From Candidatus Naiadarchaeum limnaeum (GTDB taxonomy: Archaea; Undinarchaeota; Undinarchaeia; Undinarchaeales; Naiadarchaeaceae), in contig DVAB01000004.1 of assembly GCA_014189685.1 (NCBI GenBank), positions 1 through 30,317 of the forward strand: a DNA stretch of 30,317 nucleotides. The letters run 5' to 3'. Under the pieces are notes generated by a model. The model did not search any database, was not told where the DNA came from, and was given only the letters and a program-made list of their open reading frames with translations. Within the stretch, counting starts at the first letter, position 1; every line of letters starts with the position of its first letter. The translations under genes were made by a program, and so were the position numbers. Positions 1 to 30,317 of this stretch are shown here, piece after piece.

Positions 1-264
1 ACAGTGTGACTTTATTCTTTTAATTAAGGCATTGAGGCCAGCAACTTGCTGTGGGTTTCCGTCAGACGGTCTTGGCGGAGAAGGAATTCTTCTTGTAGGT
101 TCACGAGGAGCTTTTGCCACATCTGGTCTTGTGGCATCGCTGAATGCATCAAGAACATCTGATTCAGAATAGCCAGCGTCAATTAGAGCATCTTTAATAA
201 CTTCCTCAGAAAATCCCGCCCTGAGCTGAGCCTGAACATATCTAATTAACTTATCCTCTACCAT
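1..264 (-). CDS. Unknown protein, N-terminal 88 residues (runs off the left edge)
   Basis: Only the first 88 codons are in the window; the gene continues past base 1. The protein starts MVEDKLIRYVQAQLRAGFSE. Its first 40 residues look like two or three short amphipathic helices with the pattern 'hydrophobic-Gly-Tyr-Ser-Glu-x-hydrophobic'. I have the impression of having seen such a small helical segment at the start of archaeal membrane or surface proteins, but I cannot name a family. A Pro/Arg-rich linker follows at about residues 45-72. The ATG at 264 is chosen because a strong TATA box (286-296) lies about 26 nt upstream, which predicts a leaderless transcript. It is read in the same direction as Pelota (310-1389), 45 nt upstream, but has its own promoter. 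Function unknown. Confidence 0.7.
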   Translation of the reverse strand, partial: MVEDKLIRYVQAQLRAGFSEEVIKDALIDAGYSESDVLDAFSDATRPDVAKAPREPTRRIPSPPRPSDGNPQQVAGLNALIKRIKSHC

Positions 265-285
265 ATGCTTCGCATAGTTTTTTAG

Positions 286-296
286 TATATAAATAT
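286..296 (-). promoter_or_regulatory. TATA box for the gene starting at 264
   Basis: On the minus strand the block reads ATATTTATATA, centred about 26-27 nt before the ATG at 264. This is the archaeal TATA-to-start distance, so the mRNA probably begins at or very near the start codon. No Shine-Dalgarno sequence is present. Confidence 0.65.
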
Positions 297-309
297 CTTA
301 ACCAACAAT

Positions 310-1389
310 CTAGCCAACAATCTCAACTCGGAATCTCAATAGAGCTGCCAATCCGCCAATTCCTTCCAATTGCTTCCCTAGGTCGTGCTCATTGCTCACA
401 ATCAAAATTTCACCGCGCATATCATAAATATTTTTCAAAAGCTCATCTATCTGCTTGTTTTTTTCAATCTTCGATTTTTTTAAAGTGCTGTTTGAAATAA
501 GCAAAGTTTTAATCGCGCCCAAGTTCATTGCATATTCAACGTTTTTCAATCCATAGACAGCCAATCCTAAGTTTTTTGAAAATTCCTCAAAAAATTCTGT
601 TAATTTTTTTACTTCTTGCTGGACTTTCCACTCTTTTATTATTCTTTCGATAATTCCACGCTTTATAATTTCTTGTAATCCGCGCTCCCCTCCGGTTGAG
701 ACGTTTTCAATTACAGCCTTTACCGCTAATTCAGATTTTTTTTCCTTAAAATATTTGTAAAAATTATCTTTGTAAAATGCAGGCCCAGCAATAACTATCC
801 TATCTAAACCCTCTGCTTCATTTTCTATTGCATCTAATAAATCCTCAAAAAATGAAATTTCTTCTGCGCGCTTTTTCTCTGGCTCCTTTTTTCCGCTCAA
901 AGTTTTACTTATAGTTCCGCTTAATTTTACTCCATACTCCCTGAGCAATCCGAATGAGCACAATCCATCCTCAATAGCGAGCAAGAGAATTTTTGCTTTA
1001 ATCGCTTTAGAAGCATCCTCAACTTTAATTAAATCTGCTGTTGTCCAGATGTCTTTTGTAACTGTTAAAACCATTCCTGGCCGCAGGTTCAAAGTATGGA
1101 AATCTCCTGTTGCAACAGTTTCCGGGCCTTGATAGATTCTCCCTGTTACTCTCAATCTATCAATTGTGCGATCGAATTCAACAGTTTCAACTTGAATTTC
1201 AAGAGTAACAGCCTCCTTTGCAAGCCTTTCAGCCCGCTCAATTCCTTGCCTGTAATCAATTCTTCTTTTTGTTCTAGAGATAACGCGGTCGTCTTTATTC
1301 AAAATATCAGCTAAATAGTACAAATCGTCCGCTACTTCTAGGCGGAATACGATTCTTCCTTTTTTCAAATCTTTTTTAATTATTTTCAT
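310..1389 (-). CDS. pelA: Pelota (archaeal Dom34), ribosome rescue factor
   Basis: Archaeal Pelota enters the empty A site of stalled ribosomes with aEF1A or ABCE1 and starts ribosome splitting and mRNA surveillance. The 359-residue length and three-domain order fit the family: an Sm-like N-terminal domain (about 1-130, starting MKIIKKDLKKGRIVFRLEV), a central eRF1-2-like domain (about 131-265, with AGPAFYKDNF at 201-210 and STGGERGLQEII at 231-242), and an eRF1-3-like C-terminal domain (about 266-359, with YGLKNVEYAMNLGAIKTLLI and the closing GGLAALLRFRV). No GGQ peptide-release motif is present, which separates Pelota from aRF1. An A/T-rich TATA-like block at 1415-1430 overlaps the stop of the upstream gene (1434). 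The ATG at 1389 matches the conserved N-terminus. Identification is firm. Confidence 0.95.
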   Translation of the reverse strand: MKIIKKDLKKGRIVFRLEVADDLYYLADILNKDDRVISRTKRRIDYRQGIERAERLAKEAVTLEIQVETVEFDRTIDRLRVTGRIYQGPETVATGDFHTLNLRPGMVLTVTKDIWTTADLIKVEDASKAIKAKILLLAIEDGLCSFGLLREYGVKLSGTISKTLSGKKEPEKKRAEEISFFEDLLDAIENEAEGLDRIVIAGPAFYKDNFYKYFKEKKSELAVKAVIENVSTGGERGLQEIIKRGIIERIIKEWKVQQEVKKLTEFFEEFSKNLGLAVYGLKNVEYAMNLGAIKTLLISNSTLKKSKIEKNKQIDELLKNIYDMRGEILIVSNEHDLGKQLEGIGGLAALLRFRVEIVG

Positions 1390-1433
1390 ATTATCTATCC
1401 AATAGAATTAGCGTTAATTATAATTAAATATAG

Positions 1434-2438
1434 TTATGTGCGCAACTTTCTTTCCAAAGGACGTGTGCCACCCATAATCTGGGAGAATATAAATTGAACA
1501 TCGTCCTCTATAATTCTCCAAATCTTTTGGTCGAACAATTCACTTACTTTTTTCCACCTTAAAGAATCTCCAACAAATTTAGGAAACTTATCGATTATTT
1601 TTTTTGCTTTTGGGAACTCTTCAAGAGATTTCGGGTGGAGATAGAGTTTTGCAATATGTGTAAGGCTTACAGCTTCTATAAAAATAGAATTGTCCCCCCT
1701 CAATATTGCTTTTCCAAGGAAAATGGCTTTAAGAAGCGACCTCAAACTCATTCGCATCCCAAGATTTCCTTGTTTGCCAGACACATTAACAAGCCAAATA
1801 CCAATTGTTTTTATTACTCCGTTTTCACAATTAATTTTATAGCAAGGAAAGAAGTTTGCTCCCTTTAAAACAGTAATAAATTCACTTCGCTCAGAGGTGC
1901 AAACGCTTACACCTGGGAGCGGGATATATAATATTTCTTCGGTGTCAGGAGCATCCCTACTCCACATTTCTTCAAAAAAATCTCTACGAAGAAATTTGTA
2001 AATATGGTACAAATACGCAGGGCCCAATTCTATAGAGATGAATTTCTCTATATAATCTTTAAAAGGCATACCATGTACTTCTGCGTTATATGCCAGTACC
2101 GCTCTTTCAAAAAAATCTTTTCCGCCTTTCATATGTATAGACTTTAAAAAATCTTTGCCAACCACTAGTTGGATAGCGTTCTCTATATAGGCCGCTTTTA
2201 CTTTAAGCGCCATCTCACCAGTTAGAGTAGCACCTGTAGGTTTCATTGCTCCAAAAACATCCAAAAATTTTTGATATCCCCTTCTAAATTGGTCCTCTTT
2301 ACCATCATCAATTTTTGCGCTTGCCAATTCCCACCTATGCCTGAAAGCGCCACGATTTACATTTTCAGCAAATTGAATTAAGTTCCGCTGAATCTGCGGG
2401 CTTAAATCTGAAAAGCTTGGGCCACCGATTAATCCCAT
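1434..2438 (-). CDS. Hypothetical 334-aa protein, no recognised family
   Basis: I do not recognise this protein. It begins MGLIGGPSFSDLSPQIQRNL and is a mixed helical and beta soluble protein without a signal peptide or a convincing membrane segment. The first half (about 1-160) is predicted helical and rich in Phe/Tyr/Lys. The middle (about 165-235) is more beta-like and has three spaced cysteines (one in VSVCTSE, two in FFPCYKINCENG). The C-terminal third is helical again and ends in a basic tail, RPLERKLRT. The ATG at 2438 is supported by a TATA box at 2464-2472, giving a leaderless start. It is divergent from the 2524 gene and has an 85-nt intergenic region with separate TATA boxes for each direction. 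It is probably real because the frame stays open for 1 kb with a proper promoter. Confidence 0.75.
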   Translation of the reverse strand: MGLIGGPSFSDLSPQIQRNLIQFAENVNRGAFRHRWELASAKIDDGKEDQFRRGYQKFLDVFGAMKPTGATLTGEMALKVKAAYIENAIQLVVGKDFLKSIHMKGGKDFFERAVLAYNAEVHGMPFKDYIEKFISIELGPAYLYHIYKFLRRDFFEEMWSRDAPDTEEILYIPLPGVSVCTSERSEFITVLKGANFFPCYKINCENGVIKTIGIWLVNVSGKQGNLGMRMSLRSLLKAIFLGKAILRGDNSIFIEAVSLTHIAKLYLHPKSLEEFPKAKKIIDKFPKFVGDSLRWKKVSELFDQKIWRIIEDDVQFIFSQIMGGTRPLERKLRT

Positions 2439-2463
2439 AATAAATTATATGTGGGCAATCTAC

Positions 2464-2505
2464 TATTTAAAGTTCACATGAAAACAATAAGTTTTAATAA
2501 TATAT
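2464..2505. promoter_or_regulatory. Divergent promoter pair, genes at 2438 (-) and 2524 (+)
   Basis: On the minus strand CTTTAAATA (2464-2472) lies about 29 nt before the ATG at 2438. On the plus strand AATAATATATA (2495-2505) lies about 24 nt before the ATG at 2524. The two boxes are separate and point outward from a common 85-nt region. Confidence 0.6.
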
Positions 2506-2523
2506 AATCTCATTTAGTCTTAT

Positions 2524-3351
2524 ATGGCAGCTGCTCATTCTAGTAAACAGGCAGAATTAAAGCCCAAGCACAGAAGAAATTTGCGAAAGTACGCGAAGCT
2601 TTTGCACGGATTAGGAGTTGATGTCTCTGAGCATGTTGAGAGGCTTGAGCTGGATGAGAAAGAGCTGAATGAATTTCGCGCGAAATTTGGAAAAGAAACT
2701 TTTCTCAAGCCTGCTGACCGCACTAAACTTAAGCAGATTTTAACTAGAGTTTTAAATTTAATGCGAATATTTGTAAGATTTGAAGATACTCTTTGGGAGC
2801 AGGTTGCCCCTCTAACTCTTGCAGCCTACCGGAAAGAAATTTTCTCAACAGACTTAATTGAGCTAAAAGCGGTGCGCGAAATATACTCCGCATTATATCA
2901 GAAAAAAGCAGCACAATTAAAAGTTGATCTCCCAGCTGCGCGCAGTTTAATTCTTTCATCAATTGCAATAGAACACAGAGAACTTTTTACACTATATCCA
3001 AGGCTTCTGAGCGATGTTGAAAAAGTTATTTCAGAGCTTGTTGAATTTGAACTGCGCTTTGCAAAAGTAGAGCACGATTTAAAAGACAGATTTTTGGAGC
3101 TGAATAAAAATCTGCGCAAGCTTTTGCACGAGGATACTTATTTTATTACAAAAGACCTTGCAAAAATCTATGATTTGCGCTTAAGCGTGTATAACTGGAT
3201 TGTTCAGATTGACCATGAAGTAAAGCCGCCAATTATTCCAAAAGCTGCTGAAGAAAGGGAGCAATTAATTTCCGCGCGCAACTTTTACCTTGGCACTTAC
3301 AAACAACATGTTCAAAACATTGCTCAGATTTATTTGAGAGGTGTGAAGTAA
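2524..3351 (+). CDS. Hypothetical all-helical cytosolic protein, partner of the 3351 membrane protein
   Basis: Unrecognised 275-aa protein. It has no signal peptide or membrane segment, is rich in Leu/Glu/Lys/Arg, and shows long heptad-like helices (for example about 150-210, with ISELVEFELRFAKVEHDLKD). That predicts an elongated helical bundle. The N-terminus is basic (KPKHRRNLRKYAKLLHG). The TAA stop at 3349-3351 overlaps the ATG of the next gene at 3351 in a TAATG junction, so translation is very likely coupled and the two products probably work together. A cytoplasmic adaptor for the large membrane protein is the natural reading, but that is inference. A TATA box at 2495-2505 places transcription start close to the ATG. 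Confidence 0.75.
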   Translation: MAAAHSSKQAELKPKHRRNLRKYAKLLHGLGVDVSEHVERLELDEKELNEFRAKFGKETFLKPADRTKLKQILTRVLNLMRIFVRFEDTLWEQVAPLTLAAYRKEIFSTDLIELKAVREIYSALYQKKAAQLKVDLPAARSLILSSIAIEHRELFTLYPRLLSDVEKVISELVEFELRFAKVEHDLKDRFLELNKNLRKLLHEDTYFITKDLAKIYDLRLSVYNWIVQIDHEVKPPIIPKAAEEREQLISARNFYLGTYKQHVQNIAQIYLRGVK

Positions 3352-6191
3352 TGGCAATTCAAGATTTTCTTGCAGGAAACTTTTTGGCATTTGCAGTAAT
3401 TGCTTCAGGGAGTTTGTGGATGCTCCTTGCGATTTTTGCCCCCTTTAATAAAGCTGTGGGAAAAGCTTTGAGCAGTGCAATTCCATGTATCGGAAGTTTA
3501 TGCGCTTGCTTCTGCGGATTTTTTGGTCCGTGGCTTCAGCCGCTCACAACAATCATGCTTTTAATCTATACAGTTGCAATGCTGATATTCAATCCATTGC
3601 CGATTGCAATTGTGCTGGCGATAATCGGAATTTTTGTTGGTGTTTTTGGAGTTCTGCTTAAAAAATTGCCGCCGCACGAGCTTGAGATAATGGGAATTCC
3701 TTTTGCAAGCAGAAAATACAATTCATTCTGGATGGTTCTCTTTAGCATAGGAATGATTTTTTATACAATGTTTCTGTTCCCAATTGGAGCGATTTTTGGA
3801 TTTATCTTTTTAATTTTGCTGGTTGTTGGTGTTATTGCAGGAATTGTTTTAATTGCAGTTTTTGCCCCTGAGGTTGTTGCGCCAATGGCAGCAGAATTAG
3901 GAGTTGGAGGAGCAGCAGCTGGAATGGCAGGCGTGGAAGGAGTTGCTGCTGGCGGAGAAATGATGGGTGGAGGAGAATTTGCAGGCATGGCTGAACAAGG
4001 CGCAGGTGCTCTTAGAGGAATGGGCGCAGCTGGAAAAGGCATGGGGGGTATGGGCGGAATGCCTGGGATTGGAGCAGAAGAGCAGAGCATGGTGCAAGAG
4101 GTTAAAGGCGTGCAGCAAAACATTGTTAATGAGGCTGAGGGGGCTCTCGCTGCACAGAGGACTGCATCTCAAACAGAGATTGCGTCAGCACAGTCTGAGC
4201 TAAAAGAAGCGCAGAAAGCAAAAGACCCGCAGTTGGAACAAACAGCACGGCAAAGATTGAATAGTGCACAGCAGCGCTTCCAAGAATCAGGTGAGCGCTC
4301 ACAAAAATTGTTTGGCTCTTTACAAGATTCAACAGAGGACTCAGAAGGCGGTAGATTTGGAAGGCATTTTGATAGTTCTGGAAAAATGGCAACTTGGGAA
4401 ATATTAATACTTGGAATACTTGTATTCTTTTTTGTAATAGTTGTTGCCGCATATGTTATACCGGAGAATACTCCTGCATACAATGGAGTCAAATTTTTAT
4501 TTGATGGCATTAAATTTGGAGTGGATGCTATATGGCGCGGTATTTTAAATTTTGGAGACTGGCTAATTAGTTGGCTCGGGTCGCAATTCACCCCATGTGA
4601 AATCGGAGCAACAGGAGTTCCTTGTAAAATTTTGCAACAGCGGTCATGCGAGCCATTCTGTATCTCGCCATCTGGCCGCGAGGCTCCATGGAAAGGATTT
4701 GAAATTAAAAAGCTTGAGGTTGTTCCTGCAACAATATTTGATTATCAGAAATTTTCAATCTTGTCAGAATTTGCAAATGAGGGCTCAGGGGATTCAACTT
4801 TTGCAACTGTGGGTGAGCCAACATTTGGCTTTTTCCAGGCAGGCGGAAAATTGAGATGTGAATGGGGTCTTGGCGGAATAATTTTCTGGGAGCCTACATG
4901 CAGAAAAGTTTTCCCTATTGTGGAGGGCTCATCTATAACAACTTTAACATCCGGAAAATGCGCAAAAGCTGGAGGAGAATTTGAAGCTCCATGCACTCTT
5001 GAGCCAGGGGAGGTTTCTCAGATGAGATGGTTTGGCTTTGATATTGAGGAAGGAGTTATTAGAAAAGGAATAACAGTCAAGCCAGATATTTCAATTTCCA
5101 TGGATTATTTCTTTTTGGTTCCAAACGATGTTGTTGGAAGCATGGCAGTGCAAACTTTCCAAGAACAATTAGCAACTTCTACTGTTGAAAAAAAGGAAAA
5201 GAGAATTATAAACAAAATCAATCGTGTTTATTCACCGCCCGGACCGCTTATGATTGCGATGGGAACTGCAGAGGATCAGGTGATTTCAACTATTCCAACC
5301 CTCTTCTTAGTTCAGTTTGCTAATAAAGGGAAAGGAGTTGTAAGTGAGCTTCACAAAGAAAAAATGAAACTTTATCTCCCTCCTGACTTTAGGCCTTACC
5401 AATCACCTTCTGGTGAGGAAATTTGTGATTTTGAAACGTTGTGGCACAGCGATCCTAATGGAGATGGTGTAATAACATTAGCCGATCTTTCCCCGATAGA
5501 AAGAGAAAAATGGAATCCAGGCCCAGGATTTGAAGACCATATTATTTATGAGCCAAACGAAAGCCTGCTTGAAATTGCTCAAACAAGAAATCCTTTAGAG
5601 ACGCCTACTTACTTCTGCGTTTTAAACACTCCTGTTAATGTTGAAAAAGTTAAAACTTATGATTTCAAAATGCGCGTAACTGAATATCTTTACACAGAAT
5701 CAAAGCGCACTCGCCTCTCAATTATGGGAACAGCACTTGATGTTACTCCTGCTACTACACCAGCAGGAGAACAAACTAAATCATTTAGTCTTGGGAGATG
5801 TCCACTTAGAACTGGTGGGTGGTGCTCATCCCATCAGACTCTAGAGTTTAAAGATGAAAGTGGAAAAAATCCTAAAGAGTATAATGTTAAAGAAATAACT
5901 GTAAATGCAAGGCACGGAGGAGAGTGGGGATGCGCAGATTCGCGTATTTTAATTACAGCACAAAATGCTGCTGGCGGAAATGTTCCGCCTCCTGAAAAGC
6001 TGCTCAGTGATCCAAATGCACCGCTTGGTATAACAGAGCCTGCCCCATCACAGGGTAGGCGTGGAATAACAGTGGTATTTCCAGAAGCTGTTAGAATTCA
6101 AAAAGTTAGGGCAGCAAGTGTTGGCCATGGATTTGGCATTCCATGTCCTTTCATAGATGATGTTACTGCAGTAATAACATACACGGAGTAG
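3351..6191 (+). CDS. Large multi-pass membrane protein with Gly-rich linker, coiled coil and exterior beta domains
   Basis: Unrecognised 946-aa protein. Residues about 8-175 hold several hydrophobic helices (for example LAFAVIASGSLWMLLAIF and FILLVVGVIAGIVLIAVFA). Residues about 176-245 are a Gly/Ala/Met-rich low-complexity stretch. Residues about 247-320 form a charged, Gln/Ala-rich coiled coil. A further membrane helix lies at 349-371 (WEILILGILVFFFVIVVAAY). The remaining 570 residues are beta-rich, have paired cysteines, and presumably lie outside the cell. Two segments, near 'FANEGSGDS' and 'FANKGKGVV', resemble the Ig/CARDB-like strands of the lipoproteins that follow. At 701-712 the sequence DPNGDGVITLAD matches the DxNxDGxxxxxD calcium loop of dockerins and EF hands. 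It overlaps the upstream gene by 1 nt and sits 45 nt before the lipoprotein array. A surface-complex scaffold is plausible but unproven. Confidence 0.8.
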   Translation: MAIQDFLAGNFLAFAVIASGSLWMLLAIFAPFNKAVGKALSSAIPCIGSLCACFCGFFGPWLQPLTTIMLLIYTVAMLIFNPLPIAIVLAIIGIFVGVFGVLLKKLPPHELEIMGIPFASRKYNSFWMVLFSIGMIFYTMFLFPIGAIFGFIFLILLVVGVIAGIVLIAVFAPEVVAPMAAELGVGGAAAGMAGVEGVAAGGEMMGGGEFAGMAEQGAGALRGMGAAGKGMGGMGGMPGIGAEEQSMVQEVKGVQQNIVNEAEGALAAQRTASQTEIASAQSELKEAQKAKDPQLEQTARQRLNSAQQRFQESGERSQKLFGSLQDSTEDSEGGRFGRHFDSSGKMATWEILILGILVFFFVIVVAAYVIPENTPAYNGVKFLFDGIKFGVDAIWRGILNFGDWLISWLGSQFTPCEIGATGVPCKILQQRSCEPFCISPSGREAPWKGFEIKKLEVVPATIFDYQKFSILSEFANEGSGDSTFATVGEPTFGFFQAGGKLRCEWGLGGIIFWEPTCRKVFPIVEGSSITTLTSGKCAKAGGEFEAPCTLEPGEVSQMRWFGFDIEEGVIRKGITVKPDISISMDYFFLVPNDVVGSMAVQTFQEQLATSTVEKKEKRIINKINRVYSPPGPLMIAMGTAEDQVISTIPTLFLVQFANKGKGVVSELHKEKMKLYLPPDFRPYQSPSGEEICDFETLWHSDPNGDGVITLADLSPIEREKWNPGPGFEDHIIYEPNESLLEIAQTRNPLETPTYFCVLNTPVNVEKVKTYDFKMRVTEYLYTESKRTRLSIMGTALDVTPATTPAGEQTKSFSLGRCPLRTGGWCSSHQTLEFKDESGKNPKEYNVKEITVNARHGGEWGCADSRILITAQNAAGGNVPPPEKLLSDPNAPLGITEPAPSQGRRGITVVFPEAVRIQKVRAASVGHGFGIPCPFIDDVTAVITYTE

Positions 6192-6199
6192 AAAAAGAT

Positions 6200-6212
6200 A
6201 ATATATATAAAA
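6200..6212 (+). promoter_or_regulatory. TATA box for the first lipoprotein gene
   Basis: AATATATATAAAA lies about 25-37 nt before the ATG at 6237, just after the stop of the membrane-protein gene at 6191. It allows the lipoprotein array to be transcribed separately from the 2524-3351 pair. Confidence 0.6.
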
Positions 6213-6236
6213 GGGCATAAACAGTAAATTATAGCA

Positions 6237-7583
6237 ATGAAAACTCACCACTCACAAAGAGTAAAATTACTCTCTGTGTTAGTCCTAGTAGCAGTTGTAG
6301 TTTTTGCAGGATGTATTGGACGTGGTGGAGGGGATAGAAAATTTCTTAATTTTGGCGAGGATGCTTTAAAAATTGCTATTGATACGGAAGGCAGAAGTAC
6401 TTTTGACAGCCTTCAGCAATTCACAGTAACTGTTACAGCAGAAAATATTGGCAAATTTGATGTTTTTAATGTTACTTCGCGCTTGCAGGGATATGATGGA
6501 ATAACTTCAACAGAAACTCCACGTGCTCAGCTTTCAGATGAGCGCTCATTAAGTCAATCCACTCTTGATCGCCCGCAGCCAGATAAAAAAGTTGCAGGCG
6601 GCACAGGCAGTGTTGATTGGGATGTTGCTGCTCCATTTGTTCCAGTTGATTCTCCTGATAGAGAACTTATATTGACAGGGGAGGCTATTTATGATACAAA
6701 AAGTTTGGCAACTCAAAGAGTTGTTGCTGCAACAAGAACTCATGTTGTGAATTTAGAGGCGCGCGGGGAAGCAGTTCCTGTAATGCCTGAAACAGATGCA
6801 TTAAACGGTCCAATTGCGATTGATGTTGAGATTCCAGTTCCATATGTAAAAGTTATTGGAAAGAGAAATGATTTCCCAGTTAGAATTCACTTGAATAATG
6901 ATGGCTCAGGGACATTGTTGAACAGAGAAATTGGGGAGTTTGATTTTTTAAGCAAAGTTATTATGAAAGTTCCCCCTGGGGTAGGAATTGATGCAAGAAA
7001 CTGCGACTTTGTTCAAATTGGCACAACAGATATTGGATTGGAGAAAACTTTGATAATTGATTTGTCAAACAACAGACAAAAACTCAGACTGCTTGAGGGC
7101 GGAGCAACTAGAGATATGAACTGCAGACTCTATGCAGATTCCGAATTTGTAACAGGCTACAACACTTTTGATTTGAGCATAGCTGTATATTACACTTACA
7201 TACAAGATGTTTCAAAGCGCCTCTTAATAAAAGGAACAGAACAGGCTCCTCTAACAATAAGAATATTAGAGCCAACAGAGGCAAACACAGATGACTGGAT
7301 AAGAAACACTGTGCATTCAGTTAAATTCGAGGCCATCTATCAGAATATTCCGGTTACTACTGCCTTAACACTCGCAGATGTACGCGCGGCTTTAGATGGA
7401 ACAGACGCAGAAGAAATTGACTTGACATTTGATACTGCACAGGATGCGTGGATTTTAAGAGTAAGAACTCCGGATATGGGAACAGCATCTGCTACATTTG
7501 ACTTAACATTGGATGTGAACTTCCAGGCAGAGAGTGGAAGTGACACAGAGAACGATGCAATTAACTACTCACCAACTCCATAA
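6237..7583 (+). CDS. Surface lipoprotein 1 of 5, CARDB/Ig-like modules plus extra C-terminal beta domain
   Basis: The 448-aa product has an n-region MKTHHSQRVK, a hydrophobic stretch, and lipobox VVFAGC with the lipidated Cys at 26, followed by a Gly-rich spacer. This predicts a lipid-anchored extracellular protein. The first beta module (about 43-160) contains 'TVTAENIGKFDVFNVTS', the same strand-turn-strand signature seen in the four following genes. A second module (about 190-320) contains 'PVRIHLNNDGSGTLLNREI'. Unlike its neighbours it has a third, Thr/Asp-rich beta segment (about 335-448, LTIRILEPTEANTDDW onward). The substrate or partner is unknown. The membership in the family is a by-eye alignment of recurring motifs. 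A TATA box precedes it, and the next gene starts 15 nt downstream. Confidence 0.8.
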   Translation: MKTHHSQRVKLLSVLVLVAVVVFAGCIGRGGGDRKFLNFGEDALKIAIDTEGRSTFDSLQQFTVTVTAENIGKFDVFNVTSRLQGYDGITSTETPRAQLSDERSLSQSTLDRPQPDKKVAGGTGSVDWDVAAPFVPVDSPDRELILTGEAIYDTKSLATQRVVAATRTHVVNLEARGEAVPVMPETDALNGPIAIDVEIPVPYVKVIGKRNDFPVRIHLNNDGSGTLLNREIGEFDFLSKVIMKVPPGVGIDARNCDFVQIGTTDIGLEKTLIIDLSNNRQKLRLLEGGATRDMNCRLYADSEFVTGYNTFDLSIAVYYTYIQDVSKRLLIKGTEQAPLTIRILEPTEANTDDWIRNTVHSVKFEAIYQNIPVTTALTLADVRAALDGTDAEEIDLTFDTAQDAWILRVRTPDMGTASATFDLTLDVNFQAESGSDTENDAINYSPTP

Positions 7584-7598
7584 TAAGTTTTGATAAAA

Positions 7599-8525
7599 AT
7601 GAAAAGGAACAGATTTTTTCTGATTGCAATTGTACTTGCTTTTGTAATAGTTGCTTCTGGATGTCTTGGCCCAAACAAACCACAGGGAAGACTTCCTTCA
7701 CAATTTCCAGGCCTGATTATAACTAATTTTATTTCTGATTTCCCCCAAATAGATGCAGGGGAGCGCATGAGCGTTGAAGTTGATTTTGATAATGTTGGGG
7801 ATGAGGTTGCGCGCGAAGTAACAGGAGTGCTAATTCGAAGAGGAGCATTCCAAGTTAATCCCTTTATCCAGAGCTTACCAGCAGACCTTGAGCCTCCAAT
7901 CACAGATGTTCCAAGCGGGGATGCTTTTATTTGGGAATTAACAGCTCCTCAAGTAACTCAGGAAAGGATTGAGGAAGTTCAGGCGCGCGTATTTTATAAA
8001 TACGAAACACAGGGCTTTGGAACCATTAATTTTGTACCGCGAGATATAATAAGAGAAAAAGGAATTTCTGCTTTTCAAATTGACCCAAGCACAAGCTTAG
8101 GCCCATTAGAGGTTGAAGTTGTTGCAAACCAGCCTGTTGTTCTTAGAAATCCCATATCACAAAATGTTTCACTTCGAGTTACAGTATTGATTTCAAATGT
8201 CGGCCCAGGGAGAGTTGAAAACGAAACATTTAGCGGGGGCTGCAACAAGGCTCTTGACTGCATTGATTCTGTAAGGATAGAAGGATTCGGAGTTTCATGC
8301 AGGGATGCAAGTACCTCTGGGGATGTTTCTGCTCTGCTCCCATTGGACAGAAAATTTGATGGGGTACGATTAGTAGAAGGAAATGAGGGTAAGTTAACAG
8401 AAGTTGTCTCTTTCCTTGTTCCAGATGCCAGTGCTGCAACAAGCTGCCAGATTAAAGTTACTGCTACTTATAGGTACAGAGTTGACAGCGATGTTTTAAA
8501 TCTCAGAATAGAGCCAGTAACATAA
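7599..8525 (+). CDS. Surface lipoprotein 2 of 5, two Ig-like modules only
   Basis: The 308-aa product starts MKRNRFFLIAIVLAFVIVAS with lipobox VASGC (lipidated Cys 22). A TTG nine bases earlier (7590) would add three residues; the ATG at 7599 gives the normal short basic n-region and is preferred. Module one includes 'VEVDFDNVGDEVAREVTG', and the link region includes 'ARVFYKYETQGFGTINF'. Module two includes 'LRVTVLISNVGPGRVENE', with a Cys pair (GGCNKALDC) and a further pair near the end. The protein stops after the strand 'IKVTATYRYRVDSDVLNLRI', so it appears to be the minimal two-module version of the family. It is 15 nt after lipoprotein 1 and has no clear promoter of its own, so the two are probably co-transcribed. 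Confidence 0.8.
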   Translation: MKRNRFFLIAIVLAFVIVASGCLGPNKPQGRLPSQFPGLIITNFISDFPQIDAGERMSVEVDFDNVGDEVAREVTGVLIRRGAFQVNPFIQSLPADLEPPITDVPSGDAFIWELTAPQVTQERIEEVQARVFYKYETQGFGTINFVPRDIIREKGISAFQIDPSTSLGPLEVEVVANQPVVLRNPISQNVSLRVTVLISNVGPGRVENETFSGGCNKALDCIDSVRIEGFGVSCRDASTSGDVSALLPLDRKFDGVRLVEGNEGKLTEVVSFLVPDASAATSCQIKVTATYRYRVDSDVLNLRIEPVT

Positions 8526-8528
8526 ACC

Positions 8529-8534
8529 TTATAT
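8529..8534 (+). promoter_or_regulatory. TATA box for the SLT-domain lipoprotein gene
   Basis: CCTTATATC, with the core TTATAT at 8529-8534, ends about 26 nt before the ATG at 8560. It sits in the 34-nt gap after lipoprotein 2, so the lysozyme-like gene can be expressed on its own. Confidence 0.55.
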
Positions 8535-8559
8535 CTTTTCGATTTTATCTAATTATTTA

Positions 8560-10041
8560 ATGAAAAGTCTAAACAAGCTTTTAGTTATTTCACTATTAGC
8601 CATAGTTTTAATTTTTTCAGGATGCATTGGAGGCGGAGATAGAAAAAATCAAACTTTTGGCTCTGGGCTGAATGTTATTTCTTTCACTGCTCTAAGACAA
8701 GTTGATTCTGCTGAGCAATTTGATTTGGATTTAGTTGTCCAAAATATTGGAGATAAAGACGCAACAAACATTCAAGCAGATCTTTTTCAAACATCTGCAA
8801 TTACAATTCTAAACAATAGAGTTCAAACAGAATCAAGACTTTTGCCTCCAGATATTGAAAAAGGAATTGAAGGAGAGGATACAATTTTTTCTTGGAGCCT
8901 TCAAGCTCCAACACTTACAGAAGACCAAACAAAATCTTTGCAAGCAAGAATAACTTATGATTACACAAGCACTGCAACTTCTAATTTGTACATAGTTTCA
9001 AAAGCTGAGCTAGATGAAAAAGGTGCGCATGCTTTTCCAACTTATTCTACTAGTTCGCGCGGCCCAGTAACCTTGAGTATTGTTGAAATGCCTCCTTTCA
9101 AAGTTACTTCAGGACAAACAAACGCTCGCGTTCAAGTTAACCTAATAATTGAAAATACCGGATTTGGCCGCGTTGTAAATAATGAAGTTAGAGATTTTGC
9201 AATTGTCTTAAAAGGAGAAGGAACTGAGCGTGATATAACAAATAATTGTCCAGATATAGTGAGCGGAAGAATTAAATTATATGGAAAGGAGCAGGAGCGC
9301 TCAATCAGATGCTCACTTGTTTTGCCATTTTCTGAAACTGCTGTTTCTTATATTGTAGAGGCAGAAATGGGTTATACATATTATATTGATACAAATCCGC
9401 TTGCAGTTAGAGTAAAGGGTGGTACTGGAACTAGCAGTACTACTGTGATTACTTACAGACAACCAGCATCACTACAGAATGAGCCTATTGGAGATTGGTG
9501 GGATGATATAGTGGATATATGTGTCGACAAATGGGGACTCAGAGACCCCTATTTTATAGCAGCTATTGTAAAAAAAGAGAGTTGGTTTGACGCATCCGCA
9601 TTCAACGCTGGTGAAAAGCAAGCTTGGGAAGCTTACCAAAGCGGTCAAACAACTGTCAAGCCCTGGCACGAAGAATACTATGGAAAAGGATTAATGCAGA
9701 TAACTGGCCCATGGATAGCTGGAGTTCCAAGGCCAAGCACTTTTGAATGGCAATACAATATGCCGCCTGAAGCAATACAAACTCAAGCTCCAGTGATGAC
9801 AGATGCTTATAACGGAAGGCAAAATTTAGACAGAGGCTGCTGGTATATGAAAGCGTTGCTCAATCACTATGGCAATGACCAGTATAAAGCAGCAACAGCT
9901 TATAGGTTTGGCTGGCAGGGTACTGATGCTGGTTCTTTTGATCCTTATGATAATAATTATGTCAATGATGTCTTCAGGTATAAGAGCGAATATTTGCAAA
10001 ATGTCGGCTATACAGAAAATCAATTTCCAAGCAGACCATAA
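8560..10041 (+). CDS. Surface lipoprotein 3 of 5 with C-terminal lytic transglycosylase (SLT/lysozyme-like) domain
   Basis: 493 aa. Lipobox IFSGC (lipidated Cys 22). Two Ig/CARDB-like modules follow (about 35-160, with 'LDLVVQNIGDKDATNIQ'; about 168-288, with 'VQVNLIIENTGFGRVVNN'), then a Ser/Thr linker (about 288-300). Residues about 311-493 match the SLT lysozyme-like fold: IAAIVKKESWFDASAFN with the expected catalytic Glu at 340 followed by Ser, GLMQIT at 377-382 (family motif GLMQ), a helix with NLDRGCWYMKALLNHYGND, and AYRFG at 447-451 in place of the usual AYNxG. These enzymes cleave the MurNAc-GlcNAc backbone of peptidoglycan, a polymer archaea lack. The target is therefore probably foreign, or an unusual glycan. 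I infer a lipid-tethered, outward-facing enzyme aimed at another cell. Activity is unproven. Confidence 0.85.
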   Translation: MKSLNKLLVISLLAIVLIFSGCIGGGDRKNQTFGSGLNVISFTALRQVDSAEQFDLDLVVQNIGDKDATNIQADLFQTSAITILNNRVQTESRLLPPDIEKGIEGEDTIFSWSLQAPTLTEDQTKSLQARITYDYTSTATSNLYIVSKAELDEKGAHAFPTYSTSSRGPVTLSIVEMPPFKVTSGQTNARVQVNLIIENTGFGRVVNNEVRDFAIVLKGEGTERDITNNCPDIVSGRIKLYGKEQERSIRCSLVLPFSETAVSYIVEAEMGYTYYIDTNPLAVRVKGGTGTSSTTVITYRQPASLQNEPIGDWWDDIVDICVDKWGLRDPYFIAAIVKKESWFDASAFNAGEKQAWEAYQSGQTTVKPWHEEYYGKGLMQITGPWIAGVPRPSTFEWQYNMPPEAIQTQAPVMTDAYNGRQNLDRGCWYMKALLNHYGNDQYKAATAYRFGWQGTDAGSFDPYDNNYVNDVFRYKSEYLQNVGYTENQFPSRP

Positions 10042-10050
10042 AAATATAAG
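10041..10050 (+). promoter_or_regulatory. TATA-like box for lipoprotein 4
   Basis: AAAATATAAG lies 24-33 nt before the ATG at 10074, immediately after the stop of the SLT-domain gene. The spacing fits a leaderless archaeal start. Confidence 0.45.
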
Positions 10051-10073
10051 TAAGGCTAAACAAAAAAGCAATA

Positions 10074-11057
10074 ATGAACAAGAAATTAATTCCAATCCTA
10101 ACTTTAATAGCAATAGCATTTATTGTAGGCTGCCTTGAACGCGGTGGAGATGGAATAAAAGAAGGCTATCCAGGAGTTATAGTAACAGATTTTACTCCAA
10201 CAATTTCAACTGTGCGCGCCGGAAGTCCAATAGATTTTTTTGTAACAGTTCAAAATCAAGGATTTTTTGATGCGCAGAATGTAAATATTTTAATTTTTAA
10301 TTGTGGCCCCTCAAACACAGGAAAAAGCTCTGCAAAAACTCCTCCTGATTACGATTACACTTGCAATAATCCGGTATTTCAAAATGATTTTAATCTTGCA
10401 AAGCCTGACCGCGATTTAGGAATTGTAGGAGAAATAAAAGAGGCTGAAGTTTCTCTTGACACAGACCCTGCAGGTTTTCCGGAAGGAAGAAGCCCACAAA
10501 CTTTTACTGCCAGAGTTATTTATGATTACAAAACAACAGGGGCAATCGATACAGTATTTACAACTTTTGCAAACTGGAAAGAAAAATCAGGAAGAATAAC
10601 AACAGGCCCGCTTAACATGTTTAGCGAGCCAGCTCCTCTAACTTTATTTTTGAATGCACCTCGGGAGCCAATTGTAATTGACAATCCAGCCAATCAGCAA
10701 AATTTCACAGTAGGATTATCAATTAGAAATACCGGAGGAGGATTTGTTAAGGATAAACTTTTAACTAAAATAAAACTCTGCTATAACCCACAATTTATTG
10801 AGCCTGTTCTAGACACTGTAACAGGGCAACATGGTGATTTCAATCGCACAATTGAGGGGGGAAATTGTTTGGTTGTGCTCCCTGGAAACGATAATCTAAA
10901 ATTAGTCGGATTAACAAATCAATACAGGGACGTTGATGCTCGATTTAGAAATGTTCCCAACGCAATTAAAATTCAGGATGTAACAACATTTGAGGCTGAA
11001 CTAACATACGCATACACTTATGATAGATCAACAAGTGTAACGATTTTGAATGCTTAG
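10074..11057 (+). CDS. Surface lipoprotein 4 of 5, two Ig-like modules only
   Basis: The 327-aa product starts MNKKLIPILTLIAIAFIVGC (lipidated Cys 20). Module one opens with 'GVIVTDFTPTISTVRAGSPI' and continues 'FVTVQNQGFFDAQNVNI'. The bridging strand is 'ARVIYDYKTTGAIDTVF'. Module two has 'FTVGLSIRNTGGGFVKDKLL', and the protein ends with a strand of the type 'AELTYAYTYDRSTSVTI'. These strand signatures recur at equivalent positions in all five lipoproteins. Like lipoprotein 2 it lacks any C-terminal cargo. Its TAG stop abuts the ATG of lipoprotein 5 with no gap, so the two are almost certainly co-translated. No enzyme motif is visible; an adhesive or structural role is inferred. Confidence 0.8.
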   Translation: MNKKLIPILTLIAIAFIVGCLERGGDGIKEGYPGVIVTDFTPTISTVRAGSPIDFFVTVQNQGFFDAQNVNILIFNCGPSNTGKSSAKTPPDYDYTCNNPVFQNDFNLAKPDRDLGIVGEIKEAEVSLDTDPAGFPEGRSPQTFTARVIYDYKTTGAIDTVFTTFANWKEKSGRITTGPLNMFSEPAPLTLFLNAPREPIVIDNPANQQNFTVGLSIRNTGGGFVKDKLLTKIKLCYNPQFIEPVLDTVTGQHGDFNRTIEGGNCLVVLPGNDNLKLVGLTNQYRDVDARFRNVPNAIKIQDVTTFEAELTYAYTYDRSTSVTILNA

Positions 11058-12233
11058 ATGAAAAAACTAATCCCCTTTCTCATATTTATAGGAATTTTCT
11101 TAACAACAGTTTCTTTTTCAGGGTGTATAGGAAAAAAAGCAGAATGCCCTGTTGTTGTTTCACAGACAGAAGGAGTTGTCATAACAAGATTTGAGCCTTC
11201 TTATGACTTAATTCCTGTTGGCGATATTATAGGGTTAGTTGCAGAAATACAAAACAGGGGAAATGCAAGAGCGCGCAACATAAACTTAACATTATGGGCC
11301 CATCCTGGATTTTTACTTTTGGATAAAGATCCCTATAAGGATGGTATAACAAGGCGTGGGCTTGCTGATTTAGATAAGACAGACGCAACTATGGATGCAC
11401 CCCGATTAGATATATGTAGCGCAGGAGATTCTCAAGTTGTGCAGTGGCAATTGCAAGCTGGCTGCGACCCTCGCGAAACTCCTCTGGCAATTGCAGTTGA
11501 TTATGATTACGAGTCAGATGGATGGGCATCTGTCTTTATTGTTAGTTCAGAAGAATTCAGAAAAACAGGCGGGAAGTTTTCTGAAAAAGGCCAGAACTTT
11601 CCATCCGCAGGCCCGATTCAAGTAATTATTGAACCATTGCAGACAGAGCCTGTTATTCTAAGTCGATCTGCTCCAAACTTTGATGTCCGAGTTAAATTTA
11701 AAAATTTGGCAGATGGAGTTGCAGGAATAGAGGGAAGCGGCAATCTAGCTTTAGTAGAACTAACAGTTCAAGGACCTTGCAGATTTACTGAATTAAATGT
11801 TGGCCGAGATCCTTCTGATGACCGAAGGATTACATGGGGAACTTATCCCTACAGAAATCAAGTCACTTTGCGCGTTGGCGAGCAGGAAGCTTTTAAAATT
11901 GCCAAGCTTGAATATGATGATAATTTTGATAATTTTGTGAAAGATTTTTGCAGAATAAACGCTAATGTTGATTATCACTACAGAGTTGTTGAGGAAGTAA
12001 GGAAAAAGGTTGGAATAGCAGGGTCATCATCCCAAGTTAAAGAGTGCAGGGTAGGAGCTACTTGTACAGATGCTTGCAGGCAAGATGGTTTTGACTATGG
12101 AAGATGTGTTCCAGAAGAGCTTGCTGTAAGCGATACAATCCCAGATTTGTGTGGAATAGGGTCGGATACAACTTTAATTTGTGAGTGTAAGAATTTCCCA
12201 GAGGGCCCAGGTGAAAGGCCAGTTAGCGGTTAG
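11058..12233 (+). CDS. Surface lipoprotein 5 of 5 with Cys-rich CS-alpha-beta-like C-terminus
   Basis: 391 aa. Lipobox VSFSGC (lipidated Cys 23). Module one has 'GVVITRFEPSYDLIPVGDI' and 'LVAEIQNRGNARARNINL'; the bridging strand is 'AVDYDYESDGWASVFIV'. Module two has 'FDVRVKFKNLADGVAGIEG', ending near 'NANVDYHYRVVEEVRKKV'. After a Ser-rich hinge, residues 330-391 hold seven cysteines (330, 336, 340, 350, 365, 375, 377). The arrangement is C-x5-CxxxC, a GxC (Y-G-R-C at 350), then CxC (375-377). This is the spacing of CS-alpha-beta peptides such as insect drosomycin and scorpion toxins, with one additional cysteine. A disulfide-stabilised binding or toxic tip on a lipoprotein is inferred; a chance Cys-rich module is the alternative. 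It starts directly after the stop of lipoprotein 4. Confidence 0.8.
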   Translation: MKKLIPFLIFIGIFLTTVSFSGCIGKKAECPVVVSQTEGVVITRFEPSYDLIPVGDIIGLVAEIQNRGNARARNINLTLWAHPGFLLLDKDPYKDGITRRGLADLDKTDATMDAPRLDICSAGDSQVVQWQLQAGCDPRETPLAIAVDYDYESDGWASVFIVSSEEFRKTGGKFSEKGQNFPSAGPIQVIIEPLQTEPVILSRSAPNFDVRVKFKNLADGVAGIEGSGNLALVELTVQGPCRFTELNVGRDPSDDRRITWGTYPYRNQVTLRVGEQEAFKIAKLEYDDNFDNFVKDFCRINANVDYHYRVVEEVRKKVGIAGSSSQVKECRVGATCTDACRQDGFDYGRCVPEELAVSDTIPDLCGIGSDTTLICECKNFPEGPGERPVSG

Positions 12234-12240
12234 TATAGTT

Positions 12241-13482
12241 TTAATATTCCCCTAAAGTTTTCTGCGGTTTTTTCTTTTTTGCTATTCCAGAAATTTTTGC
12301 CACTCCGTAAACTCCATCATAACCAGGAATAATCTCAATTTTTCCTTCTCTGTTATCAATTATTAACTTTACAAGTTTTTCATCAACAGCTTTTTTTAAT
12401 TCGCTTTCATTTGTTTCAAGTAAAATATTCAATTCATTCTTAAATTTTCCAATTAACAAATCATAAATTTCAAAAACTTTCTTTGAATGAGCTTGTTCCA
12501 AGCCCAAATATCCTGCAATTACTTCTGCGAGCGGAATTAATCTGTAAAAATCTGGCTTTCCTTTTGGTTTAAATCCATCTTGACGATCTGCAAGCTCATC
12601 CACTCTATGAAGAACTCCAATTGTTAATTTGCGGCCGCATTTTGGGCATTTATTATTTTTCGCAATTGATTCTTTCGGGCTTAAAGAAATATTGCAAGAC
12701 CTGTGGCCATCAAAATGATATTTTCCATAATTCGGGTCAACTTCAATCGTTCCAAGAAAACCTTCTCCTGTGCGAATTGCTTTAATTAAATTTTTATAGC
12801 TTAATTCAATATCCAAAATGTTGCACTCGCGGCCCATTCTCCATGGCCAATAGCTGTGCGAATCTGAATTTGAAACTAAAGTAAAGCGGTCTAATTTACT
12901 TAATCTCCAATTCATTTGTGGATCGCTTGAGAGTCCGGTTTCCAAAGCAAAAATTTCATTGCTCTTATCTAAAAAACATTCCTCAACAGAATTAAATCCT
13001 GAATTGCTCCCGAAAATTGAAAACCACGGAGTCCAAGCATGCGCAGGGATTATTTCAATTTCTTTTGAGATTTCTTTTAACTTTTCAACTAATTCGACAC
13101 AGGAAAAAGTAAAAGTTGGGCGGCCATCTTCTTTCAAATTTCCTTTATCTTTTAAGAAATCACTTATTTGTTCTACAGTCTCAAAATTAGGTGCCAATAA
13201 AATGTTATGAATTTTTCTAATTTTTCCATCCTGTTCATAAATATTTGAAATCTCAGCCTGCAAAACAAATGGAAATCCGTTATTGCTTTTGTAAATTCCC
13301 TTCTCATCCTCTTTCAATTCGCGCTTTAATTCCTTAATCCATTCAGGATGGGTAAAATCCCCTGTGCCCAAAAGTGAAAGCCCTTTTTTCCGTGCCCAGT
13401 ATTCAATTTTTTCTAAACTTAAATCTTTACTGCACGCTCGACTGAATCTTGAATGTAAATGTAAGTCTGCGAACAATTTCAT
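12241..13482 (-). CDS. Endonuclease Q (PHP-type DNA repair nuclease)
   Basis: EndoQ, described from Thermococcales, nicks DNA 5' of deaminated bases (uracil, hypoxanthine, xanthine) and abasic sites. The 413-aa length and motif order match. The PHP metal site has D6-H8-H10 (ADLHLHSRFSRACSKD), GTGDFTHPEW at 39-48, E77, H92, H148 and SDSH at 206-209. The zinc part has C263, C279-xx-C282 and the strongly conserved 'LTIGVLHRVDELADR'. A GTG at 13497 would add five residues. I choose the ATG at 13482 because a TATA-like block (13507-13515) lies about 29 nt upstream and because family members start at the PHP strand. It is convergent with lipoprotein 5 (7-nt gap) and divergent from the aminotransferase. 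With Ogg2 at 22589 it gives the cell two base-damage repair entry points. Confidence 0.9.
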   Translation of the reverse strand: MKLFADLHLHSRFSRACSKDLSLEKIEYWARKKGLSLLGTGDFTHPEWIKELKRELKEDEKGIYKSNNGFPFVLQAEISNIYEQDGKIRKIHNILLAPNFETVEQISDFLKDKGNLKEDGRPTFTFSCVELVEKLKEISKEIEIIPAHAWTPWFSIFGSNSGFNSVEECFLDKSNEIFALETGLSSDPQMNWRLSKLDRFTLVSNSDSHSYWPWRMGRECNILDIELSYKNLIKAIRTGEGFLGTIEVDPNYGKYHFDGHRSCNISLSPKESIAKNNKCPKCGRKLTIGVLHRVDELADRQDGFKPKGKPDFYRLIPLAEVIAGYLGLEQAHSKKVFEIYDLLIGKFKNELNILLETNESELKKAVDEKLVKLIIDNREGKIEIIPGYDGVYGVAKISGIAKKKKPQKTLGEY

Positions 13483-13506
13483 TATCCCACAACCCACTCT
13501 TAATAT

Positions 13507-13525
13507 GATATAAAAGTTTAAATAT
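13507..13525. promoter_or_regulatory. Divergent promoter between endonuclease Q and the aminotransferase
   Basis: The 60-nt gap between ATGs 13482 (-) and 13543 (+) holds one AT-rich block near its middle. GATATAAAA (13507-13515) is TTTTATATC on the minus strand, about 29 nt before the EndoQ ATG. TTTAAATAT (13517-13525) lies 18-26 nt before the aminotransferase ATG. The boxes touch each other, so TBP probably serves one direction at a time. Confidence 0.5.
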
Positions 13526-13542
13526 CAATTGCCCCTCTACTA

Positions 13543-14572
13543 ATGGAAAAGGTGATGCCAATGAAAAACAAGAAAATTAATTTGAAAGAGAATTTGAGCA
13601 ATATAGATTGCTCGCTGGGAGTTAATCCATATTCTGGTTATCATTGGCATCTCAGTTGAGTTTTCGGAATTAGTAAAGAACTACCCAAGTGAGAGTTCTG
13701 AGAAAAAGCTGAAAGAAGGAATAGCAGAATTTCTAAAAATCAGCGAGAGCCAAATTTTTCTTGGGAACGGCTCGATGGGTGTGCTTGACAGGATTAACAA
13801 GGCGCTTTTGAAGCCAAAAAGTTTAGTCCTTGGGTTTGAGCCGCAGTTTACTGTTTTCGAGGAGAATGTAAATTCTTTTGGCGCAGTATACAAATCGCTT
13901 AAGCTAAAAGAAAATTACAAATTCGCTGTAGAGGAATTCGTGCTATTTATTGAAAACAATCCCAAACACAAAATTGTCTATATAGACAATCCGAGCAATC
14001 CAACAGGGCAAATAATTCCTTTAAAAGAAATTGAGAAAGTTGCAAAGGTAGCGAATGTGCTAATTGTTGACGAAGCTTACGGCGAGTTTATGCCGAAGAA
14101 AAATTCTGCGGTTAATTTGTTGAAAGATTTTGATACTGTCATTGTTACTCGCAGCTTTTCAAAAGGATTTGGGCTGGCAGGATTAAGAATCGGATACGGC
14201 ATAATGAACAAAAAATTTGGAAAGTTGTACGAAAAAGCAAGGCTGCCATTTGAGTTCAACATAGTAGGGCTTGAGGTTGCATTCAAAGCCTTGCAATCAA
14301 ATTTAATAGCTGAAAGCATACCGAAAATCAAAGCAGAAAAGAAATTTTTAATTGTTAACTTTAAAAAGCTTGGCTTTGAAATTGCGCAAACAGATTTATC
14401 AGTGCCGATATTTTTGGCTAAATGCAGTAAAATTCCAAATCTCAAAAAAGTTTTCTCAGAACGTGGAATTTTAACCGGCGAGTACGCGACAAAAACTAAT
14501 AATGAAGTTAGAATCAGAATCCCAGGCTCAATGAAAAAATGCAGAGAAATAATCAAAAGAATTTCAAACTAG
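13543..14572 (+). pseudogene. HisC/CobD-type PLP aminotransferase broken by a frameshift
   Basis: Fold-type I aminotransferase of the histidinol-phosphate aminotransferase/threonine-phosphate decarboxylase group. From the ATG at 13543 the frame encodes an N-terminal part ending 'NIDCSLGVNPYSGYHWHLS' and meets TGA at 13657-13659. The rest continues in the +1 frame, which is open from 13607: EFSELVKNYPSE, then FLGNGSMGVLDRINKAL, VYIDNPSNPTGQ (Asn of the PLP site), VDEAYGEF and SFSKGFGLAGLRIGYG with the PLP lysine. Both halves together make one normal protein of about 340 residues, slightly short near the break. Joining CTC-AGT to GAG while skipping one T restores the frame. It may be a sequencing or assembly error, a recent pseudogene, or a +1 recoding site at UGA. 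The ATG at 13775 would give only the 265-aa C-terminal part. Confidence 0.75.
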
Positions 14573-14573
14573 C

Positions 14574-15377
14574 TCAGCCTATATACTTTGTTTTTTCTTC
14601 CTCTTCCTTCTCTCCCTCTTCTGCAGTTTCCTCTTCCTTCTTGACCATCTTGCGCATCATTCTCTCCAATCCAACGCGGAATTTTTCAAGCTCTTTTGCT
14701 CTTTTATCAAGCTCGCCAAGCTGAATTTCTATTTTTAGATGCTTGCTTAAAACTCTAATCACAGCTTCTGCTGCTTTTGCATCAATTAAAAGCGGATGCC
14801 CTGGGGTTTCCCCCATCAAGCAAACAGCATTCATCCCCCTTAACTGCGATAATCCAACTAATAATCCGCTTGCGCCAACAATTCCGCCTCTGAATTCTCC
14901 TTCCCCGCTCTTAAAACTAACATTATAATTTTCAAACTCTTTAATTAAAGCAGGAGAAGTTCCAGCCCCGTAAACTTTTGGCTCTTTCAAAAGCTTTCCA
15001 GTTGCATAACCACCAATAGTAATAACATCACTTACTTTGAACTCCTGTGCCACATCTAAAATTTTTGTGCAAATCTCATATTGCCCCGTAATAGTAGCTG
15101 CCTGTGCTTCTCCAACCACAATAATTATATCGCGCTTTCCTTTGCCAGTTATTGCAAAAAAATTATTTGTTATCATATCAACTGTTCCCCCTGGATTTAT
15201 CATTACTTGCGGCGGAAAATGAGGGCTGTAAAGCTCTGCAAATTTTTTTCCCTTTAATTCTTTAACTAAATGTTCTGCTACAAGTCTTCCAACTTGTCCA
15301 AATCCTGGTAGGCCTTCTATTAAAACAGGGTTCTTTAATTTTGGTTTTTCTCCAAAATATTTAACAAACGTTTCCAT
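14574..15377 (-). CDS. PAC2-family proteasome assembly chaperone (PbaB-like)
   Basis: Archaeal PAC2/DUF75 proteins (PbaA/PbaB) are proteasome-assembly chaperone homologues that bind proteasome alpha rings. Evidence is the opening 'NPVLIEGLPGFGQVGRLVA' (about 16-34), 'GEAQAATITGQYEIC', 'VITIGGYATGK', 'VGASGLLVGLSQLRGM' and 'CLMGETPGHPLLIDAKAAEAV', all family hallmarks, in a 267-residue protein. The C-terminus is a helix followed by a Glu/Lys-rich tail ending KTKYIG. This is not a clean HbYX proteasome-docking motif, so the docking mode is uncertain. The ATG at 15377 overlaps the Nop10 stop in a TGATG junction, so translation is coupled. A GTG one codon earlier is less likely. The aIF2-alpha-Nop10-PAC2 order is a conserved archaeal cluster, and that context supports all three calls. 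Confidence 0.9.
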   Translation of the reverse strand: METFVKYFGEKPKLKNPVLIEGLPGFGQVGRLVAEHLVKELKGKKFAELYSPHFPPQVMINPGGTVDMITNNFFAITGKGKRDIIIVVGEAQAATITGQYEICTKILDVAQEFKVSDVITIGGYATGKLLKEPKVYGAGTSPALIKEFENYNVSFKSGEGEFRGGIVGASGLLVGLSQLRGMNAVCLMGETPGHPLLIDAKAAEAVIRVLSKHLKIEIQLGELDKRAKELEKFRVGLERMMRKMVKKEEETAEEGEKEEEEKTKYIG

Positions 15378-15544
15378 CACGCCTCACTAAGCAATTGTTT
15401 CTTATATAATCTTCTATACTTTCCGTATTTATCCTCAGGGGAAAATTTTGCAGGCTCTGGATTAACAGTTTCTGCACCACAATTATGGCATTTTTTCTTT
15501 AAAGTATAAGTCGAACATTTTTTGCACTTAAGTATTTTTGCCAT
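15377..15544 (-). CDS. nop10: Nop10, H/ACA RNP subunit
   Basis: Nop10 is the small zinc-binding protein that joins Cbf5, Gar1 and L7Ae in the H/ACA pseudouridylation complex. The 55-residue reading frame starts MAKILKCKKCSTYTLKKKC. It carries C7-xx-C10 and C19-xx-C22 (the archaeal zinc site), the TYTLK strand, 'PAKFSPEDKYGKYRR' and a basic C-terminal helix ending KKQLLSEA, as in the family. Its ATG overlaps the aIF2-alpha stop (TAATG at 15546-15542) and its TGA overlaps the PAC2 start, so the three genes form a translationally coupled operon. Its presence implies that H/ACA guide RNAs are used, although I could not identify one with confidence in this window. Confidence 0.93.
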   Translation of the reverse strand: MAKILKCKKCSTYTLKKKCHNCGAETVNPEPAKFSPEDKYGKYRRLYKKQLLSEA

Positions 15545-16341
15545 TACCTAACAAGCTTTGCACTCCCTTGAGCTTTTGTCACTTCAGCCATGACTTCTTT
15601 TGAAAATTTATCAAGAGTTTGTTCAGCAATTTTATAATTCGGAGCTGTAATTTCAAGTCTGTATCTCGGCGCGCCTAAATACTTTAGAGTTAATTCGGTA
15701 TCTTTCCCTTTGTGAGTCTTAAGAGCTTTTGTAAGCGCTCCTTTAATTACCTCAATTCCATTTGAAGCTTTGCTTAAAAGTTCAAGATTTGCTTTAATTG
15801 TGACTCGTGGGATCTCTAGGTTTTCTTTTGCAATTTTCACAAGCTCTTTTTTCCAGTTCTCCGGAATTTTTGCCCCTTCAAAAGCATTTTCATCTTCAGT
15901 AAGCGATTTTTGTAAAACCACAAAAAGAGAATCAAATTTTTCAGACAAACTGTTAGCAATCTCACTAATTTTTTCTTTCTCTTTTAATCGCTCAGCTGCA
16001 AGCTCAATTAATTTTTTCGCGCGCTGCTCTCTTTTAAAATGCTCAAGGGTTTCCTTGCGCTGCGCAGCCTTTACACTTTTCAAGCTTAAGTCGATATGGC
16101 CCCTCTCTCTATCAACTCTTAAAACACGAAGAACAACTCTTTGCCCATCTTTTACATAATCATTTATGTTTCTAATCCATTTAGAAGCGATTTCTGAAAT
16201 ATGTATCATTCCTTCGCATCCAGGATACTCATCCAAGTTTGCGAACGCTCCATAGTTCTGGACTTTTATTATGGTTGCAACTACAAGCTCATCCTCTGAA
16301 GGATAAGAAATTTGTTGCTTAGTCTGCGGGTTAGTTGTCAT
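15544..16341 (-). CDS. Translation initiation factor aIF2 subunit alpha
   Basis: aIF2-alpha forms part of the aIF2 heterotrimer that carries initiator Met-tRNA to the small ribosomal subunit. The 265-aa protein has an N-terminal S1 domain (about 15-90: VVATIIKVQNYGAFANL, GCEGMIHISEIASKWI, GHIDLSLK), a central helical domain with 'EHFKREQRAKKLI', and a C-terminal alpha/beta domain (about 175-262: LEIPRVTIKANLELLS, GAPRYRLEITAPNYKIAE). Length and order are typical. A TATA box at 16369-16376 is about 28-35 nt from the ATG at 16341, so it has its own promoter even though L44e lies just 43 nt upstream. In many archaea S27e sits between L44e and aIF2-alpha; here that gene is absent. Confidence 0.95.
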   Translation of the reverse strand: MTTNPQTKQQISYPSEDELVVATIIKVQNYGAFANLDEYPGCEGMIHISEIASKWIRNINDYVKDGQRVVLRVLRVDRERGHIDLSLKSVKAAQRKETLEHFKREQRAKKLIELAAERLKEKEKISEIANSLSEKFDSLFVVLQKSLTEDENAFEGAKIPENWKKELVKIAKENLEIPRVTIKANLELLSKASNGIEVIKGALTKALKTHKGKDTELTLKYLGAPRYRLEITAPNYKIAEQTLDKFSKEVMAEVTKAQGSAKLVR

Positions 16342-16368
16342 AAGAGTGTTATTAGAATACCTAAGGGA

Positions 16369-16376
16369 TTTTATAG
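16369..16376 (-). promoter_or_regulatory. TATA box for the aIF2-alpha/Nop10/PAC2 operon
   Basis: CTATAAAA on the minus strand, 28-35 nt before the ATG at 16341. It lies between L44e and aIF2-alpha and gives the initiation-factor operon an independent start. Confidence 0.55.
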
Positions 16377-16384
16377 ATTACTGT

Positions 16385-16663
16385 TTATTCCTTCATTTCA
16401 AATTTCTTTACGCGGTAAGTCTTTGCGCGGGTTTCAGCATGCTTGCACTCCTTGCATTTATATCTTAAGTCCTGTCGCGGAGTTGGTTTTTTCCCCTCTG
16501 GCTTTGGCTTTGGAAAACTTCCATAGCCGCGCATTTTTCTCTGGAAGCGGCGCTCCCCAATTGACATTGCGCGTTTTGCATGTTTTTTAACATGCTCAAT
16601 AGTATGAGGAGTGTGTTTCTTGCACCATTTGCAAAATATGTTAACTGTTTTTGGAATCTTCAT
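16385..16663 (-). CDS. rpl44e: Ribosomal protein L44e (eL42)
   Basis: Large-subunit ribosomal protein near the E site, zinc-binding. The 92-aa sequence begins MKIPKTVNIFCKWCKKHTPH and has C11-xx-C14 and C70-xx-C73 (YKCKECKHA). Between them are the conserved 'SIGERRFQRKMRGYGSFPKP' segment and 'GKKPTPRQDLRYKC'. Length and motifs are those of archaeal L44e. A possible TATA box is TTATAAAC (16695-16702 on the plus strand), about 32-39 nt upstream of the ATG at 16663, which leaves a leader of only a few bases. It is followed by aIF2-alpha, a neighbour often seen in archaea. There is no intervening S27e. Confidence 0.95.
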   Translation of the reverse strand: MKIPKTVNIFCKWCKKHTPHTIEHVKKHAKRAMSIGERRFQRKMRGYGSFPKPKPEGKKPTPRQDLRYKCKECKHAETRAKTYRVKKFEMKE

Positions 16664-16706
16664 CTGATTGCTCCGATAATATGAGAGAAACTCCTTATAA
16701 ACATTG

Positions 16707-17282
16707 TCAAACCACTTCAGCCTTTCCCTTGCTTACAAATATATCTGCGTTTTCCTTTGGAAGCTTTACAACTTCCCCGCTTTTAAACGGGCCGTAATCA
16801 TGCAAATCCGCGCCCACTATTTCAGGGACATCTTCTAAAAGCTTTACTTTAACATACTCCTCTCTTTCCTCAGCTTCTTTCTCGTGCTCGATTATTTCTT
16901 CAATATCCTCTGGCTCTTCAGTTTTCACTTCTTTTAATTCAAACTTATTTCCGTCAATATCTATATGCTCCCTGAAATTTCCTAATGTTAAAACTAAAGT
17001 ATCAAATAAAGCGCGCTCTTTAGTTGTCATAGCTTTTATTTCTGCCTTTTCTCTCATGCGAACAGTTCTCAAAGCCTGATTAAGAATTTTTTTCTCCCTT
17101 CTGTCAATTATATCCTCAAAAATACTGCGCGCGTTCCTGCCCTCATTCGCATCTGTTTTTGCAGCGCGCAAAAAATAATCTTTTACTCCTGCATAGAATT
17201 CATCTGTTAATTCAGCGAGATTTTCAGATTTCTTTTCCTTGCGCTGGACTTCTCTCAATGTTTCGAAAGTTACAATTGCCAT
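16707..17282 (-). CDS. GINS complex subunit, Gins51-type
   Basis: GINS bridges the MCM helicase with the replication machinery (CMG complex). The 191-aa protein has an N-terminal helical A domain (about 1-110: ETLREVQRKEKKSENLAEL, then MREKAEIKAMTTKERALFD), a Glu-rich linker (about 118-142) and a C-terminal small beta B domain (about 143-191: YVKVKLLEDVPEIVGADLHD, YGPFKSGEVVKLPKENA). A helical A domain followed by a C-terminal B domain is the Sld5/Psf1 (Gins51) order, as opposed to the Gins23 order. Its position just downstream of the primase gene in the same direction is a recurring archaeal link. The likely promoter is at 17436-17445, leaving about 130 nt of leader or a separate small gene in between. 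Confidence 0.9.
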   Translation of the reverse strand: MAIVTFETLREVQRKEKKSENLAELTDEFYAGVKDYFLRAAKTDANEGRNARSIFEDIIDRREKKILNQALRTVRMREKAEIKAMTTKERALFDTLVLTLGNFREHIDIDGNKFELKEVKTEEPEDIEEIIEHEKEAEEREEYVKVKLLEDVPEIVGADLHDYGPFKSGEVVKLPKENADIFVSKGKAEVV

Positions 17283-17300
17283 CAGCTGTTCACGTCATTT

Positions 17301-17429
17301 AATGTTGTTCAATCAGCTGGCACTTGAGATGCTGCATTCGCCTGTGAAATAAGTGCAGCGAAGCAGCATAAACTTCTGCTTCTATTTTTGCCAGCCTTGA
17401 AATACGGTAGCATTATCTTCAACAACATT
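17301..17429. ncRNA. Candidate structured RNA element or 34-codon small gene between primase and GINS
   Basis: This 160-nt gap is the largest between genes in the window and holds three nested complementary stems. They are a 9-bp outer stem (17301-17309 with 17421-17429), a 7-bp stem (17316-17322 GCTGGCA with 17389-17395 TGCCAGC) and a 12-bp stem with a single bulged A (17329-17341 with 17358-17369) closing a 16-nt loop. G+C is locally higher than in the surroundings. The strand is undecided. A minus-strand TATA (17436-17445) would start a transcript near 17413, where a leaderless ORF of 34 codons (17413-17309, starting MLPYFKAGKNRSR) also begins and ends at the outer stem. It does not fit tRNA, RNase P, SRP or canonical C/D or H/ACA guides. 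Confidence 0.35.
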
Positions 17430-17435
17430 TCTTTT

Positions 17436-17445
17436 CTTATATTTA
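17436..17445 (-). promoter_or_regulatory. TATA-like box inside the end of the primase gene
   Basis: On the minus strand the block reads TAAATATAAG and overlaps the primase stop codon (17443-17445). The expected transcription start is about 17410-17417, in front of the structured element and GINS. Confidence 0.45.
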
Positions 17446-18726
17446 TCTTTTTGCTAAATCATAAACATCCACATAGGAGCGCACGCGCGGCTTTCTAATT
17501 TTCTTAAATACTTTTTTTGGAAGCGAACCTCTATATTTTCTCAATGTATACGTTACGGGATTTTTAATTGTTGCGCAAAATGTATCTGGGGTGCAAACTC
17601 CATATCCCTTGAAGTACCCCATGTTGTTGCAGTTTGGAGTCATCTGTGGTTTTCCGCGCTTGAATTGGCTTTCAAATCCAATCTTAACTAAATTTTCTCT
17701 TAAAGGCGGGCGATTTTTTTGATTCCAACTTAGCAGAAATTTTTCAATATCATCATTTTTCCACCCAATATTATGTAAAAATGTTGTCAAAGCAAAAACG
17801 CTTCTCTTTCTTCCATCATCCAAGCCGTGCAAAATATTATGCATGCATGGTGGCCAGAATTGAGGGCCGATTGCAGTTGTCGGAACTTTAAATTCCTCAG
17901 TGCCTATGGAAATTTTTTCTCTTGCTTCTTTTTGCGCCCAGAAAATTGCTGCCTGCAAAAGCTCAACAGCTTCATTTTCTCTTGCTTTTCCTGCATCAAA
18001 AAACTTTTTTTCAACTTTAACATTCTGTACTTTTGCCTTTTCCTTATCAAAATTTTCCAATTCATCTTTTGAAACTGGAATTGAAGAAAGCCATGTTTTT
18101 GGATGCAGAGAATACGGCATTCTAAACAAGTGTCTAGCTGCTATTATTCCAGAATCCAGAGTTAAAACTTTTTCAGGATTCTCATTAAAAGCCGCGCGCA
18201 AATCTTTATTTGTATAAAATTTTAAATATTCAATAATCGCTTTTGGAATTCTTGGAAAATCTTTTTCCACATAAGAAACATACATTATTTCCTCTGGAAA
18301 ACTTTCAAAAGGAACACCGATATGAAATCCGCGGCTTCCTGAAAATTTAATTGAATATCCTTTAATATCAAACTGCTCCAAGGTTTCAACAAAAATTTGT
18401 GCAGCTTTTGCAGCTTCCTTTAAACTGCGGTGGCAATCAATGTCCAAAATTAAATCCCACCCTGTTCTTAATTCATCCAATTCGCTTTTTCGCATCTCTG
18501 TTTTCAACAGAAAGGGATTTTGCCAGCGCTCAACTGAGCAATGAAAAGAAACAGCGCCTTGTTTAACTAACTGCTCAACATCCTTTTCATAAAAAATCGC
18601 ATTTGGCCGAGTTCCGAAATTTCCGCTTGCTAAAGTTGGAACAACCTCTCTGTTCTCTGCTATATCAAGCAGCGCTTTCTGAATATCTTGCCTAGAATAA
18701 TAGTCTAGAATTTCTTCTCTATACAT
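17443..18726 (-). CDS. DNA primase, fused PriS catalytic and PriL-type Fe-S domain
   Basis: Archaeo-eukaryotic primase that makes replication primers. Residues about 1-240 are the PriS part: LILDID at 92-97 with metal-binding D95/D97, SGSRGFHIGVPF at 129-140, and DSGIIAARHLFRMPYSLHPK at 191-210, all family motifs. Residues about 290-390 resemble the C-terminal domain of the large subunit PriL. They have WPPCMHNILH (C294), an internal helix set (SVFALTTFLHNIGWKNDDIE), and C366, C378 (YGVC) and C384 (DTFC), four cysteines placed to hold a 4Fe-4S cluster. A separate PriL subunit may therefore be missing, as reported for the monomeric Nanoarchaeum primase and other DPANN. At 427 residues it is longer than a plain PriS. 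A GGGAG ribosome binding site precedes the ATG at 18726, with a TATA box at 18762-18769. Confidence 0.9.
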   Translation of the reverse strand: MYREEILDYYSRQDIQKALLDIAENREVVPTLASGNFGTRPNAIFYEKDVEQLVKQGAVSFHCSVERWQNPFLLKTEMRKSELDELRTGWDLILDIDCHRSLKEAAKAAQIFVETLEQFDIKGYSIKFSGSRGFHIGVPFESFPEEIMYVSYVEKDFPRIPKAIIEYLKFYTNKDLRAAFNENPEKVLTLDSGIIAARHLFRMPYSLHPKTWLSSIPVSKDELENFDKEKAKVQNVKVEKKFFDAGKARENEAVELLQAAIFWAQKEAREKISIGTEEFKVPTTAIGPQFWPPCMHNILHGLDDGRKRSVFALTTFLHNIGWKNDDIEKFLLSWNQKNRPPLRENLVKIGFESQFKRGKPQMTPNCNNMGYFKGYGVCTPDTFCATIKNPVTYTLRKYRGSLPKKVFKKIRKPRVRSYVDVYDLAKR

Positions 18727-18761
18727 GCGGTTCTCCCACGATAAAAATAATTCATCTGGAT

Positions 18762-18804
18762 TTATAGTTTTGCATAGGAAAGTTTATTAATTGATAATTT
18801 ATAC
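18762..18804. promoter_or_regulatory. Divergent promoters for primase (-) and the ATP-cone gene (+)
   Basis: On the minus strand CTATAAAT (18762-18769) lies 36-43 nt before the primase ATG, leaving a short leader with GGGAG. On the plus strand AATTTATAC (about 18796-18804) precedes the ATP-cone gene, which has a strong GGAGG (18814-18818) six bases before its ATG. Both genes have ribosome binding sites, unlike most first genes in this window. Confidence 0.5.
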
Positions 18805-18824
18805 CACTTTTTTGGAGGAAGGCT

Positions 18825-19058
18825 ATGAATGTATTAAAACGCGATCGTTCGACAGAGGCATTCAGTTCTTCAAAACTAATAAGAGGCTGCAAAAGAGCTG
18901 GCTGTACATCTACAGTTGCAAAAATAGTTGCTGCCCGCGTTCGAAAAAGAGCATACAACCGAATTTCAACTTCGAAGATTAGAAAATTAGCTATAGCAAC
19001 TATAAGGATGTACGACTCTCGATCGGCTAAGGCATTTGCGGGACACAAAAGACATTAA
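18825..19058 (+). CDS. Stand-alone ATP-cone domain protein
   Basis: The 77-aa protein starts MNVLKRDRSTEAFSSSKLIR and follows the ATP-cone pattern along its whole length: hydrophobic-x-K-R-D-(G)-x-x-E-x-F-x-x-x-K-L-hydrophobic, then a helix CKRAGCTSTVAKIVAARV, then ISTSKIRKLAIATIRMYDSR and a final 'SAKAFAGHKR' corresponding to the usual 'vAeaYxxyR'. ATP-cones bind ATP/dATP and regulate ribonucleotide reductases or NrdR. Here no catalytic domain or zinc ribbon is attached. The consensus Gly after KRD is Arg here. It may be a free-standing nucleotide sensor, or a small regulator whose partner is elsewhere. A very clear GGAGG ribosome binding site (18814-18818) fixes the start. The protein is notably basic, so nucleic-acid binding is possible. 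Confidence 0.65.
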   Translation: MNVLKRDRSTEAFSSSKLIRGCKRAGCTSTVAKIVAARVRKRAYNRISTSKIRKLAIATIRMYDSRSAKAFAGHKRH

Positions 19059-19092
19059 AGTTTAATAAATAATTATACAGAACTCAATTTTA

Positions 19093-20196
19093 TTATTTTA
19101 TATTCTCAAACCTGTGCTTAAACTTCTCCAAAATTTTTGGCAAATTCGTATACTCCATATCCTCTTCGCCCAATCGATGAGGCTCAAAAGGTCCATGCCT
19201 TCTCATATAATCAGCAATTTCCTGTGCTTGCTTTCTAGTATAGTCATAAGCAATATCCGCAAACAAATCCTGCGGTCCCACTAAATTTCCATCTGAAATA
19301 TTAAATCCTAAAGAAATAACTCTTGATGGTCCATCCAATCTTGAATTTCTTGCATCCAATTCAGAAACAGGCATTAGAGGACCTCTGTGCGAGCCGCGCA
19401 TCCATCCTGAAACTAAATGAGGAAATGCAAATGGTTCAATCATCTCGCCAACAGATGGAAATCCTGCTTGAACGCGCGCCGCAGCGCATGGGTCATCTTT
19501 CCCAACATACTGGCCTGCGATTAATGCTAATTTATCTGTGCTCAAAACTGCGGAAATCTCATTATCAATTCTTCTGTAAATCCTTTTAATTAAATAATGC
19601 CCAGTACTTCCAACTAATGCTGTTAAATCATAAGTTTCTTCCGGAGTGTTTAGCATAATTTTTTTGTTCTCAACTATATCGTGAACCTCAAATGTAAATC
19701 CAGGGTGCATCTTTGGATCTATAGTTAATCCAGGGGTGCAAAAAGGATCTGCAAATGCTCTGTAAAACGGAAGCGAAAATGCTCCTGGGTCTGTTTTATC
19801 AGCTGCAAAAACAATTATGCTCTCTGCAGGCCGCTCAACGAACTCCATCTCAGCAACTCCTGGGCCAAGGCCTTTTACATTTCCTGCAAAAGCATCTTTC
19901 AAAAGATCTTGTCCGGCTCCGTATAACTTCATTTTTTTCGCAACAACAGTTGCTGCCTTAAAGGAGTCCCACGCAAGCTTGTGAATTTCACTAGAATCCA
20001 CCCCCCTATAATGAGTCATAATCAAGTTAATATCATCTCCACAATGTGCAACATAAAAATCGTTTATAATTTTCTTTTTTTGCGCAGCCTCAAGATGTTT
20101 TTCGCACTCGTCCAAAAGTTCAGGGGGAACAACAACATGGCCTGGATAACTGCCTACATCTGCCTTAATAACACTTAAAGTTACTTTTTTTGCCAT
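19093..20196 (-). CDS. fbp: Bifunctional fructose-1,6-bisphosphate aldolase/phosphatase
   Basis: This archaeal gluconeogenic enzyme condenses dihydroxyacetone phosphate and glyceraldehyde 3-phosphate and then dephosphorylates the product to fructose 6-phosphate. The 367-aa sequence carries the metal-site N-terminus 'SVIKADVGSYPGH' (D13, H20), HCGDD at 52-56, 'LYGAGQDLLKDAFAGNVKG', 'ADKTDPGAFSLPFYRAFADP', 'IAGQYVGKDDPCAAARVQAG' and a 'FNISDGNLVGPQDLFADIAY' segment, all diagnostic. Length is typical. A GGGAG lies four bases before the ATG at 20196, with a TATA box at 20231-20240 farther up. It is divergent from the E1-like gene. With PEP synthase at the right edge it shows that sugar phosphates can be made from pyruvate. 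Confidence 0.96.
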   Translation of the reverse strand: MAKKVTLSVIKADVGSYPGHVVVPPELLDECEKHLEAAQKKKIINDFYVAHCGDDINLIMTHYRGVDSSEIHKLAWDSFKAATVVAKKMKLYGAGQDLLKDAFAGNVKGLGPGVAEMEFVERPAESIIVFAADKTDPGAFSLPFYRAFADPFCTPGLTIDPKMHPGFTFEVHDIVENKKIMLNTPEETYDLTALVGSTGHYLIKRIYRRIDNEISAVLSTDKLALIAGQYVGKDDPCAAARVQAGFPSVGEMIEPFAFPHLVSGWMRGSHRGPLMPVSELDARNSRLDGPSRVISLGFNISDGNLVGPQDLFADIAYDYTRKQAQEIADYMRRHGPFEPHRLGEEDMEYTNLPKILEKFKHRFENIK

Positions 20197-20230
20197 TATT
20201 CTCCCGTGCTCCTAACTTAAAACCTTCTGA

Positions 20231-20258
20231 TATTTAAACCTTCATGTATATATTTTAT
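20231..20258. promoter_or_regulatory. Divergent promoters for fbp (-) and the E1-like gene (+)
   Basis: On the minus strand GGTTTAAATA (20231-20240) serves fbp. On the plus strand TATATATTTTAT (20247-20258) serves the gene at 20287. Each gene also has GGGAG four bases before its ATG (20201-20205 and 20278-20282), so both have short leaders of about 10-15 nt. The symmetry is striking. Confidence 0.55.
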
Positions 20259-20286
20259 CTTCTTAATTTAACTATAAGGGAGCAGA

Positions 20287-21462
20287 ATGGTATTCAAACT
20301 TTTTGAAAAGAAAGAAGAAAAGCCACTACTTGAAGATACGGAAGAACTTCGCTACTCAAGACAATTAATTCTAAAAGAGATCGGGAAAGAAGGACAAAAA
20401 AAATTAAAGGCAGCGAAAGTTCTAATTATCGGCCTGGGGGGACTTGGAAATATTGCAGCTTCTTATTTAGTGGGCGCAGGAATCGGGAAAATAGGATTAC
20501 TCGATTATGATATAGTTGATTTAAACAATTTGCACAGGCAGCCTCTATATTCAAAATCAGATATCGGAACGAAAAAAGTTTTAGCGGCAAAGGAAAATCT
20601 TCTTTCAATTAATTCAAATATTCAAATTGAAACACATGAAATAAAGCTGACTTCTCAAAATGCAATGCAAGTTTTGCAAAATTATGATATAATTTTGGAT
20701 TGCTCTGATAATTTTCCAACTCGCTATTTAATAAATGACACGTGTGCGCTTTTAAAAAAGCCAGATGTATATGGAGCCACATTGGAATTTGATGGTCAGG
20801 CCTCTGTTTTTTACACAGAAAAAGGGCCTTGCTATAGATGCTTTCTTGCAAAGCCCCCCAGTCCTAGAGAGGTAAAGAGTTGTGCCGAAGCAGGGGTTCT
20901 TGGAACAGTTCCTGCTTTGATTGGAACTTTGCAGGCAACAGAAGCAATTAAGTTAATTCTTGGAAAAGGCGATACTTTAGTTGGAAAATTACTTTTGTTC
21001 AATGCATTTGAGGGTAAATTTGAACTTGCAAATTTAAAGAAAAATACAAATTGTGCGCTCTGCGGGCGAAACGCAACTATTAAAAGTCTGATCGATTATG
21101 AAGAGTTCTGCGGTTTAAAAGGAGAAAAAATGGGTTCAGAAGAAATCCCAGAAATTGGCCCCTCGGAATTAAAACAAAAGCTCGATCAAGGAGAAAAAAT
21201 TATAATTTTAGATGTGCGCGAAGATTTTGAGCGTGCGATTTGCAAATTTTCAGATTCAGTTCATATCCCGGTTGGGCAAATAATGTCTCGCTATAATGAG
21301 CTAGATCCAAATTCTGAAATAGTTACGCACTGCCACAGAGGCGGCCGCTCAGAGTATGCTACTGAATTTTTAATTGAAAAAGGATTTAAAAATGTAAAAA
21401 ATTTGCGCGGTGGAATTGATGCATGGGCAAATGAAATTGATCAGCGTATGCAAAAATATTGA
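20287..21462 (+). CDS. E1-like adenylyltransferase with C-terminal rhodanese domain (MoeB/ThiF/UbaA family)
   Basis: E1-like enzymes adenylate the C-terminal Gly of sulfur-carrier or ubiquitin-like proteins for molybdopterin, thiamine or tRNA thiolation. Residues about 17-250 are the ThiF domain: RYSRQLIL, nucleotide-binding GLGGLG (49-54), 'LLDYDIVDLNNLHRQPLY', 'DCSDNFPTRYLIND', a zinc site from C182/C185 and C256/C259, and C199 in 'KSCAEAGVLG', the position of the catalytic cysteine. Residues about 288-391 are a rhodanese domain with the active-site loop HCHRGGRS (348-355, C349), which would carry a persulfide. The domain order equals that of MoeZ/UBA4-type enzymes. In an archaeon with few cofactor pathways, tRNA thiolation via a SAMP-like protein is my best guess. 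The carrier is not in this window. Confidence 0.93.
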   Translation: MVFKLFEKKEEKPLLEDTEELRYSRQLILKEIGKEGQKKLKAAKVLIIGLGGLGNIAASYLVGAGIGKIGLLDYDIVDLNNLHRQPLYSKSDIGTKKVLAAKENLLSINSNIQIETHEIKLTSQNAMQVLQNYDIILDCSDNFPTRYLINDTCALLKKPDVYGATLEFDGQASVFYTEKGPCYRCFLAKPPSPREVKSCAEAGVLGTVPALIGTLQATEAIKLILGKGDTLVGKLLLFNAFEGKFELANLKKNTNCALCGRNATIKSLIDYEEFCGLKGEKMGSEEIPEIGPSELKQKLDQGEKIIILDVREDFERAICKFSDSVHIPVGQIMSRYNELDPNSEIVTHCHRGGRSEYATEFLIEKGFKNVKNLRGGIDAWANEIDQRMQKY

Positions 21463-22152
21463 TTAGCTGAATTTTCCTGTTGTGAAAAATGTTATTAATG
21501 ATCCTAATTTCCACCCCGTTATTCCAAACATATCAAAGGCAAAATTTCCTAAGAGCATGAGAATTAGGTAAGATTGCATAATCGATAGAGGGATAATTAC
21601 AACTGCATTCAAGAGATCGTGAAATATTGTTGCTGGTTCTGTTATAAAAAGCATAATGTAATAAATTGAAAATCTTGCTGCATGGAAATAAATCATATAC
21701 TGCAGTAAATCTCCTTTCACAAATAAAAGCGGGCTTAAGGCTATTGCAATACTAACTGCAACAGATTCGCTAAATGTTTCTGTATAATTTTCAACAGGCC
21801 GAAATGGGCTTATAAATTTCGTAAGCCACTCTGCAGTTATTACAAAGAATAGAGCAACTGGTATACTCGAGACTAAAGTTAGTATCAATCCAAAAGTTGC
21901 AACACTTTCGAAATAAAATATATCTGAGTAAGTATCTGGAATTCTTATTACAATACTTAAAATGTACAATATTCCCAAAATTCCTATTAGTTTATTCCCA
22001 ACGAGAAACCCAATTATTGTAATTAATGAAAAGGCAAATATAGATCCACCTATTTTTCCAAGGCTTTTTAGCCAGTCATAAGTATTCTTAAAGAATTCTG
22101 CAGGACCTGGCTTCTCAAATTGTGGGGACCCATCTATTCGATTGATTATCAT
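21463..22152 (-). CDS. Hypothetical integral membrane protein, about six helices
   Basis: Unrecognised 229-aa protein with hydrophobic segments at about 36-52, 53-72, 84-108, 128-146, 155-172 and 182-203, and a short charged N-terminal tail (MIINRIDGSPQFEKPGPAEF). The pattern 'ESVAVSIAIALSPLLFVKGD' and the FHAARFSIYYIM helix recall Yip1-like integral membrane proteins, but I see no decisive motif. Its gene begins 10 nt after the stop of the DUF457-type gene, so the two are co-transcribed and may form a membrane pair. The stop codon abuts the stop of the E1-like gene with no base between them. Confidence 0.75.
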   Translation of the reverse strand: MIINRIDGSPQFEKPGPAEFFKNTYDWLKSLGKIGGSIFAFSLITIIGFLVGNKLIGILGILYILSIVIRIPDTYSDIFYFESVATFGLILTLVSSIPVALFFVITAEWLTKFISPFRPVENYTETFSESVAVSIAIALSPLLFVKGDLLQYMIYFHAARFSIYYIMLFITEPATIFHDLLNAVVIIPLSIMQSYLILMLLGNFAFDMFGITGWKLGSLITFFTTGKFS

Positions 22153-22162
22153 TAAATTGCTT

Positions 22163-22549
22163 TCACTTTCTTATTAGAAGTTTGACTATAAAAAAATTTC
22201 TATTCGTTGTGCGCGAAAACAAATCCTCAAAATAATCCTGTGCGATGTGCAAAATCTGCCCAATTAAAAATGGAAGCAGAATTGGAAAGTAATTTGAAAT
22301 TAATGCAGCAATTACTGCAATTTCTATCATATGGAAAATTGGGAAAAAAGAGCTGCCATCCTTTACTGCGCGAAAATAATAGTAGGCTTTTTTCAAACTG
22401 TAATTCCCTGTCCTGTGGATGTAAATAAAATAATGGTCTACATCAAGTGCAACTGTGATTAGAATTATAACTAAAACACTCGCTCCTAGAAATGGGTAGA
22501 GTATTGCAGCTGCGATTGCTCCAATAATAGCATGATGCAGTGGAAGCAT
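22163..22549 (-). CDS. DUF457/YdjM-type membrane protein with a His/Asp metal site
   Basis: The 128-aa protein matches the DUF457 (YdjM) family, often annotated as membrane-bound metal-dependent hydrolase. It has H5-H6 at the start of helix one (MLPLHHAIIGAIAAA), the signature D36-x-D38-H39 (ALDVDHYF), H73 and E76 (FHMIEI), and H101-xxx-D105 (GQILHIAQDYFED). These would form the membrane-surface metal centre. Enzymatic activity is not proven for the family. The protein is short compared with many members but keeps all the His/Asp positions. A TATA box on the minus strand (22572-22580) lies 23-31 nt before the ATG at 22549, giving a leaderless start. It heads an operon with the six-helix membrane protein. 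Confidence 0.8.
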   Translation of the reverse strand: MLPLHHAIIGAIAAAILYPFLGASVLVIILITVALDVDHYFIYIHRTGNYSLKKAYYYFRAVKDGSSFFPIFHMIEIAVIAALISNYFPILLPFLIGQILHIAQDYFEDLFSRTTNRNFFIVKLLIRK

Positions 22550-22557
22550 TTCGAAAG

Positions 22558-22580
22558 TTTTATTTATTCGCTGTTTAAAT
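22558..22580. promoter_or_regulatory. Interleaved divergent promoters, DUF457 gene (-) and Ogg2 gene (+)
   Basis: ATGs at 22549 (-) and 22589 (+) are only 39 nt apart. TTTTATTTA (22558-22566) is 23-31 nt before the plus start, and ATTTAAACA on the minus strand (22572-22580) is 23-31 nt before the minus start. Each TATA box therefore lies between the other box and its start site, so the two preinitiation complexes cannot form together. Confidence 0.6.
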
Positions 22581-22588
22581 TCTTTACT

Positions 22589-23242
22589 ATGGACTACGGG
22601 AGGCTGTTAAATTCTTTTAGGCAGCGCGAGCAAGTAATAAAACAAAGACTTGAGGACTTTAAACAAGTTTACAACTGGCCTGAGACGAAACTTTTTTGTG
22701 AATTAGCTTTTTGCCTTCTGACTCCGCAATCCCGTGCCAGAAGTTGCGATTCTGCAGTTCAAGATTTGGAAAAGAAAGAACTTTTGCAAAAAGGAACTCC
22801 TAAGAAAATCGCAAAAATTCTAAAATTAAAAGGAGTTCGCTTCTATAATAACAAAGCAAAATATATTATCGAGGCACGCGGACAATTTTTTAATGGCTCA
22901 AACAGTCTTCGCAATTCTTTAGAAGGCTGGCGCGCGCAGACAAATAGTTCTATCGATTTCAGAAATTTAGTTTCAAAAAATATAAAGGGACTTGGATTAA
23001 AAGAGGCATCTCACTTTTTGCGAAATATTGGGCATGGAGAAGAGCTTGCAATTCTGGATAGGCACATTTTAAAAAATTTAGTAAAGTATCGTGTTATTAG
23101 AGAAATTCCAAAATCTTTAACCGCGAAAAGATATCATGAAATCGAGCAAAAACTTTTCAAATTCGCAAACAAAATTGGAATTAGTGGAGCGGAATTGGAT
23201 TTGCTTTTGTGGAGCGAAGAAACCGGGGAGATTTTCAAATAA
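22589..23242 (+). CDS. ogg: 8-oxoguanine DNA glycosylase/AP lyase, Ogg2 type
   Basis: Ogg2 enzymes excise 8-oxoguanine and cut the abasic site. The 217-aa protein has the helix-hairpin-helix 'NIKGLGLKEASHFLRNIGHG' with catalytic K138, the catalytic aspartate D157 in 'LAILDRHILKNL', and the family-specific C-terminus 'LWSEETGEIFK' whose terminal lysine contacts the damaged base. The N-terminal part includes 'ELAFCLLTPQSRARSCDSAV', also typical. An in-frame ATG at 22532 would add 19 residues but would overlap the divergent DUF457 gene. The ATG at 22589 fits both the family start and the TATA box at 22558-22566, so it is preferred. The gene is convergent with the PCNA operon and abuts it without a gap. 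Confidence 0.93.
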   Translation: MDYGRLLNSFRQREQVIKQRLEDFKQVYNWPETKLFCELAFCLLTPQSRARSCDSAVQDLEKKELLQKGTPKKIAKILKLKGVRFYNNKAKYIIEARGQFFNGSNSLRNSLEGWRAQTNSSIDFRNLVSKNIKGLGLKEASHFLRNIGHGEELAILDRHILKNLVKYRVIREIPKSLTAKRYHEIEQKLFKFANKIGISGAELDLLLWSEETGEIFK

Positions 23243-23686
23243 TTATTTTGCAATCTGTAATCCCAAAGTTTTAATTTTTCCAGTTTTTCTCAAAATATCT
23301 ATCTCTGCTTTAAAAGCTTCATCAGGATTTGAAACTAGAAATTTTAAATTTTCAATCATTTGCCTGTATGCCGCTGTGTATTTTTCAATAACAGTTGGTA
23401 GATATTTTTCGTAATTCTCAACAGCTTTTTTTAAATATTCAAGAAATTTCTGCGGCGCTTTTTCTGAATTTGAATTTTCAAACGCAGCATGTGCTGCTAA
23501 AAAAATATATTGCTTTCCTGCACGGCCATAAAATCCTCTTTTCTCATAATTAACAGCGGTTTTTTCAATATTCTCTGTTTTGAATCTAACATCAATATCA
23601 TAAAAATCAGAGCTTTTGCTTGTTATTTCCTTACATTTTGTGAAAGGATCTACTGGCTGTTGCGAAACTGGTTGCGAATCCACCAT
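23243..23686 (-). CDS. Hypothetical helical protein co-transcribed with PCNA
   Basis: Unrecognised 147-aa protein. It starts 1 nt after the PCNA stop (TAA-A-ATG), so the two are translationally linked. The N-terminus (MVDSQPVSQQPVDPFTKCKE) is Gln/Pro/Ser-rich and probably flexible. From about residue 40 it is all-helical, with the pattern 'EKTAVNYEKRGFYGRAGKQY' and 'FLEYLKKAVENYEKYLPTVI'. That resembles helix pairs of TPR or MIT-like domains, though no family can be named. No PIP-box (QxxhxxFF/YF) is obvious. TTG and GTG starts further up (23701, 23695) lie inside PCNA and are less likely. Co-expression with PCNA suggests, but does not prove, a role at the replication fork. Confidence 0.75.
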   Translation of the reverse strand: MVDSQPVSQQPVDPFTKCKEITSKSSDFYDIDVRFKTENIEKTAVNYEKRGFYGRAGKQYIFLAAHAAFENSNSEKAPQKFLEYLKKAVENYEKYLPTVIEKYTAAYRQMIENLKFLVSNPDEAFKAEIDILRKTGKIKTLGLQIAK

Positions 23687-23687
23687 T

Positions 23688-24434
23688 TTACTCACTCTCA
23701 ATTCTTGGAGCTAAAATAAAACTTAATTGCAACTTATCCAAAACTTTGAAATCAAGTTTCATTGGATACTCATTTCCAAGATGCAAATTTGCTTCTGGGC
23801 TCAGTTTTCCAGCTTTTATAAACTTCTTTAAATAATCCAATGGGAATATCGATTTTACTTTTGAGCTTGCTTTTAATTCTATTAAAGCCTCATCTCCTTT
23901 CTCAATTTTTAATTCAGTTTTTCTATTATCTCCCTCAGCACGCATTGTAAATGCGCTTGTATCCGCCTCTAAAATAATCGCATCTGAAACAATTTCTGCA
24001 TCGTTTATTCCATCTTCTATAATCTCCGATTTTATCTTAATCATAACCGGAAACTCTAAACTTGGGGCTTTTTGTTCCTGTTTCAAATCTAAAAGCGGAA
24101 TGTTAAAACTTCTCTTGGTTTCTCCTGAAAATTCGATGTGCAACTGGTTATCCTTTAGCTCAAGTGTAAGCGAATCTGTTGACTTTGCTCTTTTTAAGAC
24201 AGATGTTAAGTCTCCTATATTAACAGCAATTTCAGTTTCCTTGTCAACATCAAAACTTCTAAATGCGCTTGCAAGCAGTCGCATTTCTACCATTGAAACA
24301 TTTGCAGAATCCATTGCTCTTAATTCAATTCCGCTTTTTGTTACTTTAAAAACAGCCTCATTTATTAGAGTTGAAACTGCATTAATGCTATCCCTTAATA
24401 AATCAGGCTGGTCAATTACTGCTTTGAATTTCAT
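23688..24434 (-). CDS. pcn: PCNA sliding clamp
   Basis: The trimeric DNA clamp holds polymerases, ligase and nucleases on DNA. The 248-aa length is standard. Typical stretches are MKFKAVIDQPDLLRDSINAV, 'ELRAMDSANVSMVEMRLL', 'ETEIAVNIGDLTSVLKRAKS', 'IEFSGETKRSFNIPLLDL' and the closing beta strands 'NEYPMKLDFKVLDKLQLSFI' with 'LAPRIES'. The ATG at 24434 is chosen over an upstream TTG (24449) because the family starts MKFKA and a GGGAG is immediately upstream. A TATA box at 24483-24490 leaves a leader of about 25 nt. Only one PCNA copy is visible in the window, as expected of a homotrimer. Confidence 0.96.
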   Translation of the reverse strand: MKFKAVIDQPDLLRDSINAVSTLINEAVFKVTKSGIELRAMDSANVSMVEMRLLASAFRSFDVDKETEIAVNIGDLTSVLKRAKSTDSLTLELKDNQLHIEFSGETKRSFNIPLLDLKQEQKAPSLEFPVMIKIKSEIIEDGINDAEIVSDAIILEADTSAFTMRAEGDNRKTELKIEKGDEALIELKASSKVKSIFPLDYLKKFIKAGKLSPEANLHLGNEYPMKLDFKVLDKLQLSFILAPRIESE

Positions 24435-24482
24435 TTTCTCCCACTTCAATTAACAGAATAGTTCTAAAGTAGATAGTCCCCT

Positions 24483-24490
24483 TTTATAAA
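24483..24490 (-). promoter_or_regulatory. TATA box for the PCNA operon
   Basis: TTTATAAA, palindromic at its core, about 50 nt before the PCNA ATG. The predicted transcript has a leader of about 25 nt that includes the GGGAG before the ATG. Confidence 0.5.
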
Positions 24491-24513
24491 TCTTCGCCAC
24501 TTTAAATCTGGAA

Positions 24514-24768
24514 TTAGAAAGTGCTCCAGAATGCGTGGCTTACTAGCAATCCTATAATAAATGCAATAACCAACATTAAAATTGGGCCAAGTCCGCCAGC
24601 CATTATAAAGCCAATGCCCTCGGTTATCGCTGCAATCCCTAGATTCTGGTCAGGCTGCGCAACGCATGGCTTTTCTTTGTCAGCTCTTCTTGTATCCTGT
24701 GCAGAAACTACAAATGCACCTAGCACCAATGCTAGCACAAGCGCCAATATCAGGATTTTTACTCTCAT
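24514..24768 (-). CDS. Small exported or membrane protein
   Basis: Unrecognised 84-aa protein. Residues 1-23 form a signal peptide-like segment (MRVKILILALVLALVLGAFV, with possible cleavage near VSAQ). A short charged stretch with one Cys (KEKPCVAQPD) follows, and then a Gly-rich hydrophobic helix at about 48-79. The hairpin-like shape is typical of small channel, holin-like or pilin-like proteins, but no specific call is possible. The ribosome binding site AAAGGAGG lies in the last codons of the upstream OB-fold gene, whose TAA directly precedes this ATG, so translation is coupled. It is the last gene of a three-gene run from 25320. Confidence 0.7.
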   Translation of the reverse strand: MRVKILILALVLALVLGAFVVSAQDTRRADKEKPCVAQPDQNLGIAAITEGIGFIMAGGLGPILMLVIAFIIGLLVSHAFWSTF

Positions 24769-25092
24769 TTACAATCCTCCTTTGTTTAATAGTAAGTGAG
24801 CCTTTTTATATAACTTTTCATTAAGTGCAGGAGCTTCTTTTACAATTTCTGCCTGTAATTCTAACTTGCCCTTATTTTCAATTGGGCGGCCAAAAATTAT
24901 TACCTTTTCCCCTTTTTCCAAAGGCTCTTTTGTATCAACAATAATTTTTCCAGTTCCATCTTCCAAGACAGCAAGCCCATTTTCAGTCCCAGAAATAGTT
25001 CCAAAAATTTTTACTCTAATATCTTCCTTTCTAATTTCACTTATAAATCGCTCCATTGCCGGCGCCCTGCGCGGCCGCTGCATCTCAGTCAT
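24769..25092 (-). CDS. OB-fold nucleic-acid-binding protein
   Basis: The 107-aa protein has a basic N-terminal tail (MTEMQRPRRAPAMERFISEI) followed by a five-strand OB-fold pattern. The strands are 'DIRVKIFGTISG', 'GLAVLEDGTGKIIVDTKEP', 'GEKVIIFGRPIEN' and 'KLELQAEIVKEA', with the 'hydrophobic-D-G-T-G' turn seen in RPA/RMI-like single-strand binders. A helix (LNEKLYKKAHLLLNK) closes it. No zinc site. Substrate unknown; single-stranded DNA or RNA is inferred. It starts 9 nt after the small membrane protein gene at 25102 and directly precedes another one. A second Met at codon 4 could be the true start. Confidence 0.7.
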   Translation of the reverse strand: MTEMQRPRRAPAMERFISEIRKEDIRVKIFGTISGTENGLAVLEDGTGKIIVDTKEPLEKGEKVIIFGRPIENKGKLELQAEIVKEAPALNEKLYKKAHLLLNKGGL

Positions 25093-25101
25093 TTTTTAAA
25101 A

Positions 25102-25320
25102 TTACTTCCCGCGAATGTTTCTCGGTGCTCCTCTAACTCCAATTAAAGTAGACTCTGCGACAACCATCAGTATTACTCCTACCACGATGAGCACTATCGC
25201 ACCCTGAGCCTCTTCAAATCTCCTTGCGAGCAGGAACGCACTCCAGATTATTCCAAATGCAAAAACAATTCCTCCTGCTATCAAAAGGGATTCCCAAACT
25301 TTTCCATGTTGTAAAGCCAT
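25102..25320 (-). CDS. Small two-helix membrane protein
   Basis: 72 aa, unrecognised. There are membrane helices at about 10-32 (ESLLIAGGIVFAFGIIWSAF) and 40-62 (GAIVLIVVGVILMVVAESTL), joined by a basic/acidic loop LARRFEEAQ, with a basic tail GAPRNIRGK. The GGAGG (25331-25335) is ten bases before the ATG, inside the loop of an unusual inverted repeat (see 25319-25355). It is the first gene of a run with the OB-fold protein and the small exported protein. Function unknown. Confidence 0.7.
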   Translation of the reverse strand: MALQHGKVWESLLIAGGIVFAFGIIWSAFLLARRFEEAQGAIVLIVVGVILMVVAESTLIGVRGAPRNIRGK

Positions 25321-25355
25321 GTTTAAATTGCCTCCTTTATTTGATATTTAAACAT
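25319..25355 (-). promoter_or_regulatory. Hairpin enclosing the ribosome binding site and start codon of the 25320 gene
   Basis: ATGTTTAAAT (25319-25328) and ATTTAAACAT (25346-25355) are perfect 10-base inverted repeats. In the minus-strand mRNA the 3' arm contains the first two bases of the AUG, and the 17-base loop contains the GGAGG. The A/U-rich stem would be weak at high temperature. On the DNA the upstream arm also reads TTTAAATAT, about 26-30 nt before the ATG, so it may instead be just a TATA box. Confidence 0.4.
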
Positions 25356-25376
25356 CAAGGGACGATAGTCCTGCAG

Positions 25377-25396
25377 ATGTTTAGATTGCCTCCTTT
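25377..25396 (-). repeat. Second copy of the leader/ribosome-binding element, no gene attached
   Basis: The 20 bases 25377-25396 match 25319-25338 with one mismatch, at an offset of 58. Both contain the GGAGG core. After the second copy no ATG follows at the right distance. A tandem duplication of the leader, or the remnant of a lost small gene, would explain it. A TATA box at 25421-25429 lies upstream of both. Confidence 0.5.
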
Positions 25397-25420
25397 GTAA
25401 GAACGAGTAGAAATTTTTTC

Positions 25421-25429
25421 TTTATATAT
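25421..25429 (-). promoter_or_regulatory. TATA box for the small-membrane-protein/OB-fold operon
   Basis: ATATATAAA on the minus strand, abutting the TFS stop codon at 25430. The predicted start near 25400 gives a leader of about 80 nt that includes both copies of the GGAGG element. Confidence 0.5.
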
Positions 25430-25759
25430 CTAACTATATTCTCTCCACTTGTGCCCGCATTTTACGCATTGCAAAAATCTTGTCGGAGCCTCGTCAGCTG
25501 CGCGTGTTTGCTCAAGCCAATAATAAGCTTTATCAGTGTGGCATTTCTCGCACTGTGCGGTTGTTGTTGGCAAGTTTGGGGCACCTTCATTTACGGCAAC
25601 ACCCTCAATTTTTTCTTTTGGGGCTTCCTCAGTTGCAACATACCCCTCTTCTGCTGCCTCTCCTTCTGTTCTATAGCCACAGCTATTGCATGCCAAAAAT
25701 ACTTCCTTTTTTTCTTCCTTTGGCCTCAATAATTTTCCACAGTTAGGACAGAATTCCAT
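25430..25759 (-). CDS. tfs: Transcription factor S (TFS), RNA polymerase cleavage factor
   Basis: TFS rescues backtracked RNA polymerase by stimulating transcript cleavage. The 109-aa protein has an N-terminal zinc ribbon (C4, C7, C24, C27: MEFCPNCGKLL, FLACNSCGYRT), an acidic linker (about 32-62), and a C-terminal TFIIS-type ribbon (C70, C73, C98, C101) whose loop 'WLEQTRAADEAPTRF' holds the catalytic acidic pair D89-E90. Length is typical. The ATG at 25759 matches the family start; a GTG at 25786 would add nine residues not found in homologues. A TATA box (25824-25833 on the plus strand, TTTATAAA core) sits just beyond the end of the signal peptidase gene. Confidence 0.95.
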   Translation of the reverse strand: MEFCPNCGKLLRPKEEKKEVFLACNSCGYRTEGEAAEEGYVATEEAPKEKIEGVAVNEGAPNLPTTTAQCEKCHTDKAYYWLEQTRAADEAPTRFLQCVKCGHKWREYS

Positions 25760-25833
25760 TTTGATTATATTTCCAACTCCCTCCACAAACTCCCGAAAAA
25801 CTTAACTTATCATATTTGCGCGCTTTTATAAAC

Positions 25834-26364
25834 TTATCCCCTGCCAATTATTTTCAAATAAATAATTTTCACATAGCCAAGCAATGGAATGTGGAGAACT
25901 GCCTTTCCTTTCAAATTTTCAGCTTTAATAGGAGCAGCTATTCCTTCATTCACCTGATCAATATTTCTGTTATTGTCCCCCTTTGTAATCAAACCATCTT
26001 CTGTAATTTCAACAACTCTGTGTATTATAGGCTCTCTTCCGGGAAACTTATAGACAATAACATCCCCCACTTTAATCTCATTTAATGGAACGCCGCGCAC
26101 AACAACAATATCTCCCATTCGAATTCCATCATCAAACGGCAAATTTTTAATTTGCTCAGCCGTAAAATTTTTCCCTTCAAAATGCGGGGTAAAAGTATCC
26201 TGTGGCTGTGCATGCTCCATACTCTTGCTCACAACAGCAACAACTGGAAAATCTGTTTGCAGTGCGTAGGCCATTCCTTTATTTGCGCCAACTGCGATTA
26301 AATAGCCTAGGAAAATATAAACTGCAATTTCAATCCAATCTTTTTGTGATTTTGTTAGTTTCAT
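25834..26364 (-). CDS. Signal peptidase I, archaeal Ser-His-Asp type
   Basis: S26-family peptidase that removes Sec signal peptides at the outer face of the membrane. It has one N-terminal membrane helix (about 11-30: IEIAVYIFLGYLIAVGANKG), then 'VVAVVSKSMEH' with catalytic S48, 'GDIVVVRGVPLNEIKVGDVI', 'IIHRVVEI' with H115 (in place of the bacterial Lys), and 'LITKGDNN' with D130. A C-terminal hydrophobic stretch (LGYVKIIYLKIIG) ends the 176 residues. It starts directly after the DUF99 stop (TAA then ATG), so it is co-transcribed. It would process Sec-exported proteins but not the five lipoproteins, which would need a different peptidase. Confidence 0.93.
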   Translation of the reverse strand: MKLTKSQKDWIEIAVYIFLGYLIAVGANKGMAYALQTDFPVVAVVSKSMEHAQPQDTFTPHFEGKNFTAEQIKNLPFDDGIRMGDIVVVRGVPLNEIKVGDVIVYKFPGREPIIHRVVEITEDGLITKGDNNRNIDQVNEGIAAPIKAENLKGKAVLHIPLLGYVKIIYLKIIGRG

Positions 26365-26964
26365 TTATGCTCTTCCCTTTGATTCTCCTTTTACAATTCC
26401 TGCAGCGATTAAATGCGCAACTCTTAAAGGCTCAGGAATTTTTGCGCGCGTGCAACTTAATTTTAAAATTTTTTGTGCGTCTTCCACCATTATACCTGCG
26501 GTTTGAATATAAAGATTGTGATTCCCAATATTTACTTGCTGAATTTCTCCTGCTTTTTCAATAAATTTCCAGCGCTGCGCAGAATCTTTAAAATGTTTTA
26601 ATGCATTTTTTATTTTTTCAAACCGCGGCCGCCTGCGGTTAACAACAATCACAGGTAATCCTGTTTTGTCATTCAACTTGTGAATATCAACAAAATTCAT
26701 TCCGCCAAAAGTTAGGCCATCAAGCATTATTACGCGCAGCTGGTCTTTGTGTCTGCTTTTGTTAACCATTTCAATAATTTTTTTTGTCGCATCAAAACCA
26801 TCAATTTTAATTTTTGTTGTTAAAAGACCATCAAGCCAAAACCCTGAGCGAAAAACAGTTCCAACTAAAATTGCGTTTCCTTTTCCTTTAAACTTAAAAG
26901 GGCCATCATCTATTCCCAAAATACGAAGCTCGCGCTTGATTGCTCTAAATCTTGTAGTTTTCAT
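26365..26964 (-). CDS. DUF99 (UPF0215) family protein, endonuclease V-related
   Basis: The archaeal DUF99 family is structurally related to endonuclease V, but its own activity is uncertain. The 199-aa protein has the family marks: 'RELRILGIDDGPFKF' with the paired aspartates, 'ILVGTVFRSGFWLDGLLTTK', 'LRVIMLDGLTFGGMNFVDI', 'TGLPVIVVNRRRPRFEKIKN', and a C-terminal 'PEPLRVAHLIAAGIVKGES'. Length is usual. The ATG at 26964 has a TATA-like CTAAATAAAG (26984-26993 on the plus strand) about 20-29 nt upstream, overlapping the stop codon of rpoL, so it may start its own leaderless transcript with signal peptidase downstream. Confidence 0.9.
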   Translation of the reverse strand: MKTTRFRAIKRELRILGIDDGPFKFKGKGNAILVGTVFRSGFWLDGLLTTKIKIDGFDATKKIIEMVNKSRHKDQLRVIMLDGLTFGGMNFVDIHKLNDKTGLPVIVVNRRRPRFEKIKNALKHFKDSAQRWKFIEKAGEIQQVNIGNHNLYIQTAGIMVEDAQKILKLSCTRAKIPEPLRVAHLIAAGIVKGESKGRA

Positions 26965-26985
26965 AAAATAGAATTAGTTTAGGCT

Positions 26986-27258
26986 TTATTTAGCCTTTTT
27001 AAATTTCTCTTCAAACTCATCTGCAAGCTTCTCAATCTTTTCAGCAGCATTTTTCAAAGCTGTCATTGGGCTTCCAGATTCAGTTCGCACAATAATTTGC
27101 GGATTCCCGCTCAAAGGATGATTGACAACAAAAGCCGCGCTTTTTACGCGCTTGTCCTCATAGAGAACTTCCTTTAGCAAATTTAGAAAAGTTGTGGTTT
27201 CCCCAACAACTTCTGCCTGCAACATATTATCTTCTTCTTTTAAAATTTTGAGTTCCAT
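26986..27258 (-). CDS. rpoL: RNA polymerase subunit L (Rpb11 homologue)
   Basis: RpoL pairs with RpoD as the assembly platform of RNA polymerase. The 90-aa sequence opens MELKILKEEDNMLQAEVVGE, continues with 'TFLNLLKEVLYEDKRVKSAA' and the diagnostic 'NHPLSGNPQIIVRT' (46-59), and ends in an amphipathic helix (TALKNAAEKIEKLADEFEEK). Length and motifs are those of archaeal RpoL. I first considered the KEOPS subunit Pcc1 and discarded it on the HPLSGNP motif. The promoter is a palindromic TATA box at 27283-27293 that also faces the divergent zinc-finger gene. Confidence 0.95.
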   Translation of the reverse strand: MELKILKEEDNMLQAEVVGETTTFLNLLKEVLYEDKRVKSAAFVVNHPLSGNPQIIVRTESGSPMTALKNAAEKIEKLADEFEEKFKKAK

Positions 27259-27282
27259 AAGGCTTTTTATGATATTTGCGGG

Positions 27283-27293
27283 AATATATAAAT
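27283..27293. promoter_or_regulatory. Single TATA box shared by rpoL (-) and the zinc-finger gene (+)
   Basis: AATATATAAAT lies centred about 29-30 nt from both ATGs (27258 on the minus and 27317 on the plus strand). I see no other good TATA at the right distance for either gene. TBP binding is nearly symmetric on such a sequence, so the two genes may be fired from one box. Confidence 0.55.
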
Positions 27294-27316
27294 ACTGCTG
27301 TTGATACTTTTAAATT

Positions 27317-27622
27317 ATGGGAACTAATGAAGGTGAAGCACAGGGTCCTGGTCCTGACAGGAAGCCATTACCAAGATTTACCCAAGCTATTGTTGTTCGT
27401 TGTAAATATTGCGGTGGCTTAGTAGACAAAAAGGCACTAAAAACTCATAGCTGCAAATGTTCTGGATGTGGTCAAAGGGTAGGAAGTCGTGAAAAGGAGC
27501 ATTTTTGTTTGCGTGGAAAGAATTATTTAAGGAGAAGCGGCTTTGTTCCATGCAACCGATGTAAGAAGCTAACACATAAAACTGATTTATATTGCTGGAA
27601 CTGCAACGAAATATTGCTTTAG
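27317..27622 (+). CDS. Small protein with three zinc sites (two tandem CCHC fingers plus a zinc ribbon)
   Basis: 101 aa, unrecognised. Twelve potential zinc ligands fall into three complete sites: C29-xx-C32 with H44-x-C46; C48-xx-C51 with H62-x-C64; and C79-xx-C82 with C93-xx-C96. The first two have the same CxxC-(10 or 11)-HxC arrangement and look like a tandem duplication. The third is a ribbon near the C-terminus (PCNRCKKLTHKTDLYCWNCN). The N-terminal 20 residues are Gly/Pro-rich and flexible. Basic residues between the fingers suggest nucleic-acid binding, perhaps RNA or the ribosome, but this is inference. The ATG at 27317 is at leaderless distance from the shared TATA box. The 3' end overlaps dph2 by 4 nt, tail to tail. 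Confidence 0.8.
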   Translation: MGTNEGEAQGPGPDRKPLPRFTQAIVVRCKYCGGLVDKKALKTHSCKCSGCGQRVGSREKEHFCLRGKNYLRRSGFVPCNRCKKLTHKTDLYCWNCNEILL

Positions 27623-28611
27623 AAGTGATCCAACCTATATTCTTCCCATTTTCTCAATCCCAAAACAATTTCCAATTCCGGCGGGCTTAAAATTGGTTTG
27701 TCAAATGCTTCAATATCATCCAAAGGAATTCGCGGGCAAGCTGTGTTAACATAGGCGTCTAATTTTAAATTCTGCAAAACATTATAATCAATTGTGTCAA
27801 AAACTAAAATCTGCGCGGTTTTTCCGTTGTTTTCAATTTGTTCTTTTATTTTTTCTGCTAATTTTTCTCTTTTTTGCCCAGGCTTTGTTGTTACTAGAAT
27901 TCCAAATTTATTTGCAGATTTTGCCTTTTCAATTTTAATAGCTATTTGTTTTAAAATTTTCTTTTTAAAATCAGTTAACTCGCGAACTTGGTTTAATTCA
28001 GGGTCTGCAACATAAACTTTTTTATCTGTATCAATAGCCAAAGGCAAGGGATGAAAATTTCCTGTTCCAATATACAAATAACAATCAACTTTATCTTTCA
28101 AAGCACTTCCAGCGCTCCAATCACAGCCCAATAATTGAGCCGCACGCGCTGATTTTCCTTTTGGCTGCGCTGTAAAAACTTGTTTTCCATTTTTTTCTAA
28201 AATTTCTTTTGCTTTTTCTAAACTTTCAATATGTTGAATCGTTGTAATTAGCCCGATTTTTTGCTCTTTTATTTCTTTCGCAGCTTTTTGCACAGCTTTT
28301 TCAATATTCAAGTCTGATTGTATTTCAAGATAAATTGTTTTTATTTTACTCTGAACTCCAAAATTCGCATGCCCAAAGTGCAAAAGCAAATCTGCCACAC
28401 TTTTTTCTGCTTCCAAATCTCTCAAATCACAGCCCCCGAAATTTGAGCCACCAAGAACAAAAATTTCTGCTCCGTTTGAATATTTTCTAATTTCATTCTC
28501 AATTTCACTGGATTTTGTTTTCAAACCATCTGGTAGTTGCATAGCTATTTTTTTCGCATTTTTAATTTGCTCTGCATATTTTTCAATTGCTTCTGAAATT
28601 TTGTAGCCCAT
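27619..28611 (-). CDS. dph2: Diphthamide synthesis radical enzyme Dph2 (2-(3-amino-3-carboxypropyl)histidine synthase)
   Basis: Archaeal Dph2 uses a 4Fe-4S cluster and S-adenosylmethionine to transfer a 3-amino-3-carboxypropyl group to a histidine of elongation factor 2. The 330-aa protein has the three cluster cysteines in the three related domains: C61 (GGSNFGGCDLRD), C163 (AQLLGCDWSA) and C292 (YVNTACPRIPLDD). It also has 'IAMQLPDGLK', 'ADLLLHFGHANFG', and 'YLYIGTGNFHPLPLAI', all family hallmarks. Length is typical. The start at 28611 has a weak minus-strand TATA-like AAATAC about 24 nt upstream. It is divergent from the PAP2 gene with overlapping promoters. Many DPANN archaea have been reported to lack diphthamide genes, so its presence is of note. 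Confidence 0.93.
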   Translation of the reverse strand: MGYKISEAIEKYAEQIKNAKKIAMQLPDGLKTKSSEIENEIRKYSNGAEIFVLGGSNFGGCDLRDLEAEKSVADLLLHFGHANFGVQSKIKTIYLEIQSDLNIEKAVQKAAKEIKEQKIGLITTIQHIESLEKAKEILEKNGKQVFTAQPKGKSARAAQLLGCDWSAGSALKDKVDCYLYIGTGNFHPLPLAIDTDKKVYVADPELNQVRELTDFKKKILKQIAIKIEKAKSANKFGILVTTKPGQKREKLAEKIKEQIENNGKTAQILVFDTIDYNVLQNLKLDAYVNTACPRIPLDDIEAFDKPILSPPELEIVLGLRKWEEYRLDHF

Positions 28612-28612
28612 A

Positions 28613-28638
28613 TGTTTATTTACCTCAAATCAGTATTT
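28613..28638. promoter_or_regulatory. Overlapping divergent promoters for dph2 (-) and the PAP2 gene (+)
   Basis: The starts 28611 (-) and 28645 (+) are 33 nt apart. GTTTATTT at about 28613-28620 is the TATA box for the plus gene, yet it lies right in front of the minus ATG. The minus box ACAAATAC lies at about 28633-28640, in front of the plus ATG. The two boxes are crossed over as at 22558-22580. Confidence 0.45.
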
Positions 28639-28644
28639 GTTCTT

Positions 28645-29109
28645 ATGGCTTTGGAAAATCTAATATTAGCATTTGAAGTAGCAAGCTTTTATGGCTCAAT
28701 TTTCTTTGCAATAATTATTTTTGTGATTCTCTGGCTGAAAGAGGATAAAAAGCTTTTGCTGCTCTTTGTTTTAGACTTTGCAATTATCTCTGGAATTGTT
28801 TATGGCTTAAAGTTTTTCATCCGCGCCCCGCGGCCGAATTTTACAGGGGAGCTGCCTTTTTATGAAACTTCTTTTCCAAGCGGTCATTCAGCGCGCGCAT
28901 TTTTTTATTCAGTTATTCTCTCGCAGAGATTTAGAGGGCTTTTTCAATATTTACTATATCTATTAGCAATATTGACAGCGATTGGAAGAATTGTAACCGC
29001 AGAACATTTTCCAATAGATGTGTTTGTTGGAAGTATAATTGGATTCGGAGTTAGCTGGTTTTCAATAAAATACCAAAATAAAATCTTGAAACTAAGTAAG
29101 ATCTTCTAA
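28645..29109 (+). CDS. PAP2-family membrane phosphatase
   Basis: Integral membrane acid phosphatase of the PAP2 (lipid or polyprenyl phosphate phosphatase) type. The 154 residues have about five helices and the three catalytic motifs: K56-x6-R63-P (KFFIRAPRP), PSGH at 78-81, and R115-x5-H121-xxx-D125 (GRIVTAEHFPID), with Gly in place of the usual Ser in the third motif. The likely substrate is a polyprenyl pyrophosphate or phosphatidyl lipid, not determinable here. The ATG at 28612 would add 11 residues but starts 1 nt from the dph2 ATG. The ATG at 28645 is preferred because TATA (28613-28620) lies 25-32 nt upstream. Its 3' end overlaps the PEP synthase gene by 18 nt, tail to tail. Confidence 0.85.
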   Translation: MALENLILAFEVASFYGSIFFAIIIFVILWLKEDKKLLLLFVLDFAIISGIVYGLKFFIRAPRPNFTGELPFYETSFPSGHSARAFFYSVILSQRFRGLFQYLLYLLAILTAIGRIVTAEHFPIDVFVGSIIGFGVSWFSIKYQNKILKLSKIF

Positions 29110-30317
29110 ATGCTCAGGAGTTTGTTCCCCTCCACGCGCTTTTTCCAAAATTATTCTTCTCTCAGTCTCAGCAATAAGTTTGCGGGTTTCAATTGCTGTA
29201 TCAGCATTTACACTTATCGAATCAATTCCTTCCTCAACCAAAAATTTAGTAAACTCTGGGTAATTGGATGGAGCTTGCCCACAGATCCCAACACTGCAGT
29301 TATTTTGATGCGCCACTTTAATTAGATGTGCAATTGCGCGAAGTACAGCTTCATTTCTCTCATCAAAATATCCAAGCTGTGCGAGCATTTCGCTGTCTCT
29401 GTCAACTCCAAGGATCAATTGTGTTAAATCATTGCTTCCAATAGAAAATCCATCTACGAGCTTTGCAAATTTATCTGCCAATATTATATTGCTCGGAACT
29501 TCCGCCATCATATAAAGCTTTAAATCTGCGCCGCGCCTTAACCCTTCTTCTTCCATCATTAGTGCTACTCTTTCAACATCGCTTAGGATTCTTACAAAAG
29601 GAAGCATAATCCAAACATTTCTCAATCCCATCTGATCGCGGACTTTTTTCACTGCCTTTAATTCAAGGCGGAATGCTTTTTCATATTTAGGGGAAGTATA
29701 TCTAGAGCATCCTCTCCACCCAATCATTGGGTTTTGTTCTGATTGCTCATATCTTTCTCCGCCTTTTAAAGAGCGATACTCATTTGTCTTGAAATCTGAT
29801 AATCTTAAAATAACAGGCCGTGGATTAAAAGCGCGCGCAACTTTAGCAATTCCCTCAGCTAAATTATCTATGAATTTTTGCTCCTGCCCTTTTTCAATAA
29901 GTGAAAGTGGATGTTCTCCAACAGCAGAAGCAAAAATAAATTCCTCTCTCATCAACCCAACTCCATCAACAGGCAATCTTGAGACTTCCTCTGCTCTGCT
30001 TGGAACGCCCAAATTAACATATAGTTTTGTTGCAGTCGTAATTTGAGAAATTTGCGTAATCTCTAATTGTTTTTCTTCTCCAACTTGGACTCCAACCGCG
30101 CCCGCATAGACAATCCCTTTTATTGCGTCAACAGTAATTAACATGCCATCCTGTAAAATTTTAGTTGCATTTCTTGTTCCAACAATGCATGGAATTCCTA
30201 ATTCTCTGCTTACTATTGCAGCATGACAAGTTACTCCGCCTTCATTTGTAACAATAGCAGCAGCTCTTTCCATAGCCGGCCCCATATCAGGGGTGGCCAT
30301 TGCGGTAACTACAATAC
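29092..30317 (-). CDS. ppsA: Phosphoenolpyruvate synthase, C-terminal 408 residues (runs off the right edge)
   Basis: PEP synthase converts pyruvate, ATP and water to phosphoenolpyruvate, AMP and phosphate. The window holds the end of the swivelling His domain (PDMGPAMERAAAIVTNEGG then VTCHAAIVSRELGIPCIVG with the phosphorylated His in TCHAA) and the entire PEP/pyruvate-binding TIM barrel: 'VGLMREEFIF', 'VILRLSDFKTNEYRSLKGG', 'NPMIGWRGCSRY', 'VWIMLPFVR', 'MAEVPSN', 'DGFSIGSNDLTQLILGVDRD' and the active-site Cys in 'VGICGQAPSNYPEF'. Upstream of the ATG at 30300 the frame stays open to the edge (residues IVVTA), so the ATP-grasp N-terminal half lies outside. It provides the pyruvate-to-PEP step for the fbp enzyme. 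Confidence 0.96.
   Translation of the reverse strand, partial: IVVTAMATPDMGPAMERAAAIVTNEGGVTCHAAIVSRELGIPCIVGTRNATKILQDGMLITVDAIKGIVYAGAVGVQVGEEKQLEITQISQITTATKLYVNLGVPSRAEEVSRLPVDGVGLMREEFIFASAVGEHPLSLIEKGQEQKFIDNLAEGIAKVARAFNPRPVILRLSDFKTNEYRSLKGGERYEQSEQNPMIGWRGCSRYTSPKYEKAFRLELKAVKKVRDQMGLRNVWIMLPFVRILSDVERVALMMEEEGLRRGADLKLYMMAEVPSNIILADKFAKLVDGFSIGSNDLTQLILGVDRDSEMLAQLGYFDERNEAVLRAIAHLIKVAHQNNCSVGICGQAPSNYPEFTKFLVEEGIDSISVNADTAIETRKLIAETERRIILEKARGGEQTPEHLEDLT

Follow-up and report, generated by a model that had tools for sequence, protein, structure and literature searches.

Tandem lipobox proteins with variable C-terminal tips adjoin a multi-span arm protein and pelota in Candidatus Naiadarchaeum limnaeum

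Introduction

Murein-cutting domains with a proposed action on bacterial walls have been described in DPANN archaea. Pacearchaeota and Woesearchaeota encode large extracellular SLT proteins (fam00969), for which attachment to bacterial walls has been suggested (PMC8204110), and murein transglycosylases have been reported in Woesearchaeota (PMC9723730). Archaeal peptidoglycan hydrolases able to kill bacteria are presented, in the accessible part of another study, as modular proteins subject to domain shuffling (PMC12352652). Proposed DPANN contact machineries include type IV pilus loci with coiled-coil proteins, also present in Undinarchaeota (PMC11291902), and the SPEARE proteins (PMC6642349). 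In Nanobdella aerobiophila, an attachment organelle displays repetitive densities on the outer membrane face at the contact site, in place of the S-layer, according to the accessible part of its description (PMC11104419). Lipidation proteins (AliA/AliB) are known in Haloferax (PMC12186497).

Here we analyze a window of 30,317 nt from Candidatus Naiadarchaeum limnaeum, the whole stretch of DNA under study. The organism belongs to the Undinarchaeota, within DPANN. As in Pacearchaeota and Woesearchaeota, a murein-cutting domain is present; however, while large SLT proteins or gene presence were reported there (PMC8204110, PMC9723730), here the domain is one of several tips on an arm encoded in a conserved multigene block, in Undinarchaeota and in other families. 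Modularity is shared with the bacterium-killing hydrolases, which as far as the accessible text goes carry peptidoglycan-binding domains instead of a membrane-anchored arm (PMC12352652). The gene content of the block is unlike that of the type IV pilus loci, which hold pilus ATPase, TadC, and coiled-coil proteins (PMC11291902), and unlike SPEARE, in which protease and restriction-enzyme domains are carried on a giant single polypeptide (PMC6642349).

Results

Five tandem paralogues with lipoboxes. The first-pass annotation had described five tandem paralogous lipoproteins, and this was borne out. P0001 to P0005 are consecutive ORFs on the plus strand (Table 1), successive genes being separated by 15, 34, 32, and 0 nt; for P0002 the ATG at 7599 is preferred as start, the TTG at 7590 being less likely. 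All five have a lipobox with its Cys around residue 20 to 26, and among the 35 picked ORFs of at least 80 aa in the whole window, only these five show the pattern. Lipid anchoring is hence predicted from the motif. Leave-one-out profiles built from any four of the proteins, with the first 35 residues cut, detected the fifth with E values of 2e-12 to 3e-25 (Z = 1000); because the fifth protein is still found without these residues, the paralogy is independent of the signal peptides. Invariant arm positions are N70, G72, Y152, P192, N221, G225, Y319, and Y321 (P0001 numbering).

Table 1. Coordinates of the features in the window
Feature	Position	Strand	Remarks
pelota	310..1389	-	Divergent neighbor marking the conserved block; TIGR00111, E = 4.5e-81
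P0007	2524..3351	+	275 aa; directly upstream of P0006; absent at that place in marine relatives
P0006 (BIG)	3351..6191	+	N-terminal membrane spans, Gly/Ala/Met-rich plus coiled segment, further span, arm-homologous ectodomain (about residues 440-800)
TATA-box-like A/T stretch ahead of P0001	6201..6215	+	A/T-rich run in the 45-nt P0006-P0001 gap; an impression from the sequence
P0001, predicted lipoprotein arm 1	6237..7583	+	448 aa; two Ig-like modules plus C-terminal beta tip; lipobox FAGC
C-terminal beta tip of P0001	7272..7544	+	About residues 346-436; AlphaFold2 strands 359-436
P0002, predicted lipoprotein arm 2	7599..8525	+	Tipless; lipobox ASGC
P0003, predicted lipoprotein arm 3 with SLT tip	8560..10041	+	493 aa; lipobox FSGC
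SLT (lytic transglycosylase) domain of P0003	9544..9912	+	Putative catalytic Glu, residue 340; GLMQI at 377
P0004, predicted lipoprotein arm 4	10074..11057	+	Tipless; lipobox IVGC
P0005, predicted lipoprotein arm 5 with Cys-rich C-terminus	11058..12233	+	Lipobox FSGC

The earlier inventory of C-terminal parts also stood: an SLT domain in P0003, a Cys-rich segment in P0005 (about 12018-12230, with 7 Cys in the final 71 residues), an extra beta domain in P0001, and none in P0002 and P0004. A module like the P0001 tip recurs in a PKD-type protein of the same genome (G000:C35:12939-13241; L008 685-1839).

Fold of the arm. AlphaFold2 models cover two of the five proteins, P0001 and P0003, and both are beta-sandwich arms. 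In P0003 the arm consists of two beta-sandwich modules (residues 36-288, mostly pLDDT 85-95), and P0001 has two modules plus a third, C-terminal beta domain (mean pLDDT 80.6). The modules have matches of Ig-like and macroglobulin type. CARDB (PF07705) was matched by 5/45 arm proteins in one set and 3/55 in another (best E, 4.5e-5 and 1.8e-4, respectively); these matches are in relatives alone, P0001 to P0005 themselves having no CARDB match in Pfam at an E value of 1. The common arm is thus a pair of Ig-like/CARDB-type beta-sandwiches. The shared two-module stalk proposed from the sequence is therefore present in both models, but its folds are not new. What is specific to these arms, compared with CARDB modules generally, is the lipid-anchored two-module arrangement and the block synteny. 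The resemblance among distant members could be partly generic, the fold being common among surface proteins.

Age of the array. In the arm tree each window protein falls in a clade of its own (SH-aLRT 99-100), the clades spanning families f1, f2, and f4. P0001 has orthologues in four genomes (G001, G003, G004, and G005), and the clades of P0002, P0004, and P0005 comprise 4, 6, and 3 members (SH-aLRT 99, 100, and 100, respectively). Orthologues specific to each of P0001 to P0005 occur throughout the order; the five proteins are hence distinct orthologue groups, and their duplication is old. The SLT tip, in contrast, is missing from the orthologues of P0003 and looks recent. As to the suggested tandem duplication followed by cargo gain, the duplication goes back to five order-wide groups, and the SLT tip alone looks recent.

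The SLT tip of P0003. P0003 matched PF01464 with an E value of 2.5e-7 and 30.7 bits (cut-off, 21.3), the domain being divergent, and it was the sole match in a scan of the genome (E = 1.7e-7). Glu340, GLMQI at 377, and an AYRFG stretch are present as in SLT/GH23 lytic transglycosylases, the first two aligning with five other DPANN SLT domains; the difference is that the P0003 domain is mounted on an archaeal lipoprotein arm. A PDB sequence search with the domain gave no credible relative. AlphaFold2 did not resolve it because the alignment contained no SLT homologues. As to its source, one PHROG endolysin family matched (1.5e-5), and a phage origin was set aside since tblastn found no match in the phage collection at an E value of 0.01. 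A presumed second SLT copy in the genome was likewise discarded, the weak match on contig C35 proving to be the P0001 tip module.

Murein hydrolases on the arms of relatives. Recognized catalytic tips occur on just 5 of roughly 115 arm proteins examined, and in the 100 arm proteins scanned for them, all were murein hydrolases. SLT tips are found on a BIG protein (G129; 1.6e-16) and on an arm (G091; 8e-6), an M23 tip on another arm (G051; 5.7e-27), and a glucosaminidase tip on a second BIG protein (G082; 5.3e-15), the only above-cut-off glucosaminidase among 149 genomes. G091 and G051 are congeners: their proteins have the arm and a Cys-rich linker in common (phmmer, 6e-31) and end in SLT and M23, respectively, a direct tip swap on an orthologous arm. 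Such a swap between close relatives shows the modularity of the arm and, with the SLT and glucosaminidase tips elsewhere, gives the best proof of what had been proposed from the five genes alone, namely that an anchored arm is repeated and its tips can be exchanged. SLT domains were counted in 9/28 genomes with strong arm matches versus 7/121 others (Fisher P = 4e-4), a hand tally confounded by phylogeny which we do not count as evidence.

A sixth arm and a pelota-linked block. The gene ahead of the array, P0006, appears to bear the same arm on a multi-span anchor, bringing the probable number of arms to six; this arm was absent from the first-pass annotation. The homology (hhalign of profiles A2 and A3, E = 7e-7; LIPO HMM, E = 1.8e-8) comes from profile comparisons built on few sequences, and the BIG profiles A3 and A4 fail to align directly with each other (E = 0.11), each aligning with the lipoprotein profile. 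Profile searches with P0007 gave no family match.

Homologues are not scattered singly among the relatives; order and synteny are conserved. The succession of P0006 and then arms is kept, and in many small genomes the order pelota, T380, BIG, DUF63, and one to seven arms recurs, with parts missing in some lineages. Beside pelota, the block thus comprises arms, a large membrane protein, in most cases a beta protein with one span, and often DUF63. In T380-bearing loci pelota is divergent and within 134 nt in 23 of 28 cases, and 2.9 kb off in one more; T380 crosses the membrane once, at its N-terminus, and some genomes encode a version with a class-III-like KGQ start. The window follows this layout, its arms adjoining the multi-span arm protein and pelota. 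T380 and DUF63 are missing from the Undinarchaeota locus, and T380 had no match in the N. limnaeum genome or in the four members of the order with arms. BIG directly adjoins pelota in two loci (L043 and L045). Weak single matches also occur in large archaeal genomes. The unit is hence larger than the five genes, with a sixth, membrane-anchored arm and a conserved pelota-linked block, of which literature searches found no description and which is apparently undescribed.

Discussion

Taken together, we consider it somewhat probable (about 0.55) that P0001 to P0005 and P0006 form one cell-surface contact apparatus to which lineages repeatedly add murein hydrolases. Ig-like arms would be anchored in the archaeal membrane, five by lipid and that of P0006 by membrane spans, with P0006 as the probable scaffold around which the others are placed. 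The core would be a long-established DPANN structure for contact or adhesion, its genes beside pelota, in which single arms are free to acquire C-terminal cargo; several lineages would independently have gained SLT, M23, or glucosaminidase domains. The P0003 arm would hold its lytic transglycosylase just outside the membrane, in a position to cleave the peptidoglycan of a bacterium attached to the cell. Complex formation, adhesion, attack, enzymatic activity, and a bacterial target are all properties that we infer. The earlier suggestion of an adhesion or attack apparatus gains from the recurrence of murein-hydrolase tips on homologous arms, but attack was probably not what the arms first served for, since most of them are without a catalytic tip. 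We know of no host for Naiadarchaeum.

The same genes can be read as a structural scaffold of the envelope, the arms and P0006 spanning the sub-S-layer space and holding the S-layer or organizing membrane complexes, with hydrolase tips that are sporadic and without any role between organisms. That tipless arms are in the majority, that the block is conserved through many lineages, and that its steady linkage to pelota, a housekeeping gene, hints at a core function would all fit; yet all recognized catalytic tips are murein hydrolases, from three families and in four lineages, and such archaea have no known murein to remodel, so that we find this reading rather doubtful. It is unlikely that the arms belong to a type IV pilus-like system, as minor adhesins or tip holders riding on or docking to pili. 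Pilus ATPase and TadC were not recognized by the arms in the window (ORFs judged by eye) or in most pelota blocks, and the lipoboxes would place the arms in the membrane, not in a filament, even though the second arm loci of family f37 sit among T2SSE, T2SSF, and pilin-like genes, T380 has its single N-terminal span and in places the KGQ start, and other DPANN murein hydrolases close strings of pilin-like genes.

The adjoining multi-span Gly/Met-rich protein, SLT protein, and lipoproteins also bring to mind a type IV secretion-like machine, with P0006 as a VirB6/TrbL-like channel, P0003 as a VirB1-like SLT protein, and the lipoproteins as VirB7-like. We dropped this highly improbable assignment: P0006 has no TrbL/VirB6 match in Pfam even at an E value of 1 and is accounted for as an arm protein, and the SLT tip is missing from orthologues. 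We give still less credence to ordinary CARDB-type lipoproteins of unrelated use, tandem-duplicated by chance. Modules of this type are indeed widespread, and large archaeal genomes do give their weak single matches, but gene order, orthologue groups, and the synteny of the block are kept across the order and across families, which speaks against chance, the synteny already contradicting it.

Returning to the contact apparatus, it is possible, though short of probable, that the block is a DPANN-specific contact organelle and a new type of machine, anchored Ig-like arms round a multi-span scaffold, that it may underlie structures such as the cone-like attachment organelle of Nanobdella, and that lineage-specific murein hydrolases serve life on bacteria. 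The two are a candidate match only, no genes for the organelle being named in the accessible part of its description (PMC11104419).

Little is known of the genes by which DPANN archaea grip and exploit other cells, and the block offers a concrete candidate open to testing in DPANN that can be cultured. That these arms have repeatedly been fused to different enzymes that cut bacterial walls suggests an action of some DPANN on bacteria, and not on archaeal hosts alone.

Lipoprotein arms and an arm-like membrane protein

The first-pass annotation had described P0001 to P0005 as tandem paralogous lipoproteins with a common two-module arm, and their paralogy is confirmed. The five same-direction genes, spaced by 15, 34, 32, and 0 nt, all encode lipobox proteins, and, with signal peptides removed, a profile built from four of them recovered the remaining one in every case (E 2e-12 to 3e-25). 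An A/T-rich, TATA-like stretch appears, on sequence impression, just 5' of P0001. AlphaFold2, run for P0003 and P0001 only with alignments of 18 sequences, predicted two beta sandwiches for the P0003 arm (mostly pLDDT 85 to 95) and two beta sandwiches plus a third beta domain for P0001 (mean pLDDT 80.6). Fold comparisons returned generic Ig-like and macroglobulin-type domains, meaning that the arm fold is common and by itself no pointer to function. Pfam CARDB is matched by some arm relatives and by none of the window arm proteins.

P0006 adjoins the array upstream, a position conserved in relatives. Membrane spans lie at its N-terminus, and its ectodomain matches both modules of the arm profile (hhalign E 7e-7; HMM E 1.8e-8) and has the landmarks N-x-G, GP, N-x-G-x-G-x-V, and Y-x-Y in common with the arms. 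P0006 and its counterparts in relatives are termed BIG; for the distant ones, ectodomain homology is based on few sequences. The window is all of contig C2, one of the 52 contigs of a 983,883-base genome (GC ~38%), whose same-order relatives include Candidatus Undinarchaeales and UBA55.

Coordinates of features in the window and in other loci
Locus	Position (strand)	Feature
Window	1434-2438 (-)	Protein with no family match; insertion between pelota and P0006, missing from this interval in marine relatives
Window	2524-3351 (+)	As for 1434-2438
Window	3351-6191 (+)	P0006
Window	6237-12233 (+)	P0001 to P0005
Window	12241-13497 (-)	TIGR00375-family PHP-type protein, directly 3' of array; homologues of it also lie beside the arm block at L047, L049, L053, L056, L065, L068, L112
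Window	13775-14572 (+)	Aminotransferase-like ORF, N-terminal part apparently missing; possible upstream frameshift or truncation
Window	24514-24768 (-)	Protein of 84 aa; signal peptide, hydrophobic C-terminal half; adjoins PCNA-like gene; has the look of a small pilin-like protein with two spans
L044 (relative G004)	833-1099	Small protein similar to the 84-aa product, adjoining the same PCNA-like gene
L008 (own genome, G000:C35)	685-1839	PKD-type secreted protein (PKD read by eye)
L045 (UBA55)	5666-6133 (-)	P0005 orthologue region; Asp-rich repeats similar to the calcium-binding thrombospondin type 3 kind
L057 (genome G071)	10037-12412 (-)	791-aa SLT + Amidase_2 protein in pilus-type locus, adjoining two arm proteins

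Tips of the arms and their age

The C-terminal cargo varies as had been proposed, with an SLT domain on P0003 (E 2.5e-7, above cut-off), a beta domain on P0001, a Cys-rich end on P0005, and no tip on P0002 and P0004. The SLT domain is the sole one in the genome, and its Glu340 and GLMQI line up with other DPANN SLT domains in an alignment; AlphaFold2 left it unresolved, most likely because the 18-sequence alignment contained no SLT homologue. The P0001 tip module recurs as the C-terminal domain of the L008 protein, the two being clearly related and indicating module reuse within one genome.

A tree of 44 arms places every window arm with its own same-order orthologues (SH-aLRT 99 to 100), and arm gene order is kept among these relatives; the five arms were therefore already distinct before the order diversified. 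The P0003 orthologues in four relatives (G001, G003, G004, and G005) have nothing beyond the arm or, at most, a Gly-rich tail. Either, then, the Naiadarchaeum line gained the SLT tip or every other line lost it; gain is the simpler course. Of the suggested tandem duplication followed by cargo gain, the second step is thus favored for SLT, and the first is placed before the order's diversification.

Tips in other genomes

That tips are exchangeable is borne out in further genomes, on homologous or arm-like ectodomains. The BIG protein of G129 (1458 aa; arm from residue 744) ends in an SLT domain (1216-1348, E 1.6e-16), and a 643-aa protein in the BIG position of the G082 pelota block, its ectodomain arm-like by motif recognition by eye, not by HMM, carries the sole above-cut-off glucosaminidase domain in 149 genomes (E 5.3e-15). 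A membrane arm protein of G091 has a Cys-rich linker and SLT (E 8e-6); its orthologue in the congeneric G051, close to a contig end and N-terminally incomplete, shares its arm and linker and bears M23 as the tip (E 5.7e-27). The loci concerned in G051, G091, and G071 contain pilus-type genes (for G091, T2SSE and T2SSF are confirmed; others were read by eye). A domain scan of 100 arm proteins recognized no fused catalytic domain besides these murein hydrolases. Separately, at L102, L105, L109, and L119, DPANN murein-hydrolase proteins (SLT, NlpC/P60, M23) lie at or near the end of short pilin-like gene strings without arms.

A pelota-linked block in small genomes

Cluster conservation extends across many families: of 149 genomes searched, about two dozen or more small ones have strong arm-profile matches, usually tandem, these cross-genome counts being raw, not phylogeny corrected, with relatives' genes called by a simple ORF picker. 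The recurring neighborhood comprises pelota, a divergent one-span beta protein (T380), a large arm protein with several membrane spans, and between one and seven arms, joined in several families by DUF63 (Pfam E 1.9e-47). T380 occurs in 35 of the 149 genomes, all ≤1.3 Mb, and pelota is divergent from and within 134 nt of it in 23 of the 28 T380 loci compared. At the Undinarchaeota arm locus, pelota, BIG, and arms are present and T380 and DUF63 are missing. From their small size, relatedness, and few names, we infer that the block-bearing genomes are DPANN.

Most arms lack an enzyme, which keeps a purely structural envelope role for the block as the main rival to a contact apparatus whose arms could be loaded with tips. 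Published work, in the portions considered here, reports that peptidoglycan hydrolases of archaea kill bacteria (PMC12352652), that Pacearchaeota and Woesearchaeota have SLT proteins (PMC8204110, PMC9723730), and that a DPANN attachment organelle shows repetitive densities on the membrane face (PMC11104419); those portions do not describe the pelota-linked arm block. In this light the contact apparatus is plausible, and it would account for the way the proteins are anchored, for there being more than one kind of arm, for the membrane scaffold, and for the type of enzyme acquired.

Follow-up and report, generated by a model that had tools for sequence, protein, structure and literature searches.

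In Pacearchaeota and Woesearchaeota, large extracellular proteins with murein-type transglycosylase domains were described in 2021, and the domains were proposed to act on bacterial walls (PMC8204110), and the work on DPANN transglycosylases was extended in 2022 (PMC9723730). Murein scavenging by DPANN archaea has been proposed (PMC11537232), and Strock et al. (2025) reported archaeal murein hydrolases that kill bacteria, under a definition that requires both a catalytic domain and a wall-binding domain (PMC12352652). SLT domains on DPANN archaea are already published. The window analyzed in this study is the entire 30,317-base contig of an archaeal genome that is 984 kb in size and 98% complete, and it encodes a 493-residue lipoprotein with an SLT domain, designated lipoprotein C (positions 8560 to 10041, forward strand). 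Similar to the fam00969 transglycosylases (Castelle 2021), lipoprotein C is a predicted DPANN surface protein with an SLT-type domain that is read as acting on bacterial walls; however, going by the descriptions, fam00969 consists of very large proteins of two lineages, whereas the SLT domain of the window is located on a small lipoprotein in a pelota-linked cluster. Like the modular archaeal peptidoglycan hydrolases of Strock et al., lipoprotein C is an archaeal protein that is predicted to be exported and has a murein-hydrolase domain, but Pfam recognizes SLT alone and no wall-binding domain in it, and LysM was not found genome-wide; thus, a survey of that type would miss this protein. The new element seems to be the position of the SLT domain, which is an exchangeable addition to a pelota-linked surface cluster of wide distribution.

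The lipoprotein C gene is a single open frame with an ATG start, and the features of the gene given in this paragraph lie on the forward strand. The signal peptide contains the lipobox IFSGC (8608 to 8625), the Cys of which is invariant in 13 of 13 aligned lipoproteins; lipidation at C22 and exposure at the cell surface are predicted from this sequence. Two Ig-like β-sandwich domains (8665 to 9417) are common to the other lipoproteins of the cluster. In the AF2 model, this region takes the form of β-sandwiches (pLDDT about 70 to 86), and its matches in the PDB are Ig/FnIII adhesion modules. A Ser/Thr-rich linker, GGTGTSSTTVITYRQPASLQNEP (9418 to 9489), joins the lipoprotein body to the SLT (GH23-type) domain (9490 to 10038), in which the codon of the catalytic residue E340 is at 9577 to 9579.

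Residues 329 to 451 (positions 9544 to 9912) match the Pfam SLT profile PF01464 with 30.7 bits (E = 2.5e-7), against a curated cut-off of 21.3 bits, and this is the sole SLT match of the Pfam profile across the genome. With E340-S341 and GLMQIT in place, the domain that had been read from the sequence alone is real. In an alignment of 33 SLT sequences (the window domain, 28 other archaeal SLT domains, and E. coli Slt70, MltC, MltD, and MltE), E340 occupies the column of the catalytic Glu, which is common to 32 of the 33. The GH23/SLT lytic transglycosylases (Slt70, MltC, MltE, and LtgA; PF01464) and the window domain share the catalytic Glu-Ser pair (E340-S341 in KKES), GLMQ (GLMQIT, residues 377 to 382), the AY motif, and an all-helical order, with identities over the trimmed domain of approximately 22% to MltE and 21% to MltC. 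Unlike those enzymes, the window domain has AYR in place of AYN, carries two insertions, and is found in an archaeal lipoprotein. The AYN-x-G position reads AYRFG (at residue 447), in which the Tyr is kept and the Asn is replaced; the AYR variant is also present in the closest relative, and E. coli MltE likewise deviates from the exact AYN motif in the alignment. The first insertion, of approximately 20 residues, lies between ES and GLMQ, and the second, of approximately 30 residues, follows GLMQ. The ES, GLMQIT, and AY motifs that the sequence-only reading had placed at the spacing of the family are present, but the two insertions depart from that description. C321 and C427, both of which are also present in the closest relative, possibly form a disulfide bond.

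The structure models of the SLT domain, which are based on a two-sequence alignment, are of low confidence (pLDDT 55, pTM 0.56). Nearly all of the solved structures that resemble the model at this confidence have the GH23/lysozyme fold, i.e., Slt, LtgA, MltC, MltD, MltE, MltF, goose lysozyme, and a GH23 chitinase; the best match to this pLDDT 55 model has a Z-score of 8.0 (rmsd = 3.3, 126 aligned), and the GH23-fold chitinase of Ralstonia sp. A-471 has a Z-score of 7.7 (rmsd = 4.5, 137 aligned). The lower part of the same list includes a GH19 chitinase and phage endolysins. The modeling that had been suggested as a check points to this fold at low confidence, with models too poor to judge the groove.

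The genes that surround the domain are archaeal in appearance. Pelota has its three eRF1 domains, and eIF2-alpha, PCNA, and the primase small subunit were read from the translations of the same contig, so that the SLT gene is not bacterial contamination. No Mur ligase other than FolC was found in the 98%-complete genome, which makes a wall of the organism's own an unlikely substrate of the SLT domain and agrees with the earlier description of an archaeon that has no murein wall; both Mur_ligase_M matches, considered as candidates for murein synthesis, are FolC-like. The presence of two FolC-like genes (G000:C39 and G000:C15) in a genome of less than 1 Mb is an observation in its own right. An M23 domain was not found elsewhere in the genome in a genome-wide search. 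These results support the view that the archaeon, which lacks murein genes, has an SLT domain that faces outward, is lipid-anchored, and is apparently intact.

The closest relative of the SLT domain is found in Candidatus Diapherotrites archaeon E14_metabat.bin.47 (JAUSKK010000040.1), with 41% identity over 197 residues. This relative is a free-standing secreted protein of 321 residues, and it shares with the window domain the insertion after GLMQ, the cysteines, and the equivalents of E340, S341, GLMQ, and the AY tyrosine; unlike lipoprotein C, it has neither a lipobox nor Ig domains and adjoins a HerA-type ATPase gene. That HerA/DUF87-type ATPase gene (L048:4019-6335) is directly 5' of the Diapherotrites SLT gene, which begins 55 bp downstream, and it hints at a transfer machine. 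The subfamily was found in 1 of the 87 genomes of the Diapherotrites phylum that were searched and was absent from the other 86. In a small SLT tree, the window and Diapherotrites domains are paired with 99% support, and the remaining branches are mostly weak. Relatives of the window SLT were found neither in the phage and plasmid collections nor in viral contigs, and a genome_contigs search with two short patterns only gave none beyond the Diapherotrites genome. As a control, the SLT of another archaeon matches 343 plasmid records, compared with none for the window SLT, which indicates that the window SLT is divergent. The sequence-only reading had proposed a phylogeny to see whether the donor is bacterial; these searches do not show a bacterial donor, as the nearest SLT is archaeal and the phage, plasmid, and viral sets contain none, although what is generally known of the family makes an origin in bacteria plausible. 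The base composition gives no clear sign of recent transfer: the GC content of the SLT segment is 0.422, against 0.412 ± 0.029 for the cluster, and its GC3 is somewhat high (0.351 against 0.284 ± 0.044).

In three order mates, the ortholog of lipoprotein C is 38 to 40% identical across the lipoprotein part and stops at the linker, where the SLT domain of the window starts, and none of the five order-mate genomes has an SLT domain anywhere (the phylum comparison set is six genomes, all of one order). The best interpretation is therefore that an older lipoprotein acquired SLT at its C-terminus through a fusion specific to this lineage; a loss of SLT in the order mates is a conceivable alternative.

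Lipoprotein C is the third of five tandem lipoproteins encoded 3' of a polytopic membrane protein. Pelota (Dom34-type, eRF1 domains 1 to 3; 310 to 1389, reverse strand) is a divergent conserved neighbor, and the genes that follow are all on the forward strand: a 275-residue soluble protein of unknown function (2524 to 3351), with a one-base overlap with the start of the membrane protein gene; the polytopic membrane protein of 946 residues with seven predicted TM segments and an Ig-like ectodomain (3351 to 6191); and, on either side of lipoprotein C, lipoprotein A (448 residues; 6237 to 7583), lipoprotein B (308 residues; 7599 to 8525), lipoprotein D (327 residues; 10074 to 11057), and lipoprotein E (391 residues; 11058 to 12233). 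The five lipoproteins are paralogs of one family, and lipoprotein C has its lipobox, two Ig-like domains, profile match (the window is one row of the profile), and position in the cluster. The same cluster is found beside the same genes in three order mates. Just downstream of the lipoproteins, a protein of the TIGR00375 family (below the model cut-off) is encoded at 12241 to 13497, and similar N-terminal sequences occur downstream of the array in distant genomes (L058:4287-5558 and L063:11449-12732); a TIGR00375-type protein may be part of the conserved neighborhood. The lipoprotein C gene had been credited with its own TATA box and thereby with the possibility of separate regulation. The TTATAT sequence approximately 28 nucleotides upstream is a 7/8 match, which occurs by chance in about a quarter of 45-nucleotide stretches at such an AT content, and the TATA scores of the neighboring genes are similar; with a match at the level of chance and the gene inside a conserved same-strand cluster, this claim is not supported.

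The gene order that recurs in other archaea is pelota (divergent), a single-TM protein of approximately 380 residues, a polytopic protein with an Ig-like ectodomain, DUF63 (on the other strand), and three to five lipoproteins; in the window, the single-TM and DUF63 genes are absent, and the 275-residue soluble protein is in their stead. The lipoprotein-family profile finds matches in 137 of 394 archaeal genomes (E ≤ 1e-3), mostly genomes near 1 Mb and many with tandem arrays; the weakest of the 137 may reflect general similarity among Ig domains. Pelota is inside the retrieved stretch at 38 of the 80 mapped loci. Iterated profiles unite most of the polytopic proteins in one family, and that of the window is reached from two seeds; direct profile comparison of the window protein gives a weak link to the polytopic protein of G344 and no match to those of G319 and G284. 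A published description of the pelota-linked cluster was not found in the literature searched, and one may exist. Lipoprotein D has Asp-rich DGDGIPD repeats in two order mates (G003, L043:5033-6220; G004, L041:6158-7351) and a lectin-like stretch in a third (G005, L042:7576-9204); the sequence set that includes this stretch gives DUF1554/Endostatin matches. These differing inserts indicate that the gain of surface domains extends to several lipoproteins of the array. In a further order mate (G001, L040, ORF 1-2493), the C-terminus of the polytopic protein consists of Cys-rich repeats (VCGAQNHxDHND), i.e., another tail at the same place.

Among 53 proteins that are either polytopic or large and located at the corresponding place in the cluster, 6 have a hydrolase tail above the Pfam cut-off. 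The tail is SLT in G319, G344, and G129, a GH73 glucosaminidase in G284 and G082, and an M23 peptidase in G256. In G071, a gene beside the lipoproteins encodes SLT together with Amidase_2 (7.4e-28). Since G344 and G129 belong to one family, the armed clusters represent about six lineages, or seven with the window. SLT, GH73, M23, and amidase are, every one, murein-hydrolase families. The SLT domains of different clusters do not form a single clade in a tree with weak supports, which fits repeated recruitment. SLT domains lie near lipoprotein arrays only modestly more often than by chance: 4 of 35 are within 5 kb, against 0.49 expected (P = 0.0014; P = 0.013 with the window omitted). The argument thus rests more on the kind of enzyme, the recognized extracellular domains being all murein-acting, than on the count of proximity. 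Most clusters, including those of all readable order mates, have no recognized murein hydrolase, so the complex needs none. By eye, the polytopic protein of G175 (L060:5115-7172) has a lysozyme/SLT-like tail (MVAESGLGS ... AYNNG) that is unrecognized by Pfam, and SLT proteins at L052:7006-9138 (G208) and in L019 (G135) have a pair of hydrophobic helices resembling VirB2/TrbC pilins.

The reading that we prefer, and to which we give about an even chance, is that the SLT domain is a GH23-type transglycosylase module on a conserved archaeal surface complex and cuts the murein of a bacterial partner or prey at the point of contact. The polytopic membrane protein and the tandem Ig-domain lipoproteins, encoded beside pelota, would form the complex, through which the Ig-like adhesive domains would project from the archaeal membrane. 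On contact with a bacterium, the tethered SLT domain would cut murein locally between MurNAc and GlcNAc, with E340 as the acid/base, and the opened wall may be used for attaching, for taking up material, or for delivery. In other lineages, another murein cutter would take this place on the complex. This reading builds on the domain with its intact catalytic Glu and on the lipobox, on the comparison with the order mates that reveals the fusion, and on a cluster that recurs and has other hydrolase domains elsewhere. Points against it are the change from AYN to AYR, the insertions near the groove, the absence of a known wall-binding domain, and the lipid anchor, which limits the reach of the domain to contact. 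The sequence-only reading had listed a bacterial partner or prey, a host glycan, and a repurposed binding fold side by side; GH73, M23, and amidase plus SLT in the same cluster elsewhere favor the first, and the other two may still apply.

The best-surviving alternative, which we nonetheless regard as unlikely, is an active GH23 enzyme that acts on a glycan other than murein, for example a chitin-like polymer of GlcNAc, the glycan of an archaeal host's S-layer, or the organism's own surface glycan during assembly. The Ralstonia chitinase among the closest structures and the divergence of the subfamily, with its insertions around the motifs, are consistent with such a substrate. Many characterized DPANN partners are archaea, which also counts in its favor, but the M23, Amidase_2, and GH73 domains that the cluster has in other genomes suggest murein as the substrate and not a single sugar polymer common to them. 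It is quite improbable that the protein is an antibacterial or scavenging weapon that kills neighboring bacteria or feeds on dead walls by digesting them, with no part in attachment: precedents are the bacteria-killing archaeal peptidoglycan hydrolases (PMC12352652) and the proposed scavenging of murein by DPANN archaea (PMC11537232), whereas the lipobox suggests that lipoprotein C is anchored rather than released, and it belongs to a multiprotein surface cluster. We are similarly doubtful that the SLT domain is catalytically weak or dead and kept as a wall-binding adhesin. The AYRFG sequence, both insertions near the motifs, and the adhesive appearance of the cluster (Ig domains, and a lectin-like DUF1554 match in one lipoprotein) would fit an adhesin, but E340, S341, GLMQ, and the AY tyrosine are kept even in the 41%-identical Diapherotrites relative, and MltE too lacks the exact AYN motif. 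Finally, a VirB1-like accessory that clears the recipient wall for a type IV secretion or conjugation machine is very improbable: the window resembles the VirB6 and VirB1 logic in coupling a murein cutter to a polytopic protein and its membrane complex, and the Diapherotrites SLT gene follows an ATPase gene, but no VirB4, secretion ATPase, or other secretion component was recognized by Pfam among the ten proteins scanned around the gene, no secretion ATPase was recognized in the other ORFs of the window, and the polytopic protein has no Pfam link to VirB6.

The cluster locates some predicted archaeal murein hydrolases that would be missed by surveys demanding a wall-binding domain. The hosts of most DPANN archaea and the means of attachment are an open question, for which the cluster offers a named gene set to test. 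We tentatively suggest, as a possibility that is less likely than not to be right, that small-genome (DPANN-type) archaea share a pelota-linked envelope complex as a general contact device and that lineages attaching to, or preying on, bacteria equip it with interchangeable murein hydrolases (SLT, GH73, M23, or amidase), so that the tail domain would reveal the domain of life of the partner. Hydrolase arming would then be a genomic sign that could separate bacteria-associated from archaea-associated lineages.
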